NCBI RefSeq assembly: GCF_947487515.1 | Contig: NZ_CANKWO010000002.1 | Location: 496,001-560,000 of the forward strand | Reading direction: 5' to 3' | Length of the DNA: 64,000 bases | From: an uncultured Litoreibacter sp. | Lineage (GTDB): Bacteria > Pseudomonadota > Alphaproteobacteria > Rhodobacterales > Rhodobacteraceae | Shown here: piece by piece, positions 1 through 64,000 of the stretch | Position numbering within the stretch: the stretch's first letter is position 1 | Layout: each line of letters begins with the position of its first letter | Notes under the pieces: generated by a model | The model's database searches: none | Seen by the model: only the letters and a program-made list of their open reading frames with translations | Told to the model about the DNA's origin: nothing | Made by a program: the position numbers and the translations under genes

Positions 1-294
1 GGCTTGTGACACAAGCTGATAACATGACGCGCTGATCGACCCATGCGCCGCATTATGCGTGCCCTGTTCCGCATCACGACCTTCATCTGTTGCAATTGAA
101 AAGAGGGCCCCGGCAAGCCAGAACCCTCTTCTACCCCACGTGCTTGGTGCCTCACACCACGTGACTCTGAAACTGGATCCGGCCTTACTGGCATCGGTAC
201 ACTATGAATAGCGCGTGGGTTAAAGCTAAGCAAACAAACAGTGCTGCCAATTCGACCCCCATTTCTAACAAATTGAACCGACCCCTTTCAGAAC

Positions 295-322
295 GGAAAA
301 CACCCGCCGGATCGCCGGCGGG
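295..322 (-). terminator. Rho-independent terminator downstream of DUF2853 gene
   Basis: Perfect 8-bp stem cccgccgg(303-310)/ccggcggg(315-322); A-rich ggaaaa to the left reads as a U-tract on the minus strand. Confidence 0.7.
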
Positions 323-351
323 CGCTTGTCATTCAAAAACGGGCGTAGAGA

Positions 352-693
352 TTAGCCGTAGACGGAGTCTTTGTTGAAGTGCTTGGTCAGCATGTAATAA
401 ACCACCGCGCGGTATTTGTTGCGCTCGGATTTGCCGTAAGTTTCGATCACCGAATTGATAGCTTCCATCAACTGCGGGCTGTCGGAAAGGCCCAGTTTTT
501 TGATCAGGAAGTTGTTCTTTACTGTTTCCAGTTCTTCAGCTTGGCTGCCTGCAACAGTGGACGCATCAGCGTTGTAGATCGCAGGACCGCAACCGATCGT
601 GACCTTTGTCAAAAGATCCATGTCAGGCGTCATGCCACATTTGTTTTTCAGATCATCTGCGTAGACAGCAATCAGCTCGTCACGTTTTCCCAT
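352..693 (-). CDS. DUF2853 family protein
   Basis: ORF MGKRDELIAVYADDLKNKCGMTPDMDLL...; pattern matches DUF2853; internal Met chosen as start. Confidence 0.8.
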   Translation of the reverse strand: MGKRDELIAVYADDLKNKCGMTPDMDLLTKVTIGCGPAIYNADASTVAGSQAEELETVKNNFLIKKLGLSDSPQLMEAINSVIETYGKSERNKYRAVVYYMLTKHFNKDSVYG

Positions 694-832
694 AGAAATA
701 TCTCCCACCAATGTTTGGGCATCACTTGCCCCAGTTCCAGCCAGTCAACAGGCCTTATCGCGGACATTAGGGGCTAAAGGAGCCAATCCAAAGGAAAAAA
801 ATCCGAAGTTTTCCCCGCAAGCGGCATTCGAC

Positions 833-1537
833 CTATCGACAGGTCCCCCATCCTTGGTTTTGGAAGTGGAAGTGATCAGCGTGCAGCGCGTTATACTCCG
901 GCCCCAACACGGTCGAGAACCACTGGCAGCCGGCGTCCCGCACATCTCGCAAGAACCCCTGTTGTGCCACGCTGCCGTTCCAATCAGACAGCAGATCAAC
1001 AGACGTGCCATCCGCCAAAACCACCCCACGGATATCGATGGACGCCGCAGTGGCGTGGGTGCTCATTCGGTTGGTGGCCCCCCGTATGGCGCGGCAGTTA
1101 TAGCTGCCAATGTGGCGCAGTTCTCGGATGGCTTGCCCAAAATGGGTCTGACCAGCGGGCTGCACCCCGTGCTGATCCCACATCGCCAAGCGAAGCGCAG
1201 TTTCACAGGCCGTTTCAAGCGGCCGCAATTTTGATGACCCGACGCCGGATAGGGAAACGCGGTTCGCGATGCCGCAGCGCTCTCCGTCCACTAGGGGATC
1301 CATCGCGCTAAACTGACCCGTCTGAGACAACACTCGCAAACAGGCCTCTGGCTCATTCAAGACACGACGCAGTTTGAAATGCGTCAGCGGCGTAACGGGA
1401 TCCGTCACCACCAGCTCTTTCATCGGGTTCCATTCCCGTGGCAAGGGGCTGCGTGGATCGGTAAATGCCCAGTAAACGCCAAACGCCACCACGCAGAAAA
1501 CCGTGATGGCGCTTAGAATACTCAACAATATGCGCAA
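833..1537 (-). CDS. Extensin-like C-terminal domain family protein (secreted or membrane-anchored)
   Basis: N-terminal TM; CGIANRVSLSG...NCRAIRGATNRMSTHATAASIDIRG...HADHFHFQNQGWGTCR typical of the extensin-like_C family. Confidence 0.85.
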   Translation of the reverse strand: MRILLSILSAITVFCVVAFGVYWAFTDPRSPLPREWNPMKELVVTDPVTPLTHFKLRRVLNEPEACLRVLSQTGQFSAMDPLVDGERCGIANRVSLSGVGSSKLRPLETACETALRLAMWDQHGVQPAGQTHFGQAIRELRHIGSYNCRAIRGATNRMSTHATAASIDIRGVVLADGTSVDLLSDWNGSVAQQGFLRDVRDAGCQWFSTVLGPEYNALHADHFHFQNQGWGTCR

Positions 1538-1558
1538 AGCGGCGATAGCGACGCCCCT

Positions 1559-2944
1559 TTAGTAGCGGTAGTGTTCTGGCTTGAACGGGCCGTCTGGCGA
1601 TACGCCGATGTAATCTGCCTGCTCTTTGTCCAGTTTCGACAGTTTCACACCGATACGATCAAGGTGCAGACGCGCCACTTTTTCATCCAGATGCTTGGGC
1701 AAAATATAGACGTCGTTCTTATACGCCTCATTGTTGTTCCACAGCTCCATCTGCGCCAACACTTGGTTGGTGAAGGACGCGGACATCACGAAGGACGGGT
1801 GACCGGTGGCGTTGCCAAGGTTCAGCAAACGACCTTCGGACAGCAGGATCAGACGGTTGCCGGACGGCATCTCGATCATGTCGACCTGTTCTTTGATGTT
1901 GGTCCATTTGTGGTTCTTCAACGAGGCCACTTGGATTTCATTGTCGAAGTGGCCGATGTTGCCAACAATCGCCATGTCCTTCATCTCGCGCATATGCTCG
2001 ATCCGGATCACGTCTTTATTGCCGGTGGTGGTGATGAAGATGTCCGCATCGCTGACAACATCTTCCAAGATCACAACCTCAAAGCCGTCCATCGCAGCTT
2101 GCAATGCGCAAATCGGGTCAACCTCAGTCACCTTCACACGTGCACCCGCACCGCGCAGGGACGCGGCCGAGCCTTTGCCCACGTCGCCGTAGCCCATCAC
2201 AACCGCAACTTTACCGGCCATCATGGTGTCGGTCGCGCGGCGGATGCCGTCAACCAACGACTCCTTGCAGCCGTATTTGTTGTCGAACTTCGACTTGGTT
2301 ACGGAATCGTTTACGTTAATCGCAGGGAACGGCAACTGGCCATCGCGGACCAATTCGTACAGGCGATGAACGCCAGTGGTTGTTTCCTCGGAAACCCCTT
2401 TGATCTGGTCGCGCATCTTGGTGAACCAACCGGGGCTTGCGGCCATACGCTTCTTGATCTGCGCTTGGATCGCTTCTTCTTCTTCCGAGCCAGGCACACC
2501 AAAGGCTTCGCCACCTTCAATGCGCGCACCCAACAAAATGTACAGCGTCGCGTCGCCGCCATCGTCAAGGATCAGGTTCGGGCCATCTTCAAACATGAAG
2601 GACTTGTCGAGATAATCCCAATGCTCTTCCAGCGACTGACCTTTGATAGCGAAAACCGGCGTTCCACCCGCCGCAATCGCCGCAGCGGCGTGGTCTTGCG
2701 TAGAGAAAATGTTGCACGACGCCCAGCGAACATCCGCGCCCAAAGCCACAAGCGTTTCAATCAAAACGGCGGTTTGGATGGTCATATGCAACGATCCCAC
2801 GATGCGCGAACCGGCTAGCGGCTTGGCGTCGCCGAACTCGGTGCGCAGCGCCATCAGGCCCGGCATTTCGGTTTCTGCGATATCCAATTCCTTACGGCCA
2901 AACTCCGCGAGGTTTATGTCTTTTACTACATAGTCGTTGGCCAT
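1559..2944 (-). CDS. ahcY: Adenosylhomocysteinase
   Basis: 461 aa; [43 protein letters not shown]-binding motif; C-terminal KPEHYRY. Confidence 0.98.
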
Positions 2945-3051
2945 GTGACCTGCTCCTGAAATCAGTTATGAGGGGCAAATAGCACTCTCCCCCCCTCTCG
3001 ACAATGTCTGATCCTCATGGAACAAAACGACACGTAAGAAAGGGCTACCTG

Positions 3052-3642
3052 ATGAAACAACCCCGTGCTTGGCAAAGAATGCTTTCCGGCCGTCGTCTGG
3101 ATTTACTGGACCCTACTCCGATGGACATCGAAATCGAAGATATCGCGCATGGATTGTCCTTTGTGGCCCGCTGGAACGGGCAAACCATGGGTGAATACGC
3201 CTATTCCGTGACCGAGCATTCGGTGCTGGTGGAGCGCCTGTACACAGCATCCAACCCCAATGCTCCGGTGAAGTGGCAACTGGCCGCCTTGCTGCATGAC
3301 GCGCCCGAATATGTAATCGGGGACATGATTTCACCGGTGAAGGCCGCTGTAGGTCCTGGATATGCCGATCTGGATGACCGGCTCACCGCCGCGATCCATA
3401 TTCGTTTCGGTCTGCCAGCCACCATTCCCGCCGCCGTAAAGAAACAGATCAAAAAGGCCGACAAGCTGTCTGCATGGTTAGAGGCCACGCAAATCGCGGG
3501 GTTCTCGATCGAGGAAAGCAACAAGTTGTTCGGCACGCCCAGCGACAACATCCCACTGCCCGCAACTCTGAACCCGCGCCCCCCGATGGAGGTGAAAGCC
3601 GAGTTTTTGCGCCGCTTTGAAGAACTATCGGCCGCATTATGA
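3052..3642 (+). CDS. HD-domain phosphohydrolase (YfbR-like)
   Basis: EHSVLVERL...LLHDAPEYVIGDMISPVK HD motif; start at MKQPRAWQRML preferred, ORF extends to 3004. Confidence 0.8.
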   Translation: MKQPRAWQRMLSGRRLDLLDPTPMDIEIEDIAHGLSFVARWNGQTMGEYAYSVTEHSVLVERLYTASNPNAPVKWQLAALLHDAPEYVIGDMISPVKAAVGPGYADLDDRLTAAIHIRFGLPATIPAAVKKQIKKADKLSAWLEATQIAGFSIEESNKLFGTPSDNIPLPATLNPRPPMEVKAEFLRRFEELSAAL

Positions 3643-4112
3643 TCGTCAGAAAGGCCATCCCCGAAGACCGCGACGCGATCACAGCGATCTTGAACGACGT
3701 TATCAAGATTGGCGGCACCACAGCCTATGAAACCCCCAAGGAGCCGACTTTCTTTGATCGCTTCATCCAGCCCGAAGACGACCGGACCTTTATACATGTG
3801 GCCGTGTCAGATGGTGAAGTCGTCGGATTTCAATGGATGAACCCCGATGATACCGGCATGGGGTTGATTGCGACTTTTGCGCAGGCGGGCACGACGAAGC
3901 GCGGCATCGGCTCGGCGCTTTTCAAGTACACGCTGAAATGCTGCCGCGACGCCGGTTACACCGTTTTGGATGCAACCATCCGCGCCGACAACACCGGCGG
4001 ATTGGCCTATTATTCCAAGATGGGATTCGAAGATCACTCCGTTACCAAGGGGCAACCGTTGAAGGACGGCACTCCAGTCGACCGTGTCCACAAACGTATG
4101 ATGCTTGAATAG
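3639..4112 (+). CDS. GNAT family N-acetyltransferase
   Basis: MIVRKAIPEDRDAITAILNDV...GIGSALFKYTLKCCRDAGYTVLDATIRADNTGGLAYYSKMGFE; overlaps upstream stop by 4 bp. Confidence 0.88.
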   Translation: MIVRKAIPEDRDAITAILNDVIKIGGTTAYETPKEPTFFDRFIQPEDDRTFIHVAVSDGEVVGFQWMNPDDTGMGLIATFAQAGTTKRGIGSALFKYTLKCCRDAGYTVLDATIRADNTGGLAYYSKMGFEDHSVTKGQPLKDGTPVDRVHKRMMLE

Positions 4113-4142
4113 CCCGACGCTGCCGAAGCATCAAAGCAACCG

Positions 4143-4469
4143 CTAGGAGCACCCTTCCCCGACTGCACTGGCGGCGTTGATCCAGCCGCGAAATGTACCG
4201 CCCTTGAACACCAGCGAGGTGCCATCCGGCCAGTCCACCCGTTGCCCACCGCCCGCGCAATCTTGCGACGCGAAAGGTGGCGCGCCAACCAGCTTGGTCA
4301 TGGCCGGAAGTGTTGAATGGTCGGTACGCCCGAAATCTATGCGCTGCACACGGTCCGTCAACTGGATGCCGCTTTCATCAAGCCTATAGGGGATAGGATC
4401 AGGGCGCGGAGTGCTTGGTGCAGTTGGCATACAGGCCGCCAAAACCACCACCAGCCAAAGTGCGCGCAT
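4143..4469 (-). CDS. Small putative lipoprotein of unknown function
   Basis: MRALWLVVVLAAC lipobox; start overlaps regA stop (TAATG). Confidence 0.7.
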   Translation of the reverse strand: MRALWLVVVLAACMPTAPSTPRPDPIPYRLDESGIQLTDRVQRIDFGRTDHSTLPAMTKLVGAPPFASQDCAGGGQRVDWPDGTSLVFKGGTFRGWINAASAVGEGCS

Positions 4470-5023
4470 TACTTTGGGGACCGTTTGGCCAGAATACGCT
4501 GCAACGTACGGCGGTGCATGCTCAAGCGGCGCGCGGTTTCCGAGACATTGCGATCGCACAACTCATACACCCGTTGGATATGCTCCCAGCGCACGCGGTC
4601 TGCGGACATCGGGTTTTCCGGCGGAGGAGGCAAATCATCTCCGGTCGCCAATAACGCATTGGTCACATCATTTGCATCAGCCGGTTTGGACAAATAGTCC
4701 GTGGCGCCGATTTTGACCGCAGCCACAGCAGTGGCAATCGCACCATATCCGGTAAGCACAACGATCTTGGCGTCAGGGCGTTTTTCACGCAAAACTTCCA
4801 CCACGTCCAAGCCATTTCCATCCCCCAAACGCAGATCAATTACCGCATAAGCAGGTGGACGAGCCGTCGCTATTGCGCGCCCCGCAGCGACAGTTTCAGC
4901 GGTTTCGGGGGCAAAGCCCCGTTTTTCCATTGCGCGGGCCAAACGGCGCAGAAAAGGCTCGTCGTCGTCGACCAAAAGCAACGAATTATCATCGCCGATG
5001 TCTTTTAGCGCGTTGTCACCCAT
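4469..5023 (-). CDS. regA: RegA/PrrA/ActR-type redox response regulator
   Basis: Receiver LLVDDDEPFLRRLARAM...VIDLRLGDGNGL...VLTGYG...LSKP plus Fis-type HTH NVSETARRLSMHRRTLQRILAKR. Confidence 0.93.
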   Translation of the reverse strand: MGDNALKDIGDDNSLLLVDDDEPFLRRLARAMEKRGFAPETAETVAAGRAIATARPPAYAVIDLRLGDGNGLDVVEVLREKRPDAKIVVLTGYGAIATAVAAVKIGATDYLSKPADANDVTNALLATGDDLPPPPENPMSADRVRWEHIQRVYELCDRNVSETARRLSMHRRTLQRILAKRSPK

Positions 5024-5108
5024 AGCAAATTCCTCCGGTGGCCCTCCCCTACAAGGTGTATGTTGCAAGGGAAGGCGCGTCAAACATTACCGCAAATGAG
5101 GCTTTGGC

Positions 5109-5786
5109 CTAGCTGCTCGCTTTGACGTAGCAGGCGACAGTATCGGCGATCTGCTCTGGGGTGGTTTCACGGCGGAAAAACTCCACGAACCCCTTCTCAG
5201 GCAGGACCAAATAGGTGAAGGTCGAATGGTCCACAAGATAGTAGTCAGGGTCGCCAGGTTGCTTTTTGTAATAGGTTTTATAGGCCTGTGACGCAGCCTT
5301 CACCTGTTCCGCCGAGCCGGTTAAACCCAGCATTTTCGGGTGCATAACATCGGTGAACTCCGCCACGACTTCTGGGGTGTCGCGCTCTGGGTCGATGGAG
5401 ATAAACAGCGCGCTTGCATCCACTCCACGATCCGCCAACACATCCAAAGCTTCGGCGTTACGCGCGGTATCCAGCGGGCAGACATCTGGGCAAAAAGTAT
5501 ACCCAAAGTAGACTAACGACGGCTCGGTGATCACATCCTTGTCGGTTACAGTCTTACCGGTTTCGTCGATCAACTCGAACGGCCCCCCGATGTTGCCACC
5601 CGCCACGGTTGTGGCACGGCAACTGGCGAACTCGTCGTCGCTGCCTTGGTTCATGGCGACATATATGCCGGTGCCCCCCAACATAACAGCAACAAGCCCT
5701 ACGGCCGTAACAGAATAGATACTTTTCAAAATGAATGCTCCACGGGTGTGTCTAATCACCTTAGTTGATCCGCCATTCAGCGGCAT
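5109..5786 (-). CDS. senC: SCO1/SenC/PrrC copper chaperone-like protein
   Basis: YFGYTFCPDVCPLDTARN CxxxC motif, SIDPERDTPEV, VDHSTFTYLV; next to regA/regB. Confidence 0.93.
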   Translation of the reverse strand: MPLNGGSTKVIRHTRGAFILKSIYSVTAVGLVAVMLGGTGIYVAMNQGSDDEFASCRATTVAGGNIGGPFELIDETGKTVTDKDVITEPSLVYFGYTFCPDVCPLDTARNAEALDVLADRGVDASALFISIDPERDTPEVVAEFTDVMHPKMLGLTGSAEQVKAASQAYKTYYKKQPGDPDYYLVDHSTFTYLVLPEKGFVEFFRRETTPEQIADTVACYVKASS

Positions 5787-5828
5787 GTATCAATCGGTCA
5801 TTATGACGCTGATGCTCACTTCTTCGCG

Positions 5829-7214
5829 ATGGTAGATTCCACCTTCAACCTTTCAACACAACGGGTTGGCAACGGTGTGGTCCGGCTACGTACGCTGATC
5901 ATTTTGCGCTGGTTTGCCGTTATGGGCCAAACCAGCGCCATTGGCGTCGCCGGTCTGTACCTTGGGTTGCAGATAGAATTGGGCATGTGCGTCTTGGCCA
6001 TCGGTGCTTCGGTGACCTCCAATATCGTCGCACATTTCGTTTATGCTCAGAATCACCGGTTGACCGAACAAGAAGTGCTGGTCACCCTGCTGTTTGACAT
6101 CAGCCAGCTCGCGTTCCTGCTGTATCTGACTGGCGGTTTGAACAACCCGTTTGCCTTGTTGATGCTGGCCCCCGTCACCGTATCTGCGATGACCTTGAGG
6201 GCAAGCAGCACCTTCTTTTTGGGCGGGTTGGCCGTGTTGCTGGTCACTGTGTTGGCATACTACTATGTCCCGCTTCGCAGCGACCAAGGGTTTGTGCTTC
6301 GGATGCCCCAGTTGTTCGTCGTCGGATTCTGGGTGGCGATGGTGACGGGAATCGGGTTCTTGGGAATCTATGCCGCCCGAGTGACCGCCGAGACCGCCTC
6401 GATGAGCAAAGCACTGCTGGCCACGCAAATGGCCTTATCCCGAGAGCAAAAGCTAACCGACCTTGGCGGGGTTATCGCCGCCGCCGCGCATGAGTTGGGC
6501 ACCCCATTGGCGACAATCAAATTGGTCAGCGCAGAGCTGATAGATGAGTTGGATGACCCTGTTTTACGCGAAGACGCGACTCTCATTCGAGAGCAAGCCG
6601 ATCGCTGCCGAGACATTCTGCGCTCTATGGGGCGGGCGGGAAAGGACGACCTGCATTTGCACACCGCGCCCTTGAGTTCGGTCATCACAGAAGCCGCCGA
6701 GCCACACGCGAATCGAGGCATAGATCTGCACTTCAACTTCGGCTCGACGGAAGATCATGCAAAGAAATCTCCCGAAATTTTTCGCCGCCCCGAAATCATC
6801 CACGGCATTCGCAATCTGGTGCAAAATGCAGTGGATTTTGCGAGTGCCAATGTTTGGCTAGAGGCCAAATGGTCGGATGAAATGGTAACCCTACGCGTGT
6901 TCGACGATGGGCCGGGATACCCGTTGGATTTGATCGGTCGCATTGGCGATCCCTTCATCCGGCGCGGCACAAAGCGCAAGAAAGACGCCTCTCGGCCAGA
7001 GTACGAAGGCATGGGGCTGGGGCTGTTTATTGCCAAGACACTTCTGGAACGATCTGGTGCTCAGGTCAGCTTCACAAACGGTCCAAGGCGCCCTCGCAAT
7101 CCATCCGAGCCAAGGTTTGGCGCTATCGCAGAAATCAGCTGGCCAGCTGCGTCAATCGTAAGGTCCAGCGGTGTCTCCACCGCCTTGGGCGAGAACAAAC
7201 CCATAGAGATTTAA
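5829..7214 (+). CDS. regB: RegB/PrrB/ActS-type sensor histidine kinase
   Basis: Quinone motif GGLNNPF, H-box AAAAHELGTPLATIKL, N-box NLVQNAVDFA; divergent from senC-regA. Confidence 0.93.
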   Translation: MVDSTFNLSTQRVGNGVVRLRTLIILRWFAVMGQTSAIGVAGLYLGLQIELGMCVLAIGASVTSNIVAHFVYAQNHRLTEQEVLVTLLFDISQLAFLLYLTGGLNNPFALLMLAPVTVSAMTLRASSTFFLGGLAVLLVTVLAYYYVPLRSDQGFVLRMPQLFVVGFWVAMVTGIGFLGIYAARVTAETASMSKALLATQMALSREQKLTDLGGVIAAAAHELGTPLATIKLVSAELIDELDDPVLREDATLIREQADRCRDILRSMGRAGKDDLHLHTAPLSSVITEAAEPHANRGIDLHFNFGSTEDHAKKSPEIFRRPEIIHGIRNLVQNAVDFASANVWLEAKWSDEMVTLRVFDDGPGYPLDLIGRIGDPFIRRGTKRKKDASRPEYEGMGLGLFIAKTLLERSGAQVSFTNGPRRPRNPSEPRFGAIAEISWPAASIVRSSGVSTALGENKPIEI

Positions 7215-7225
7215 TCAAGCCTTAA
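7211..7225. promoter_or_regulatory. Putative full CtrA-binding box (TTAA-N7-TTAA)
   Basis: TTAATCAAGCCTTAA overlapping the regB stop, about 50 bp upstream of ATG at 7275. Confidence 0.5.
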
Positions 7226-7274
7226 TGAATTTGAGGTCAGGTCATTTGCGATGTCGGCATCGAAGGTGACTCTC

Positions 7275-8852
7275 ATGGCAAATCTACTGTTCGAATTCGC
7301 AGCCACCCTCTCATTGGGTATGCTTCTTGGGGCGATGACTTTCTACTCTTGGAGTAAGCTAAAGGCCACGCAGGATGACACGCCGAAAGATCAACTGGAG
7401 TTTCGCTTCGAAAACCGTGAACTGGTAGACGCTTGCCCACGTGCACGGCGATCCCTTAGCCTCGAAGACTTGGACGAAGACGTGTATCATCAGCTGATTG
7501 ATAGATTGTCTCGGATATTTCCTGACCTGCCGCAACGCTTGGGCGATTCGTCTCGGCACAACGCAAAGTTCACCCTAAACGTATCCACACAGAACGGTCC
7601 TGCCGTTTTGGAAGTCGACGCCCACGGCAGCAGTTTGAGCTTGCGGATGTCAGGGATCGAGGCACCATTGTCCCACAAAGTTCTGGTGGATAGCGATCAG
7701 GCTGCAGCAGCCGCAGCAGAACTGACGGTCCTTCGCGCAGCCGTTAACGCTGCTCCATATCTGTCTTGGCGCGAAACGGCTGATGGAACGCTTGATTGGG
7801 TCAATCAAGCCTATGCTACCATTGCCGAAGACACAAAATCTGCGCGCAGCTCTGAATCTTGGCCTCCCCCAAGGCTTTTTCACGATGGGCCGATCACATC
7901 AATGGGCGAGGCACCGTTAACCAAACGGTCGACCCTAGAGATGCGCTCTGGCGAGACACGCACTTTCGAAGTCCTCCGGTATGGAAACGGGAACGGTACT
8001 TTGAATTTCGCTGTGGATGTTGGGGCAACACTAAGGGCAGAAGAGTCCCTGCGTCAGTTTGTTCAAACCTTAACCCAAACCTTCGCGGCACTTCCGATCG
8101 GCTTGGCGATCTTTGACAAGTCCCGCTCCTTGGTGATGTTCAACCCTGCGCTTATGGATCTCACTCATCTCGATCCTGTGTGGTTGTCTTCTCGCCCGAC
8201 CTTATATGACTTTGTAAATCAGCTGCGCGAAAACAGAATGCTGCCTGAACGACGGGATTTCGCAGACTGGCGCAAGAAAATCACCGAGTTGGATAAATCC
8301 GCTACAGACGGAAGCTACTGCGAAACTTGGGCGCTTCCGACCGGACAGACATACCGTGTTTCAGGGCGGCCACATCCGGAGGGCGCAGTTGCCTTCTTGA
8401 TTGAAGACATTACCGCCGAAATGAGCCTGACGCGCAAATTCCGCCGCGAGTTGTCGATGAACCAAACGCTTTTGGATCATCTGCCCGAAGCCCTCGTCGT
8501 CTTTGGCGACGACGGCGTGATCACCATGACAAACGCCGCCTATGATGCTCTTTGGGGGACCGATCCCGAAAATGTGTTGGGCCAACTCACCATCACAGAT
8601 GCAACGCGCCTTTGGCAATCAGCCAGCGCCCCCAACCCGATATGGGGGGATGCCCGCGATTTCGTCTGCACCCGAGGAGAACGAAGTGCATGGACCGATA
8701 CAGCAACGCTGTCAAACGGGCGCATTGCGACTTGTCGCTTCGAACCATTAGCGGGGGGGGCCACATTGATCGGCTTCAACACGACCCCTGCGCCACAATC
8801 GGCCTTGCCCCAGCGACAGCAACCTTCCCAACTTGCAGTAGTTTCACCCTGA
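7275..8852 (+). CDS. PAS-domain membrane-anchored sensor-like protein without kinase domain (DivL-like candidate)
   Basis: N-terminal TM (ANLLFEFAATLSLGMLLGAMTFYSW), PAS-like segments (LPIGLAIFDKSRSLVMFNPAL; LPEALVVFGDDGVITMTNAAYDALWG); no H-box/HATPase motifs; upstream of tsaE. Confidence 0.7.
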   Translation: MANLLFEFAATLSLGMLLGAMTFYSWSKLKATQDDTPKDQLEFRFENRELVDACPRARRSLSLEDLDEDVYHQLIDRLSRIFPDLPQRLGDSSRHNAKFTLNVSTQNGPAVLEVDAHGSSLSLRMSGIEAPLSHKVLVDSDQAAAAAAELTVLRAAVNAAPYLSWRETADGTLDWVNQAYATIAEDTKSARSSESWPPPRLFHDGPITSMGEAPLTKRSTLEMRSGETRTFEVLRYGNGNGTLNFAVDVGATLRAEESLRQFVQTLTQTFAALPIGLAIFDKSRSLVMFNPALMDLTHLDPVWLSSRPTLYDFVNQLRENRMLPERRDFADWRKKITELDKSATDGSYCETWALPTGQTYRVSGRPHPEGAVAFLIEDITAEMSLTRKFRRELSMNQTLLDHLPEALVVFGDDGVITMTNAAYDALWGTDPENVLGQLTITDATRLWQSASAPNPIWGDARDFVCTRGERSAWTDTATLSNGRIATCRFEPLAGGATLIGFNTTPAPQSALPQRQQPSQLAVVSP

Positions 8853-8895
8853 TCAACGCTTGAAGGTACGGCGCGTTGGCGTAAAACTGCGCAGC

Positions 8896-9420
8896 ATGAC
8901 AGCCAAAGCCGAAATTCAGAACCGCCAAGCAACAGATCAGACCACTTGGGCGTCTGATCTCGTCAACCCAGAGGCCACGGCAAATCTTGCAAATGCGCTG
9001 GCTACCCAAGCGACTCCAGGCTTGACGGTGCTTTTGGAAGGTCCGGTTGGTGCAGGGAAAAGCTATTTCGCTCGCTGCGCAATTCAATCTCTGATGGCAC
9101 AAACTGGCATGATCGAAGACGTGCCTTCCCCTACTTTTACATTGGTTCAAACCTATGAGTTAGATCAACTGGATGTCTGGCACGCCGACCTCTATCGTTT
9201 GACCAACCCCGACGAGCTGATCGAACTTGGCTTGGAACAGGCATTTGACACCGCCTTGTGTCTTATCGAATGGCCTGACCGATTGGGCGACTTGCGCCCC
9301 GCTGGCGCATTGAACATATCCCTAACACCAGATGCCAAGGACCCTGATCGCCGTTTCGTGCAGATCAACGGTCCCTCAGAAATAGTAACGCGCCTTATTG
9401 CCGCGATGGAGACCCAATAG
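8896..9420 (+). CDS. tsaE: tRNA threonylcarbamoyladenosine biosynthesis ATPase TsaE
   Basis: LLEGPVGAGKSYFARCAI Walker A, SPTFTLVQTYE, WHADLYRL, LIEWPDRLGDLRP; start at MTAKAEIQN preferred, ORF begins 8860. Confidence 0.93.
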   Translation: MTAKAEIQNRQATDQTTWASDLVNPEATANLANALATQATPGLTVLLEGPVGAGKSYFARCAIQSLMAQTGMIEDVPSPTFTLVQTYELDQLDVWHADLYRLTNPDELIELGLEQAFDTALCLIEWPDRLGDLRPAGALNISLTPDAKDPDRRFVQINGPSEIVTRLIAAMETQ

Positions 9421-9421
9421 G

Positions 9422-10438
9422 ATGACCCTCACCCGACACCGCTTGGCCGAGGAATTCCTTGCCACAACAGACTGGAAGAACGGCATCGCGCGCCCATTGG
9501 CCGGAGATGCGTCAAACCGAAAATATGAACGTGTCACCGCCGAGGGATTGCCAACTGCGGTGTTGATGGACGCCCCCCCCGAAGCAGGCGAGGACGTAGG
9601 TCCCTTCCTCACCATCGCACAACATCTGTCCAGCTTGGGCCTCAGCGCCCCGACTATTTATGCACAGGATGTCACGCATGGGTTCTTGCTGATCGAAGAC
9701 TTGGGGGATGGCCTTTTCGCCCACGTGCTCGACCACACCCCAGACATCGAAGACGCACTCTATAGAGCTGCAGTTGATGCGTTAATCGTGGCCCAAAACG
9801 CGCGCCCGCCCAAGGTGCAGCACTACGACGTGACCGCGATGACAACCACCGCAATGCTGGCCGTGGATTGGTATTTGCCCCATGGCACCGGAAGGGCCAC
9901 CCCAGAAGTGCTACGGCAAGATTACGAAAGCTTGGTTCGCGGAATGTTGTCACGGCTGATGCTTGGCGATCCGGTTCTGGTTCAGCGGGACTACCACGCA
10001 GAAAATCTTTTGTGGCTCCCGAACCGCGAGGGTCCTGCCCGCGTGGGTTTGCTGGACTTCCAAGACGCGATGCTGGGGCATCCTGCATATGATTTGGCAT
10101 CCCTGTTGAAGGATGCGCGGCGCGATGTGGCCCCTGAAGTGCAGCGCGAAATGTTGCAGTATTTCATCGACCAAACCGGCGCGGATGCTGCGGTCTTTTC
10201 AGGCGCCTATGCTGCCTGCTCAGCACAGCGGAACCTACGAATCCTTGGGGTCTTTACCCGCCTGTGTGTGCGCGATGGAAAGCCAGATTACCCTGATTTG
10301 ATACCTCGTGTCTGGCGAAACCTTGTTGAGGATCTTCAACACCCGAGCCTGACCGAATTGCGCGACTTCGTGCTCACCAATGTTCCTGCCCCCGAGCCAA
10401 CAGTTCTTGCGCGTATAAAGGCGGCCCAAAATGGGTGA
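9422..10438 (+). CDS. amgK: Aminoglycoside phosphotransferase-fold sugar kinase, likely AmgK (MurNAc/GlcNAc anomeric kinase)
   Basis: APH fold (LVQRDYHAENLLWLP...VGLLDFQDAMLGHPAYDLASLLKDARRDV); directly upstream of a MurU-like nucleotidyltransferase. Confidence 0.8.
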   Translation: MTLTRHRLAEEFLATTDWKNGIARPLAGDASNRKYERVTAEGLPTAVLMDAPPEAGEDVGPFLTIAQHLSSLGLSAPTIYAQDVTHGFLLIEDLGDGLFAHVLDHTPDIEDALYRAAVDALIVAQNARPPKVQHYDVTAMTTTAMLAVDWYLPHGTGRATPEVLRQDYESLVRGMLSRLMLGDPVLVQRDYHAENLLWLPNREGPARVGLLDFQDAMLGHPAYDLASLLKDARRDVAPEVQREMLQYFIDQTGADAAVFSGAYAACSAQRNLRILGVFTRLCVRDGKPDYPDLIPRVWRNLVEDLQHPSLTELRDFVLTNVPAPEPTVLARIKAAQNG

Positions 10439-11126
10439 TCCAACGTCGGCCATGGTCTTCGCAGCGGGCTTTGGCACACGCATGGGCGCGTTGACGCAAA
10501 GCCGCCCGAAACCCCTGATCGAAGTGGCGGGCCGCGCATTACTGGACCATGCTTTGGATGTGGTCCGTGACGCTGAAGTGCGCGCGGTTGTGAATGCTCA
10601 CTACAAATCCGACATGGTGGCAGCCCATCTCAACACCCGTCCAAACGTGGAGCTTTTGGTAGAAACCCCAGACATCTTGGACACAGGCGGCGGGTTGAAA
10701 GCAGCCCTTCCCCACCTTGGGTCAGACCCCGTGTTTACTTTGAATTCCGATGCAGTTTGGGCAGGACCAAACCCGTTGGACTGCCTGCGCAATGCGTGGC
10801 AGCCAGAACGGATGGGTGCCCTTTTGCTATTGGTGCCTCTGGCGCGAACGGTGGGCTATACGCGCGCAGGAAACTTTGCCGTCGACAACGAGGGACGGCT
10901 AACACGCGATACCAACGGCTTGGTCTACACCGGCGCGCAAATATTGCACACGGATGGGTTGGCGCAAATCACCGAGACGCAATTCTCGCTCAATCGCCTC
11001 TGGGATCAAATGCTGCCAAGCAAACAGGTCTACGGGGTCGAATACTCTGGCTACTGGGCCGATGTTGGCACCCCAGAGGGCATCAAGCTTGCAGAAGACA
11101 TGATCGAAAAGCACCCGCATGTTTGA
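10431..11126 (+). CDS. murU: Nucleotidyltransferase, likely MurU (MurNAc-1-P uridylyltransferase)
   Basis: MVFAAGFGTRMGALTQSRPKPLIEVAGRALLDHAL signature; overlaps amgK. Confidence 0.82.
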   Translation: MGDPTSAMVFAAGFGTRMGALTQSRPKPLIEVAGRALLDHALDVVRDAEVRAVVNAHYKSDMVAAHLNTRPNVELLVETPDILDTGGGLKAALPHLGSDPVFTLNSDAVWAGPNPLDCLRNAWQPERMGALLLLVPLARTVGYTRAGNFAVDNEGRLTRDTNGLVYTGAQILHTDGLAQITETQFSLNRLWDQMLPSKQVYGVEYSGYWADVGTPEGIKLAEDMIEKHPHV

Positions 11127-14055
11127 GCCATCATCAACTGCGCGTGTCTTCGCCCTTCCCTCTGGCGTCGATTTCCCCGCGGCCCTTGTGCAAGGGCTTT
11201 TAAGCAGAGCGACCGGCGCCCGCCCTCATGAAATGACGCATGTAGAGCTATATGTGAACACAACGCGGATGCAGCGACGCATCCGAAGCCTATTTGCCCA
11301 ACGAAATGCCAGCTTTTTGCCTAAACTGCGGCTGATCACGGATTTGGGGCACGCAGAGAGCAGAATCGATTTGCCCGATGCCGTGAACCCTTTGGTGCGG
11401 CGATTGGAGCTAGCGCAACTGGTCCGCAGCCTGATCGAACAAGAACATGATTTCGCAGCCCGCGCCCATACATTCGATTTGGCAGACAGCCTCGCGGGAT
11501 TGATGGAAGAAATGCAAGGAGAGGGCGTCCACCCCGACCGTTTAAGCGAATTGGACGTCGAGCGCCATTCCGCCCATTGGGAGCGCAGCCAAAAATTTCT
11601 TAAACTAGTTACTGACTTTTTTGGCTCTGACGTGCCGCTAAATGCCGAGGCGCGTCAGCGGGTTATCGTCAATCAACTGATTGACAGATGGCAAGTCTCC
11701 CCGCCTTCGCATCCGGTGATCATCGCCGGTTCCACCGGATCGCGAGGCACCACGAGACTGCTGATGGAAGCGGTCGCAAAACTACCCCAAGGCGCACTGA
11801 TCCTGCCCGGTTTTGACGTCGATATGCCAGATCGAGTTTGGCGACAGCTGGATGACAATTTGACCAGCGAAGACCATCCACAGTACCGTTTTCGTGTTCT
11901 GCTTCGCGCATTGAATATCTCGCAAGACGACGTGCCACTTTGGGATCAAACGCGCCCCGCCTCACCGGCTCGAAACGCGCTTGTTTCACTGGCGTTGCGC
12001 CCAGCCCCCGTCACAGATGAGTGGTTGACCGAAGGCCCCAAGCTGCCCGATTTACCCGAAGCGACCGCCGCCATCACGTTGATTGAAGCCCCCACTCCGC
12101 GTTTAGAATCCCTCGCCATTGCGCTGCGTTTGCGTAAAGCCGCGCAAGACGGCAAAACCGCCGCGTTGATCTCACCCGACCGGATGCTCACACGGCAAGT
12201 CACCGCCGCTTTGCAACGCTGGGGGATAGAGCCGGACGACAGCGCAGGGATCCCGCTTCCACAATCGCCAAGCGGGCGAATTTTGCGTCAAACGGTCGAA
12301 TTGATGGGGCGAAAACTGCCCTCCGACAAATTGCTTGCCGTGCTGAAGCATCCGTTGGTCGCCCATAGCGCACGTGGCAAGCACCTCAAGCACACGCGCG
12401 ATATGGAATTGAAGCTCCTGCGTGGAGGGACCCCTTTTCCGACGCGCGATGATGCATTGGATTGGGCGCGGAAACGCAAATCTGACGAAGACGTCCAATC
12501 TTGGATCAATTGGTTGTGGGACATTCTCGATGCTCTGCGTGCCAGCGAGACTGCGGACCTTACCGATCATATCGAGCACCACATCGCCCTGACCGAACGC
12601 CTGTGCGCCGGTCCCGATAGCATTGGCGCAGGCAGCTTGTGGGACAAGAAAACTGGCGAAGAAGCCGTCAAAGCGGTGACAGGGTTGCGCGACGCCGCCC
12701 ATAGCGGTGGCGAGATGAGCTGCGCGGAATATGGCGATCTGGTGCATTTTGTTCTGAACCAACACGAGGTTCGCGACCCCAATGCCCCACATCCCGATAT
12801 CATGATCTGGGGCACCTTGGAGGCCCGCGTTCAAGGGGCCGATATGGTCATTTTGGCGGGATTGAATGATGGGGTTTGGCCCGAGTTGCCGAAGCCGGAC
12901 CCATGGTTGAACCGGCAGATGCGCCAAGACGCAGGATTGTTGCTTCCCGACCGGCGCATCGGGTTGTCGGCCCATGATTTCCAACAAGCAATTTCTGCGC
13001 CCGAGGTTTGGCTAACGCGCGCCAAGCGCAACGCGGAATCCGAAACAGTTCCCTCTCGGTGGGTCAACCGCATGACCAATCTGTTAAACGGCTTGGACGG
13101 CGCCGGGGTGCAAGCCCTAGAGGGCATGCGCAAACGTGGGGTTGAATGGGTGGAACTTGCCGCGGCTCTGGACCATCCTCGCGCGCAAACACCGCCCGCG
13201 CCGCGCCCCTCGCCGGTGCCGCCTGTCATTGCCCGCCCAAAAATGCTGCCGGTGACGCAGATCGAAACTCTCATCCGCGACCCCTACGCCATATATGCGC
13301 GCTACATCCTGAAACTGCGGCGACTGGAGGATTTGCATGCCTCCGCTGATGCCCCATTGCGCGGACTTGCGTTGCACGAAGTGTTGGACCGCTTCGTCAA
13401 AGAAACCACGACACATCTGCCCGAGGACGCAACGGACCGGCTGACCGAAATCGCCGATCGCACCTTCGCCGAGCTGGTCCCTTGGCCCGCCACGCGCGCC
13501 ATGTGGCACGCCAAACTGGCCCGCGTAGCCCCGTGGTTGATTGATAGCGAGCGCAATCGCAGGCAATTCGCCCGACCATTGCGCCAAGAAGACAAAGGCA
13601 GCGTTGCATTGGACGGATTGGATTTCACCTTGGAAGGACGCGCCGACCGCATCGATGAAGCCCCCGATGGCGCATTGTTCTTATACGACTACAAGACGGG
13701 TTCCCTACCAACAAAGCCGCAACGAGAGCACTTCAACAAGCAACTCCCATTGCTTGCCGCTATCGCAGACCGAGACGGTTTCAAGGGTCTAATAAGGCGT
13801 AAAGTGCTGCAGGCTGACTACATCGGCCTTGGCTCTGACCCCAAGCAGGAAGGTGACCGATTTGAACACGGCGACTTGGACAAAATCTGGAACGAACTCA
13901 CAGAATTAATTCGTGCATATATGGAACCGGATAAGGGGTACTCGTCCCGCCGCGCCGTATTCGAAACCCGTTGGGAGCAAAGCTACGACCACCTCGCGCG
14001 CTTTGGTGAATGGGATGAAACGGATGAAGCACTTCCCATGGAGGTTGGCTCATGA
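11119..14055 (+). CDS. addB: Double-strand break repair protein AddB
   Basis: 978 aa; C-terminal nuclease GRADRIDEAPDGALFLYDYKTGSLPTKPQ; followed by addA. Confidence 0.93.
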   Translation: MFEPSSTARVFALPSGVDFPAALVQGLLSRATGARPHEMTHVELYVNTTRMQRRIRSLFAQRNASFLPKLRLITDLGHAESRIDLPDAVNPLVRRLELAQLVRSLIEQEHDFAARAHTFDLADSLAGLMEEMQGEGVHPDRLSELDVERHSAHWERSQKFLKLVTDFFGSDVPLNAEARQRVIVNQLIDRWQVSPPSHPVIIAGSTGSRGTTRLLMEAVAKLPQGALILPGFDVDMPDRVWRQLDDNLTSEDHPQYRFRVLLRALNISQDDVPLWDQTRPASPARNALVSLALRPAPVTDEWLTEGPKLPDLPEATAAITLIEAPTPRLESLAIALRLRKAAQDGKTAALISPDRMLTRQVTAALQRWGIEPDDSAGIPLPQSPSGRILRQTVELMGRKLPSDKLLAVLKHPLVAHSARGKHLKHTRDMELKLLRGGTPFPTRDDALDWARKRKSDEDVQSWINWLWDILDALRASETADLTDHIEHHIALTERLCAGPDSIGAGSLWDKKTGEEAVKAVTGLRDAAHSGGEMSCAEYGDLVHFVLNQHEVRDPNAPHPDIMIWGTLEARVQGADMVILAGLNDGVWPELPKPDPWLNRQMRQDAGLLLPDRRIGLSAHDFQQAISAPEVWLTRAKRNAESETVPSRWVNRMTNLLNGLDGAGVQALEGMRKRGVEWVELAAALDHPRAQTPPAPRPSPVPPVIARPKMLPVTQIETLIRDPYAIYARYILKLRRLEDLHASADAPLRGLALHEVLDRFVKETTTHLPEDATDRLTEIADRTFAELVPWPATRAMWHAKLARVAPWLIDSERNRRQFARPLRQEDKGSVALDGLDFTLEGRADRIDEAPDGALFLYDYKTGSLPTKPQREHFNKQLPLLAAIADRDGFKGLIRRKVLQADYIGLGSDPKQEGDRFEHGDLDKIWNELTELIRAYMEPDKGYSSRRAVFETRWEQSYDHLARFGEWDETDEALPMEVGS

Positions 14056-17000
14056 AGCGCGATGCCGCCACTCAGGCGCAGGTTGCTGCTGCCGACCCCA
14101 AGGCTTCGACTTGGCTCGCGGCCAACGCCGGATCGGGTAAAACCCGTGTGTTGACCGACCGAGTGGCGCGGCTGCTTTTGGACGGGGTGCCACCGCAACG
14201 CATCCTTTGCCTGACCTATACCAAGGCCGCTGCGTCCGAAATGCAGAACCGGTTGTTCCAGCGCTTGGGCGATTGGGCCATGATGCCCGATGACAAACTT
14301 CGCGGCAGCCTTCAGGCCCTTGGCGCGACCGATATTGCGCCAGAGGTTATGGCCGACGCGCGCCGCTTGTTTGCCAAGGCCATCGAAACCCCGGGCGGGT
14401 TGAAAATCCAGACGATCCACTCTTTTTGCGCATCCCTGCTTAGACGGTTTCCCTTGGAAGCTGGCGTGTCCCCAGCATTTGCAGAGATGGACGATCGCGC
14501 GGCCAGAACCCTACGCGAAGATGTTTTGGAGGAAGTGGCACTTCAAGATCCCGCCGCGATGACTGCCTTTGCGCGCTACTTTAGTGGCGCGGAAATGGAC
14601 GGGTTCTTGCAAGAGCTTCTGGGCCGCAAGGAACTGTTCTTCCCGCCCATCTCGGAGACGGATCTGCGGTCTGCTGGCGGGCTGGCTGATGGCGTGACCG
14701 AAGATACAATTCTGTCCTCAGTCTTTCACGGCAATGAGGCTGAATTGCTACGCGACGTGGCCGCAGTGTTGCAAGCCTGCGCAGGCAAAACCGACACGCA
14801 ACTGGGTCTAAGCCTTGCGCATTTGGACTGCAGCTCGCTCGATCTAGCCTTGTTGCCGAGGCTGGAAAAACTGTTCCTTGGGGCGTCGGGAAAATCCGAA
14901 GGCTTGCCAAAGGCCCATCCCCCCACCAAAGGCGCAAAAGAGGCACTTGGCGCCTTGTTAGACCCTTTTGATGCCCTACGTATGCGCGTCTCGGAGGCCC
15001 GCCCATTGCGTTTGGCGCTTGCGGCCCATCTGCGAAACGCTGCGCTGCACAAATTCGCGCAGGCCTATCTGCCGCGCCTCGAAAAGCATAAGCAAAACCG
15101 CGCATGGTTGGACTTTGACGACTTGATCTTGAAAGCCCGCGCATTGCTCACCGACCCCAGTGTCGCAGCTTGGGTGTTGTTCCGTTTGGACGGCGGGATT
15201 GATCATATCTTGGTGGACGAAGCCCAAGACACAGCCCCACGCCAATGGGATGTTGTGCGGTTACTTGCGCAGGAGTTCACCTCCGGCCAAGGGGCGCGAG
15301 CGGACACAGAACGCACGATCTTTGTGGTCGGGGACCAAAAACAATCAATCTATTCGTTCCAAGGCGCTGATCCCGATGCTTTCGAAGCCATGCGCGCCCA
15401 TTTCGACGAAGCGCTCACAGCCATCGGGCACCCGCTGCAACGCCAAGACCTGCTACATTCCTTCAGGTCCTCCAAAGCAGTGCTGGATCTGGTCGACGCC
15501 AGTTTCACAGGGGACTTGATGCGCGGCATGGGCGACAGGGTAGAACATGTCGCCTTCAAGCAAGATTTGCCCGGTCGGGTGGATCTGTGGGATTGGATCG
15601 AGGAAACCGAAAAGGCCGACAAGAAAGATTGGTTCGATCCCGTTGATACGGTCGGCGATGATCACCATTCGGTCCTATTGGCCCGTCAGATCGCGGCAAC
15701 AATCAAAGACCGGTTGCAGCACGGGCAGATCACCGAAGTGAAGCGCATCGATGGACGGGATACCCAAGTCACCCGCCGGATCGAGGCTGGCGATTTCCTA
15801 ATTCTCGTGCAGCGTAGATCAGCCTTGTTCCATGAAATCATTCGCGCGTGCAAAGATTTGGGCCTGCCGATGGCCGGTGCAGACCGATTGCGGATCGGGG
15901 CAGAGATCGGCGTGAAGGATTTGGTCGCGATGATGCGCTATCTGGCAACGCCTGAAGATGACCTGTCACTGGCCACTGTCTTGAGGTCCCCTTTATGCGG
16001 CTTGTCGGAGGCGGAGTTATTCGATCTTGCACATGATCGCCCCAGCTACCTAACCCGCGCACTTGAGGGGCAAAAAGACCGGTTCGCCCATGTCACGGAT
16101 ATGCTGCAAGACCTGCGCAACTCTGCGGATTTTTTGCGCCCCTATGACCTGTTGGAGCGGATATTGACCCGCCACGATGGTCGCGACAAACTTCTGTCCC
16201 GTTTGGGCATTGAGGCCGACGAAGGCATTGCAGCCTTACTGGATCAGGCCATGAGCTACGAACAAGCCGACATCCCGTCATTGACCGGCTTTCTGGAATG
16301 GCTGGCCCGCGACGAGGTCACCATAAAGCGCCAGATGGACAGCGCCGGAAACGCGATCCGCGTGATGACGGTTCACGGGGCCAAAGGGCTGGAAGCCCCG
16401 ATTGTCATTTTGCCGGACACCGGTCAGATGAAGAACGACGTGCGCGATGACATTTTGCACCGCGATGGTGTGGCGTTTTGGAAAACCTCTTCAAAGGAAT
16501 TGCCTTCTGCGCAGCTGGAGCTGACCACTGACATCAAGACCCGTCAGCGCGAAGAGCGGATGCGGCTGCTATACGTGGCGATGACGCGAGCGGAAAGCTG
16601 GCTCATTATTTGCGGTGCAGGGAAGCCGGCAAAATTTGCTGATGGCGGCTGGTATGCCGTTGCAGAGGCCGGAATGGCCAGTTTGAAGGCCGATGACGGG
16701 CGGTTGGAGCATCTAAGTTGGCCCGAAGATTTGCCAACCCGCGAAAAAGAGGCCGCAGCCGTGCTGGCCACCCTGCCAGACTGGGCGCAGCAAACCGCTC
16801 CGGATCGCCCGCCAAGCCAAGAGCCCCTGTCGCCGTCAAAGTTCAACGGAGCCAAGGCCTTACCTGATCCCAGCGGGACCGCGCTATCGGAAGATGACGC
16901 CAAGTTGCGTGGCACCGCATTGCACCGGTTGCTGGAACATCTTCCCAACGCCGCAGACCCGATGGATCTAGCGAACCGTTTGGGTCGATATGGCCCCAAC

Positions 17001-17390
17001 GACGAAGATTTGTTTCCTCTGGCGCAAGCGGTTTTGGAAGCCCCTGCGCTGTCGCATATCTTCGCAGATGGAACCTTGGCAGAGGTAACATTAACCGCAA
17101 AGCTGCCCAGCCTTAACGGGCAATCCGTTTTGGGGACCATCGACCGGCTGATCATTGAAGATGATCGAATCCTAGCCGTAGATTTCAAATCCAATGTGGT
17201 TGTTCCGCCGTCGGCTCATATGACTCCGTCAGGAATTTTGGCGCAGATGGGGGCCTATTTGGAGATGCTGGAGCAAATCTATCCGGAAAAAACCATAGAG
17301 GTGGCCATTCTTTGGACGCAAAACGCCCAGTTGATGCCATTGCCACACGACATCGTGAGGTCCGCACTGGTCTCGGCCCATACATCTTGA
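14052..17390 (+). CDS. addA: Double-strand break repair helicase AddA
   Basis: [66 protein letters not shown] nuclease motif. Confidence 0.96.
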
Positions 17391-17454
17391 CGCCACTCGC
17401 AGGGCTACCTACGTTCCTCTCAACGATACACTCACCCATTCTGGAGATCACACC

Positions 17455-17775
17455 ATGGCTACTGTCGCAGCAACTGACGCAACTTTTGACGCTGAAGTCC
17501 GCAATTCGGACATCCCTGTAATGGTCGATTTCTGGGCCGAATGGTGCGGCCCATGCAAGCAAATCGGACCAGCATTGGAAGAATTGTCCGCTGAGTACGA
17601 AGGCAAAGTAAAAATCGTCAAAGTAAACATCGACGAGAACCCGAATGCTGCCGCCGCTGTCGGGGTGCGCTCTATTCCGGCACTGTTTATGTTCAAGGAC
17701 GGCGAAGTCGTGTCCAACAAAGTTGGCGCTGCTCCGAAGTCCGCTTTTGACAGCTGGATCAAAGAGACGGTCTAA
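17455..17775 (+). CDS. trxA: Thioredoxin
   Basis: [21 protein letters not shown] active site. Confidence 0.97.
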
Positions 17776-17798
17776 ACCGGCCTGAAACTTACTGAATT

Positions 17799-17830
17799 GG
17801 GGCGCACCTGTCGGGTCGCGCCCCTTTTTT
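17799..17830 (+). terminator. Rho-independent terminator of trxA
   Basis: ggggcgc(17799-17805)/gcgcccc(17818-17824) followed by TTTTTT. Confidence 0.9.
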
Positions 17831-17856
17831 GTTGCTGCCTTTGTGTTCGGATCAAC

Positions 17857-18480
17857 TCATCCGCAATGTTGATCGCTTAGGCCTGGAAGCAGGGGGCGAA
17901 GAACTGTGATTGATACCGTCGCCTCATCCAATCTCCACTCGGCCGTCGGTGGGAAGAGAAATCCGCCGTCGGACTTGTAGACCGGACCTGCCGACCAAAA
18001 GGAATTCACTTTTCCACATTGGATAAACTCGAAGCCCATTTGTTCGAGTTGGTTCTTAGACAGTGAGGCTTTCGTGACCTTGGCCCCTTTTGGCTTGGTT
18101 GCTTCAAAGGCCTTTGCCACCCTGTTTTGAACTTTGCTCCAACGCACGGATCCGGCCCATTTGCCATTATCAAAGCGGGCACCTTCCACACTGCATACTT
18201 GGCCCACAAACCCGTTTACTCTGGGGTTATTGACCAACGTCAGGTACAGTCGCCCCACATCGGTATCAACCGTGCCAATTTCCATATGATTTAGCCTAGA
18301 AGAGGGCTTTAGCAAGCGCGTCATTTCTGTCGGGGCCTTGCCGCTTTTTCGGACTTGTTCACACCAGTTGATCACCGTTTCAAATCGAACAGAACTGGCC
18401 ATGGCGGGGGCGGCCACCCAAGTTGAAAAAACCAAGGCAGCCAATACCGGCGCAAATGTGATTCTGGATAATCGGATCAT
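17857..18480 (-). CDS. Secreted protein of unknown function
   Basis: Signal peptide MIRLSRITFAPVLAALVFSTWVAAPAMA; no family recognised. Confidence 0.65.
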   Translation of the reverse strand: MIRLSRITFAPVLAALVFSTWVAAPAMASSVRFETVINWCEQVRKSGKAPTEMTRLLKPSSRLNHMEIGTVDTDVGRLYLTLVNNPRVNGFVGQVCSVEGARFDNGKWAGSVRWSKVQNRVAKAFEATKPKGAKVTKASLSKNQLEQMGFEFIQCGKVNSFWSAGPVYKSDGGFLFPPTAEWRLDEATVSITVLRPLLPGLSDQHCG

Positions 18481-18543
18481 TTGAAATTCCTTATGTAATA
18501 CAAAGCAATTTATCGACCCGAGAGCGTCACTTCGCAAGTCCCC

Positions 18544-18580
18544 AACGAAAAGAGCCCCAACCAATTTTGGCAGGGGCTCT
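18544..18580 (-). terminator. Terminator of amtB
   Basis: agagcccc(18551-18558)/ggggctct(18573-18580) perfect 8-bp stem. Confidence 0.75.
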
Positions 18581-18601
18581 CTTACAGGCATTTAGGAAAG
18601 T

Positions 18602-19921
18602 TTAGTTGGTGAACTCTGGGTAGGCTTCCATGCCCAGCTCTGCCATGTCGAGGCCCATGACCTCATCTTCCTCAGATACACGGATGCCCACGATTGCTTT
18701 CAGGACAAACCAAATCACACCGGACACCGCGAAGGTGAACACACCCACCACAAGGATGGAATAAAGCTGAACGCCGATGCTTGCAGCGCTGTTCGTGAAG
18801 ACAACCGCAATCGTGCCCCAGATACCCGCCATCAAGTGTACCGGGATCGCACCCACTACGTCATCGATTTTCAGCTTATCAAGGAATGGAACCGCGAAGA
18901 CCACGATCACACCGCCAACAGCGCCGATCAAAGTAGCCGCACCCAAGGAAGGTGTCAGCGGCTCGGCCGTGATGGACACCAGACCGGCAAGCGCACCGTT
19001 CAAGACCATTGTCAGGTCGACTTTCTTATACAGAAGTTGCGTCAGGATCAGCGCAGCCACGGCACCACCTGCAGCTGCAGTGTTGGTGTTCGCGAAGATA
19101 CGGCTGATGTCGCCAACATGGCCGGCTGTGTTCATATACAGCTGCGAGCCACCGTTGAAGCCGAACCAACCGAGCCACAGGATAAATGTACCCAATGTTG
19201 CCAAAGGTAGGTTGGAGCCCATGAATGGCACCGTACGGCCTTCTTTGTATTTGCCGATACGTGGCCCAAGGATCAACGCGCCAGCCAAAGCTGCCCAGCC
19301 ACCGACCGAGTGCACAACTGTAGAGCCCGCGAAGTCTTGGAAGCCCATGCCGTCCAAGAAGCCACCGCCCCATTTCCAAGAGGCTTGGATTGGGTAGATA
19401 AAGGCCGTCAGGGCAATCACGAAGAACAAGAATGGCCACAGCTTGATGCGCTCTGCCAATGTGCCAGATACGATCGATGCGGTTGTGGCACAGAACATCA
19501 GTTGGAAGAAGAAGTCGGAACCGACAGACGCATACGTCAGGTCAGGCGATGCCTCTTCCATGCCAACGGGTTCCAAACCCGCAGTGGAGAACGCACCAAG
19601 GATGCCGTCAATGGACCAACCATCGCCGGGGTACATCAAGTTGTAACCGATAAGGTAATAGGCAATCGCGGCCAGCGAAAACAATGCGATGTTCTTCGTC
19701 AACTGCATCGCCACGTTCTTGGAACGCACCAAACCTGCCTCCAGCATGGCGAAACCAGCCGCCATCCAAAAGACGAGGAAGCCCGCCACAAGGAACATAA
19801 ACGTGTTGAAGATGAAGCCGACCTCGGCAGTCACAGGCAAGATTTCCGCGTCTTGGGCCAGCCCCATGGTCGGAAGCGCCGTCAGCGCCGCAACAATGGG
19901 TAGAGTTTTTGAGAGTTTCAT
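18602..19921 (-). CDS. amtB: Ammonium transporter
   Basis: Signal peptide; GFAMLEAGLVRSKN, GSTVVHSVGGWAALAGALILGPR, HLMAGIWGT. Confidence 0.97.
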   Translation of the reverse strand: MKLSKTLPIVAALTALPTMGLAQDAEILPVTAEVGFIFNTFMFLVAGFLVFWMAAGFAMLEAGLVRSKNVAMQLTKNIALFSLAAIAYYLIGYNLMYPGDGWSIDGILGAFSTAGLEPVGMEEASPDLTYASVGSDFFFQLMFCATTASIVSGTLAERIKLWPFLFFVIALTAFIYPIQASWKWGGGFLDGMGFQDFAGSTVVHSVGGWAALAGALILGPRIGKYKEGRTVPFMGSNLPLATLGTFILWLGWFGFNGGSQLYMNTAGHVGDISRIFANTNTAAAGGAVAALILTQLLYKKVDLTMVLNGALAGLVSITAEPLTPSLGAATLIGAVGGVIVVFAVPFLDKLKIDDVVGAIPVHLMAGIWGTIAVVFTNSAASIGVQLYSILVVGVFTFAVSGVIWFVLKAIVGIRVSEEDEVMGLDMAELGMEAYPEFTN

Positions 19922-19942
19922 AAGTCAGGTTCCCCTTACGCC

Positions 19943-20281
19943 TTACAGCGCGTCTTCGTTGGTTTCGCCGGTGCGCACGCGGACGGCATGCGTCACATCA
20001 AGCACCAAAATTTTGCCGTCGCCGATCTTGTCGGTTTTCGCGGTTGTTGCGATCGTCTCGACAACTTGATCTGCCATCGATGCCGCGACTGCGATTTCCA
20101 GCTTCACTTTCGGCACAAAATTCACGGCGTATTCTGCGCCGCGGTAGATTTCCGTGTGACCGGATTGAGAGCCAAAGCCCTTCACTTCCGTCACCATCAT
20201 TCCGCGCACACCGATGGCGGTGAGCGCTTCGCGAACCTCCTCCAGCTTGAACGGCTTGATTGCTGCTATGATCAACTTCAC
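19943..20281 (-). CDS. glnK: P-II family nitrogen regulator (GlnK/GlnB)
   Basis: VKLIIAAIKPFKLEEVREALTAIGVRGMMVTEVKGFGSQSGHTEIYRGAEYAVNFVPKVK; GTG start; upstream of amtB. Confidence 0.97.
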   Translation of the reverse strand: MKLIIAAIKPFKLEEVREALTAIGVRGMMVTEVKGFGSQSGHTEIYRGAEYAVNFVPKVKLEIAVAASMADQVVETIATTAKTDKIGDGKILVLDVTHAVRVRTGETNEDAL

Positions 20282-20537
20282 TGTTTTCCCCTTCGTTTTC
20301 GCCCCGAAGCCGAGACACGTATGAAGGCACAACAGTCCCTGACCCCGCGCGCTTCAACGTTGAGGGCGTAGATTTTGGGCAAAATTGGGGGGCGCGGCAT
20401 TATTTTTTGCACAAATTTTAGCCGAAGCTTAATTATTAATCGAAATTGAGACCCGTCGAGCGAAGACTTCCCCTCTACATCTTCTTCACCCCGCCCTATA
20501 TTAGGCCCAACAAAAAGCAGCCTTGAAGCGCAGGTAC

Positions 20538-22760
20538 ATGAGCAACTCCGGACGAAAGAAGCCCACCTTGGTGGCCGATAAACGCTATAACAAAGCGCCA
20601 GCAGCGAAGCCGAAGCCCAAAGCAAAGGCAAAGGCCAAGCCGAAAAAGCGCGTGGTCAGACGCCAAGCTGCGCCTAAGAAACGCGGGTTGATCGGATGGA
20701 TATTGTTCCCATTCATCTGGACCCTGCGCTTGATTTGGCGCCTCACGTGGCGGATTACCGCCGTCGGCGCCATCCTTTTGGCGGCTGCTGTGGCCTATAC
20801 CTATGCGCAGCTTCCTCCTGTAGAGACCTTGCTTGACGGCCGCACCCGCGGCTCGGTGACCTTACTGGATCGCGAGAACGTCGTGTTCTCATGGCGCGGC
20901 GATAACTTTGGCGGCGCAATCCGAGCCGAATCCGTAGCCCCCGCTTTGAAAAACGCGGTCATCGCCACAGAGGACAAACGATTCTACTGGCACCTCGGAC
21001 TGTCCCCGCGCGGCGTAGCTTCGGCGATGCGCATCAACATGCGTGAAGGCCGCAAGCCATGGAAAGGCAACGGCGGCTCGACGCTGACACAGCAAACCGC
21101 GAAACTGATTTGTCTGGGCGTTGAGTTTGACCCCAAGAAATGGAAAACCGAAGCCAAATACGAAGCCGACTGTCGCCGCACGACTTTGGCGCGCAAGGGC
21201 AAAGAAGCGCTCTATGCGCTGGCGATGGAAGCCAAGTATTCCAAGAATGACATCCTGTCGATCTACCTGAACCGTGCTTATCTGGGCGCGGGCGCGCGTG
21301 GGTTTGAGGCCGCATCCAAGATTTACTTCGCCAAAAGCGCCTCTGAAGTCAGCGTGCCAGAAGCCGCGATGCTGGCGGGCCTTCTCAAGGCGCCAACTAA
21401 ATATGCGCCAACAAACAACCTGCAACGCGCCCAAGACCGTGCGGCCACGGTGCTCAAGCTTATGCGAGAACAAAGCTATATCTCATCCGCAGATGAAGCC
21501 GCCGCAAATGTCGCCCCCGCAACCTTGTCCAAAGCGGCCCAAGCCCGCGCAGGCGGGTATTTCGTCGATTGGGTCATGGACACCGCGCCCGACTTTTTGG
21601 CGAAGGACACCACAGAAGACGTGATGATCCGGTCAACCTTCGACAGCCGCCTGCAAAAGGCCGCAGAGGACGCGTTGGACCACATCTTCGAGAACAAAGT
21701 CCGCCAAGGCTCCAAAGCGCAGGCCGCGATTGTGGTTATGTCGCCAGATGGCGCCGTGCGTGCGATGGTAGGTGGACGGCAGGCAAAAGTATCCGGCGCA
21801 TTCAACCGCGCGGTGCAAGCGAAACGACAAACGGGTTCGGCGTTCAAACCGTTCGTATATGCAGCGGCGATGGACTTGGGCTTCCAATACGATTCCGTTG
21901 TAGAAGACGCAGAGGCCTGCTTCCATACTGCAGGCTCTGGCAATTGGTGCCCCAAAAACTACACGAACAAATTTAAGGGCGACATGACGCTCACCGACGC
22001 GTTGGCACAGTCAATCAACACTGTCGCCGTCAAAGTGTCCGAAGAAGTGGGTCGCGACAACGTGCGTCGCGTGGCAGAAGCCTTTGGCATCGACAACGAG
22101 TTGGCTAACGGGCCAGCCTTGGCACTTGGCGCGTCAGAAAGCACCTTGCTGGAAATGACGGGCGCCTACGCAGGCATCTTGAACGGTGGGCGCGCGGTGT
22201 CTCCTTACGGCATTCGAGAATTGCGCCTGAAAGGGGATCAAGACGCACTCTTTGGCCAAGGCGGCGGCTTTGGCGATCGCGTGATTTCCGAGAACGCAGC
22301 TCAGCAGCTGACCTACATGATGTACCGCGTGGTGAACGACGGCACTGGCAAACGCGCCCAGCTTGACGGCCGCGAAGTCGCTGGAAAAACCGGAACGACC
22401 AACGCCGCGAAAGACGCGTGGTTTATCGGCTTCACCGCGCAATATGTCGTAGGTGTATGGATGGGCTATGACGACAACACGCCCCTTAAAGGTGTGACCG
22501 GCGGAGGATTGCCTGCCGACATCTGGAAAGAGACAATGACGCGTGTCACTACAGGCCTGTCAGCGGAACCCCTGCCGATGATCCGCCCTGCAAACCCACC
22601 GCGTGTGACGCGACCAGAGCCGGTTCAGCAGCAAACGACCGCACGAAGCACCCCGGGAAACGGAGGCAATTCGCAAGGACAGCAGAACTTGGAGAATGTC
22701 ACCGAGCAGATCATCCGCGATGTGGGAAGTCTGCTCAGGAACATTTTGGGCGGGAATTAA
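20538..22760 (+). CDS. Class A penicillin-binding protein (transglycosylase/transpeptidase, PBP1A-like)
   Basis: ATEDKRFYWHLGLSPRG, GGSTLTQQTAKL glycosyltransferase motifs; RQTGSAFKPFVY and GKTGTTNAAKDAWFIGF transpeptidase motifs; Lys/Ala/Pro-rich cytoplasmic N-terminus. Confidence 0.95.
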   Translation: MSNSGRKKPTLVADKRYNKAPAAKPKPKAKAKAKPKKRVVRRQAAPKKRGLIGWILFPFIWTLRLIWRLTWRITAVGAILLAAAVAYTYAQLPPVETLLDGRTRGSVTLLDRENVVFSWRGDNFGGAIRAESVAPALKNAVIATEDKRFYWHLGLSPRGVASAMRINMREGRKPWKGNGGSTLTQQTAKLICLGVEFDPKKWKTEAKYEADCRRTTLARKGKEALYALAMEAKYSKNDILSIYLNRAYLGAGARGFEAASKIYFAKSASEVSVPEAAMLAGLLKAPTKYAPTNNLQRAQDRAATVLKLMREQSYISSADEAAANVAPATLSKAAQARAGGYFVDWVMDTAPDFLAKDTTEDVMIRSTFDSRLQKAAEDALDHIFENKVRQGSKAQAAIVVMSPDGAVRAMVGGRQAKVSGAFNRAVQAKRQTGSAFKPFVYAAAMDLGFQYDSVVEDAEACFHTAGSGNWCPKNYTNKFKGDMTLTDALAQSINTVAVKVSEEVGRDNVRRVAEAFGIDNELANGPALALGASESTLLEMTGAYAGILNGGRAVSPYGIRELRLKGDQDALFGQGGGFGDRVISENAAQQLTYMMYRVVNDGTGKRAQLDGREVAGKTGTTNAAKDAWFIGFTAQYVVGVWMGYDDNTPLKGVTGGGLPADIWKETMTRVTTGLSAEPLPMIRPANPPRVTRPEPVQQQTTARSTPGNGGNSQGQQNLENVTEQIIRDVGSLLRNILGGN

Positions 22761-23356
22761 CCCAGCTTGTTGAGATCGGCCGTTAGCTTGCCAATATCGC
22801 CGCGACGTTTATCCAGCATCGCGCCGATTTCGGCACGCTCTGACGTCAAAGTGTTCACCCCTTCAATGATGATATTGAAGATCTTTGGCTTGCCGGATTT
22901 ATCAGACACCAACCAAGACACTTTGAACGGGGCAGAGCCACGTAGCTTGGCGGTGGATTGAACCTCGATGTTGCTCTTGGACTTCCGAGAGCCCTCGACA
23001 ATAATCTTCCCACCAACGAACTCGTTGAAACGGTTGCCATATTTGCGGGTGAAATACCCTTTGAACGCCTTCACATATGCCTTCACTTCAGCCTTGCTGG
23101 CAGTGCGCCGCGCAGGGCCCAAGGTGGTCAGGGCGATGATGTTCACATCTGCGTAGCGCTCGAACACCCGCTGAAAGTCGCGTTGCATAGCGCTTGCGGA
23201 CTTACCCGAAGCGATGATTTTGTTGATGTCAGACACTGCGGAATCAACAAGCTTTTCAGCAGCAGCGCCGCTGATTGCGAAGGCCGGAAGCGGAAGTGCG
23301 GTCGCGGCCAAACCGGCAACAATTGCGCGGCGGGAGAAAAGATTATTCTTCACCAT
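22757..23356 (-). CDS. mlaC: MlaC/Ttg2D family phospholipid-binding ABC transport protein
   Basis: MVKNNLFSRRAIVAGLAATALPLPAFA signal; QRVFERYADVNIIALTTLGPARRTASKAEVKAYVKAFKGYFTRKYGNRF. Confidence 0.88.
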   Translation of the reverse strand: MVKNNLFSRRAIVAGLAATALPLPAFAISGAAAEKLVDSAVSDINKIIASGKSASAMQRDFQRVFERYADVNIIALTTLGPARRTASKAEVKAYVKAFKGYFTRKYGNRFNEFVGGKIIVEGSRKSKSNIEVQSTAKLRGSAPFKVSWLVSDKSGKPKIFNIIIEGVNTLTSERAEIGAMLDKRRGDIGKLTADLNKLG

Positions 23357-24098
23357 AAACATCCTCATATGGGTCGTCGTAGTCAGGCTGCTCCCCACCG
23401 GAAAGTGTGAAGCGCCGGTTTTGCAAGTACAACAGCCGCGCCTGTGCGTAGCTGTCTTCACTTTCATATAGGACCGAGTCTATCAAATCAGAATACTGGT
23501 AGCGATCACCAAAGCGTGCAGCGACGCTGGCCCCCGTTCCAGCCGTGCGTAACGCGCCTTCGGTGCCGAAATTCAGAGGGTTTAGCAACAGGTCAACCAC
23601 CCGCCCTGCAGCGTGGCGTTCGGTCGACGGACCCACAAGCGGAAGCTCTACATAGGCCCCTTCTGGCGCGCCCCAAACATGCAGCGTTTCGCCAAAATCC
23701 GTACCCCGGTTTTCCAAACCCGCATCGGTGGCAACATCCAGCAGCCCACCAAACCCAAGTGTCGTATTTACCAAAAAGCGGAACGTGTTGTGGCCGGCGT
23801 TCTCAATCCTGAACTGCAGCAAATTATTCAAAACTTGCCCAGGCAGGTTCAGGTTGGAGGCAAAATTGGACACCCCTTTACGCACAGGCTTTGGAACAAT
23901 CGTCCCATAGCCTTTGGAGGTCGGGCTGACGAACACTTTGTCAATTGATCGGTTAAGAGAATGCGTGCCGCGATTTTGCTTTTCAATCGGGTCATTCACC
24001 CCAACGCCAATCGGCGCGGCAGTACACCCCGCCACCAAAAGGGCGAAAACGGACATAGCGCAAAGGCGCTTTGGCAAATTGGACAGCAGCTTTTTCAT
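23343..24098 (-). CDS. mlaA: MlaA/VacJ family outer-membrane lipoprotein
   Basis: Lipobox LLVAGC; NDPIEKQNRGTHSLNRSIDKVF; NTTLGFGGLLDVATDAGLENRGTDFGETLHVWG. Confidence 0.93.
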   Translation of the reverse strand: MKKLLSNLPKRLCAMSVFALLVAGCTAAPIGVGVNDPIEKQNRGTHSLNRSIDKVFVSPTSKGYGTIVPKPVRKGVSNFASNLNLPGQVLNNLLQFRIENAGHNTFRFLVNTTLGFGGLLDVATDAGLENRGTDFGETLHVWGAPEGAYVELPLVGPSTERHAAGRVVDLLLNPLNFGTEGALRTAGTGASVAARFGDRYQYSDLIDSVLYESEDSYAQARLLYLQNRRFTLSGGEQPDYDDPYEDVYGEE

Positions 24099-24291
24099 TT
24101 TCCCACCAGGGTCGTCGGTAATTCGGATGTGGCGCTATATGAAATGAAAGACCCAAGCACCAGAATACAAGTCACAAACACTCAATCTTTTGAGAATATG
24201 AGGACAGAAAGGCACAATTCAAGTCAGTTTTCACTTCCAAGTGACGCAAAACTAGCATCCCTTTCACAAAATCAGGTTAAACCCTACAGCT

Positions 24292-26028
24292 ATGAGAAGA
24301 GAACAAAACCACGCTGGAAAGCTCGAACTGAACGCCGCCCGCCGCGAAAGCCGACCCTTGTTTATCGTCGCTTTCGTGTTCAGTATTTTTGTAAATTTGC
24401 TGATGCTCACTGGCCCGCTTTATATGTTGCAGGTTTATGATCGGGTCTTGGGCTCGCGGTCTGAAGAAACATTGGTCGCCCTGTCAATTCTGGTGGTTTT
24501 TCTCTACGCGATGATGGGCCTTTTGGACTATGCGCGTGGCCGCATTTTGTCGCGCATCGGTGCACGGCTTCAGGACAAATTGGACCGCCGTGTGTTTTCG
24601 GCGATGCTGCGCAAGTCGAACCTGATGCCAAAGTCTGGCGACAACAATACCGGTTTGCGTGATCTGGAGGCCGTGCAAAGCTTTCTATCCTCTCCGGCGT
24701 TGCTGGCGTTGTTTGACATGCCGTGGACTCCCTTTTTCCTTGCTGCCATCTTTATATTCCACCCGTGGCTCGGGTATCTGGCCGTAGCAGGCGGGGCTTT
24801 GCTGGTTCTGTTGACGTTGATCAATCAGCGCTCGACCCGCCAACCGCAGTTGGAGGCAGGGATTTACGGGCTGCAGGCCAACCGCCTCTCCGACGAAATC
24901 ATGGACGAAACCGAAGTCATCGCGGGCATGGGGATGCGCGAGGCCAGCTTTGATCGCTGGCAAAAGCTCCGCGCAGAGTCGCTATCGAAATCGGTGCAAA
25001 AGGCTGATCGTGCGGGGGTGATCACAGCAACAACCAAGACCCTGAGGTTGTTCTTACAATCCGCAATGCTGGGGTTGGGGGCCTATCTGGTGCTGCAAAA
25101 TGAAATGACTGCGGGCGCCATGATCGCAGGCTCCATCTTGCTGGGGCGCGCACTTGCCCCGATCGAACTGGCCATTGGCCAATGGGCTTTGGTGCAACGC
25201 GCCGCCATGGGGTGGCAAAGTTTACAAGCCCTGCTGACAGAGGTGGCCAATCTGCCCCCACGCACCCCATTGCCAAGGCCGAAGGCACATTTGCGCGGCG
25301 AACAGGTGACCATTATCCCCCCCGGGGAACGCCAAGCAACGCTCCGCATGATCTCGTTTGACTTACCGGCTGGTCAAGCAATGGGGGTTATCGGGCCATC
25401 AGGGGCTGGCAAATCAACATTGGCCAAGGCGTTGACGGGCATTTGGCCAACAGCCGGCGGGCAAACCCGTTTGGGGGGCGCCGCGCTAGACCAATATGAT
25501 CCCGACACGCTGGGCAGCCTCGTTGGATATTTGCCGCAAAAGGTCACCTTGTTTGAGGGCACCATCGGGGAGAACATCGCCCGCCTTCAACCAAATGCGG
25601 ATCCAAATGAAGTCATCAAAGCCGCCCAAAAGGCCGACGCACATGAGTTGATCTTACGTCAGCCTCAAGGATACGACACGCCAATATCAAACGCTCGCGG
25701 CCGTTTGTCTGGCGGCGAGATGCAACGCATCGGCTTGGCCCGCGCCCTTTACGGCAATCCGGTTTTGCTGGTGCTGGACGAGCCAAACTCGAACTTGGAC
25801 AATGACGGCTCGCTCGCGCTCAATTCGGCTATCCGCGCCATGAAATCCGAAGGCGGGTCGGTGATCATCATGGCCCATCGCCCTTCTGCGATCACTGAAT
25901 GCGAATTGTTGATGGTGCTTGAACAAGGTCAAAGACGTGCCTTCGGCCCCCGCGACGAGATTCTAAAAGGCACCGTGGCAAACCACAAAACCATCACCGG
26001 CACCAATACACCCGGAGGTGTAACATGA
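24292..26028 (+). CDS. Type I secretion system permease/ATPase (PrtD family)
   Basis: TM region then GPSGAGKSTLAKALTGIWP Walker A, LSGGEMQRIGLARALYG signature, VLDEPNSNLD Walker B. Confidence 0.93.
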   Translation: MRREQNHAGKLELNAARRESRPLFIVAFVFSIFVNLLMLTGPLYMLQVYDRVLGSRSEETLVALSILVVFLYAMMGLLDYARGRILSRIGARLQDKLDRRVFSAMLRKSNLMPKSGDNNTGLRDLEAVQSFLSSPALLALFDMPWTPFFLAAIFIFHPWLGYLAVAGGALLVLLTLINQRSTRQPQLEAGIYGLQANRLSDEIMDETEVIAGMGMREASFDRWQKLRAESLSKSVQKADRAGVITATTKTLRLFLQSAMLGLGAYLVLQNEMTAGAMIAGSILLGRALAPIELAIGQWALVQRAAMGWQSLQALLTEVANLPPRTPLPRPKAHLRGEQVTIIPPGERQATLRMISFDLPAGQAMGVIGPSGAGKSTLAKALTGIWPTAGGQTRLGGAALDQYDPDTLGSLVGYLPQKVTLFEGTIGENIARLQPNADPNEVIKAAQKADAHELILRQPQGYDTPISNARGRLSGGEMQRIGLARALYGNPVLLVLDEPNSNLDNDGSLALNSAIRAMKSEGGSVIIMAHRPSAITECELLMVLEQGQRRAFGPRDEILKGTVANHKTITGTNTPGGVT

Positions 26029-27326
26029 GCAACAATGCGCGGTGGTCCGCACGTATCCCGATAGCCATTGGCCTTGTGGCAATGGTGGTGTTGGTTGGCG
26101 GCTTTGGCCTTTGGTCGGTGCAAGCCAACATCGCAGGCGCGATCATTGCTCCTGGCCGCATTGAGGTCGATCAGAACCGGCAAGTCCTGCAACATCAAGA
26201 TGGCGGTGTGGTGGCAGAAGTCGCGGTGCGCGAAGGTGCGCGGGTCAAACAAGGCGACACATTGCTGCGCCTTGATGATACGCGGCTAAAGTCCGAACTG
26301 TTGATCGTCGAAGGCCAATTGTTCGAGATCATTGCCCGCAATGGACGACTAAAGGCCGAGCGCGATGAGGCCGACGCTATCACCTTTGATCCCCTGTTGA
26401 TTGACGCCGCACAGGATCGCGCTCAACTTCAACAATTGATCGACGGGCAGCAGCGCCTGTTCGAGACCCGCATAACCTCCGCCAGCCAGTCCATCGACCA
26501 GTTGGAAAAGCGAAAAGCCCAAATCGACAATCAGGTCGATGGGGTCCACGCCCAGCAGCGCGCTCTTGAGACACAGCTTGAATTGCTGAACCAAGAATTG
26601 GAAACCCAGCAAGACTTGCTCGACAAAGGCTTGGCGCAGTCCAGTCGCATTTTGGCCCTGCGCCGCGAGGAGGCGCGGTTGCGCGGGACTGTCGGTGAAT
26701 TAAGCGCCTCTGTGGCCGAAAACGAGGGCCGCATCACCGAAATCGATCTGGAAATTTTACGCCTCGCGACCACGCGAAAAGAAGAGGCAATCACCCAGCT
26801 ACGTGACCTTCAATACCGCGAGTTCGAACTGCGCGAGCAACGCCTCTCGCTCCAAGAACGCCTGTCGCGTCTGGACATTACCGCCCCAGTGTCAGGCCTT
26901 ATTTTCGGGCTTACCGTCTTTGCTGAACGCGCTGTGATCCAACCCGCAGAGGCCTTGATGTTCATCGTTCCACAGGATCGCCCCTTGGTCATCACCGGCG
27001 AAGTAGAACCGATCCATGTCGACGAGGTTTTCTTAGGCCAAGACGTGACTTTGCGGTTTTCAACTTTTGATGCGCGCACCACTCCAGAGGTCTTTGGCAC
27101 GGTGTCCTCGATCTCCGGTGACGCCTTTCGCGACGACGCCACAGGGCGCAGTTTCTACCGCGTTGAGATGACCTTGAAAGACGGCGAGATGGCCCGATTG
27201 GGTGATGTGGATCTGGTACCAGGCATGCCGGTGGACGGTTTCATTCGCACAGCGGACAGATCACCGATGACATATCTGTTGAAACCATTTACCGATTATT
27301 TCAATCGCGCTTTCCGCGAAACTTGA
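26025..27326 (+). CDS. HlyD family type I secretion periplasmic adaptor subunit
   Basis: Single TM, coiled coil, APVSGLIFGLTVFAERAVIQPAEALMFIVPQDRPLVITGEV; ATGA overlap with ABC gene. Confidence 0.93.
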   Translation: MSNNARWSARIPIAIGLVAMVVLVGGFGLWSVQANIAGAIIAPGRIEVDQNRQVLQHQDGGVVAEVAVREGARVKQGDTLLRLDDTRLKSELLIVEGQLFEIIARNGRLKAERDEADAITFDPLLIDAAQDRAQLQQLIDGQQRLFETRITSASQSIDQLEKRKAQIDNQVDGVHAQQRALETQLELLNQELETQQDLLDKGLAQSSRILALRREEARLRGTVGELSASVAENEGRITEIDLEILRLATTRKEEAITQLRDLQYREFELREQRLSLQERLSRLDITAPVSGLIFGLTVFAERAVIQPAEALMFIVPQDRPLVITGEVEPIHVDEVFLGQDVTLRFSTFDARTTPEVFGTVSSISGDAFRDDATGRSFYRVEMTLKDGEMARLGDVDLVPGMPVDGFIRTADRSPMTYLLKPFTDYFNRAFRET

Positions 27327-27339
27327 ATGGAGAATTCAC

Positions 27340-27804
27340 ATGTCCAAGTTTGAAGCCCGCCTTGCCGATCTAGGCGTGTCCCTGCCTGATGCTCCGGCCC
27401 CTGCCGCGAATTATGTTCCCAGCGTCATTGTCGGTGACACGGTGTATATTTCAGGTCAGATCAGCCAAAACGATGATGGTTTCATAGTTGGAAAAGTTGG
27501 AACGGACCTAAGCGTCGAAGACGGTGCAGCCGCGGCCCGCACCTGTGCGATTTCGCTTCTGGCGCAATTGAAAGCCGCCTGTGGTGGGGATTTGGACCGC
27601 CTTGTGCGCGTGGTAAAACTCACCGGTTTTGTGAACTCTACTCCGGATTTCACCGAGCAGCCGAAAGTCATCAATGGCGCGTCAGACTTCCTTGTGGAAG
27701 CGTTAGGCGATGCGGGAAAGCACGCACGCTCCGCCGTGAGCGCCGGCGCATTGCCCTTCAATGTCGCGGTTGAAATCGAGGGTATCTTCCAGATCAAGCC
27801 ATGA
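27340..27804 (+). CDS. RidA family protein
   Basis: YVPSVIVGDTVYISGQISQND...VVKLTGFVNSTPDFTEQPKVINGASDF...RSAVSAGALPFNVAVEIEGI. Confidence 0.93.
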   Translation: MSKFEARLADLGVSLPDAPAPAANYVPSVIVGDTVYISGQISQNDDGFIVGKVGTDLSVEDGAAAARTCAISLLAQLKAACGGDLDRLVRVVKLTGFVNSTPDFTEQPKVINGASDFLVEALGDAGKHARSAVSAGALPFNVAVEIEGIFQIKP

Positions 27805-28556
27805 CCCTGCCCGCTTGCTTTTTGGCCCGCCCGATTGCGCATCGCGGGTTGCACGACGCACCCCAAGGGGTGATCGAAAACTCGCCCTCGGCGTTTGAGG
27901 CCGCAATCGCTGCCGGTTACGGGATTGAGTTGGACGTGCAACTGTCCTCTGACGCTCAGGCGATGGTGTTTCACGACTACGACATGCGCCGCTTGACTGG
28001 GGAACGGGGCGCGATCCAAACCCGCACGGCACAGGTTGTGCGCGGTATGACGTTGTCCGGTAGCACCGACACGATCCTCGACTTGCCAGCCGTGTTGAAG
28101 CTGGTCGACGGACGCGTACCGCTGTTGATTGAGCTAAAGGACCAAGACGGCGCAATGGGTCCGAATGTCGGCCCGTTGGAGCAAGCGGTCGCGACCGCAT
28201 TGGAAGCCTACCAAGGCGAGGCGGCGTTGATGTCCTTCAACCCGCATTCAACAAAGCTGATGTCGACTTTGGCCCCCCAACGCGCGCGCGGGCTGGTGAC
28301 CAGCTCTTATGCCCCGAAAGACTGGGCGCCCCTATCAGCAAAGATATGCAACCATCTGCGCGACATCCCCGACTATGAAGACAGCGGGGCCAGCTTCCTG
28401 TCGCATGAGGTAGCCGATCTTGCCCGCCCCCGTGTGGCCGAGTTGAAAGCGCAGGGCGCGGATATCTTGTGCTGGACCGTAAGATCGCAGGCCGCAGCCG
28501 ATCAGGCCATGAAAATTGCGCAAAACATTACCTTTGAAGGCTTTGTCCCTGCTTGA
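27801..28556 (+). CDS. Glycerophosphodiester phosphodiesterase family protein
   Basis: PIAHRGLHDAPQGVIENSPSAFEAAIAAGYGIELDVQLSSDAQAMVFHDYDMRRLTG. Confidence 0.93.
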   Translation: MTLPACFLARPIAHRGLHDAPQGVIENSPSAFEAAIAAGYGIELDVQLSSDAQAMVFHDYDMRRLTGERGAIQTRTAQVVRGMTLSGSTDTILDLPAVLKLVDGRVPLLIELKDQDGAMGPNVGPLEQAVATALEAYQGEAALMSFNPHSTKLMSTLAPQRARGLVTSSYAPKDWAPLSAKICNHLRDIPDYEDSGASFLSHEVADLARPRVAELKAQGADILCWTVRSQAAADQAMKIAQNITFEGFVPA

Positions 28557-28607
28557 CCCTGCCCCCCGAAGGCCCATCTTAGACAAAGACAAGACGGGAC
28601 CGCCATC

Positions 28608-29792
28608 ATGAGCGACGAACAGGTAGAAATCAGCGTTATTCCCAGCCTGACCCACGTCGACGCTGTGGATTGGGATGCCTGCGCCTGCCCCGAAGCCATA
28701 GACGGCAGACCCGTTGATCCATTCACCACTCACAGGTTTCTAATGGCGCTGGAACGCTCTGGTTCGGTGGGCGTGGGCACAGGCTGGCAACCGCAGTATT
28801 TGCTTGCACGGCTTAATGGCACATTGATTGGAACCGCCCCGCTGTTCGCAAAGAACCATTCGCAAGGTGAGTACATTTTCGATCACAATTGGGCGCAAGC
28901 TTTTGAGCGCGCGGGCGGTGACTACTACCCGAAGCTGCAACTCGCAGTGCCGCACACCCCTGCCACGGGACGAAGGCTTTTAGTAAAGTCGGACCACGCG
29001 GCGCTGGCCCAATCTGCGTTGGTTCAAGGGGCTGTTCAGCTTGCCTCGCAAAACCACCTGTCGTCGCTGCACATCACCTTTTGCACCGAAGCCGAGTCCG
29101 ACGCTGGCGCACAGATGGGCCTGTTACCTCGGATCAGCCAGCAGTTTCATTGGGTCTCGGACGGCTATGCAAATTTCGACGATTTCCTCGCCTCCCTATC
29201 GGCGCGCAAACGCAAAAACATTCGCCGCGAACGTGCGCAGGCTGCTCGTTTTGGCGGCAGCATTCACGCGTTAACCGGCGACCAGATCCAGCCAGAGCAT
29301 TGGGACGCCTTCTGGCGCTTCTACCAAGATACGGGCGCGCGCAAATGGGGCACTCCTTATCTGACGCGTGACTTCTTTGCCGAGGCGCAGGAAACCATGC
29401 GGGATGACATGTTGCTGCTGCTGGCGGAACGCGACGGGCACTATATCGCGGGGGCGTTGAACTTCATCGGGCGCGATACGCTTTTTGGCCGCTATTGGGG
29501 CTGTTTGGAAGACCACCCCTGCCTGCATTTTGAGCTATGTTACTACCAAGCCATCGAATGGGCGATTGCCCACGGCCTGACCCGTGTGGAGGCCGGTGCG
29601 CAAGGGGCTCATAAACTGGCGCGAGGTTACCTGCCAGTGGCCACACATTCGCTGCATTGGATCGCCGATGAAGGCTTTCGCACCGCAGTGCAGCAGTTCC
29701 TTGATGCGGAACGCAGGGCCGTCGACGAAGACATCGAGGTGCTGACCGAATACGGGCCGTTCAAACGAGGCGATAGCGCCCTAGACCCATAA
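28608..29792 (+). CDS. GNAT-fold/FemAB-like protein (PF04339-type)
   Basis: DPFTTHRFLMALERSGSVGVGTGWQPQYLLA...FLASLSARKRKNIRRERAQA...LTRVEAGAQGAHKLARGYLPVATHSLHWI. Confidence 0.88.
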   Translation: MSDEQVEISVIPSLTHVDAVDWDACACPEAIDGRPVDPFTTHRFLMALERSGSVGVGTGWQPQYLLARLNGTLIGTAPLFAKNHSQGEYIFDHNWAQAFERAGGDYYPKLQLAVPHTPATGRRLLVKSDHAALAQSALVQGAVQLASQNHLSSLHITFCTEAESDAGAQMGLLPRISQQFHWVSDGYANFDDFLASLSARKRKNIRRERAQAARFGGSIHALTGDQIQPEHWDAFWRFYQDTGARKWGTPYLTRDFFAEAQETMRDDMLLLLAERDGHYIAGALNFIGRDTLFGRYWGCLEDHPCLHFELCYYQAIEWAIAHGLTRVEAGAQGAHKLARGYLPVATHSLHWIADEGFRTAVQQFLDAERRAVDEDIEVLTEYGPFKRGDSALDP

Positions 29793-29797
29793 CAACA

Positions 29798-29830
29798 GGC
29801 CCCGCCAATTTGGCAGGGCCCCTTTGTTTT
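29798..29830 (+). terminator. Terminator between convergent GNAT and peroxiredoxin genes
   Basis: ggccc/gggcc plus inner gcca/tggc stem followed by cccctttgtttt. Confidence 0.65.
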
Positions 29831-30317
29831 ACAAGCTGCCAAGCAGGGCTTCGCCACCCGATACTTCACATACGCCCGGAGCCTCTTCTTCCTGCAATAC
29901 CTTGACCACACCGTCTTCGGCATACATCGCATAGCGCTTGGACCGCGCAAGCAAGCCTGCGGGCGGGGCATCAAAATCCATGCCAATGGCTTTGGTGAAC
30001 TCGGACCCAGCATCGGCCAGCATAGAGAGGCCTGCCTCGGTGGCTCCGGTGTTCTCTCCCCAAGCCTTCATCACGAAGGGATCATTGACCGAGACGCAGA
30101 TAATTTCGTCGACCCCTTTGGCGTCAAAATCACCCTTTGTGCGTATGAAGCTTGGCACATGCGCAGAAGAGCACGTTGGGGTAAATGCGCCAGGCACGGC
30201 AAAGATCACGACCTTGCGGCCTTTGGTCAGGCTGGACAGCGAAACCGCCTCAGGCCCCTCGGCCCCAAGCCGAATAAGATTTACGTCGGGCAGTGAGTCG
30301 CCAGTAGATATCGCCAT
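29829..30317 (-). CDS. Peroxiredoxin (Prx5/AhpE-like)
   Basis: FAVPGAFTPTCSSAHVPSFI; IICVSVNDPFVMKAWGE. Confidence 0.95.
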   Translation of the reverse strand: MAISTGDSLPDVNLIRLGAEGPEAVSLSSLTKGRKVVIFAVPGAFTPTCSSAHVPSFIRTKGDFDAKGVDEIICVSVNDPFVMKAWGENTGATEAGLSMLADAGSEFTKAIGMDFDAPPAGLLARSKRYAMYAEDGVVKVLQEEEAPGVCEVSGGEALLGSL

Positions 30318-30395
30318 GTCGTTTTCCCTGATTGAGTTATGGTTCCCGATACATATAGGTTCACTTCAAACGCTAGACCAGAAGAGGGGCCTCGG

Positions 30396-31598
30396 ATGAG
30401 CCACATAATCGTGATTGGTGCAGGACAGGCTGGATCGTCACTGACCGCCAAGTTGCGGAACTCGGGCTTTGACGGGGACATCACCCTAATCGGTGCCGAA
30501 GCCGTGCCACCCTATCAACGGCCCCCGTTGTCCAAAGCGTATCTATTGGGGGAAATGGACAAAGAACGGTTGTTCCTTCGCCCCGAGCAATTCTACACCG
30601 ACCAGAACATCACCCTGCGCCTTGGTGCGCCGGTGACAGCAATCAACGCTGCGGCCAAGACCATCAGCATTGCTGGTGAAACCGTGGCCTACGACCAACT
30701 GGCCCTGACCACCGGATCAAACCCCCGCCACCTGCCCGCAAGCATCGGTGGCGCATTGCACGGGGTTCATGTTGTGCGCAGCCTTGATGATGTGGATGCC
30801 ATGGGGGCCGACATGGCGCCTGGAAAACACGCTTTGATCGTGGGTGGTGGCTACATCGGGCTGGAGGCCGCGGCGGTGGCATCCAAAATGGGCTTGAAGG
30901 TCACGGTAATCGAAATGGCCGACCGCATCTTGCAGCGCGTCGCTGCGCCGGAAACCTCCGGCTATTTTCGTCAGCTACATGCGGACCACGGCGTCGATAT
31001 TCGTGAGGGGATTGGCCTTGATCGCCTGTTGGGCGAAAGCAATGTCACCGGCGCACGCCTCACCGACGGTAGCGAGTTGGAGGTTGATCTGGTCATCGTC
31101 GGTGTCGGCATCACGCCTGGCGACGCATTAGCAAAAGAGGCGGGCTTGACCATCAACAACGGTATCGAGACCGACGCCCAAGGCCGCACTTCTGATCCTA
31201 ATATTTGGGCCGCCGGCGATTGTGCATCCTTCCCTTGGCAAGGCGGGCGTATCCGTCTGGAGTCCGTGCAAAACGCCATCGACCAAGCCGAGCTGGTTGC
31301 CGAAAACATCATGGGGGCCAACAAGGATTACGTGCCAATGCCGTGGTTCTGGTCGGATCAATATGACGTGAAGCTGCAAATTGCGGGCCTCAACACCGGA
31401 TATGACAAAGTCGCTGTACGCCAGACCGAAGACACGGTGTCTTACTGGTATTACCAAGGCGACAAGCTACTGGCAGTTGATGCGATGAATGATCCCCGAA
31501 ACTTCATGATCGCCAAGCGCCTGATTGCAGCGGGCAAAAGCCCGTCAGCTGCTTTGGTGACCAACCCTGACACCGACATGAAAGCTCTGCTTAAGTGA
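30396..31598 (+). CDS. FAD-dependent ferredoxin reductase-like oxidoreductase
   Basis: IIVIGAGQAGSSLTAKLRNSGFDGDITLIGAEAVPPYQRPPLSKAYL; ALIVGGGYIGLEAAAVASKMGLKVTVIEM. Confidence 0.9.
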   Translation: MSHIIVIGAGQAGSSLTAKLRNSGFDGDITLIGAEAVPPYQRPPLSKAYLLGEMDKERLFLRPEQFYTDQNITLRLGAPVTAINAAAKTISIAGETVAYDQLALTTGSNPRHLPASIGGALHGVHVVRSLDDVDAMGADMAPGKHALIVGGGYIGLEAAAVASKMGLKVTVIEMADRILQRVAAPETSGYFRQLHADHGVDIREGIGLDRLLGESNVTGARLTDGSELEVDLVIVGVGITPGDALAKEAGLTINNGIETDAQGRTSDPNIWAAGDCASFPWQGGRIRLESVQNAIDQAELVAENIMGANKDYVPMPWFWSDQYDVKLQIAGLNTGYDKVAVRQTEDTVSYWYYQGDKLLAVDAMNDPRNFMIAKRLIAAGKSPSAALVTNPDTDMKALLK

Positions 31599-32167
31599 GG
31601 ATCATCGGCGGCATCCATCGCTCTGTGGCCTTGACGTCTGTCGGCAAGGGCGACGAGGCGGGGCACCTGCGCCCCACGACCGACCGCATCCGCGAAAGCC
31701 TGTTCAATGTGCTGGCCGGTGGTCGCTTTGGTGACCCGTTGGAAGGGGCACGGGTGCTTGACCTGTTTGCAGGGACAGGGGCGTTGGGGCTGGAGGCCTT
31801 GTCGCGCGGCGCCAAGCAAGTGTGCTTCATCGAGAAGGGGCGCGCGGGGTATAAGATTTTGTCCAAGAACATCGCCAAACTACGCGCCGGCGAGGTGACC
31901 AATGCCTTGACGTGGGACGCCACGCGGTTGCCTGACAACCCGTATGAGCCATTTGATTTGGTGTTTCTTGACCCGCCCTACGGCAAAGAATTAGGGGCAA
32001 AGGCCTTAACCTGCGCAATGAAACAAGGGTGGATCGCAGAAAACGCGCTTGTCGTGTGGGAAGAAGAGGCGCCGCAATCCGCACCAGAGGGGTTCGATGT
32101 TCTGGAAAGCAAGAAATACGGATCAACCCATATTACGTTTCTAGAGCTCAGCGAAAACTCCGCATAA
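31595..32167 (+). CDS. rsmD: 16S rRNA (guanine(966)-N(2))-methyltransferase RsmD
   Basis: RPTTDRIRESLFNVL, VLDLFAGTGALGLEALSRGA, LVFLDPPY; GTG start overlapping upstream stop. Confidence 0.94.
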   Translation: MRIIGGIHRSVALTSVGKGDEAGHLRPTTDRIRESLFNVLAGGRFGDPLEGARVLDLFAGTGALGLEALSRGAKQVCFIEKGRAGYKILSKNIAKLRAGEVTNALTWDATRLPDNPYEPFDLVFLDPPYGKELGAKALTCAMKQGWIAENALVVWEEEAPQSAPEGFDVLESKKYGSTHITFLELSENSA

Positions 32168-32196
32168 AAAAGACCGCCCCAACTTGTAGGGCGGTC
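32166..32196 (-). terminator. Terminator between rsmD and TRAP SBP gene (U-tract on minus strand)
   Basis: gaccgccc(32172-32179)/gggcggtc(32189-32196), flanked left by aaaaaa. Confidence 0.8.
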
Positions 32197-32221
32197 GATT
32201 GCTTTGCATCAGCTAAGGTCT

Positions 32222-33247
32222 CTACTGACCTTCGGCCACGAACGCCTTGGCGTCTTCCACCAAAGCTGCGCCAGCCAATCCTTTGTCAGTGGCCTCTGCG
32301 ATCCATTCGGCGGTGACTTCCTCGCCCAGCGCCATGATACGTGCTGTCTCATCCGCCGACAAAACACCGATCTCGTTGCCGTCAGCCGTCATCACCTGTT
32401 TGCCAACCACGTCACCCTCGTCATGGGCGCGCCCAGCCCAAGCGGATGCGAATTCGCCAGAGTTGGCATCGATCACCGCTTGCAGATCAGCAGGCATGCT
32501 GTCGTATTTGGCCTTGTTCATCGCCCAGATGAAATACAGGTTGTACAAGGCCTTGTCGCCCGCCACATCTGTATGGCTGTCGGTCAATTCGTCCAGTTTC
32601 AGGGACGGGGACATTTCCCAAGTGATCACGCCGCCATCCACAACGCCTTTGGACAGTGCTTCAGGGAAGGCGGGAACTGGCATGCCAATCGGTGTGGCGC
32701 CCAGCTTGTCCAACAGCAAAGTGGCTGCACGTGATGGGCCGCGAAGCTTCAAGCCTTCGAAGTCTTCCACGGATTTGACGGATGGGCCTTTCTTGTGCAC
32801 CAGTCCGGGGCCGTGCATGTGGGCTGCGATCACTTGCACGTCTTTGAAGTCATCCATCAGGTATTTTTGGGTAAATTTCCACGCGGCGACGGAAGCCGCC
32901 TCGCCGGATTTGGTGGTCATGAAGGGCAGCTCCATGGCCTCGGCTTCAGGGAAACGGCCAGGCTGATAGCCTGGGATCACCCAACCACCATCGACCGCGC
33001 CGTCGCGGATCAGGTCATATTGGTTGGGGGCTTTGCCGCCAAGTTGCATGAAGGGATAAAGCTCCACCTTGATGCGTCCGCCGGAATCCTTTTCGATTTT
33101 CTCGGCCCATGGCTGCATGAAATAAGTAGGGTTCGCCGACTTTGGCGAGACGAAGTGCTGGAAACGTAGTGTCACTTCTTGAGCCAAAGCGGTTGATGCG
33201 CTCGCCATTGTGAAAAGCGCAAAAGTCGTAGTCTTTAGAAAGGTCAT
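32222..33247 (-). CDS. TRAP transporter substrate-binding protein (DctP family)
   Basis: Signal peptide; LRFQHFVSPKSANPTYFMQPWAEKIEKDSGGRIKVELYPFMQLGG; LKLRGPSRAATLLLDKLGATPIGMPVPAFPEALSKGVVDGGVI. Confidence 0.93.
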   Translation of the reverse strand: MTFLKTTTFALFTMASASTALAQEVTLRFQHFVSPKSANPTYFMQPWAEKIEKDSGGRIKVELYPFMQLGGKAPNQYDLIRDGAVDGGWVIPGYQPGRFPEAEAMELPFMTTKSGEAASVAAWKFTQKYLMDDFKDVQVIAAHMHGPGLVHKKGPSVKSVEDFEGLKLRGPSRAATLLLDKLGATPIGMPVPAFPEALSKGVVDGGVITWEMSPSLKLDELTDSHTDVAGDKALYNLYFIWAMNKAKYDSMPADLQAVIDANSGEFASAWAGRAHDEGDVVGKQVMTADGNEIGVLSADETARIMALGEEVTAEWIAEATDKGLAGAALVEDAKAFVAEGQ

Positions 33248-33284
33248 CCAAGGACCTCCTTTTAATAAGTACGGTAGTGAGGCG

Positions 33285-33318
33285 TTAACCTCTGCGTGGC
33301 TTTAACCTCATCGTGGCT
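33285..33318. repeat. Two tandem 17-bp near-identical repeats in the SBP/recQ intergenic region
   Basis: ttaacctctgcgtggct followed by ttaacctcatcgtggct (2 mismatches). Confidence 0.7.
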
Positions 33319-33460
33319 GGTATGTAAGTACTGCTCGGCCTAGTTGCAAGTCATTCGCAACAATGGAGCCCAAGTCGGCAAGGGAAGGGATTGTTTGCGC
33401 CTGTGAAATATGGAAGATTCATTGAAAATCGAGCAAAAGACCAAAATAGGCATGAACTTT

Positions 33461-35500
33461 ATGAATGACCCGCAAATTCTGCTGGCAGATATCTTCGGAT
33501 TCGATGAGTTCCGCACCGGTCAACGCGAAATCGTAGATGCAGTCTGCGCAGGTAAAAACACCCTTGCGATCATGCCAACTGGGGGTGGGAAATCGCTTTG
33601 TTTTCAACTCCCTGCCCTTGCGCGAGACGGGCTAACCGTCGTCATATCTCCTTTGATTGCGCTGATGCGCGATCAGGTACGGTCCCTTCGGGCAGCAGGG
33701 GTGCAAGCAGGTGCGCTGACCTCCGGCAACACCGAAGAAGAGACCGATCAAGTCTTCGAAGCCCTGCACAATAACGCGCTCAAGCTGCTCTATATCGCGC
33801 CAGAGCGCCTTGCTTCCTCTGGAACCCGCGACATGCTGAGCCGCGCCCGCTGTTCCTTGATTGCGGTGGATGAGGCGCATTGCGTCAGCCAATGGGGTCA
33901 TGACTTCCGGCCCGACTATCTGCGTATTGGCGAGTTGCGCCGCGCGCTGGATGTTCCACTGGCCGCGTTCACCGCCACCGCGGATGCTGAAACCCGCGAC
34001 GAGATCGTCACGCGGTTGTTTGACGGGCAACAACCCGAAACCTTCATGCAAGGCTTCGATCGCCCGAACCTGAATCTCGCATTCGAGGTCAAAGACGGCC
34101 CGCGTCGCCAAATTCTGGACTTCGCGAATGCCCGCAAGGGTCAGTCCGGCATCGTCTATTGCGGCACGCGTGCCAAAACCGAAACCTTGTCGCAAGCCCT
34201 GCGCGATGCGGGCCATTCCGCCTGTCACTATCACGGCGGCATGGACGCCGAGGACCGCCGCGAGGTGGAGCGGCGCTTCTCCCAAGAAGATGGCCTTGTG
34301 GTTGTGGCCACTGTGGCCTTTGGCATGGGCGTCGACAAACCTGACATTCGCTGGGTCGCCCACGCCGATCTGCCCAAATCCGTCGAAAGCTACTATCAGG
34401 AAATCGGCCGCGCTGGCCGCGATGGCACCCCTGCGGATACGCTGACACTCTATGGTCCCGACGATATTCGCTACCGCCGCCAGCAAATCGACGAAGGCCT
34501 CGCTCCCGACGATCGCAAAGCCGCCGATCATGCCCGCCTCAATGCGTTGCTTGGCTTGGCCGAAGCGTTGGAATGCCGCCGAAAACCATTGTTGGAATAC
34601 TTTGGCGACACCGACGTCACTTGCGGGAATTGCGATCTTTGCGAAAAGGCCCCCGAAACATTCGACGGCACTGTCGCTGTGCGCAAAGCTTTGTCAGCCA
34701 TCCTGCGCACCGGTGAGTATTTTGGTGCAGGACACTTGATCGACATTCTACTGGGCAATTCCACCGACAAGGTGAAAGCCCGCGGGCACGATGAATTGCC
34801 CACTTTCGGAATTGGCGGTGAATACGACAAACGGGGCTGGCAGGCTGTGTTTCGCCAAATGATGGGCCGCGACCTGATCCGCCCCGACCCAAGCCGCCAC
34901 GGCGCCTTCCGCATGACCCAAGACGCGCGGCCTATTCTGCGGGACGAGGCCACGATTACCCTGCGCAAGGATACCATCCGCAAGGGCGCGAACCGCCCCG
35001 CGGTCAAAACGCTGGTCTCGGATGAGGATGCGCCGCTGCTATCCGCCCTCAAGGCCAAGCGCCGCGCCTTCGCAGAAGCCGCCCGCGCGCCAGCTTATGT
35101 GATTTTCAACGACAAAACCCTGATCGAGATGGCCGAAACACGGCCGTCCACCTTGGATGAATTCGCCCGCATTTCCGGCGTTGGGGCCAAAAAGTTGGAA
35201 AGCTTTGGCGCGGCCTTTTTGGAAGTTATCAATGGTGCACCCTCTCCCGAGCTGCACCCAACCCGCCGCAAGCTGGCCGGTCGCGACAGCGGGGCGCTCT
35301 ATGATCAACTTCTGGAGGTCCAAGCCAATCTGTCTCGCGGCGCCGAAGGCTACGACAAACCGCTGAGCTGCTCGGCGTCTTTGATCGCCAAGGTGGCTGA
35401 GACCAAACCAAGCGACAGCAATTCCATGGCGCGCCTTCTTGGCGACCGCCGTGCTGAACGTTTTGGTGAGGCCTTTCTAAATGTGCTGAAAGCCTCTTGA
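33461..35500 (+). CDS. recQ: ATP-dependent DNA helicase RecQ
   Basis: FRTGQREIVDAVCAGKNTLAIMPTGGGKSLCFQLPAL; AVDEAHCVSQWGHDFRPDY; CGNCDLC zinc motif; HRDC. Confidence 0.97.
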   Translation: MNDPQILLADIFGFDEFRTGQREIVDAVCAGKNTLAIMPTGGGKSLCFQLPALARDGLTVVISPLIALMRDQVRSLRAAGVQAGALTSGNTEEETDQVFEALHNNALKLLYIAPERLASSGTRDMLSRARCSLIAVDEAHCVSQWGHDFRPDYLRIGELRRALDVPLAAFTATADAETRDEIVTRLFDGQQPETFMQGFDRPNLNLAFEVKDGPRRQILDFANARKGQSGIVYCGTRAKTETLSQALRDAGHSACHYHGGMDAEDRREVERRFSQEDGLVVVATVAFGMGVDKPDIRWVAHADLPKSVESYYQEIGRAGRDGTPADTLTLYGPDDIRYRRQQIDEGLAPDDRKAADHARLNALLGLAEALECRRKPLLEYFGDTDVTCGNCDLCEKAPETFDGTVAVRKALSAILRTGEYFGAGHLIDILLGNSTDKVKARGHDELPTFGIGGEYDKRGWQAVFRQMMGRDLIRPDPSRHGAFRMTQDARPILRDEATITLRKDTIRKGANRPAVKTLVSDEDAPLLSALKAKRRAFAEAARAPAYVIFNDKTLIEMAETRPSTLDEFARISGVGAKKLESFGAAFLEVINGAPSPELHPTRRKLAGRDSGALYDQLLEVQANLSRGAEGYDKPLSCSASLIAKVAETKPSDSNSMARLLGDRRAERFGEAFLNVLKAS

Positions 35501-35545
35501 GGCCACGGCGCAGGCGGCTACATTGAACGTCAAAGGAGCCCCCCT

Positions 35546-36340
35546 ATGCTGACCGTAATTTCGCCCGCCAAGAAACTGGATATGACCGCCGTGAACGTCA
35601 CTCCGACCCTGCCGGAGTTTCAGGCTGATGCGAACATATTGGCAAAGGTGGCGCGTGACCTGTCAGTGGATGACTTGCGCAAGCTGATGCATATCTCCGA
35701 GAACCTCGCGACCCTGAACCGCGACCGCTTTCACGCGTTTCAGGACGCCAGCACCCCCGAGAACGCCAAAGCCGCAATGTATATCTTCGCAGGTGACACC
35801 TACACGGGTCTGGAGGCCAAGAGCCTTGACGCAGACGAGGTAACCTTCGCCCAAGATCACTTGCGCATTTTGTCGGGGCTTTACGGGCTTCTCAAACCAC
35901 TCGACGCGATCCAAGCTTACAGGCTGGAGATGGGCAGCCGGCTGAAAACTGCACGCGGCAAATCTTTGTATGACTATTGGGGCAGTACCATCAGCGAGGC
36001 GCTGAATGCGCAGGCCAAAGACCAGCAAACCGACACGCTCGTCAATTGTGCCAGTCAGGAGTATTTTGGCGCGGTGAAGCCCGACGCATTGACCCTCAAT
36101 GTGGTCACTCCGCAGTTCTACGAGGACAAGCCAACCGGCCCCAAGATTGTCAGCTTCTACGCCAAGCAAGCGCGCGGGGCGATGGCGCGCTTTATCATTC
36201 AAAACCGCCTGACCAAACCCGATCAGATCCGCGATTTCGACACCGGCGGCTATGCGTATCAAGCCGAACAATCGACACCAAACCGTCCTGTTTTCTTGCG
36301 CACAGAAGCTGCTTTTGAGGCCTTGAAGAAGGCATCTTAA
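35546..36340 (+). CDS. yaaA: Peroxide stress protein YaaA
   Basis: MLTVISPAKKLD; FAGDTYTGLEA; LRILSGLYGLLKPLDAIQAYRLEMGSRL. Confidence 0.95.
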   Translation: MLTVISPAKKLDMTAVNVTPTLPEFQADANILAKVARDLSVDDLRKLMHISENLATLNRDRFHAFQDASTPENAKAAMYIFAGDTYTGLEAKSLDADEVTFAQDHLRILSGLYGLLKPLDAIQAYRLEMGSRLKTARGKSLYDYWGSTISEALNAQAKDQQTDTLVNCASQEYFGAVKPDALTLNVVTPQFYEDKPTGPKIVSFYAKQARGAMARFIIQNRLTKPDQIRDFDTGGYAYQAEQSTPNRPVFLRTEAAFEALKKAS

Positions 36341-36460
36341 CGCCGGCTTTTGCCAAGCGCGTAGAATCCGCTTAATCTGCCCTCAGCCCTTACAAATCCC
36401 GCGCACCATTCACAGGTACATAGACGGGAAACGAAGCAATCGGGGGCAGAGGACAAGACG

Positions 36461-37945
36461 ATGAGCAACACCAGACGCGCATTTTTGCTCGGCACAGGGG
36501 CCTTGGTTGGTGCCTATGCAACCCGCAAATATTACACCACTCCGGACCCTGCGGGACGCGTTCTCGATGCCCCGACAAGCGACCCGTTGATCTTGAACGA
36601 CGCCTCCGAACTGTCACCTACCCGCGTCGCCAAACATCTGATCCTGACCGACCGCTTCGAGGCCCCCCAAATCGAAGCCTTGCGGGCTGAACTGTTGGAC
36701 GCCAAGCGATCTGGCCGCGCGATGATTGCCTCGGCTGCGCGGCATTCCATGGGCGGGCAAAGCATGGCCGTTTCCGGCACGACCATCACCATGAACGACG
36801 AATGGCTGGAGCTGGACAAAACCGCGCTGACCTATCGCTGTGGCGCTGGCACGCGGTGGTCAACCATCATCGCTAAACTCGACGCTGAAGGATATTCCCC
36901 CGCCGTCATGCAATCCAACAATGACTTTGGCGTGGCCGCGACCTATTGCGTTAATGCTCATGGCTGGCCGGTGCCCTTTTCTGGCATGGGGTCGACCGTC
37001 GTAAGCTTGCGAATGATGCTGGCGGACGGGTCTCATATTACCTGCTCGCGCGAAGAGAACGCCGACATCTTCTTTGCCGCAATGGGGGGGTACGGGCTGC
37101 TGGGCGTCATCACGGACATGACAGTCAGAATGGTCGCCAACACCCGCCTGCAGCCTACGTTCGAAAAGATGGACGCCGAGATGTTTGGCCCGCGCTTTGT
37201 GCAGGCCATCAAAGGGAAAACCGGCGTGCAAATGGCCTACGGACGCCTAGACGTCAGCAAGGATCGCTTCTTCGAGCAGGCCATGATGGTCACCTATCGT
37301 CCCAGCCAAGATCAAAGCGATCTGCCGCCCGCACCGGGTTCTGGTTTTATGTCCAAGGCGTCTCGGTCCATTTTTCGTGCGCAACTTGGCTCCGATAGCG
37401 CCAAGCACCGTCGTTGGTGGTTTGAAACAGGCCTCGGGCCTTGGGTCGGCAGCGGCGACACCACACGAAACACGCTTCTGAACGAGCCAGTGGTCACCCT
37501 AGATGACCGCGATAACACCCGAACCGACATTCTGCATGAATACTTCATTGCGCCTGAAAAATTCGCGGGCTGGATCAGCGCCTGCCGCGAAGTGATCCCT
37601 TCCAGCTATCAAGAGCTGCTCAACATCACCCTGCGCTATGTCGCGCGAGATAGTGAAAGCTGGTTAAGCTATGCGCCAGCGGACCGGATCGCCTGTGTTA
37701 TGCTGTTCTCGCAAGAAAAGACCCACCGCGGTGAGGAAGACATGAAACGCATGACGCAAGAGTTGATCGATCGCACGCTGGATCTGGGCGGCAGTTACTA
37801 CCTGCCCTACCGGTTGCATGCGCGCCAAGACCAGATGGTCAAAGCCTACCCGGGCCTGCGTCCGTTCATCGCCAAGAAACGCGCCATGGATCCGACTAAC
37901 CTGTTCCGCCACGCGATGTGGGACACCTATATGGCAAGGGGCTGA
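36461..37945 (+). CDS. FAD-binding oxidoreductase (FAD_binding_4/ALO-like) with Tat-type N-terminus
   Basis: TRRAFLLGTGALVGAYA twin-Arg; RHSMGGQSMAVSGTTITMNDEWLELD; C-terminal RAMDPTNLFRHAMWDTY. Confidence 0.85.
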   Translation: MSNTRRAFLLGTGALVGAYATRKYYTTPDPAGRVLDAPTSDPLILNDASELSPTRVAKHLILTDRFEAPQIEALRAELLDAKRSGRAMIASAARHSMGGQSMAVSGTTITMNDEWLELDKTALTYRCGAGTRWSTIIAKLDAEGYSPAVMQSNNDFGVAATYCVNAHGWPVPFSGMGSTVVSLRMMLADGSHITCSREENADIFFAAMGGYGLLGVITDMTVRMVANTRLQPTFEKMDAEMFGPRFVQAIKGKTGVQMAYGRLDVSKDRFFEQAMMVTYRPSQDQSDLPPAPGSGFMSKASRSIFRAQLGSDSAKHRRWWFETGLGPWVGSGDTTRNTLLNEPVVTLDDRDNTRTDILHEYFIAPEKFAGWISACREVIPSSYQELLNITLRYVARDSESWLSYAPADRIACVMLFSQEKTHRGEEDMKRMTQELIDRTLDLGGSYYLPYRLHARQDQMVKAYPGLRPFIAKKRAMDPTNLFRHAMWDTYMARG

Positions 37946-37949
37946 TACC

Positions 37950-38357
37950 ATGACCATTTTGCGCCTGATCACCTTTGGCTACTTCGTCTCGCTGCTGATT
38001 GCCGCCTCGCTGAATTACCTGCCCATCGACGGCATCATCGACGACCAAGGCTACGCTTTCGGCATCTTCGCTTTGGATGTGTTCGACGATCTGTTGCATG
38101 TGGCCTCTGCGCTTTGGGCGCTTGCTGCCGCGTTGATCTCGCATCGGGCCAGCCGCGTTTTCCTGACCTATTTCGGTGCGCTCTACTTTGCGGATGGTTT
38201 GCTCGGCCTCGCCACAGGATCAGGCTTCCTAGACGCAGGGATCTTGATCTATGGCTTCTATGAATACTCAAGTTTCGCGATCAAACTCGCCGCCAATATC
38301 CCGCATCTCTTTTTGGGCGGCTTCGCTCTTGTCGCAACCTATTTGGGGCGCAAGTGA
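37950..38357 (+). CDS. Small multi-TM membrane protein of unknown function
   Basis: About 4 hydrophobic segments; starts 5 nt after the upstream stop. Confidence 0.75.
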   Translation: MTILRLITFGYFVSLLIAASLNYLPIDGIIDDQGYAFGIFALDVFDDLLHVASALWALAAALISHRASRVFLTYFGALYFADGLLGLATGSGFLDAGILIYGFYEYSSFAIKLAANIPHLFLGGFALVATYLGRK

Positions 38358-39415
38358 AGCGGCTGCTCAAATGGCTGGGGCTGATGCTGGGGGCATTGAT
38401 CCTGCTGATCGCCGCCCCGATCGCCTACACGGAAACCATGTGCCGTGGCACGCCGCTGGAGCAGGCCGAGGCGAAATACATCACCGACCCCGCATGGCAG
38501 CGAGCGGAGGCGCGAACCTACCTCACCTATCCCGAGTGGCACATTGTCTACGCCTATGAAGGCTACGCCGAGGTATTGAAGCGCGCTGATCCCCACAACT
38601 TTCCCTACAGCCAAGCCATCACCGGCTTCTGGACGTCGCTATGCGCCCTTACGGAGAAAGCCGATGAATTGGGCGAAGCTGGGACAGATGCCAAGCTGAC
38701 GATCTACACAATCGGGGCCAGCTTTACGCTCGAGATGCTGTTCAAGGCTGCCTATGAAGAAACCATAGGCCGCATGGCGTCTTGGACCTCCGACACCTCT
38801 CCGCAAGACAAGGTAGAGGCCGCCATGGCCGACGACTATGCCACCTTCCTGCAAGAGGTTCCGTGGTACAAATACGACTTTGACGGCTGGTACGCCAAAC
38901 TTATGGCTGCCCCCACACAAGGCGTCAGATCCTTTGAGCGCCGCATCGCCCTAGGCATCGAATGGAAGGCCAAAGCGGCCTATGCCCGCCTCATCGAGAA
39001 GGCCGCGGGGGCGGTCGGCAAAGACGAATTGACGATGCGCATAGCCATCCAAGGTGCAACGCCAGCCTATCTAGAAAGCTTCCCCAAAGTCACAATCATT
39101 CGCACCGAAGGCGATACCATCATCGCAGAGGTGCCGCGCTATAGGACCTTCACCAGACTTGTTGAAAACATGATTATCTTGTCGCGCGACAGCGAAGCCC
39201 GCATCGTGGAAATCGCGGGCAATGACGACATCCTTGTTAGCCTGCAATCACGGCCCAACCCCATATTGCCAGATAACATAAACATCTTGTCGGTCACCAA
39301 GCGTCCCGGAACCTACGACAAAACTCGCGTTCTAATCACATTGAAAGTAGATCAGCTTCACAGTCTGTACCCGCTGCTAAAACTCAGCGGGCTAGAACAT
39401 ATCTACGACTACTAG
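38354..39415 (+). CDS. Membrane-anchored protein of unknown function (353 aa)
   Basis: N-terminal TM (LLKWLGLMLGALILLIAAPIAYTE) and large soluble domain; GTGA overlap with upstream gene. Confidence 0.75.
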   Translation: MKRLLKWLGLMLGALILLIAAPIAYTETMCRGTPLEQAEAKYITDPAWQRAEARTYLTYPEWHIVYAYEGYAEVLKRADPHNFPYSQAITGFWTSLCALTEKADELGEAGTDAKLTIYTIGASFTLEMLFKAAYEETIGRMASWTSDTSPQDKVEAAMADDYATFLQEVPWYKYDFDGWYAKLMAAPTQGVRSFERRIALGIEWKAKAAYARLIEKAAGAVGKDELTMRIAIQGATPAYLESFPKVTIIRTEGDTIIAEVPRYRTFTRLVENMIILSRDSEARIVEIAGNDDILVSLQSRPNPILPDNINILSVTKRPGTYDKTRVLITLKVDQLHSLYPLLKLSGLEHIYDY

Positions 39416-39676
39416 ATGCGGCACATCTTGATCATATGCACCCTTGTCGCCGTTTGGTTCGCGCTGGCTCTTGGTGCGATGCTGACGGGAACAATAGCCA
39501 CCGCAGCCGTGCCCAAAGGAACCAGAATACCAGCGAACGTGGCGATTGTGGGAAGTGCGCCTGGCCTGCTGATCCTGCGCAGTGATGACCCGAACTATGT
39601 CCGCAATCTATATCAAAACGGTGCCAAACTGGTGCTGCCCGCGCGTAAAAAGACCTGCCTCAACTTCCAAGGCTAA
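39416..39676 (+). CDS. Small membrane protein of unknown function (86 aa)
   Basis: ATG begins on the base after the upstream TAG; N-terminal TM. Confidence 0.55.
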   Translation: MRHILIICTLVAVWFALALGAMLTGTIATAAVPKGTRIPANVAIVGSAPGLLILRSDDPNYVRNLYQNGAKLVLPARKKTCLNFQG

Positions 39677-39727
39677 AGGATCTGGGCAAATCCTAGTCTC
39701 CATTTGGTTACAAATACTCAAATACCG

Positions 39728-40348
39728 TCAGCAGCCGAAAAGACCGCAACTGCGGTACTTCACGACCGCGTCAAACGTCTCGGGCAATGTGCCGGACGGT
39801 TGCAAGATTTCCAATGTCGGGATCACCAGTTCAACGGTGGTACCATCGTCGGAAACCGCACCGTTGGTGCTTTCGATTTCTAGCGCACGCAGACGCACGA
39901 CAATCTCGGATTCCGCCAACCCGTCCGCAATCAAAGAGAACATCGGATTGTCCGTAGATAGCTCCGCAGGCATCCCCTCGATCTTCTCGAAGTCCAGTGG
40001 CACGGATATCTTCAGGCGTTCTTCGTCCAGCCGCACCAGTTCCATCTCGCCTAGAAACGGGTCTTCGGACTTGGCGGCGGCCGCTTCGGCAATGGCCTCA
40101 TCTACGGTCAGTGTTTCGTTGATCTTGCACGATACAGTTTCTGGCGACTCCACCCGCACGGAGTCTGCGGGGCAAAGCGCACCTGCTTGCGGTCCCATCG
40201 CCTGTACCATGTCGAACAATTGGCGCCCCAAGGTCATTGTGGTGGCGGTGGTGATCACCTCGTCCTCACCAATTTTCACGTCCGTTTCTACATCCAGACA
40301 GGCGGACAATGGCAGGATCAAAACAACGGCAAGCTTGCGTAAAAACAT
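39728..40348 (-). CDS. Putative lipoprotein of unknown function
   Basis: MFLRKLAVVLILPLSAC lipobox; C-terminal CGLFGC. Confidence 0.7.
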   Translation of the reverse strand: MFLRKLAVVLILPLSACLDVETDVKIGEDEVITTATTMTLGRQLFDMVQAMGPQAGALCPADSVRVESPETVSCKINETLTVDEAIAEAAAAKSEDPFLGEMELVRLDEERLKISVPLDFEKIEGMPAELSTDNPMFSLIADGLAESEIVVRLRALEIESTNGAVSDDGTTVELVIPTLEILQPSGTLPETFDAVVKYRSCGLFGC

Positions 40349-40432
40349 CAGGGAAACTCCAAATACCAATTGCTGGCAACTTGCCCGATATCGCCCCTTT
40401 TGGAAAGACGCGCTTTCCCTCGGTGTCGCATG

Positions 40433-40463
40433 AAAAAGGCCCCGACATTGCTGCCGAGGCCTT
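40433..40463 (-). terminator. Putative terminator of typA
   Basis: aaggcc(40436-40441)/ggcctt(40458-40463) with A-tract on the left. Confidence 0.5.
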
Positions 40464-40485
40464 GCTTCATTCTATCGGCGGCACA

Positions 40486-42303
40486 TTAGGCCGAGCGCGA
40501 CGCGCGCTTGCGCTCATGCGGGTCAAGGTGACGTTTGCGCAGACGGATGGCGTTCGGGGTCACTTCCACCAACTCGTCGTTGTCGATGTAGGCAATCGCC
40601 TCTTCCAGCGACATGCGCACCGGCGTTGTCAAACGAACCGCTTCATCCGTACCCGAGGCACGCACGTTGGTCAGTTTCTTCCCTTTCAGCGGGTTTACTT
40701 CCAGATCGTTTTCGCGCGAGTGCTCGCCGATGATCATGCCTTGGTACACCGCTTCCTGGCTGCCGATGAAGAACTTGCCGCGGTCCTCAAGGTTGAAGAT
40801 CGCATAGGCCACGGCAACGCCGCTTTCCATGGAGATCAGAACACCAGCGCGACGGCCTGGGATGTCGCCTTTATGCGGTGCCCATTCTTGGAACACGCGG
40901 TTCAAAACACCCGTGCCGCGCGTGTCCGTCAGGAATTCACCGTGGTAACCGATCAGGCCGCGGGACGGCACATGCGCGATGATGCGGGTCTTGCCGGCAC
41001 CGGCGGCTTTCATTTCAGTCAGGTCGCCCTTACGGGTGCCTGTCAGCTTCTCAATCACCACGCCGGAGTATTCGTCATCCACGTCGATGGTGACTTCCTC
41101 GATAGGCTCGTGACGCACGCCGTCGATGTCTTGGAACAGAACCTGCGGACGAGAGATCGAAAGCTCGAACCCTTCGCGGCGCATGTTCTCGATCAAAACG
41201 CCCATCTGCAATTCGCCGCGACCGGCAACCTCAAAGGCGTCACCACCCGGGGTGTCGGTGATCTTGATGGCGACGTTGGATTCGGCTTCTTTCATCAGGC
41301 GGTCACGGATAACACGCGACTGCACCTTCTTGCCGTCTTTGCCAGCCAGCGGGCTGTCATTGATGCCGAAGGTCACTGTGATGGTTGGCGGGTCAATTGG
41401 CTGTGCAGGGATCGCGTCGTCCACATCCACGGCGCACAAAGTGTCGGCCACGGTTGCTTTGGTCATGCCTGCAAGCGAGACGATGTCGCCGGCTTCAGCC
41501 ACGTCGATGGCTTCTTGCGTCAGGCCGCGCGATGCCAGAATTTTGGTGGCGCGGAACTGCTCGATCTTGGTGCCATCGCGCGACAAGGCCTTAACCGTTT
41601 CGCCAACTTTCAGCGTACCGGTTTCAACACGGCCAGTCAGAAGGCGGCCAATGAACGGGTCGGAACCCAGTGTCGTCGCCAGCATGGAGAACGGCTCGTC
41701 GCGCTTCTCGATCTGCTTTGGCGCCTCTACGTGCTCTACGATCAGGTCCATCAGTGCGGACAAGTCTTTGCGCGGACCGTCCAATTCCATGTCGGCCCAA
41801 CCAGAGCGGCCGGACGCATACATGGACGGGAAGTCCAGCTGCTCGTCTGTGGCATCAAGGCTTGCGAATAGGTCAAAGCATTCGTCCAGCGCGCGGTCAG
41901 GTTCCGCATCGCCTTTGTCGACCTTGTTAACCACAACAATCGGGCGCAGGCCCAAAGCCAGCGCTTTCGAAGTCACGAATTTGGTTTGTGGCATCGGGCC
42001 TTCGGCCGCATCCACCAACAGAACCACGCCGTCCACCATGGACAAGATGCGCTCTACCTCGCCGCCGAAATCGGCGTGACCGGGGGTGTCGACGATGTTC
42101 AGGCGAACGCCTTTCCATTCAACCGAGGTCGCTTTGGCAAGAATCGTGATCCCGCGTTCGCGCTCCAGATCATTACTGTCCATGGCGCGTTCGGCCACGG
42201 CCTGATTCTCGCGGAACGAGCCAGATTGTTTAAGCATTTCATCCACAAGCGTCGTTTTGCCGTGGTCAACGTGAGCGATAATCGCAATATTGCGAAGGTC
42301 CAT
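40486..42303 (-). CDS. typA: Translational GTPase TypA/BipA
   Basis: [59 protein letters not shown]. Confidence 0.97.
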
Positions 42304-42509
42304 TAGACTAACCTTGTAAGGAGTGTTTGCGCGCGACCTAACGCACTCGTCCTACAAAAGCCAGCCTATTCGCGGCGACGCGGCAATAAGAGACGTTTTA
42401 TGCGGTGATTTGGCCTTCGGGTGGCGAGAAAGCAATTTCTTGCCCTTGCCCGCGCCGCGGCGTCACTCGCGGCTGCAAGTGTCGTCGCGGCGGTCGTCGA
42501 TGGGCTGTC

Positions 42510-43364
42510 TTAGCTCAAAAACTGCTTCACTACCTGCGCTTGAAGTTTCTGACCGTCTGGGTCCAGATCCGTTTTCAATCCGCAAAACGCTTCGGCCCAA
42601 TCCGATGTTCTTTTGCGGATAGGTGGGGTGTCGGAGTTAACGCATTCCATAACCACAGCCGCAACTTCATCGCTGGTTTGATAGATACCTTCGTTTTGAC
42701 GGCTCTGAGCTCCGCCGATGTATTTTTGCAAAATCGGCAAATATTCGTCGTCCAGCATTCCGCCGCTTTGCTCGACTTGCTTCAAAACACTGGCTGCGAA
42801 TTCCGATTGAATGCCACCTGGCTCAACCACACAGAAGTGAATGCCAAAGCTGGGGGTGATATAGGACGCCATTGACTCCATATAGCCCTCGACACCAAAT
42901 TTCGCGCCGCAGTAAATCTCGTTGAACGGCTGCCCGACCAAGCCGCCCACTGACGACACCGTCAGCACATGGCCAGAGCGCTGTTTGCGCATATGTGGCA
43001 TCACCGCTTTGGTGCAGCGCACGACGCCCATGTAGTTCACATCCATAACCCATTGAATGTCTTCCTCAGTCGCCTGTTCGGTCGACCGCACAAAGCCCGC
43101 GCCTGCGTTATTTATGAGAACATCAATTCTACCCGATTTGGCGATGACCTCTTCCACCGCAGCGTTGATTGTTGCGCTGTCTTGCACATCAAGAGGCAAC
43201 ACATTGAGCGTCACTCCCGCCGCGTCTGCCGCTGCATCAAGGGTTGCGCGTTTATCCAAGTTGCGCATGGTCGCATAAACCTCGTGGCCCGCCTGCGCGG
43301 CCTGCACGGCAATGCTTACACCCAAACCTGTGGATGTGCCGGTGATCAAAATAACTTTAGACAT
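42510..43364 (-). CDS. SDR family oxidoreductase
   Basis: MSKVILITGTSTGLGVSIA; INNAGAG; active site YCGAKFGVEGYMESMASY. Confidence 0.92.
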   Translation of the reverse strand: MSKVILITGTSTGLGVSIAVQAAQAGHEVYATMRNLDKRATLDAAADAAGVTLNVLPLDVQDSATINAAVEEVIAKSGRIDVLINNAGAGFVRSTEQATEEDIQWVMDVNYMGVVRCTKAVMPHMRKQRSGHVLTVSSVGGLVGQPFNEIYCGAKFGVEGYMESMASYITPSFGIHFCVVEPGGIQSEFAASVLKQVEQSGGMLDDEYLPILQKYIGGAQSRQNEGIYQTSDEVAAVVMECVNSDTPPIRKRTSDWAEAFCGLKTDLDPDGQKLQAQVVKQFLS

Positions 43365-43391
43365 GAGCTTTCTCTTTCAAATTGGCGACGA

Positions 43392-44729
43392 CTATCTCAG
43401 CCGTTTCAAAATCTCTAAATTTGCGTATCCATCCGGCACCAGCCCGATAGAGCGTTGAAATCCGCGCACCGCCTCTATCGTGAGCGGCCCGATCTTTCCG
43501 TCGATCTTCTTGGTGTCAAAACCTTTGGCCGTCAACAGACGCTGCATCTCTTTGCGCTCGGCAAATTTAAGGGCGCGGTCGCCACGGGGCCACGTGGACT
43601 GAATGGCGGGTTTGCCCTTCAACCGGTCTGACAAATGCCCAACCCCAATGACATAGGCGTCGGCGGTGTTATAGCGCTCGATCACCTCGAAATTCTTGAA
43701 GATCATGAAGGCCGCCCCCTTGGCCCCCGCAGGCAGCAGAATTGACGCTTTGCCGTGGTTTGGAACCATTTTCCCGTTCATGTCTTTGAAACCCAACGCG
43801 CCCCATTGCGCAGGGGATTTCAGAATTTTTCGGTCGGCCAAACTGTAGTCGAACCCGCTTGGAACGCGCACTTCTACGCCCCACGGTTGGCCCTTTACCC
43901 AGCCAAATTTCGCAAGGTAATTCGCCGTAGAGGCAAGGGCGTCGGTCGGGTCGCTTCCCCAAATGTCGCGCTTTCCGTCTCGGGTGAAATCCACGGCGTA
44001 CTCAAGGTATGACGTTGGCATAAACTGCGTATGCCCCATTGCGCCCGCCCATGATCCAGTCATGCCACGAGGGGCCACATCGCCTGACTGCAGAATTTCA
44101 AGCGCTGCAATCAGCTGCTGCTCGAAGAAGGCGCTGCGCCGCGCGTCATAGGCCAGCGAGCCCAAGGAGCCGATCAAATCATTCGAGCCTTTGAACGTGC
44201 CGTAAGCGCTTTCTAGTCCCCAAACAGCGGCCACAACTTCCTTGTCGACGCCGTAGCGCGCCTCGATCTTGTCCAAGACTGCACGATGCTTGGCGATGGC
44301 CTTTTTGCCGTTGGAAATCCGCGCATTGCTGGCTGCACTATCAAGATAGTCCCACAGCGTTTTGGTGAACTCTGATTGATTGCGATCGCGCTTGATCACA
44401 TCCGCATCATACCGCACCCCCGCAAAGGCCCGATCAAAAGTTGCACCCGAAATACCCTGCGCCAAAGCACGCGGGCGGAAGGTTTTCACCCATGTTTGAA
44501 AGCCTGCGTTCGAAGCCGCCAATACCACCGGCGCAGCGGTTGCCGGACGAGTGGCGCGTTGTTGCGGCCGAAGCGAGCGCCCGACGGCCAAGCTGTTCGC
44601 AGGAATAGCCAACGCCGCTTGCACAATCGGTGCGGCACCTTCCGGCCTAACCAGCGGGCGTTCCGACGCCCACGCACCCTGAGCCGCGAAAACGGCTGCA
44701 GCTACACTTAAAAATCTCATCTGGGACAC
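43392..44729 (-). CDS. Lytic murein transglycosylase (MltB family) with peptidoglycan-binding domain
   Basis: AVWGLESAYGTFKGSNDLIGSLGSLAYDARRSAFFEQQLIAAL; GAMGHTQFMPTSYLEYAVDFTRDGKRDIW; C-terminal PG_binding_1 repeat. Confidence 0.93.
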   Translation of the reverse strand: MSQMRFLSVAAAVFAAQGAWASERPLVRPEGAAPIVQAALAIPANSLAVGRSLRPQQRATRPATAAPVVLAASNAGFQTWVKTFRPRALAQGISGATFDRAFAGVRYDADVIKRDRNQSEFTKTLWDYLDSAASNARISNGKKAIAKHRAVLDKIEARYGVDKEVVAAVWGLESAYGTFKGSNDLIGSLGSLAYDARRSAFFEQQLIAALEILQSGDVAPRGMTGSWAGAMGHTQFMPTSYLEYAVDFTRDGKRDIWGSDPTDALASTANYLAKFGWVKGQPWGVEVRVPSGFDYSLADRKILKSPAQWGALGFKDMNGKMVPNHGKASILLPAGAKGAAFMIFKNFEVIERYNTADAYVIGVGHLSDRLKGKPAIQSTWPRGDRALKFAERKEMQRLLTAKGFDTKKIDGKIGPLTIEAVRGFQRSIGLVPDGYANLEILKRLR

Positions 44730-44784
44730 CTGCTCGTGTTCTGTAATTGGTGTCAGTCTATCGCGGATTGGTATCCGTGCAAAG

Positions 44785-47028
44785 CTACGTCCGCTTGCGC
44801 TTCAACTTCTTCTTCAGCTTGGCCCCTTTGGCCTTATACTTGCCGGTCTTGCGCCCCTTGGGTGGCCCCTTGCGACCGCGTCCGCCCGTTTGTGGCAAGG
44901 GTTTCCCGTTCAGCTCCAGCAATTCCAGCACCAATCCGCCGGTCACCGGCGTCGCCTCGGCAAGCCGCGCAAGAACCCGCGCGCCAAGGCCAATGACCAC
45001 ACCGGATTTCTCTCCGCGCAGGGTTTGCGCATCGCGGTCATACTCGAAATATTCGCGGCCCAACGTGCCGATTGGAATCAATCCGTCAGCACCGGATTCA
45101 TCCAGCTTCACAAACATCCCGAACTTGGCGATCCCGCTGACGCGGCCCTCCATTTCGGTGCCAACCCGATCTGCCAGATAGGCCGCCAGATAGCGGTCGG
45201 TGGTATCGCGCTCCGCCACCATCGAGCGGCGCTCGGTGGTGGAAATATGCTCGCCCGTGGATTTCAGATCATCATCGACCAAACCATCGTCGCCAAACTG
45301 ATGCGCCGAAATCAGCGCGCGGTGCACGATCAAATCCGCATAGCGCCGAATGGGCGAGGTGAAATGCGCATAGTCGCGCAACGCCAGACCAAAATGGCCG
45401 AAATTCTGCGGGCCATAGTAGGCTTGTGTCATGGATCGCAACGCCGAGATGTTGATCAGCTCTGCCTGATCCGTCCCTGCTGCCTGTTCCAACAACCGGT
45501 TCAGGTGCCGCGTTTGCAAGACTTGCCCTTTGGCCAAAGTCAGCCCGCTGGCTTGCACAACTTCGCGCAGGTTATCCAACTTCTCGGGGGAAGGTTCCTC
45601 GTGCACGCGGTACAAAAGCGGCGTGTTGCGGGCCTTCAACTCCTCGGCAGCGCAGACATTCGCCAACACCATGAATTCTTCGATCAACTTGTGGGCATCC
45701 AGCCGATCACGAAACGCCACAGACGTCACTTTGCCCGCGTCATCCATCATGATCTTGCGTTCGGGCAGGTCCAGCTCCAGCGGTTGACGACGCTCACGGG
45801 CGGCTTTCAGCGCCTCATAGGCGTCGAACAGTGGTGCGATCACATCCTTCATCAAAGGGGCAACCTTGTCGTTCGGTTTGCCGTCTTGGCCTTCTTGAAC
45901 TTCTTCGTAGTTCAGCGCCGCAGGGGACCGCATCAATCCGCGTGTAAACCGGTGCGAAATCTTCGCGCCATCGGCATCCAGCACCATGCGCACGGCCATG
46001 CACGGGCGTTCGACCCCTTCGTGAAGCGAGCACAGGTCACCCGATAGCGCATCGGGCAACATCGGCACCACACGGTCAGGGAAATAGGTCGAGTTCCCGC
46101 GCTTGCGGGCTTCGACATCCAGCTTCGATCCAGGCTGCACATAATGCGCCACATCGGCAATCGCCACCCAAACCACATGCCCGCCTTTGTTGGCCGGATC
46201 ATCATCCGCATGGGCGTAGCAGGCGTCATCATGGTCGCGCGCATCGCTGGGATCAATCGTCACCAACGGCAAGTCGCGCAAGTCTTCGCGTTTGCCCAGC
46301 TCCACGGGCTTTGCAGCCTCGGCTTCGGCGACAACGTCGTCAGGAAACGCGTCAGGGATGCCGTGCTGATGAATGGCAATCAGCGACACTGCACGCGGGC
46401 CGTTTGGGTCCCCCAAACGCGCAATGATTCTGGCCGAGGGCAGCCCCATTCGCGACCGTGGCCCCGTCTGTTCCGCCTCGACCAATTCGCCGTCTTTCGC
46501 GCCGGATACGGCCCCCGCAGGCACCCGCCATTCCTTGCCTTCGCCCTTGTCGATAGGCGTCACTCGGCCGCCCTCGGCGCCACTTCGGAAAATGCCCAAA
46601 ATTCGGTCAGGGCTTCCCGCGATCCGGCGGATCAGGCGGGCTTCATAGGCGTAGTCCTCGCCGGTAACTTTGGTGAGTCGGCAGAGGACGCGCTCGCCCT
46701 CGGCCAAACCCACGTCACCCTTCTTGGCAATGAACAAAACGCGCGGCGGGGTGTCGCCCGCCTCAACCGGTTCCAAAAACAAATCCCCATCCGCGTCCGG
46801 CGCCAGAACACGGCACACGGATACCGGCGGCAAAGACCCATCCTCGCGGGAAGTCTTGCGACGCTTTTCCAGATGCCCTTCACCCTGCAGTTCCTTGAGC
46901 ATCCGCTTCAAGTCAATCCGCGCAGCGCCTTTGATCCCGAAGGCTTTGGCGATGTCACGCTTGTTGGTTTTGGTCGGGTTATCCTGAATGAATGTCAGAA
47001 TGTCGGCTTTGGTGGGAAGGTTTTTCAT
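44785..47028 (-). CDS. rnr: Ribonuclease R
   Basis: VTIDPSDARDHDDACYA; HFTSPIRRYADLIVHRALI; S1 domain; Lys-rich C-terminus. Confidence 0.96.
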   Translation of the reverse strand: MKNLPTKADILTFIQDNPTKTNKRDIAKAFGIKGAARIDLKRMLKELQGEGHLEKRRKTSREDGSLPPVSVCRVLAPDADGDLFLEPVEAGDTPPRVLFIAKKGDVGLAEGERVLCRLTKVTGEDYAYEARLIRRIAGSPDRILGIFRSGAEGGRVTPIDKGEGKEWRVPAGAVSGAKDGELVEAEQTGPRSRMGLPSARIIARLGDPNGPRAVSLIAIHQHGIPDAFPDDVVAEAEAAKPVELGKREDLRDLPLVTIDPSDARDHDDACYAHADDDPANKGGHVVWVAIADVAHYVQPGSKLDVEARKRGNSTYFPDRVVPMLPDALSGDLCSLHEGVERPCMAVRMVLDADGAKISHRFTRGLMRSPAALNYEEVQEGQDGKPNDKVAPLMKDVIAPLFDAYEALKAARERRQPLELDLPERKIMMDDAGKVTSVAFRDRLDAHKLIEEFMVLANVCAAEELKARNTPLLYRVHEEPSPEKLDNLREVVQASGLTLAKGQVLQTRHLNRLLEQAAGTDQAELINISALRSMTQAYYGPQNFGHFGLALRDYAHFTSPIRRYADLIVHRALISAHQFGDDGLVDDDLKSTGEHISTTERRSMVAERDTTDRYLAAYLADRVGTEMEGRVSGIAKFGMFVKLDESGADGLIPIGTLGREYFEYDRDAQTLRGEKSGVVIGLGARVLARLAEATPVTGGLVLELLELNGKPLPQTGGRGRKGPPKGRKTGKYKAKGAKLKKKLKRKRT

Positions 47029-47072
47029 GCCCCCCGCCTAGCACGCCCTGCGCGCGGCGTCATGGGTTCGTT

Positions 47073-47645
47073 TTAGCTGGGTAAATCCGCAACTGTATCC
47101 ACGTCACGCAGCTCGGCAATATATCCCACACGCGCATCCCCAAGGGAGGCGACGCTATCCGCCAAGGCATGTTCAGTTGACCAGCGCACATGTCGGAACA
47201 GGCCAGCGTGGCGACGCATCCGTTTCAAGCCAACCAACCAATAACCACCGTCCGGAGCAGGCCCAAACACCGCTTCACTGCGCCCCAATTCGGCAAAGGC
47301 CTCGGCAATACGCGGGCGGGTCACGTCAGGAATATCCGCGCCTATAATGCACACCGGTCCATCCGGCATGGCCTCAAAGGCGGCCCCCATCCGGTCCCCC
47401 AGATCGCCCTTCCCCTGCGCCCAGCGCGGTAGATCAACAGGCCATACCCGAGAGGTCAAACCTTCCGCATCCGGCGACACGGCCAGCACCAAATCCCAGC
47501 GCGGATCGCGCAGCCGCCGCAAAAGCGCGCGCGTTTGATGCCGGAACCACCACGCAGCCCCGACCAACCCCAGATCCCGCCCCAGCCGCGTTTTAACACG
47601 ACCTGGATGCGGCTCTTTCACCATGACAACCAGAGTTTTACGCAA
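47073..47645 (-). CDS. TIGR04282/DUF2064 family glycosyltransferase
   Basis: [54 protein letters not shown]. Confidence 0.85.
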
Positions 47646-48786
47646 AGTAGTCCTGTAGAATTCGTGTGTAGATGTTTTTCAACTGATGCACTTGCTCCAC
47701 CATCACGCGCTCGTCCACTTGATGCATGGTTTTGCCCACAAGGCCAAACTCCACCACGGGGCAGTGGTTCTTCACAAACCGCGCGTCCGAGGTCCCGCCC
47801 GAGGTCGACATCTCCGGCACAACGCCCGTCTCGGCCTCAACGCTGGCTGCAACCAAGGCCGACAATTCACCCGGTGGCGTCACGAAGCTTTCGCCCGACA
47901 CTTGGGTGACCATTTCAACCGTCGCCCCGCTCTCGGTGGCGATTTTGTCCGCTTCCCCGCGCAGCCACGCAATCAAGCTGTCCGAGGTGTGGTCGTCATT
48001 GAACCGGATGTTCACCGTCGCTTTGCATTCCGCTGGGATCACGTTGTTTGCGCCATTGCCCGTATCAATGGTGACCACCGCCAAGGTCGAGGCGTCGAAG
48101 TGGTCCGTGCCTTCGTCCAACACATGGCTGGCCAAGCGATCCACCAGCCGCGCCATCACCGGCACGGGGTTTAACGCGCGGTGTGGGTAGGCCGCGTGGC
48201 CTTGCACGCCCTTGACGGTGAAATAGGCGGTCATCGATCCGCGGCGGCCAATTTTCATCATCTCCCCCATCTCGTTGGGGCAGGTCGGCTCGCCCACAAG
48301 GCAGGCGGTCATCGCCTCGCCCTGCGCGTCCATCCAGTCCAAAAGCGCCACAGTGCCATCAATCGCCACACCTTCCTCGTCGCCCGTGATCGCCATGATC
48401 ACTGCGCCATCAGGCGGGGTGTTGGTCACAAAATCCACGGCGGCGGCGGCAAAGGCGGCCACGCCGGATTTCATATCCGTCGAGCCACGACCATAGAGGT
48501 AGCCATCCTTTATCTCGGCCCCGAAGGGGTCCACGCTCCATGCGGCCGCGTCGCCCACAGGCACCACATCCGTGTGGCCATTGAAGCCGAAACTGCGGCC
48601 ATGCCCCTTGTCGCCCCAACGGGCATATAGGTTGGAAACCTCGCCACGATCCACGCGGGTGCAGTCAAATCCGGCGGCCCCGAGCAGCTCTGCCAAAATC
48701 GTAAGCGCCCCTCCCTCTACAGGCGTAACAGAGGCGCAGCGCACCAGTTTTGCCGTCAGGTCAACAGGATCAATGGGTTTGGTCAT
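47638..48786 (-). CDS. dapE: Succinyl-diaminopimelate desuccinylase
   Basis: [83 protein letters not shown]. Confidence 0.96.
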
Positions 48787-48931
48787 GGTGCGCTCCAATA
48801 CTGTGTTGGTCACCTTCTACCCCGCCGCCTAGGTGAGGCGCAATCGCAACAGGCCATTTGAAAACGTGGCTAAATGCCGGTGAAAACAAGGCAAAACCCA
48901 AAAATACCTTCCCCCGAAGTTAGGTCCCACG

Positions 48932-48946
48932 TTAACAATTAGTTAA
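48932..48946. promoter_or_regulatory. Putative full CtrA-binding box (TTAA-N7-TTAA)
   Basis: gTTAACAATTAGTTAAc, about 140 bp upstream of the Hint gene start at 49086. Confidence 0.55.
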
Positions 48947-49085
48947 CAATATTAAGCCCGAGGCAGGGTACGCGGTCCGCAAAAGGGCCGCTCGAGCGTT
49001 TTGATTACCGAGTTGCGACTATTTTGAGGGAACCGGCTTCCCTCCTGTGTATACGCTTGCCTGATCTTCGGGAACGGAGGCAGTA

Positions 49086-50666
49086 ATGGTTGCAGCATCG
49101 GAACTTCCGATCGATGAAAGTGCGTCTGCGGTGCAGATGGCCAATGAGATTTTCGGCAACGGGGCAACCGTGGTCGGCGCATCCTATTCTGGATGGTCGC
49201 AATCGTCTGGCATCTACACCAACGGTGACAGCGTAGCTCCGGGGGCAACCCCAAGTGACTCTGGCGTCATTTTGTCCACGGGGCGCGCATCCCATTTTAC
49301 CAACTCAAACGGGCAATCGAACCAGAACACCAACGCTTCTACAAATACACCCGGTATAAACAATGACGCGCAGTTCAACGCTTTGGCGGGTGCTAGAACC
49401 TATGACGCCTCAATCCTAAGCGTTGACTTCATCCCTGATGGCGACACCTTGTCGTTGCAGTTCATCTATTCCTCCGAGGAATATCCCGAGTTCGTGAACT
49501 CCATCTACAATGACCTCGTGGGGGTCTGGGTCAATGGTGCACCTGTGTCCTTGGCGGTAGGGGATGGCGACTCTGACATCGGCAACGTCAATGCCACCAA
49601 CAACGTCAACCTGTACCAAGACAACACAACCGACGACTACAACACGGAAATGGACGGCTTTACGGTCACCTTGACCTTAACGCTAAACGTGAACCCGGGT
49701 GTGGTGAATTCCATTCGCATCGGGATCGCAGATGTGGCCGATAGCAACTACGATAGTAATTTGCTAATTGCCGGCGGCTCGATCCAAAGCGACGTCTTGG
49801 CCTATGACGATGCCTATGATGTGGTGCAAAACGGCACGCCAACGCTCGATGTCCTTGCCAATGACGTTGAGGGCAGCGGCGGCACGCTGACGATCACACA
49901 TATTAACGGGCAGTCGGTCACGGTCGGCAGCACCGTCACCTTGGCCACCGGCGCGCAGGTGACCCTGAACGCGGATGGCACATTCGGGTATCAAAACGAC
50001 CTCGACGTCGAAGAAATCAGTTTCACCTACACCGCCGAAAACGCCGCTGGTGTGTCCGATACGGCCTTTGTCACCGTCAACACGATCCCTTGCTTTGTGG
50101 CAGGCACCATGGTTCAGACGCCTTCTGGGCCAAGACAGGTGCAACTTTTGGAACCTGGCGATCTGGTCATGACCAAAGACGATGGCGCCCAGCCGGTTCG
50201 CTGGATCGGGTCACGCAAGGTCGAGGCAACCGGCACCTTGGCCCCGATCCGGATTGAGGCAGGCGCATTCGGGGATCACGACACCCTGTCCGTGTCACCA
50301 CAACACCGCGTGCTCATTTCCGACGAAATGGCCGAGATCCTCTTCGGGTCGGAAGAAGTGTTGGTTGCAGCCAAGGACTTGGTAAATGACCAAACCGTGC
50401 GCCGCGATACTTCGCAGCCCGAGGTCACCTATGTTCACATCCTCTTTGATAAACATCAGGTGGTGTTCTCGGAACGGCTGGCGACCGAAAGCTTCCTTCC
50501 CGGTCCGCAATCCCTGCAAAGCTTCGATCATGAGGTTATTCACGAAATCTGCACTATTTTCCCCGAGATTGATCCCATGACCGGATATGGATATGGCACA
50601 GCAGCACGCACGGAACTCAAGGGCTATGAGGCCCAACTTCTGATGTCCCAAGGCTATGCGGCTTAG
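49086..50666 (+). CDS. Choice-of-anchor L domain and Hint domain-containing protein
   Basis: N-terminal choice-of-anchor L-like (QFIYSSEEYPEFVNSIYNDLVGVWVNG), cadherin-like repeat (LDVLANDVEGSGGTLTI), C-terminal Hint (CFVAGTMVQTPSGPRQVQLLEPGDLVMT...SPQHRVLI). Confidence 0.88.
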   Translation: MVAASELPIDESASAVQMANEIFGNGATVVGASYSGWSQSSGIYTNGDSVAPGATPSDSGVILSTGRASHFTNSNGQSNQNTNASTNTPGINNDAQFNALAGARTYDASILSVDFIPDGDTLSLQFIYSSEEYPEFVNSIYNDLVGVWVNGAPVSLAVGDGDSDIGNVNATNNVNLYQDNTTDDYNTEMDGFTVTLTLTLNVNPGVVNSIRIGIADVADSNYDSNLLIAGGSIQSDVLAYDDAYDVVQNGTPTLDVLANDVEGSGGTLTITHINGQSVTVGSTVTLATGAQVTLNADGTFGYQNDLDVEEISFTYTAENAAGVSDTAFVTVNTIPCFVAGTMVQTPSGPRQVQLLEPGDLVMTKDDGAQPVRWIGSRKVEATGTLAPIRIEAGAFGDHDTLSVSPQHRVLISDEMAEILFGSEEVLVAAKDLVNDQTVRRDTSQPEVTYVHILFDKHQVVFSERLATESFLPGPQSLQSFDHEVIHEICTIFPEIDPMTGYGYGTAARTELKGYEAQLLMSQGYAA

Positions 50667-50801
50667 AATTACCCCCAAATATGGCAACAATGCCATGGTT
50701 ATTCCTCGGAATGATCACGGACCTTCCATGCTTTCGGCGTGGAGTGCCCGTACTCCTAGAGCATCCAAAGACCAGTTTGGTTGTGTGTGGGGTAATAGGT
50801 A

Positions 50802-51449
50802 ATGAAACATATCAGCTTTGAAATAGGTGGGCAGACGGCTCTGTTGGGCCAAGACGAAATGTCCGAAACGATCGCGCTGCAGGCGAATGGCCGCGACGCA
50901 TATGACGCAGGTGTCAAAACCGCGTTCTCTAACATCAATGAAGTCCCTCAGGCGCCGGCGAATACCGGTATGATGGCAAGCACGCGTATCACAACTCCTG
51001 ACGGGGTGCGCCGCATTGACGAGCTTTCGATTGGGGACGTGGTCATGGACGCGCAGGGCCGTCAGGCGCAGGTCCGCCATGTTCTGAGCACGAATGCACC
51101 GCGCAATTCCTTCCTTATCCGCGCGCCTTACTTCGGGCTGACCCATGATGTGGTCTTCGCGCCAGATCAAAAAATCGTCGTCACTTCAGATATCGCCGAA
51201 TATCTGTTCGGTGAGGAAACTGTCATCGTTCCCGTGTGGGCTTTGAACGATGGTCGCAAAGTGGGTCACTATGAAACGCGCTCTTCCGACCGGATGTATC
51301 AATTGCAACTCGACACGCCTGAAGCTGTCGCAGTGGGGCGATGCGCCGTATCCGCACTCTACAAAGACGGGGCGACACAGGGCCGTGTTCTGAGCGTTGA
51401 AGAAGCGCGCTGCTTTGCCGGCGAATACCGCACCGGTTTCGCGAACTAG
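50802..51449 (+). CDS. Hint-domain-like protein with degenerate catalytic residues
   Basis: MASTRITTPDGVRRIDELSIGDVVMDAQGR...TNAPRNSFLIRAPYFGLTHDVVFAPDQKIVVTSDIAEYLFGEETVIVPVWAL, alignable to the Hint core of the upstream gene. Confidence 0.8.
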   Translation: MKHISFEIGGQTALLGQDEMSETIALQANGRDAYDAGVKTAFSNINEVPQAPANTGMMASTRITTPDGVRRIDELSIGDVVMDAQGRQAQVRHVLSTNAPRNSFLIRAPYFGLTHDVVFAPDQKIVVTSDIAEYLFGEETVIVPVWALNDGRKVGHYETRSSDRMYQLQLDTPEAVAVGRCAVSALYKDGATQGRVLSVEEARCFAGEYRTGFAN

Positions 51450-51778
51450 TCGTCACCTTCATAAAATGCGGTGGTTTGCGCCACTACGACCGAATTCTCG
51501 TCCAACGCGCGTTGCATCAAGGCGCGTTCCTCATCTTCGATGTCATGACCTTCGGCAATGCGGTCATTGAGAGACCCGTAGCCCGTCACATCCAAAGGTG
51601 CCAATCCCGCTTGCTTCATCAGCGCAACTGTTTCACGCACCGCCTCTGCTTCATCCACACCACTCGCATAGCACATCAGCGCTGCACCCGATGCGTGCTC
51701 GGGGAGCCCGTCATCCTCTTTGCGGCCCACTTCAATGAGCAGCGTATACACTTGATGTTTCGACTTTTCCTTGACCAC
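51446..51778 (-). CDS. Small conserved-looking protein of unknown function
   Basis: 110 aa acidic ORF convergent with the Hint gene (4-bp overlap). Confidence 0.65.
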   Translation of the reverse strand: MVKEKSKHQVYTLLIEVGRKEDDGLPEHASGAALMCYASGVDEAEAVRETVALMKQAGLAPLDVTGYGSLNDRIAEGHDIEDEERALMQRALDENSVVVAQTTAFYEGDD

Positions 51779-51894
51779 AACATGCCTCTTTTTCTGTGCG
51801 CCCTCGGTCTCTCAATCAAGGTAAGGAGTCAAGCCACTTGCAATCATACGTGATGCTGGTGCATCTAATTCGGTATCTTCAAGAAAGCTCGATA

Positions 51895-52941
51895 ATGCGC
51901 GCACTTCTAACCGTTCTGCTTGTTCTTCTGCCTTTCGCCACTTGGGCACAAGACCCTGTAAAAATCGCAACAGTAAGCCGAGCGCCGTTTTCCTTTGTGG
52001 ATAATGGCCAAGCAACCGGTTTTTCGATGGAGCTGTGGGACATGGTCGCCGCTGATCTCGGGATTGATTACGAGATTGTACGCACGGATAGCTTTTCCGG
52101 AATGCTCGACATGTTGACCAACGGGACAGCCGATGGTGCAATTTCCAACATTTCAGTCACCGCCGAGCGCGAAGTGCGCATGGATTTCACCCAGCCCATA
52201 TTCGACAGCGGCTTGCAGATCATGATCCACGACAGCAACAACAGCACCTCCCTATGGGCGGCACTTGTGACGCGCGACATTGGATTTGCGGTCCTCGCGG
52301 CGGCCGCCCTGCTTTTCGGTGGCGGCATGTTGATGTGGGTGTTTGAACGCGGTCGGTCCGAATACTTCAGCCGCCCCGCACGCGAGGTCATGTTCCCCGC
52401 CTTTTGGTGGGCATTGAACCTTGTGGTCAACGGCGGCTTCGAGGAACGCATGCCCAACTCACGCCCCGGACGCTTTTTCGCGGTGCTGCTTGTGGTGTGC
52501 TCTTTGTTCTTGGTGTCGGTGTTTGTGGCTAAAATCACCGCTGCGATGACTGTGAACGCGCTGCAAAACAGCATCGAAAACTTGTCTGACCTCGAAGGAA
52601 AGAAAGTTGGAACCATTGCGGGATCAACCGCCAGCACCTTTCTGTCGGACCGCGAAGTATTGCATTCCGGCTATGAAACTCTGGAAGGAATCTTGGCTGA
52701 CTTCGAAGACGGCGTTTTGGACGCGGTGGTTTTCGACAAACCCATTTTGGCCTATTACATTGCGCATGACGGGCGCGGAAAAGCCCATCTTATCGACCGC
52801 ACGTTCAAGCCGGAAAACTACGCGATGGCCCTGCCCACCGGCAGCCCCTTGCGCGAGCAAATCGACCAGAGCCTTCTGAAACTGCGCGAAAACGGTGCCT
52901 ATGACCGCCTTCGCGCAGAATGGTTCGGTTCAACTCGTTAG
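51895..52941 (+). CDS. Ionotropic glutamate receptor (GluR0)-like protein: SBP_bac_3 with inserted pore module
   Basis: Signal peptide; S1 [37 protein letters not shown]1; pore [27 protein letters not shown]2; S2 [18 protein letters not shown]. Confidence 0.85.
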
Positions 52942-53765
52942 TCGCGCAGCAACTCGTTGATACCTGTTTTGGAGCGTGTGCGCTCGTCGACGCGCTTCAC
53001 GATCACCGCGCAATACAGGTTCACGCCGTTCTTGGAAGGCATGGAGCCCGCAACAACCACCGAGTAAGGCGGCACTTCGCCGTACATCACTTCGCCGGTT
53101 TCGCGGTCAACGATCTTGGTCGACTGGCCAATAAATACGCCCATGCCCAAAACCGCGCCCTCGCGTACGATACAGCCCTCAACCACTTCTGAGCGCGCCC
53201 CGATAAAGCAGTTGTCTTCGATGATGGTTGGGCCCGCTTGCATCGGCTCCAAAACGCCACCAATGCCGACGCCGCCAGAAAGATGCACGTTTTTGCCGAT
53301 TTGGGCGCAAGACCCGACGGTGGCCCATGTGTCGACCATAGTGCCTTCATCCACATGCGCACCAAGGTTCACAAAGGACGGCATCAACACCACACCCGGC
53401 GCAATATAGGCAGACTTGCGCACGACACAGTTTGGCACGGCACGAAAGCCTGCGGCCTTCCATTCTGCATCGCCCCAACCTTTGAACTTGCTGTCGACCT
53501 TATCCCACCAGCCAGCGCCTTGTGGGCCGCCTTCGTGTTGCTCCATGTCTTTGATGCGGAATCCCAACAGAACGGCCTTCTTCGCCCATTGGTTCACATG
53601 CCACGAACCGTCGTCTTGCTTCTCGGCCACGCGCAGTTTGCCGCTGTCTAAGGCATTCAGCGTGTCTTCAATGGCATCACGTGTTTCCCCTGTTGTGGAA
53701 GGCGTAATTGTATCACGCGCCTCCCAGGCGGCCTCGATAGCAGTCTCTAGCTGAGCGTTAGACAT
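52938..53765 (-). CDS. dapD: 2,3,4,5-tetrahydropyridine-2,6-dicarboxylate N-succinyltransferase
   Basis: [20 protein letters not shown]; hexapeptide repeats [40 protein letters not shown]. Confidence 0.97.
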
Positions 53766-53818
53766 GTGGGTTTCCTCAATCGTGTCTGGTTTCAATGGTT
53801 GATCGCCTATAAACCGAA

Positions 53819-54655
53819 ATGACGCATACGCGCAATGAAGAGGCAGAGAATATGAAAGACGACAACCGCAAGCACCCAATGCGCCATTCCCGTCAGGATA
53901 TGGAAGAGGTCAAGCAAATCCCCGACACGCCGCAAACGCGGTCCCCTGCCTATGAGTTGGCCTTCACGGACAATGACTTCATGTGCCGCGACGAATTGCG
54001 TCCCGTGCGCTTGCAGTTGGAACTGCTGAAGCCACAGATGATGATGGATGAGGCCGGCATCGAATCAACCATCGTTTTGTTCGGTGGCGCGCGCATCCCA
54101 GAGCCCGCAAAAAAGGACACCGCCCGCACCCAGACGCTGTCGGACTTGTCCAAATACTACGAAGAAGCCCGCCGTTTTGCCCAGATTATGACCGAACGCT
54201 CTGACGGCAAGAACAACGTCATTTGCACCGGTGGCGGACCAGGCGTCATGGAGGCCGGAAACCGCGGCGCAATTGATGCTGGCGGACGCTCCATCGGGCT
54301 AAACATTGTGCTGCCTCACGAGCAGGCCCCGAACGAATATGTCTCGCCGGAGTTGTGTTTCAACTTCCACTATTTCGCCATCCGCAAGATGCACTTCTTG
54401 ATGCGCGCCAGCGCCGTCACGGTCTTCCCAGGCGGGTTCGGCACGTTGGATGAAACCTTCGAGGCGCTCACCTTGATCCAAACAGGCCGGATGAAACGCG
54501 TTCCATTCGTGCTGTTTGGAGAGAAATTCTGGCGGTCGATCATCAATTGGGAGGCCCTGTCAGACGCGGGCACAATTGCTGCCGAAGATTTGGATCTGTT
54601 CCACTTTGTCGAAACAGCCGAAGAAGCCATCGCGATCATCGACGCCCACCAATAG
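53819..54655 (+). CDS. TIGR00730/LOG family protein
   Basis: [64 protein letters not shown]...[13 protein letters not shown]. Confidence 0.93.
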
Positions 54656-54663
54656 GTCAAATC

Positions 54664-55548
54664 CTATTGCACCAGACGATATTCAACCAGCTCTGTGCGT
54701 TGGAAAAATTTGAAATTATCGTCAGAGATCATCGTCACACGGATCACCCCTTCGGGGGTGGCCCAAACTGCTATCCCTTCCAGATTGTCATGCGTACCGG
54801 GGATGGTACGCAGTAACTCGCGTTCGTCCGTCAGCACATTACCGGCCAACCGGAAGCTTCGCACGCGGGTGGCAAACCCGTTCAACCCTGCAAGCTCCCG
54901 CTCCAGCAGATAGAACCGGTCATCGGGGCCAAAATCCGCGCCGACAGGCAAAAAGCCACCGCGACGGGGGATGCTTAACATGCGGTCCCAGCGACCATCG
55001 CGCAACCGGTACACAGGGAACGGGCGGTTCAGATTGCCTGATCTTTCCGGCATTGTGTAAAGCGCACCGGCCTTATCAATCGCCAGAGCTTCCAACGATG
55101 AATTGGATTGAAGCGCGCCCGCCCACGGCAGGTCCGGCAAAGTCCGCGCAGCATTTTGCAGGCCTCCATAGGCCAAAACCCGATGCGTGCCCTCAAATGA
55201 GATATAGATCGTCCCATCCGGCGCAATGGCCAAACCTTCCGCATCCGTGCGGTAGCTGCGCAGCGGGGCTCCTGCGGGGTTCTGGAGCGTCTCGAAGCGC
55301 AGGTTGTCCAACCCGCGAATGCGCCCTTCTCGGCGGACAATACGCCCCTCGGAGATCAACCCTTTGTCGGTGGTCGTAGTGAAGCGGTCACCGTTCCGGC
55401 TGAGTTCAAGCGACGAAAAGCCGCCAAAGCCCTCCACGTCCGAGCGCCACCCGTACCGGCTGACAAACTCCAATGACTGTGCGCAGGCAACCCCCGTCGA
55501 AACAACGAGGACCGCCAGCGCTACTTGGAGTTCAGAACGCCAACGCAT
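54664..55548 (-). CDS. Secreted esterase-like activity of phytase family protein
   Basis: Signal peptide; [60 protein letters not shown]. Confidence 0.85.
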
Positions 55549-56402
55549 GCTTTTGGCAAATCTGCGAGCCGCAATTCCCGCCGCTTCTTGGCGGTGGTTT
55601 TAGGCGGGTTTTTCGGCGGGGGTGGTGGCTTCAAAATGTTGTTCACCCATTGCTGCGCATCAGCGCAACCGTCCCCTTTGGGTGGCGGGTCCTGATTGAC
55701 GCAACCTTTTGACCCTTTAGGGCAGCTCAGGCGCACGTGAAAATGGTAGTGATGCCCCCACCAAGGCCGGATTTTGCGCAACCAAGCGCGCTTTTTCTTG
55801 CTGCGGGCTTTCTCGTCCTTGCACATTTGCACCTTGGCCCCAGGAAAGACAAAAATGCGCGCCACACGCGGATCACTCGCGGCTGCTTTCAAAATGTTAT
55901 GATGCGCGCGGGTCCATTTGTCGTTCACATAAGCCCCGCCAGCGCGGCGCATGGAGATGGCGGATAGGTTCTCGCGCTGGTTGCGGTTCAAATTCACGCG
56001 TTCGACCGGATTCATCCAGATATCTGCGTCCAACCCCAGTTGGTGACTGCGGTGACCAGTTAGCATCGGGCCGCCTCGGGGTTGTGAAAAATCGCCGAAA
56101 TACAGGCCTTTCCAGCCTTGCTTCACCGCGACGCGGCTAAGTTTCTGGCCAAAATCAATCAGCTCTGGGTGGCCCCAATTGCGGTTGCGGGATAGCCGCA
56201 TGGATTGCCATGTCGGACCGGTCTCCGGCATCTGTATCAAGCCCGCCGCGCACCCTTTTGCATAGGATCCATAGGCGGCTGCTTTTTGTTGGGAACCATC
56301 GCGTTTGGCGCCAAAATGTTGCTTTGCCAATTTCTCAGCGCTTGCTGAGCCTGCCAAGCAGACCACAGCCAAGGCCACACCGATTAAGTGTCGGATTCCC
56401 AT
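55521..56402 (-). CDS. mepA: Penicillin-insensitive murein endopeptidase
   Basis: [67 protein letters not shown]. Confidence 0.95.
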
Positions 56403-57787
56403 ACTGCGTCGTCCTCTCCGTCTGGTTTAACCCAGATTAACAGGACCAGCCCCAAAAGGAAGAGCCCTATAAGCGGAGTTACGCCAATACGTTGCGACCC
56501 TGTGGCCATGGTGGTCATGGCGATTAACGCAGGCGCCAGAAAGGACGTCGCCTTGCCTGCCAATGCGTATAAACCGAAGGCTTCTGTCATCCGCTTGGGG
56601 TTGGCTTGGCGGACCATCATGGTGCGCGACGCAGACTGGATAGTACCGCCCGCAGCCCCGACAAGAATGCCCGCCAGATAGAATGCAATGTCCGATGCCG
56701 TGCGACCGGCGATGATGCCTTCGTCCGATACTGGCACCCCGTAGATCGACGTCGGCGTAATCATAACAATCGAAATCGCGGCAATAATCAGGGCAAGAAT
56801 AGACACAAGAATAACCGGCTTAGGCCCAAACCGGCTGTCCGCGCGCCCGCCCAGATAGGCGGCGATCGCGCCTCCAATCACAGCAAGAATGCCAAAAACG
56901 CCAACATCAATCACGCTCCAACCCAACACGCCGACGGCATAGATACCTCCAAAGGTATACATCCCGTTTAGCGCGTCCCGATACAGCATGGAGGACGCAA
57001 GATAATGCGCCAAACTTGGGCTTTGCGGCAGCTTCTTGATCGTGCGTCCCAAGCTGCGCAGCCCGTCAACAAACACGCCCTTTACGCGCGCCGGCTGATC
57101 CTTCGGGTCGCGGACCCAAACGAAGAACGGCACCATGAAGATCGCAAACCAGACTGCAGAAAACACCCCTACAAAGCGCGTGCCTTCACGCGCGTCTGCA
57201 TCCAATCCGCCCAGCGGTGAGATGCCAATCAAGGTTCGACCCTGACTGTTTTCGGCCAAGAACACCAACGCCAGAACCAAAGCCGATACTCCGCCGACAT
57301 AGCCTAGCGCCCAGCCGGATCCTGAAACCCGCCCGATCTCTTCGCGCGTGCCCAACTCGGGCAGCATCGCATTGGTGAAGATGGTGGCGAATTCCATCCC
57401 CGCCAAGCCGATGATGAACAACCCCAGAACCAAAACCATATTGAACCCCTCAGGGTCGGCGAACCAAGTGCCAGCGGCACCCACGGCATAAAGAAGCGAA
57501 AACACCCAGATGTAGGGCAACCTGCGTCCGGTGCTGTCAGCAATTGCGCCCAACAGCGGAGCACAAAACGCGATCAGCAATCCAGAAATGGTCAATGCCC
57601 AGCCCCAAATGCTTTGTGCATTTGCCTTCGCCATGTCTTCGGCCATGCCGCCCGCGATATATTGAGCGGTCACAATCTCAGCAAAATAGGGCCCGAAAAT
57701 GAATGTTAGAAGCAGCGTGTTATACGGCTGGGAGGCCCAGTCGAACATGAACCAGCCCCAAATTCGCTTCTTAGCAGACGTTGCCAT
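56384..57787 (-). CDS. MFS transporter, UMF1 family
   Basis: KRIWGWFMFDWASQPYNTLLLTFIFGPYFAEI; multiple TMs; GRADSRFGPKPVILVS. Confidence 0.9.
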   Translation of the reverse strand: MATSAKKRIWGWFMFDWASQPYNTLLLTFIFGPYFAEIVTAQYIAGGMAEDMAKANAQSIWGWALTISGLLIAFCAPLLGAIADSTGRRLPYIWVFSLLYAVGAAGTWFADPEGFNMVLVLGLFIIGLAGMEFATIFTNAMLPELGTREEIGRVSGSGWALGYVGGVSALVLALVFLAENSQGRTLIGISPLGGLDADAREGTRFVGVFSAVWFAIFMVPFFVWVRDPKDQPARVKGVFVDGLRSLGRTIKKLPQSPSLAHYLASSMLYRDALNGMYTFGGIYAVGVLGWSVIDVGVFGILAVIGGAIAAYLGGRADSRFGPKPVILVSILALIIAAISIVMITPTSIYGVPVSDEGIIAGRTASDIAFYLAGILVGAAGGTIQSASRTMMVRQANPKRMTEAFGLYALAGKATSFLAPALIAMTTMATGSQRIGVTPLIGLFLLGLVLLIWVKPDGEDDAVWESDT

Positions 57788-57903
57788 GTATTCGTTGTTC
57801 CCTTGAGTGGTACCGTTGACCTAGGGCCAATCGATCATCCAAAGCAAGGAATAACTTACCTTGCAAACCTGAGTTAAGCATAGAACAGAACACAGAAAAA
57901 TGC

Positions 57904-57917
57904 TGACGTATACGTCA
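57904..57917. repeat. 14-bp perfect palindrome upstream of UMF1 MFS gene
   Basis: tgacgtatacgtca. Confidence 0.7.
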
Positions 57918-57925
57918 ATTTATAC

Positions 57926-58453
57926 TCAAAACGGGGGCCAAGGTCGCTGCTGCTCTGCGTCGATCCAAGCCTTAATCCATTGGGGAATTTCTGGAGTATC
58001 CAGCTGCAAATTCAGGGCACTCATCACGTCCTGAGGGGGAATGATTCCCGATTCTCCGGTCACGGCCGAGCGATACAAAATATGTGAGGTCGCTTCCCCC
58101 CGAACCCGCATGGATTGCTCCAGATACAAAAACTTGTCGTCCCAGCACACCGCGCGCGACCGCATTTCGATCCGGTCAAACATCCGGACTCGTTTGCGAT
58201 ACCGCACCGAGGCCCCCGCCATGGTCAAACCCCAGCGACGGTCTTTCAGCACCTTGATCAACCCCACCCGCATCGCCAAAGGCAGTCGCCCCATATCGTA
58301 TATCGACAAGGTCCGCCCGTTGTTCAATTCGCGCCAGACATCCAGATCCCAAGGCCAGCAGATATGGTAAGAGACATGTGTGTCCAGCGGGCCCAATGCG
58401 GGGTCGTTGCGGTGGCGAAAAAATTGAAAGATCAAACGAAGAAACGGATACAT
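57926..58453 (-). CDS. Acyl-CoA thioesterase-like (4HBT_2) protein
   Basis: LGPLDTHVSYHICWPWDLDVWRELNNGRTLSIYDMGRLPLAMRVGL. Confidence 0.85.
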   Translation of the reverse strand: MYPFLRLIFQFFRHRNDPALGPLDTHVSYHICWPWDLDVWRELNNGRTLSIYDMGRLPLAMRVGLIKVLKDRRWGLTMAGASVRYRKRVRMFDRIEMRSRAVCWDDKFLYLEQSMRVRGEATSHILYRSAVTGESGIIPPQDVMSALNLQLDTPEIPQWIKAWIDAEQQRPWPPF

Positions 58454-58580
58454 AAAGGCTCCTGTGTTAAGGCCACAGATGACCTATTTCTGTACAACGT
58501 CAACCAAGATATGGCGTCACACCTTGCGCCTCGGCGGCTTGGCGCTTACCTAATTCGCAACCCATCAGCGGAGAGCCCGA

Positions 58581-58868
58581 ATGACAAGCCTGTTTCAAAT
58601 ATTGATGATGATCCTCGGCGTTGTGCGCACTGTGATCATTATCCACTTCATCATGAGTTGGCTGATTAGCTTTGGTGTTCTCAACATGCGCCAGCCCATC
58701 GTTGCGCAAATCTGGGACGGCTTGAACCGCCTGCTAGAGCCACTTTACGGCCCCATCCGTCGTATGTTGCCGCAAATGGGTGGGATCGACCTTAGCCCCG
58801 TCGTGGCGTTGCTTGGCATCTACGCGTTGCAGATCATCCTGACAAACAACGCCGCGCTCTTTTACTAA
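58581..58868 (+). CDS. YggT family protein
   Basis: MTSLFQILMMILGVVRTVIIIHFIMSWLISFGVLN...LNRLLEPLYGPIRRMLPQMGGIDLSPVVALL. Confidence 0.93.
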   Translation: MTSLFQILMMILGVVRTVIIIHFIMSWLISFGVLNMRQPIVAQIWDGLNRLLEPLYGPIRRMLPQMGGIDLSPVVALLGIYALQIILTNNAALFY

Positions 58869-58884
58869 GCGCGGCGCCTAAAGC

Positions 58885-59535
58885 CTAATGGGCGAAGGCA
58901 GCAGCCTTGCCCCAAAGCTGTTTGACCCGTTGATCACGCCCGCAGGCTTCACGGTACTTCTTGTAAGCCACCGCCTTTGAGCGCGGGCCAAAACGGGTGA
59001 TCACGATCTTATCTTGCTTGTAGTAATCCTGATGATAGGCATCTGCCGGATAGAACCCCGATGCGTTGTGGATGGGCGTCACAATCTTCTGGCCCAATGC
59101 CGCCTCAGCTTCCGCCTTTGAGGCTTCTGCCGCTTTTCGCTCTGCTGCATTGGCAACGAATATCGCAGTGGTGTAGCTTTCGCCGCGATCACAAAACTGC
59201 CCGCCCGCATCTGTTGGATCAATGGACCGGAAAAACAGATCATACAACGCTTTGGGGTTGGTTTTAGACGGGTCATAGTCAATCTGCACCGCCTCCAAAT
59301 GGCCCGAGCCACCTGCGGTCACTTGCTTGTAGGTCGGGTTCGCTTTTTTGCCACCGGTGAAGCCTGACACAGCTTCGTTCACCCCGCTCACGCTTTCAAA
59401 GTCGCTTTCCACGCACCAGAAACACCCGCCTGCGACGGTAATTTTGGCGGCCTGCGCTTGCTGCACCGACAGCCCACCTAGGACGGCCAAAGACAAGACA
59501 GCGGCGCTGTGACGAAACATTGCAGTGGGGGTCAT
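58885..59535 (-). CDS. msrA: Peptide-methionine (S)-S-oxide reductase (exported)
   Basis: Signal peptide; AGGCFWCVESDFESVSGV; GGSGHLEAVQIDYDP; QFCDRGESYTTAIFV; AYHQDYYKQ. Confidence 0.95.
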   Translation of the reverse strand: MTPTAMFRHSAAVLSLAVLGGLSVQQAQAAKITVAGGCFWCVESDFESVSGVNEAVSGFTGGKKANPTYKQVTAGGSGHLEAVQIDYDPSKTNPKALYDLFFRSIDPTDAGGQFCDRGESYTTAIFVANAAERKAAEASKAEAEAALGQKIVTPIHNASGFYPADAYHQDYYKQDKIVITRFGPRSKAVAYKKYREACGRDQRVKQLWGKAAAFAH

Positions 59536-59619
59536 GAAGTTCTCCTACAAGAATTGCTGCAACAGTGGGTAACATCCCCTCCCGCGCTGGCAATTAAAGT
59601 CCTTGTGAGGTGGTGGTGA

Positions 59620-60678
59620 TCACAACCCTTCGATATAGGCGTCAATCGCTTCTACGCGGGCGGCGCTAGAGGGGTGGGTGGAGTTCCACTGCGGTGGCTC
59701 GCTATCGCCAAAACGGCCATCCAGCTCCTTAAAGAACCGCTTCAGACCGGCGGGGTCAAAACCGGACGCCTTCGACAGCCTCAGTCCAAATTCATCCGCC
59801 GAGGTTTCCTGCGCGCGGCTGAACGACAAAGACAGCAACACATTGCCTTCCAACACAACGTCTTCCAAAATTGGCCCCACATCCCCCGCCAAGAATGCGA
59901 TCAGCACATACATGCTGAGAGATCGGTAAATACGCTTGAGCCCGTGCTGCTCCACCACATGCCCGATCTCATGCCCCAAAACACCGGCCATGACATCGAC
60001 GTCTGGGAAGTCTTTCACAAACTCATCCGTAATCACCATCGTGCCGCCAGGCAGCGCAAAGGCGTTGGGGCCCATGCCTGGAACATTGCGAAACAGCAAC
60101 TCGAAGCTGTGTTCCTGCTGCGTGTCATCGGGCAAGGAGTTGACCAACCGCAGGTAAATTTTCTCTACCTGCTCTTTTTGTTCGTCAGACAGTTCCGAAG
60201 GCTCTGCCATGGTGAAATCGATGGTCCTCATGCTGCCAACGTCGATTTGCTCAATCACGGCAGGCGGCGTCATCGCAATCGCGGCTGCAGCCAGAATATC
60301 CAGCCCATATCGCCACAACACCCATGCGGCCGCAAGACATATGGCCACAACTCCGATCAGGCGCGCGTTGAAGCCCTCGTAATGGTGCAACAAAGAGCCG
60401 CGGGTCTTTCCCGTCAACTCCTCAATGGCGTCATGATCCGTTGTCTCGAACACGGCGCCATCTGGAAAGGTAATCTTGCGCGCGACGGACCCCAACGGCG
60501 GGTCGATTTGCAGGTCGGACAAATAGGCGCTCGCCAGAACCGCGCGCTCGTCATTTTGAATGTCGACCCAAAGGTCTTCGCCCCCTTCGCGCGTGATTAG
60601 TCGCGCGGGTTGGCGATAGGAGGAACGCGCCGCATAGGCGTGGCCGTGAAGGCCTCTAAGGTGCGGCGCGTTGCTCAT
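59620..60678 (-). CDS. M48 family metallopeptidase
   Basis: VLGHEIGHVVEQHGLKRIYRSLS zinc motif; ETSADEFGLRL. Confidence 0.93.
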   Translation of the reverse strand: MSNAPHLRGLHGHAYAARSSYRQPARLITREGGEDLWVDIQNDERAVLASAYLSDLQIDPPLGSVARKITFPDGAVFETTDHDAIEELTGKTRGSLLHHYEGFNARLIGVVAICLAAAWVLWRYGLDILAAAAIAMTPPAVIEQIDVGSMRTIDFTMAEPSELSDEQKEQVEKIYLRLVNSLPDDTQQEHSFELLFRNVPGMGPNAFALPGGTMVITDEFVKDFPDVDVMAGVLGHEIGHVVEQHGLKRIYRSLSMYVLIAFLAGDVGPILEDVVLEGNVLLSLSFSRAQETSADEFGLRLSKASGFDPAGLKRFFKELDGRFGDSEPPQWNSTHPSSAARVEAIDAYIEGL

Positions 60679-60682
60679 CTGC

Positions 60683-61747
60683 TTAAATCGGCAAGCCGAC
60701 GTCGATGGCTTCGAGGTCAGTGTAGGCATCCCCCATGGCACCACCGGCTTCTTGCTGCTGGGTCACAAAGTCATCCAAAGAACCACCCGGGATTAGTCCA
60801 GTGTGGGACGCCATGTAGCGCGCCATGCGAACCTGTGCCCAAGGCAACATCAAGAACAATGTGCAAACAACCACAACCATGCTGGACACAGCGATCCAAA
60901 GCAGCTTGGGTGCCGTCACGTTGGAGGCAAATTTATGTCCGCCATCCAAGGTTGTGTTGTTGTAGATCGCGTTGCGCGTCAAGGCTTGGTAGATGAACGC
61001 AGCAGGCAAGAAAGCAACGAAAAAGATCAGGTAGAACAACGCAATGATCGAAGCGCCTTGCTCTGGGTTATGTTCGATATTTTCCATGGCATACGCGAAG
61101 TTTGCGAAGCTAAATCCTGTCACAACAACGCTGCAAAAACCGACGACGACGATCCATGCAATGGCAACAAGGAAGGCTTTGTAAAACGGTCCAAGGCCAA
61201 CTTCCATATTGAACCTTGCTTGGCCCAATTTGTGATTGTTGATCGAGAAACTTTTTGTCGCACGGTCCAAAATTGGCAGAGTTGTATACAACGTTAAAAC
61301 AGTCAGAAGTGGATAAACGATAAAGACCAAAAACGCCTGACCAACTGCGCCTACGAACCCGAAACGCACATTCGAAAAACTCGTCATACGCGCGTTAAAG
61401 ATCATTGAGCGCACGATCAACCAAGGGAAAGCAACCAGCAATCCCAAAACAAGAATAATCGCCAAAAACGGGCTCATCGCTGCCGCAACCTGAAAGACAA
61501 TGAACGCGGCAATCACGATCAGCCGGCCAATAAGGATTTGCTTGCCGGTGGCGTGGTAGTCGAAGTTGCGGCCTTCAACGATTGTATGGTTGTGAAAGTA
61601 TTTCTTGGTGCGAACTTTGGCCCAAGCGGAATAGATACCTAATGTAACAATGCTCAAAAGTAAGTTGACGATCCAGATGCCAAACCATTCTTTGGCGTTT
61701 CCAGTAAATTCAAACGGCTTAGCGTTTGCAGGTAAGTTAGTACTCAT
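60683..61747 (-). CDS. YjgN family membrane protein (DUF898)
   Basis: FEFTGNAKEWFGIWIVNLLLSIVTLGIYSAWAKVRTKKYFHNHTIVEGRNFDYHATG. Confidence 0.93.
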   Translation of the reverse strand: MSTNLPANAKPFEFTGNAKEWFGIWIVNLLLSIVTLGIYSAWAKVRTKKYFHNHTIVEGRNFDYHATGKQILIGRLIVIAAFIVFQVAAAMSPFLAIILVLGLLVAFPWLIVRSMIFNARMTSFSNVRFGFVGAVGQAFLVFIVYPLLTVLTLYTTLPILDRATKSFSINNHKLGQARFNMEVGLGPFYKAFLVAIAWIVVVGFCSVVVTGFSFANFAYAMENIEHNPEQGASIIALFYLIFFVAFLPAAFIYQALTRNAIYNNTTLDGGHKFASNVTAPKLLWIAVSSMVVVVCTLFLMLPWAQVRMARYMASHTGLIPGGSLDDFVTQQQEAGGAMGDAYTDLEAIDVGLPI

Positions 61748-61977
61748 TGCAAATTTCCCTCATATTCAATGTCGCTCTTTTTTCGCCGATCATAGCTTAC
61801 GTCAACTCTTTTGTGAATCCTGTGGCCCCGTTCCGATTTTTCTGGCCCGATTGTGGGATTCAAGGTCTATGTTTTGGCAGGAGGCCATGAAGGCACCCAG
61901 CAGATTTCCCAACGCGGCCGCGGCAACCTTTTGTCCGGCGCGTGCCTGTCGGTTTTGAATAAGGAGTTCATCGCGCC

Positions 61978-62679
61978 ATGAAAATTGCCATGTGGTCCGG
62001 CCCCCGCAATCTGTCGACAGCGATGATGTATAGCTTTGGGAACCGTGCAGATTTCGACGTCATGGATGAGCCGTTTTATGCCGCTTACCTAAAGCTATCC
62101 GCCACGTCTCACCCGATGGGGGAAGAGATCATGCGGGCACATGAAACCGACCCTGATTTGGTTGCCGCGACCTGCGCGGCCCCAGCGGCACAGCACCGTT
62201 ATATGAAACATATGCCTCACCACATGCTGGAAACCATGCCGATGGGTTGGGCAGATGATTGCGTCAACATCCATCTGATCCGCCACCCTGCGCGTGTCAT
62301 CGCCAGCTACAGTGCCAAGCGCCAGAACCCGACATTGGAAGACATCGGCTACGTCCAGCAAACAGAGCTGTTCAAACAGGTCGGCGGCTACGTCATCGAC
62401 AGCCATGACATTCGCAAGAACCCTGAGGCTGCGCTGCGGTGTTTATGCGAAGTTATTGGCCTGCCGTTCTCCGACACCATGTTGCATTGGCCGGCGGGTC
62501 CGAAAGAATTCGACGGGGTCTGGGCGTCGCATTGGTACGGGGCGGTTCATCGCTCCACTGGCTTTGCGGGGGCTGAAGGGCCCTTGCCGCAGTTGGAGGG
62601 GCACGCCGCTGAACTTTGCGCAATGGCGCTTCCGCACTACGAGGCGCTAAAGACCCGTAAACTGCTAATCACATCATAA
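61978..62679 (+). CDS. Sulfotransferase-like P-loop family protein
   Basis: MKIAMWSGPRNLSTAMMYSFGNRADFDVMDEPFYAAYL; IHLIRHPARVIASYSAKR. Confidence 0.75.
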   Translation: MKIAMWSGPRNLSTAMMYSFGNRADFDVMDEPFYAAYLKLSATSHPMGEEIMRAHETDPDLVAATCAAPAAQHRYMKHMPHHMLETMPMGWADDCVNIHLIRHPARVIASYSAKRQNPTLEDIGYVQQTELFKQVGGYVIDSHDIRKNPEAALRCLCEVIGLPFSDTMLHWPAGPKEFDGVWASHWYGAVHRSTGFAGAEGPLPQLEGHAAELCAMALPHYEALKTRKLLITS

Positions 62680-62784
62680 TTGGCGGGTATTTGATCCGAT
62701 TGCGTTTACGAGATTTCAATACCCGTAAACGCCAATCAAAATTGTTCTTCGGGATCAGCTGCAAAAAATTAACAACAAAACCCC

Positions 62785-62808
62785 TGAGGTAACCCATGGG
62801 TTACCTCA
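62785..62808. terminator. Perfect 24-bp palindrome, probable argG/bidirectional terminator
   Basis: tgaggtaaccca/tgggttacctca, flanked by aaaacccc and agtttt. Confidence 0.7.
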
Positions 62809-62821
62809 AGTTTTATTCAAA

Positions 62822-64000
62822 TTACGACTTCAAACGCTTGTCGCGGGCCGCCAGCAATTTCAAACGCAACGCGTTCAACTGGATGAAACCAGCCGCATCC
62901 GTTTGATCATACGCACCTGCATCTTCCTCAAACGTTACATGCGCTTCGGAATAGAGCGAATGATCCGACCACCGTGCAACCGTGCGCGCGGAGCCTTTGT
63001 ATAGCTTCAGGCGAACGGTGCCTGTCACGTGCTCCTGGCTTTTGTCGATCATCGCTTGCAGCATCTCGCGCTCGGGCGAGTACCAGAAGCCGTTGTAGAT
63101 CAGCTCTGCGTATTTTGGCATCAACTCGTCTTTGAGATGCGCCGCACCGCGGTCCAGTGTAATCGACTCGATGCCGCGATGCGCTTCCAGCAGCAATGTG
63201 CCGCCTGGTGTCTCGTAGACGCCGCGCGATTTCATACCAACGAAACGGCCTTCTACCAGATCAAGACGACCACAGCCGTGTTTGCCACCCAGCTCGTTCA
63301 GCTTGGTAAGGATCGTGGCAGGGCTCATGGCTTCGCCATTGATCGACACGGCGTCGCCGGCTTCGAAACCCACCTCGACGAACTCTGGCTCGTTCGGCGC
63401 ATCTTCGGGATGCACTGTGCGTTGGTAGACGTAGTCAGGAGCCTCGACGCCCGGATCTTCCAGTACTTTACCTTCGGAAGACGTGTGCAGCAGGTTCGCA
63501 TCCACCGAAAACGGAGCTTCGCCGCGCTTGTCAGTTGCAATCGGGATTTGGTTCTTCTCGGCGAAGTCCAACAACTTGGTGCGGGACGACAGATCCCATT
63601 CGCGCCAAGGTGCAATCACTTTGATGTCCGGGTTCAGCGCATAGGCGGCCAATTCAAAGCGCACTTGATCATTGCCCTTGCCCGTTGCCCCGTGGGACAC
63701 GGCGTCGGCACCGGTCTCCGCTGCGATCTCTACCAAACGCTTGGAGATCAGCGGGCGTGCTATGGATGTGCCCAGCAGATACAGGCCTTCATAAAGTGCG
63801 TTGGCGCGGAACATCGGGAAAACGAAGTCGCGCACGAATTCTTCGCGAACATCTTCGATGAAGATGTTCTCTGGCTTGATGCCCAGCAGTTCGGCTTTCT
63901 TGCGGGCTGGTTCCAGCTCTTCGCCTTGTCCAAGATCTGCAGTGAAGGTCACCACTTCGCAGTTATACTCGGTCTGCAACCATTTCAGGATAATCGAGGT
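62822..64000 (-). CDS. argG: Argininosuccinate synthase (5' end truncated by window)
   Basis: Frame open to the window edge ([40 protein letters not shown]); ends RDKRLKS*. Confidence 0.97.

Follow-up and report, generated by a model that had tools for sequence, protein, structure and literature searches.

A conserved putative pseudo-Hint lineage encoded behind an active-type Hint gene in Rhodobacteraceae

Why should a protein that has lost the catalytic residues of a self-acting domain be encoded directly behind one that has kept them all? The question is raised by two neighbouring genes in a 64,000-nucleotide stretch of a Litoreibacter genome (hereafter the window), which were initially annotated as possibly an active autoprocessing surface protein with a pseudo-Hint partner (a chaperone, inhibitor, or decoy) or, alternatively, as a decaying duplication. 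Hint domains are single-turnover and self-acting; a conserved dead relative beside a live Hint means that Hint action may be under another protein's control. The Hint_2 type is abundant in marine Rhodobacteraceae, where counts per genome reach 18 or more, and it is one of the functions in which fast-growing bloom bacteria are enriched (PMC12487129). We found no account in the open literature of what Hint_2 proteins do, and the gene pair is a compact two-gene system with which to probe their function.

Catalytic positions of the two proteins

The upstream gene encodes a member of the choice-of-anchor-L family (NF038133, 167.8 bits vs. a cut-off of 27), the Hint_2 domain of which has the residues expected of an autocatalytic Hint: Cys336 at position 1 (Cys1), His407 in block B (SPQHR), and His457 in block F (HQVV). 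The downstream protein is also recognized by the Hint_2 profile (56.2 bits, residues 58–186), so that both window proteins lie above the PF13403 gathering score of 28.4 bits, and the two align with each other at 32% identity over the Hint part (BLASTP, E = 3e-11). The alignment pairs Cys336 with Gly56 and His407 with Gln123, in agreement with the Cys-to-Gly and His-to-Gln replacements of the initial annotation, and the residues at the catalytic positions thus bear out its pairing of an intact Hint protein with a pseudo-Hint. A third loss, absent from that annotation, is found in block F, where His457 lies opposite Pro173. The downstream protein therefore has neither Cys/Ser/Thr at position 1 nor the block-B histidine of an autocatalytic Hint, and no substitute catalytic residue was seen elsewhere in it, a point on which the initial annotation had made its reading depend.

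Table 1. Features of the gene pair, with positions numbered along the window
Feature	Position	Strand	Basis or remark
Upstream protein, 526 aa (choice-of-anchor-L + Big_9 + Hint_2 + C-terminal tail)	49086..50666	+	
Choice-of-anchor-L domain, residues 17–233	49134..49784	+	NF038133, E 2.3e-49
Big_9 bacterial Ig-like domain, residues 239–332	49800..50081	+	PF17963, E 3.8e-8
Active-type Hint_2 domain, residues 335–473	50088..50504	+	PF13403, 175.5 bits
Catalytic residues of upstream Hint_2: Cys336; block-B His407; block-F His457	50091; 50304; 50454		
EAxxL-containing C-terminal tail; full-length partners have a homologous tail	50505..50663	+	hhalign
Conserved intergenic element (GGCAACAATGCC..., palindrome ATTCCTCGGAAT), small hairpin	50667..50720	+	Alignment of six Litoreibacter-type genomes
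Downstream protein, 215 aa (pseudo-Hint; partner family, short Litoreibacter form)	50802..51449	+	
Gly56 at the Hint Cys1 position	50967..50969	+	
Clade-specific motif RAPYFGLxxD, residues 107–116	51120..51149	+	
Gln123 at the block-B His position (APDQK)	51168..51170	+	Gln in 66/92 partners, 6/6 Litoreibacter forms
Clade-specific motif EYLFGEE, residues 133–139	51198..51218	+	
Pro173 at the block-F His position	51318..51320	+	

The closest relatives of the downstream protein are found in five Litoreibacter species (69–77% identity), and Gly56 and Gln123 are invariant in these five orthologues. AlphaFold models built from a shallow alignment of the window and Litoreibacter sequences had a pLDDT of 37.0 for the downstream and 33.5 for the upstream protein, too low for a fold to be read from them. 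Profile comparison favours a Hint fold for the downstream protein: its clade matches the active Hint at 3e-39 in hhalign and the gp41-1 intein at 4e-4. A crude hydropathy test detected no N-terminal hydrophobic signal in either window protein.

In other genera the downstream homologues, here called partners, are typically larger: full-length partners have about 360 residues, composed of an N-terminal domain, the pseudo-Hint, and a tail whose homologue is found in the active proteins; the hhalign alignment of active proteins to full-length partners extends through it. The EAxxL motif of this tail is found in 51 of the 59 upstream proteins and 58 of the 92 partners. The N-terminal domain, which is beta-rich and missing from the window protein, has no match in Pfam or NCBIfam; its one profile match, a weak one (E 0.018), is to the lectin-like domain of a sialidase structure, which we take to be CBM40.

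The difference between the two genes holds across the family. When 59 upstream copies and 92 downstream ones, all from other genera, are aligned, Cys1, the block-B histidine, and the block-F histidine are each kept in 58/59 upstream copies, while only 5/92 downstream copies have Cys1 (Gly 35, Thr 23, Ser 13, Trp 10, Ala 5, and Leu 1 in the rest) and only 12/92 the block-B histidine. Both residues together are present in just two downstream copies, L145 (genome G016) and L154 (genome G046), which are nested within the dead clade; these two could be active themselves, or could have reacquired Hint sequence from an active copy. On the tree, at least 29 replacements of the residue at the Cys1 position fall within the downstream clade, which shows that this position is free and the rest of the domain is not.

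Could some of these proteins still be catalytic, with another nucleophile and a different helper residue? The 36 of 92 partners with Ser or Thr at position 1 would be the candidates, since block A of inteins may hold Cys, Ser, or Thr (PMC7765530), as would the two copies that keep both residues. However, Gly, Trp, or Ala occupies the position in 50/92 partners, the window protein among them, the block-B histidine is gone from most, and the idea is inapplicable to Gly56; we consider it very improbable.

Age of the clade and constancy of its locus

In a quick tree the downstream copies, including the window protein, form a single clade (SH-aLRT 99), separate from all active copies and from the four other degenerate Hint domains of the window genome. 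Six Litoreibacter forms, compared pairwise, give dN/dS values of about 0.04–0.2, with some of the dS values saturated. Around block B the clade has residues of its own, RAPYFGLxxD, the glutamine, and EYLFG, which the short Litoreibacter forms retain despite the loss of the N-terminal domain; RAPYFGLxxD is conserved in the partners and in all Litoreibacter forms and is mostly absent from active copies.

A single clade at a fixed locus, with its own motifs and a low dN/dS, points to an old pseudo-Hint family and not to decay. The alternative put forward at first, that the upstream gene was duplicated and the copy behind it is decaying, does account for the lost catalytic residues, and the Litoreibacter form is indeed shortened, on a long stem branch of 1.38. 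But a separate clade occurring in about half of the sampled genera, reading frames open almost throughout, dN/dS well below 1, and conserved clade-specific motifs all stand against it, and we regard it as practically ruled out. A phage origin was rejected, with no match among 50,697 phage records, and so was a plasmid origin, the plasmid matches being only distant Hint_2 proteins with one record above 80% coverage, at 29% identity.

The family sample comprised 199 genomes, nearly one per genus; the partner is present in 94 of them, from which 92 homologues were recovered. Outside the family, about 237 genomes of the class were all without it. An active Hint reading frame lies directly upstream on the same strand, at 0–218 nt, in 59 of the 92 cases, and in 14 the two genes share an ATGA overlap. 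Domain tables give much the same picture, with a choice-of-anchor-L gene upstream at 60 of 95 loci and a further one downstream at 11, and the pairing thus recurs in other genomes as initially proposed. The triple order of active choice-of-anchor-L/Hint, pseudo-Hint, and second active choice-of-anchor-L/Hint is seen in genomes G073, G038, G101, G077, G194, G124, G113, and G105.

Close inspection shows the Hint pair flanked, in most of the genomes so examined, by the lysine pathway genes dapE and dapD (window positions 44785–54655), and the order in the genomes examined more widely is rnr – dapE – [active Hint] – pseudo-Hint – dapD – LOG family. The brackets are needed because 33 of the 92 partners are alone at the locus, with no adjacent active Hint, which weakens the case for a strict one-to-one partnership. 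In Litoreibacter meonggei the active gene is reduced to its last codons (TLKGYEAQFLLSQGCAA; L021, 3780–3866) beside dapE, with the pseudo-Hint intact behind them. This deletion and the lone copies together indicate that the adjacent gene is not needed by the pseudo-Hint.

What does seem to be needed is the presence of Hint genes in the genome. The partner is absent from all 26 genomes free of Hint_2, all 94 partner genomes hold at least two further Hint_2 domains once the pair is subtracted, and the median number of other Hint_2 genes is 10 in partner genomes vs. 6 in the others, although the genomes compared are not independent of one another.

Between the two genes lies a strongly conserved element with a palindrome, present once in the window genome and kept in L. 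meonggei too. We ruled out the palindrome as a regulon site or shared operator because of this single copy. Terminator and promoter scans around the pair gave results no better than shuffled sequences.

The window protein is also not the only degenerate Hint in its genome. Among 19 Hint_2 domains, alignment places Cys at position 1 in 13 and Ser in one (L011), while five, including the downstream window protein, lack the cysteine (L015–L019). L015, L016, and L017 are short forms with Asn or Gly at the position, and L016 appears lineage-specific and close to active copies. L018 (1441–1944; G000:C1:433229–433732), of 173 residues, belongs to a second widespread family of single-domain pseudo-Hints (relatives L176–L194) of about 170 residues, with mostly Gly/Ala/Ser at Cys1, no block-B histidine, no passenger domain, and a motif RDWRA..LFG. 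Its locus is fixed across genera between tig and nnr-glnB-glnA, in most cases with no active Hint alongside. With two such families, catalytic loss followed by long conservation has seemingly occurred more than once, although the quick tree does not settle the deep branching of these short copies.

Proposed role of the pseudo-Hint

That a dead lineage is old and selectively maintained suggests, as far as sequences can tell, a non-catalytic helper or regulator in preference to a decaying duplicate. We tentatively propose, with confidence a little below even, that the pseudo-Hint acts as a binding partner of active Hint domains, whose processing or export it would control or assist. The upstream protein would leave the cell without a Sec signal, perhaps by a type I route, and its Hint would cleave or transfer the choice-of-anchor-L part at Cys336. 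The pseudo-Hint, itself presumably non-cleaving, would bind active Hints through the conserved face RAPYFGLxxD ... Q ... EYLFG, beginning with its neighbour and probably extending to others in the cell; binding would hold, time, or assist processing or export, much as the dead paralogue in the AdoMetDC system, the prozyme, regulates the live one.

Several of the observations above favour this regulatory reading: the placement of most partners, some of them overlapping, immediately behind an active Hint; the contrast in active sites between upstream and downstream copies; the single clade with its low dN/dS; the persistence of the partner motifs in the short Litoreibacter form; the absence of partners from Hint_2-free genomes and the larger number of other Hint_2 genes where they occur; and the clear homology of the clade to the active Hint. 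It is weakened by the lone partners and the loss of the active gene in L. meonggei, and also by the N-terminal domain of most partners, for which a pure Hint regulator would have no need.

Co-variation of the two proteins cuts both ways. Distances among full-length partners correlate with those among their upstream neighbours (rho 0.57, n = 39), and the correlation persists beyond that of linked dapE (partial rho 0.50; 0/2000 permutations); in this mirror-tree comparison the dapE control was often a partial fragment, linked inheritance can mimic co-evolution, and the full-length version was the second of the variants run. Restricting the comparison to the Hint parts leaves a weak signal (partial rho 0.17; 71/2000 permutations), which speaks against the regulatory reading, while the full-length result speaks for it. 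Taken together, co-variation backs a joint role, as supporting and not decisive evidence.

The N-terminal domain and the shared tail fit another explanation, in which pseudo-Hint and tail serve as no more than an export or anchoring module. The partner would then be secreted, as a lectin-like protein, by the same route as the active Hints but would not be cleaved, so that catalysis was free to be lost. The tail common to active and dead proteins, the weak lectin-like match, and the many different replacements of Cys1, as relaxed constraint predicts, would all follow. The Litoreibacter forms, however, have no passenger, the N-terminal domain being gone together with most of the tail pattern, and their pseudo-Hint is still under selection; the tig-glnB family likewise has no passenger domain, and the motifs gained around block B exceed what passive retention would leave. 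We therefore think this explanation unlikely, though it deserves serious attention.

Slightly less probable again, in our view, is that the pseudo-Hint fold was co-opted for a role unrelated to active Hints, such as binding of a protein or small molecule, with adjacency left over from the original duplication. The third of partners that stand alone, the loss of the active gene in L. meonggei, and the second pseudo-Hint family, mostly without a neighbouring active Hint, are what co-option would predict. A partner is never found in a genome free of Hint_2, though, and the ATGA overlaps and the co-variation with the neighbour argue for a joint role where both genes are present.

Extending the regulatory reading, at least two ancient dead-Hint families of the Rhodobacteraceae might serve as trans-acting regulators of many active Hint proteins, governing their autoprocessing or export; this is conceivable, and we hold it with less confidence than the proposal for the pair itself.

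Comparison with known systems

From its sequence pattern the downstream clade is, we believe, a pseudoenzyme lineage of the Hint fold: as in regulatory pseudoenzymes, the catalytic residues are lost with the rest conserved. Neither Pfam, NCBIfam, nor public annotation sets the clade apart, and active and dead proteins are alike named “Hint domain-containing protein”. Our search, confined to the open literature, turned up no paper describing conserved Hint proteins that are catalytically dead, nor any on a Hint-fold pseudoenzyme. To our knowledge, there is no earlier case of a regulatory pseudoenzyme of a self-cleaving domain, and dead Hints regulating active ones would, if the proposal is true, be the first.

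Both window proteins belong with the Hint_2 domains of Rhodobacterales (PF13403), the upstream one with all of the catalytic positions; the downstream clade differs in the absence of Cys1 and the block-B histidine and, in Litoreibacter, of the block-F histidine as well. Blocks A and B resemble those of BIL domains (types A and B) and inteins, and the profiles weakly match a solved BIL domain in addition to the gp41-1 intein. In contrast to type A BIL domains and inteins, the window proteins have no C-terminal His-Asn in the aligned region and no splicing context, and while BIL domains in the literature retain autocleavage (PMC7765530), the residues for it are missing from the downstream clade. 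With the Hog part of Hedgehog proteins the shared feature is the architecture, in which an N-terminal part of secreted type precedes a C-terminal Hint and a further C-terminal region comes last; the PF01079 score is, however, only 12.6 bits vs. a cut-off of 29.7. Finally, whereas activation of AdoMetDC by its prozyme is proven (PMC5201418) and regulation by the pseudo-Hint is our reading of the comparative data, the two systems are alike in that a dead paralogue is retained beside a live one.
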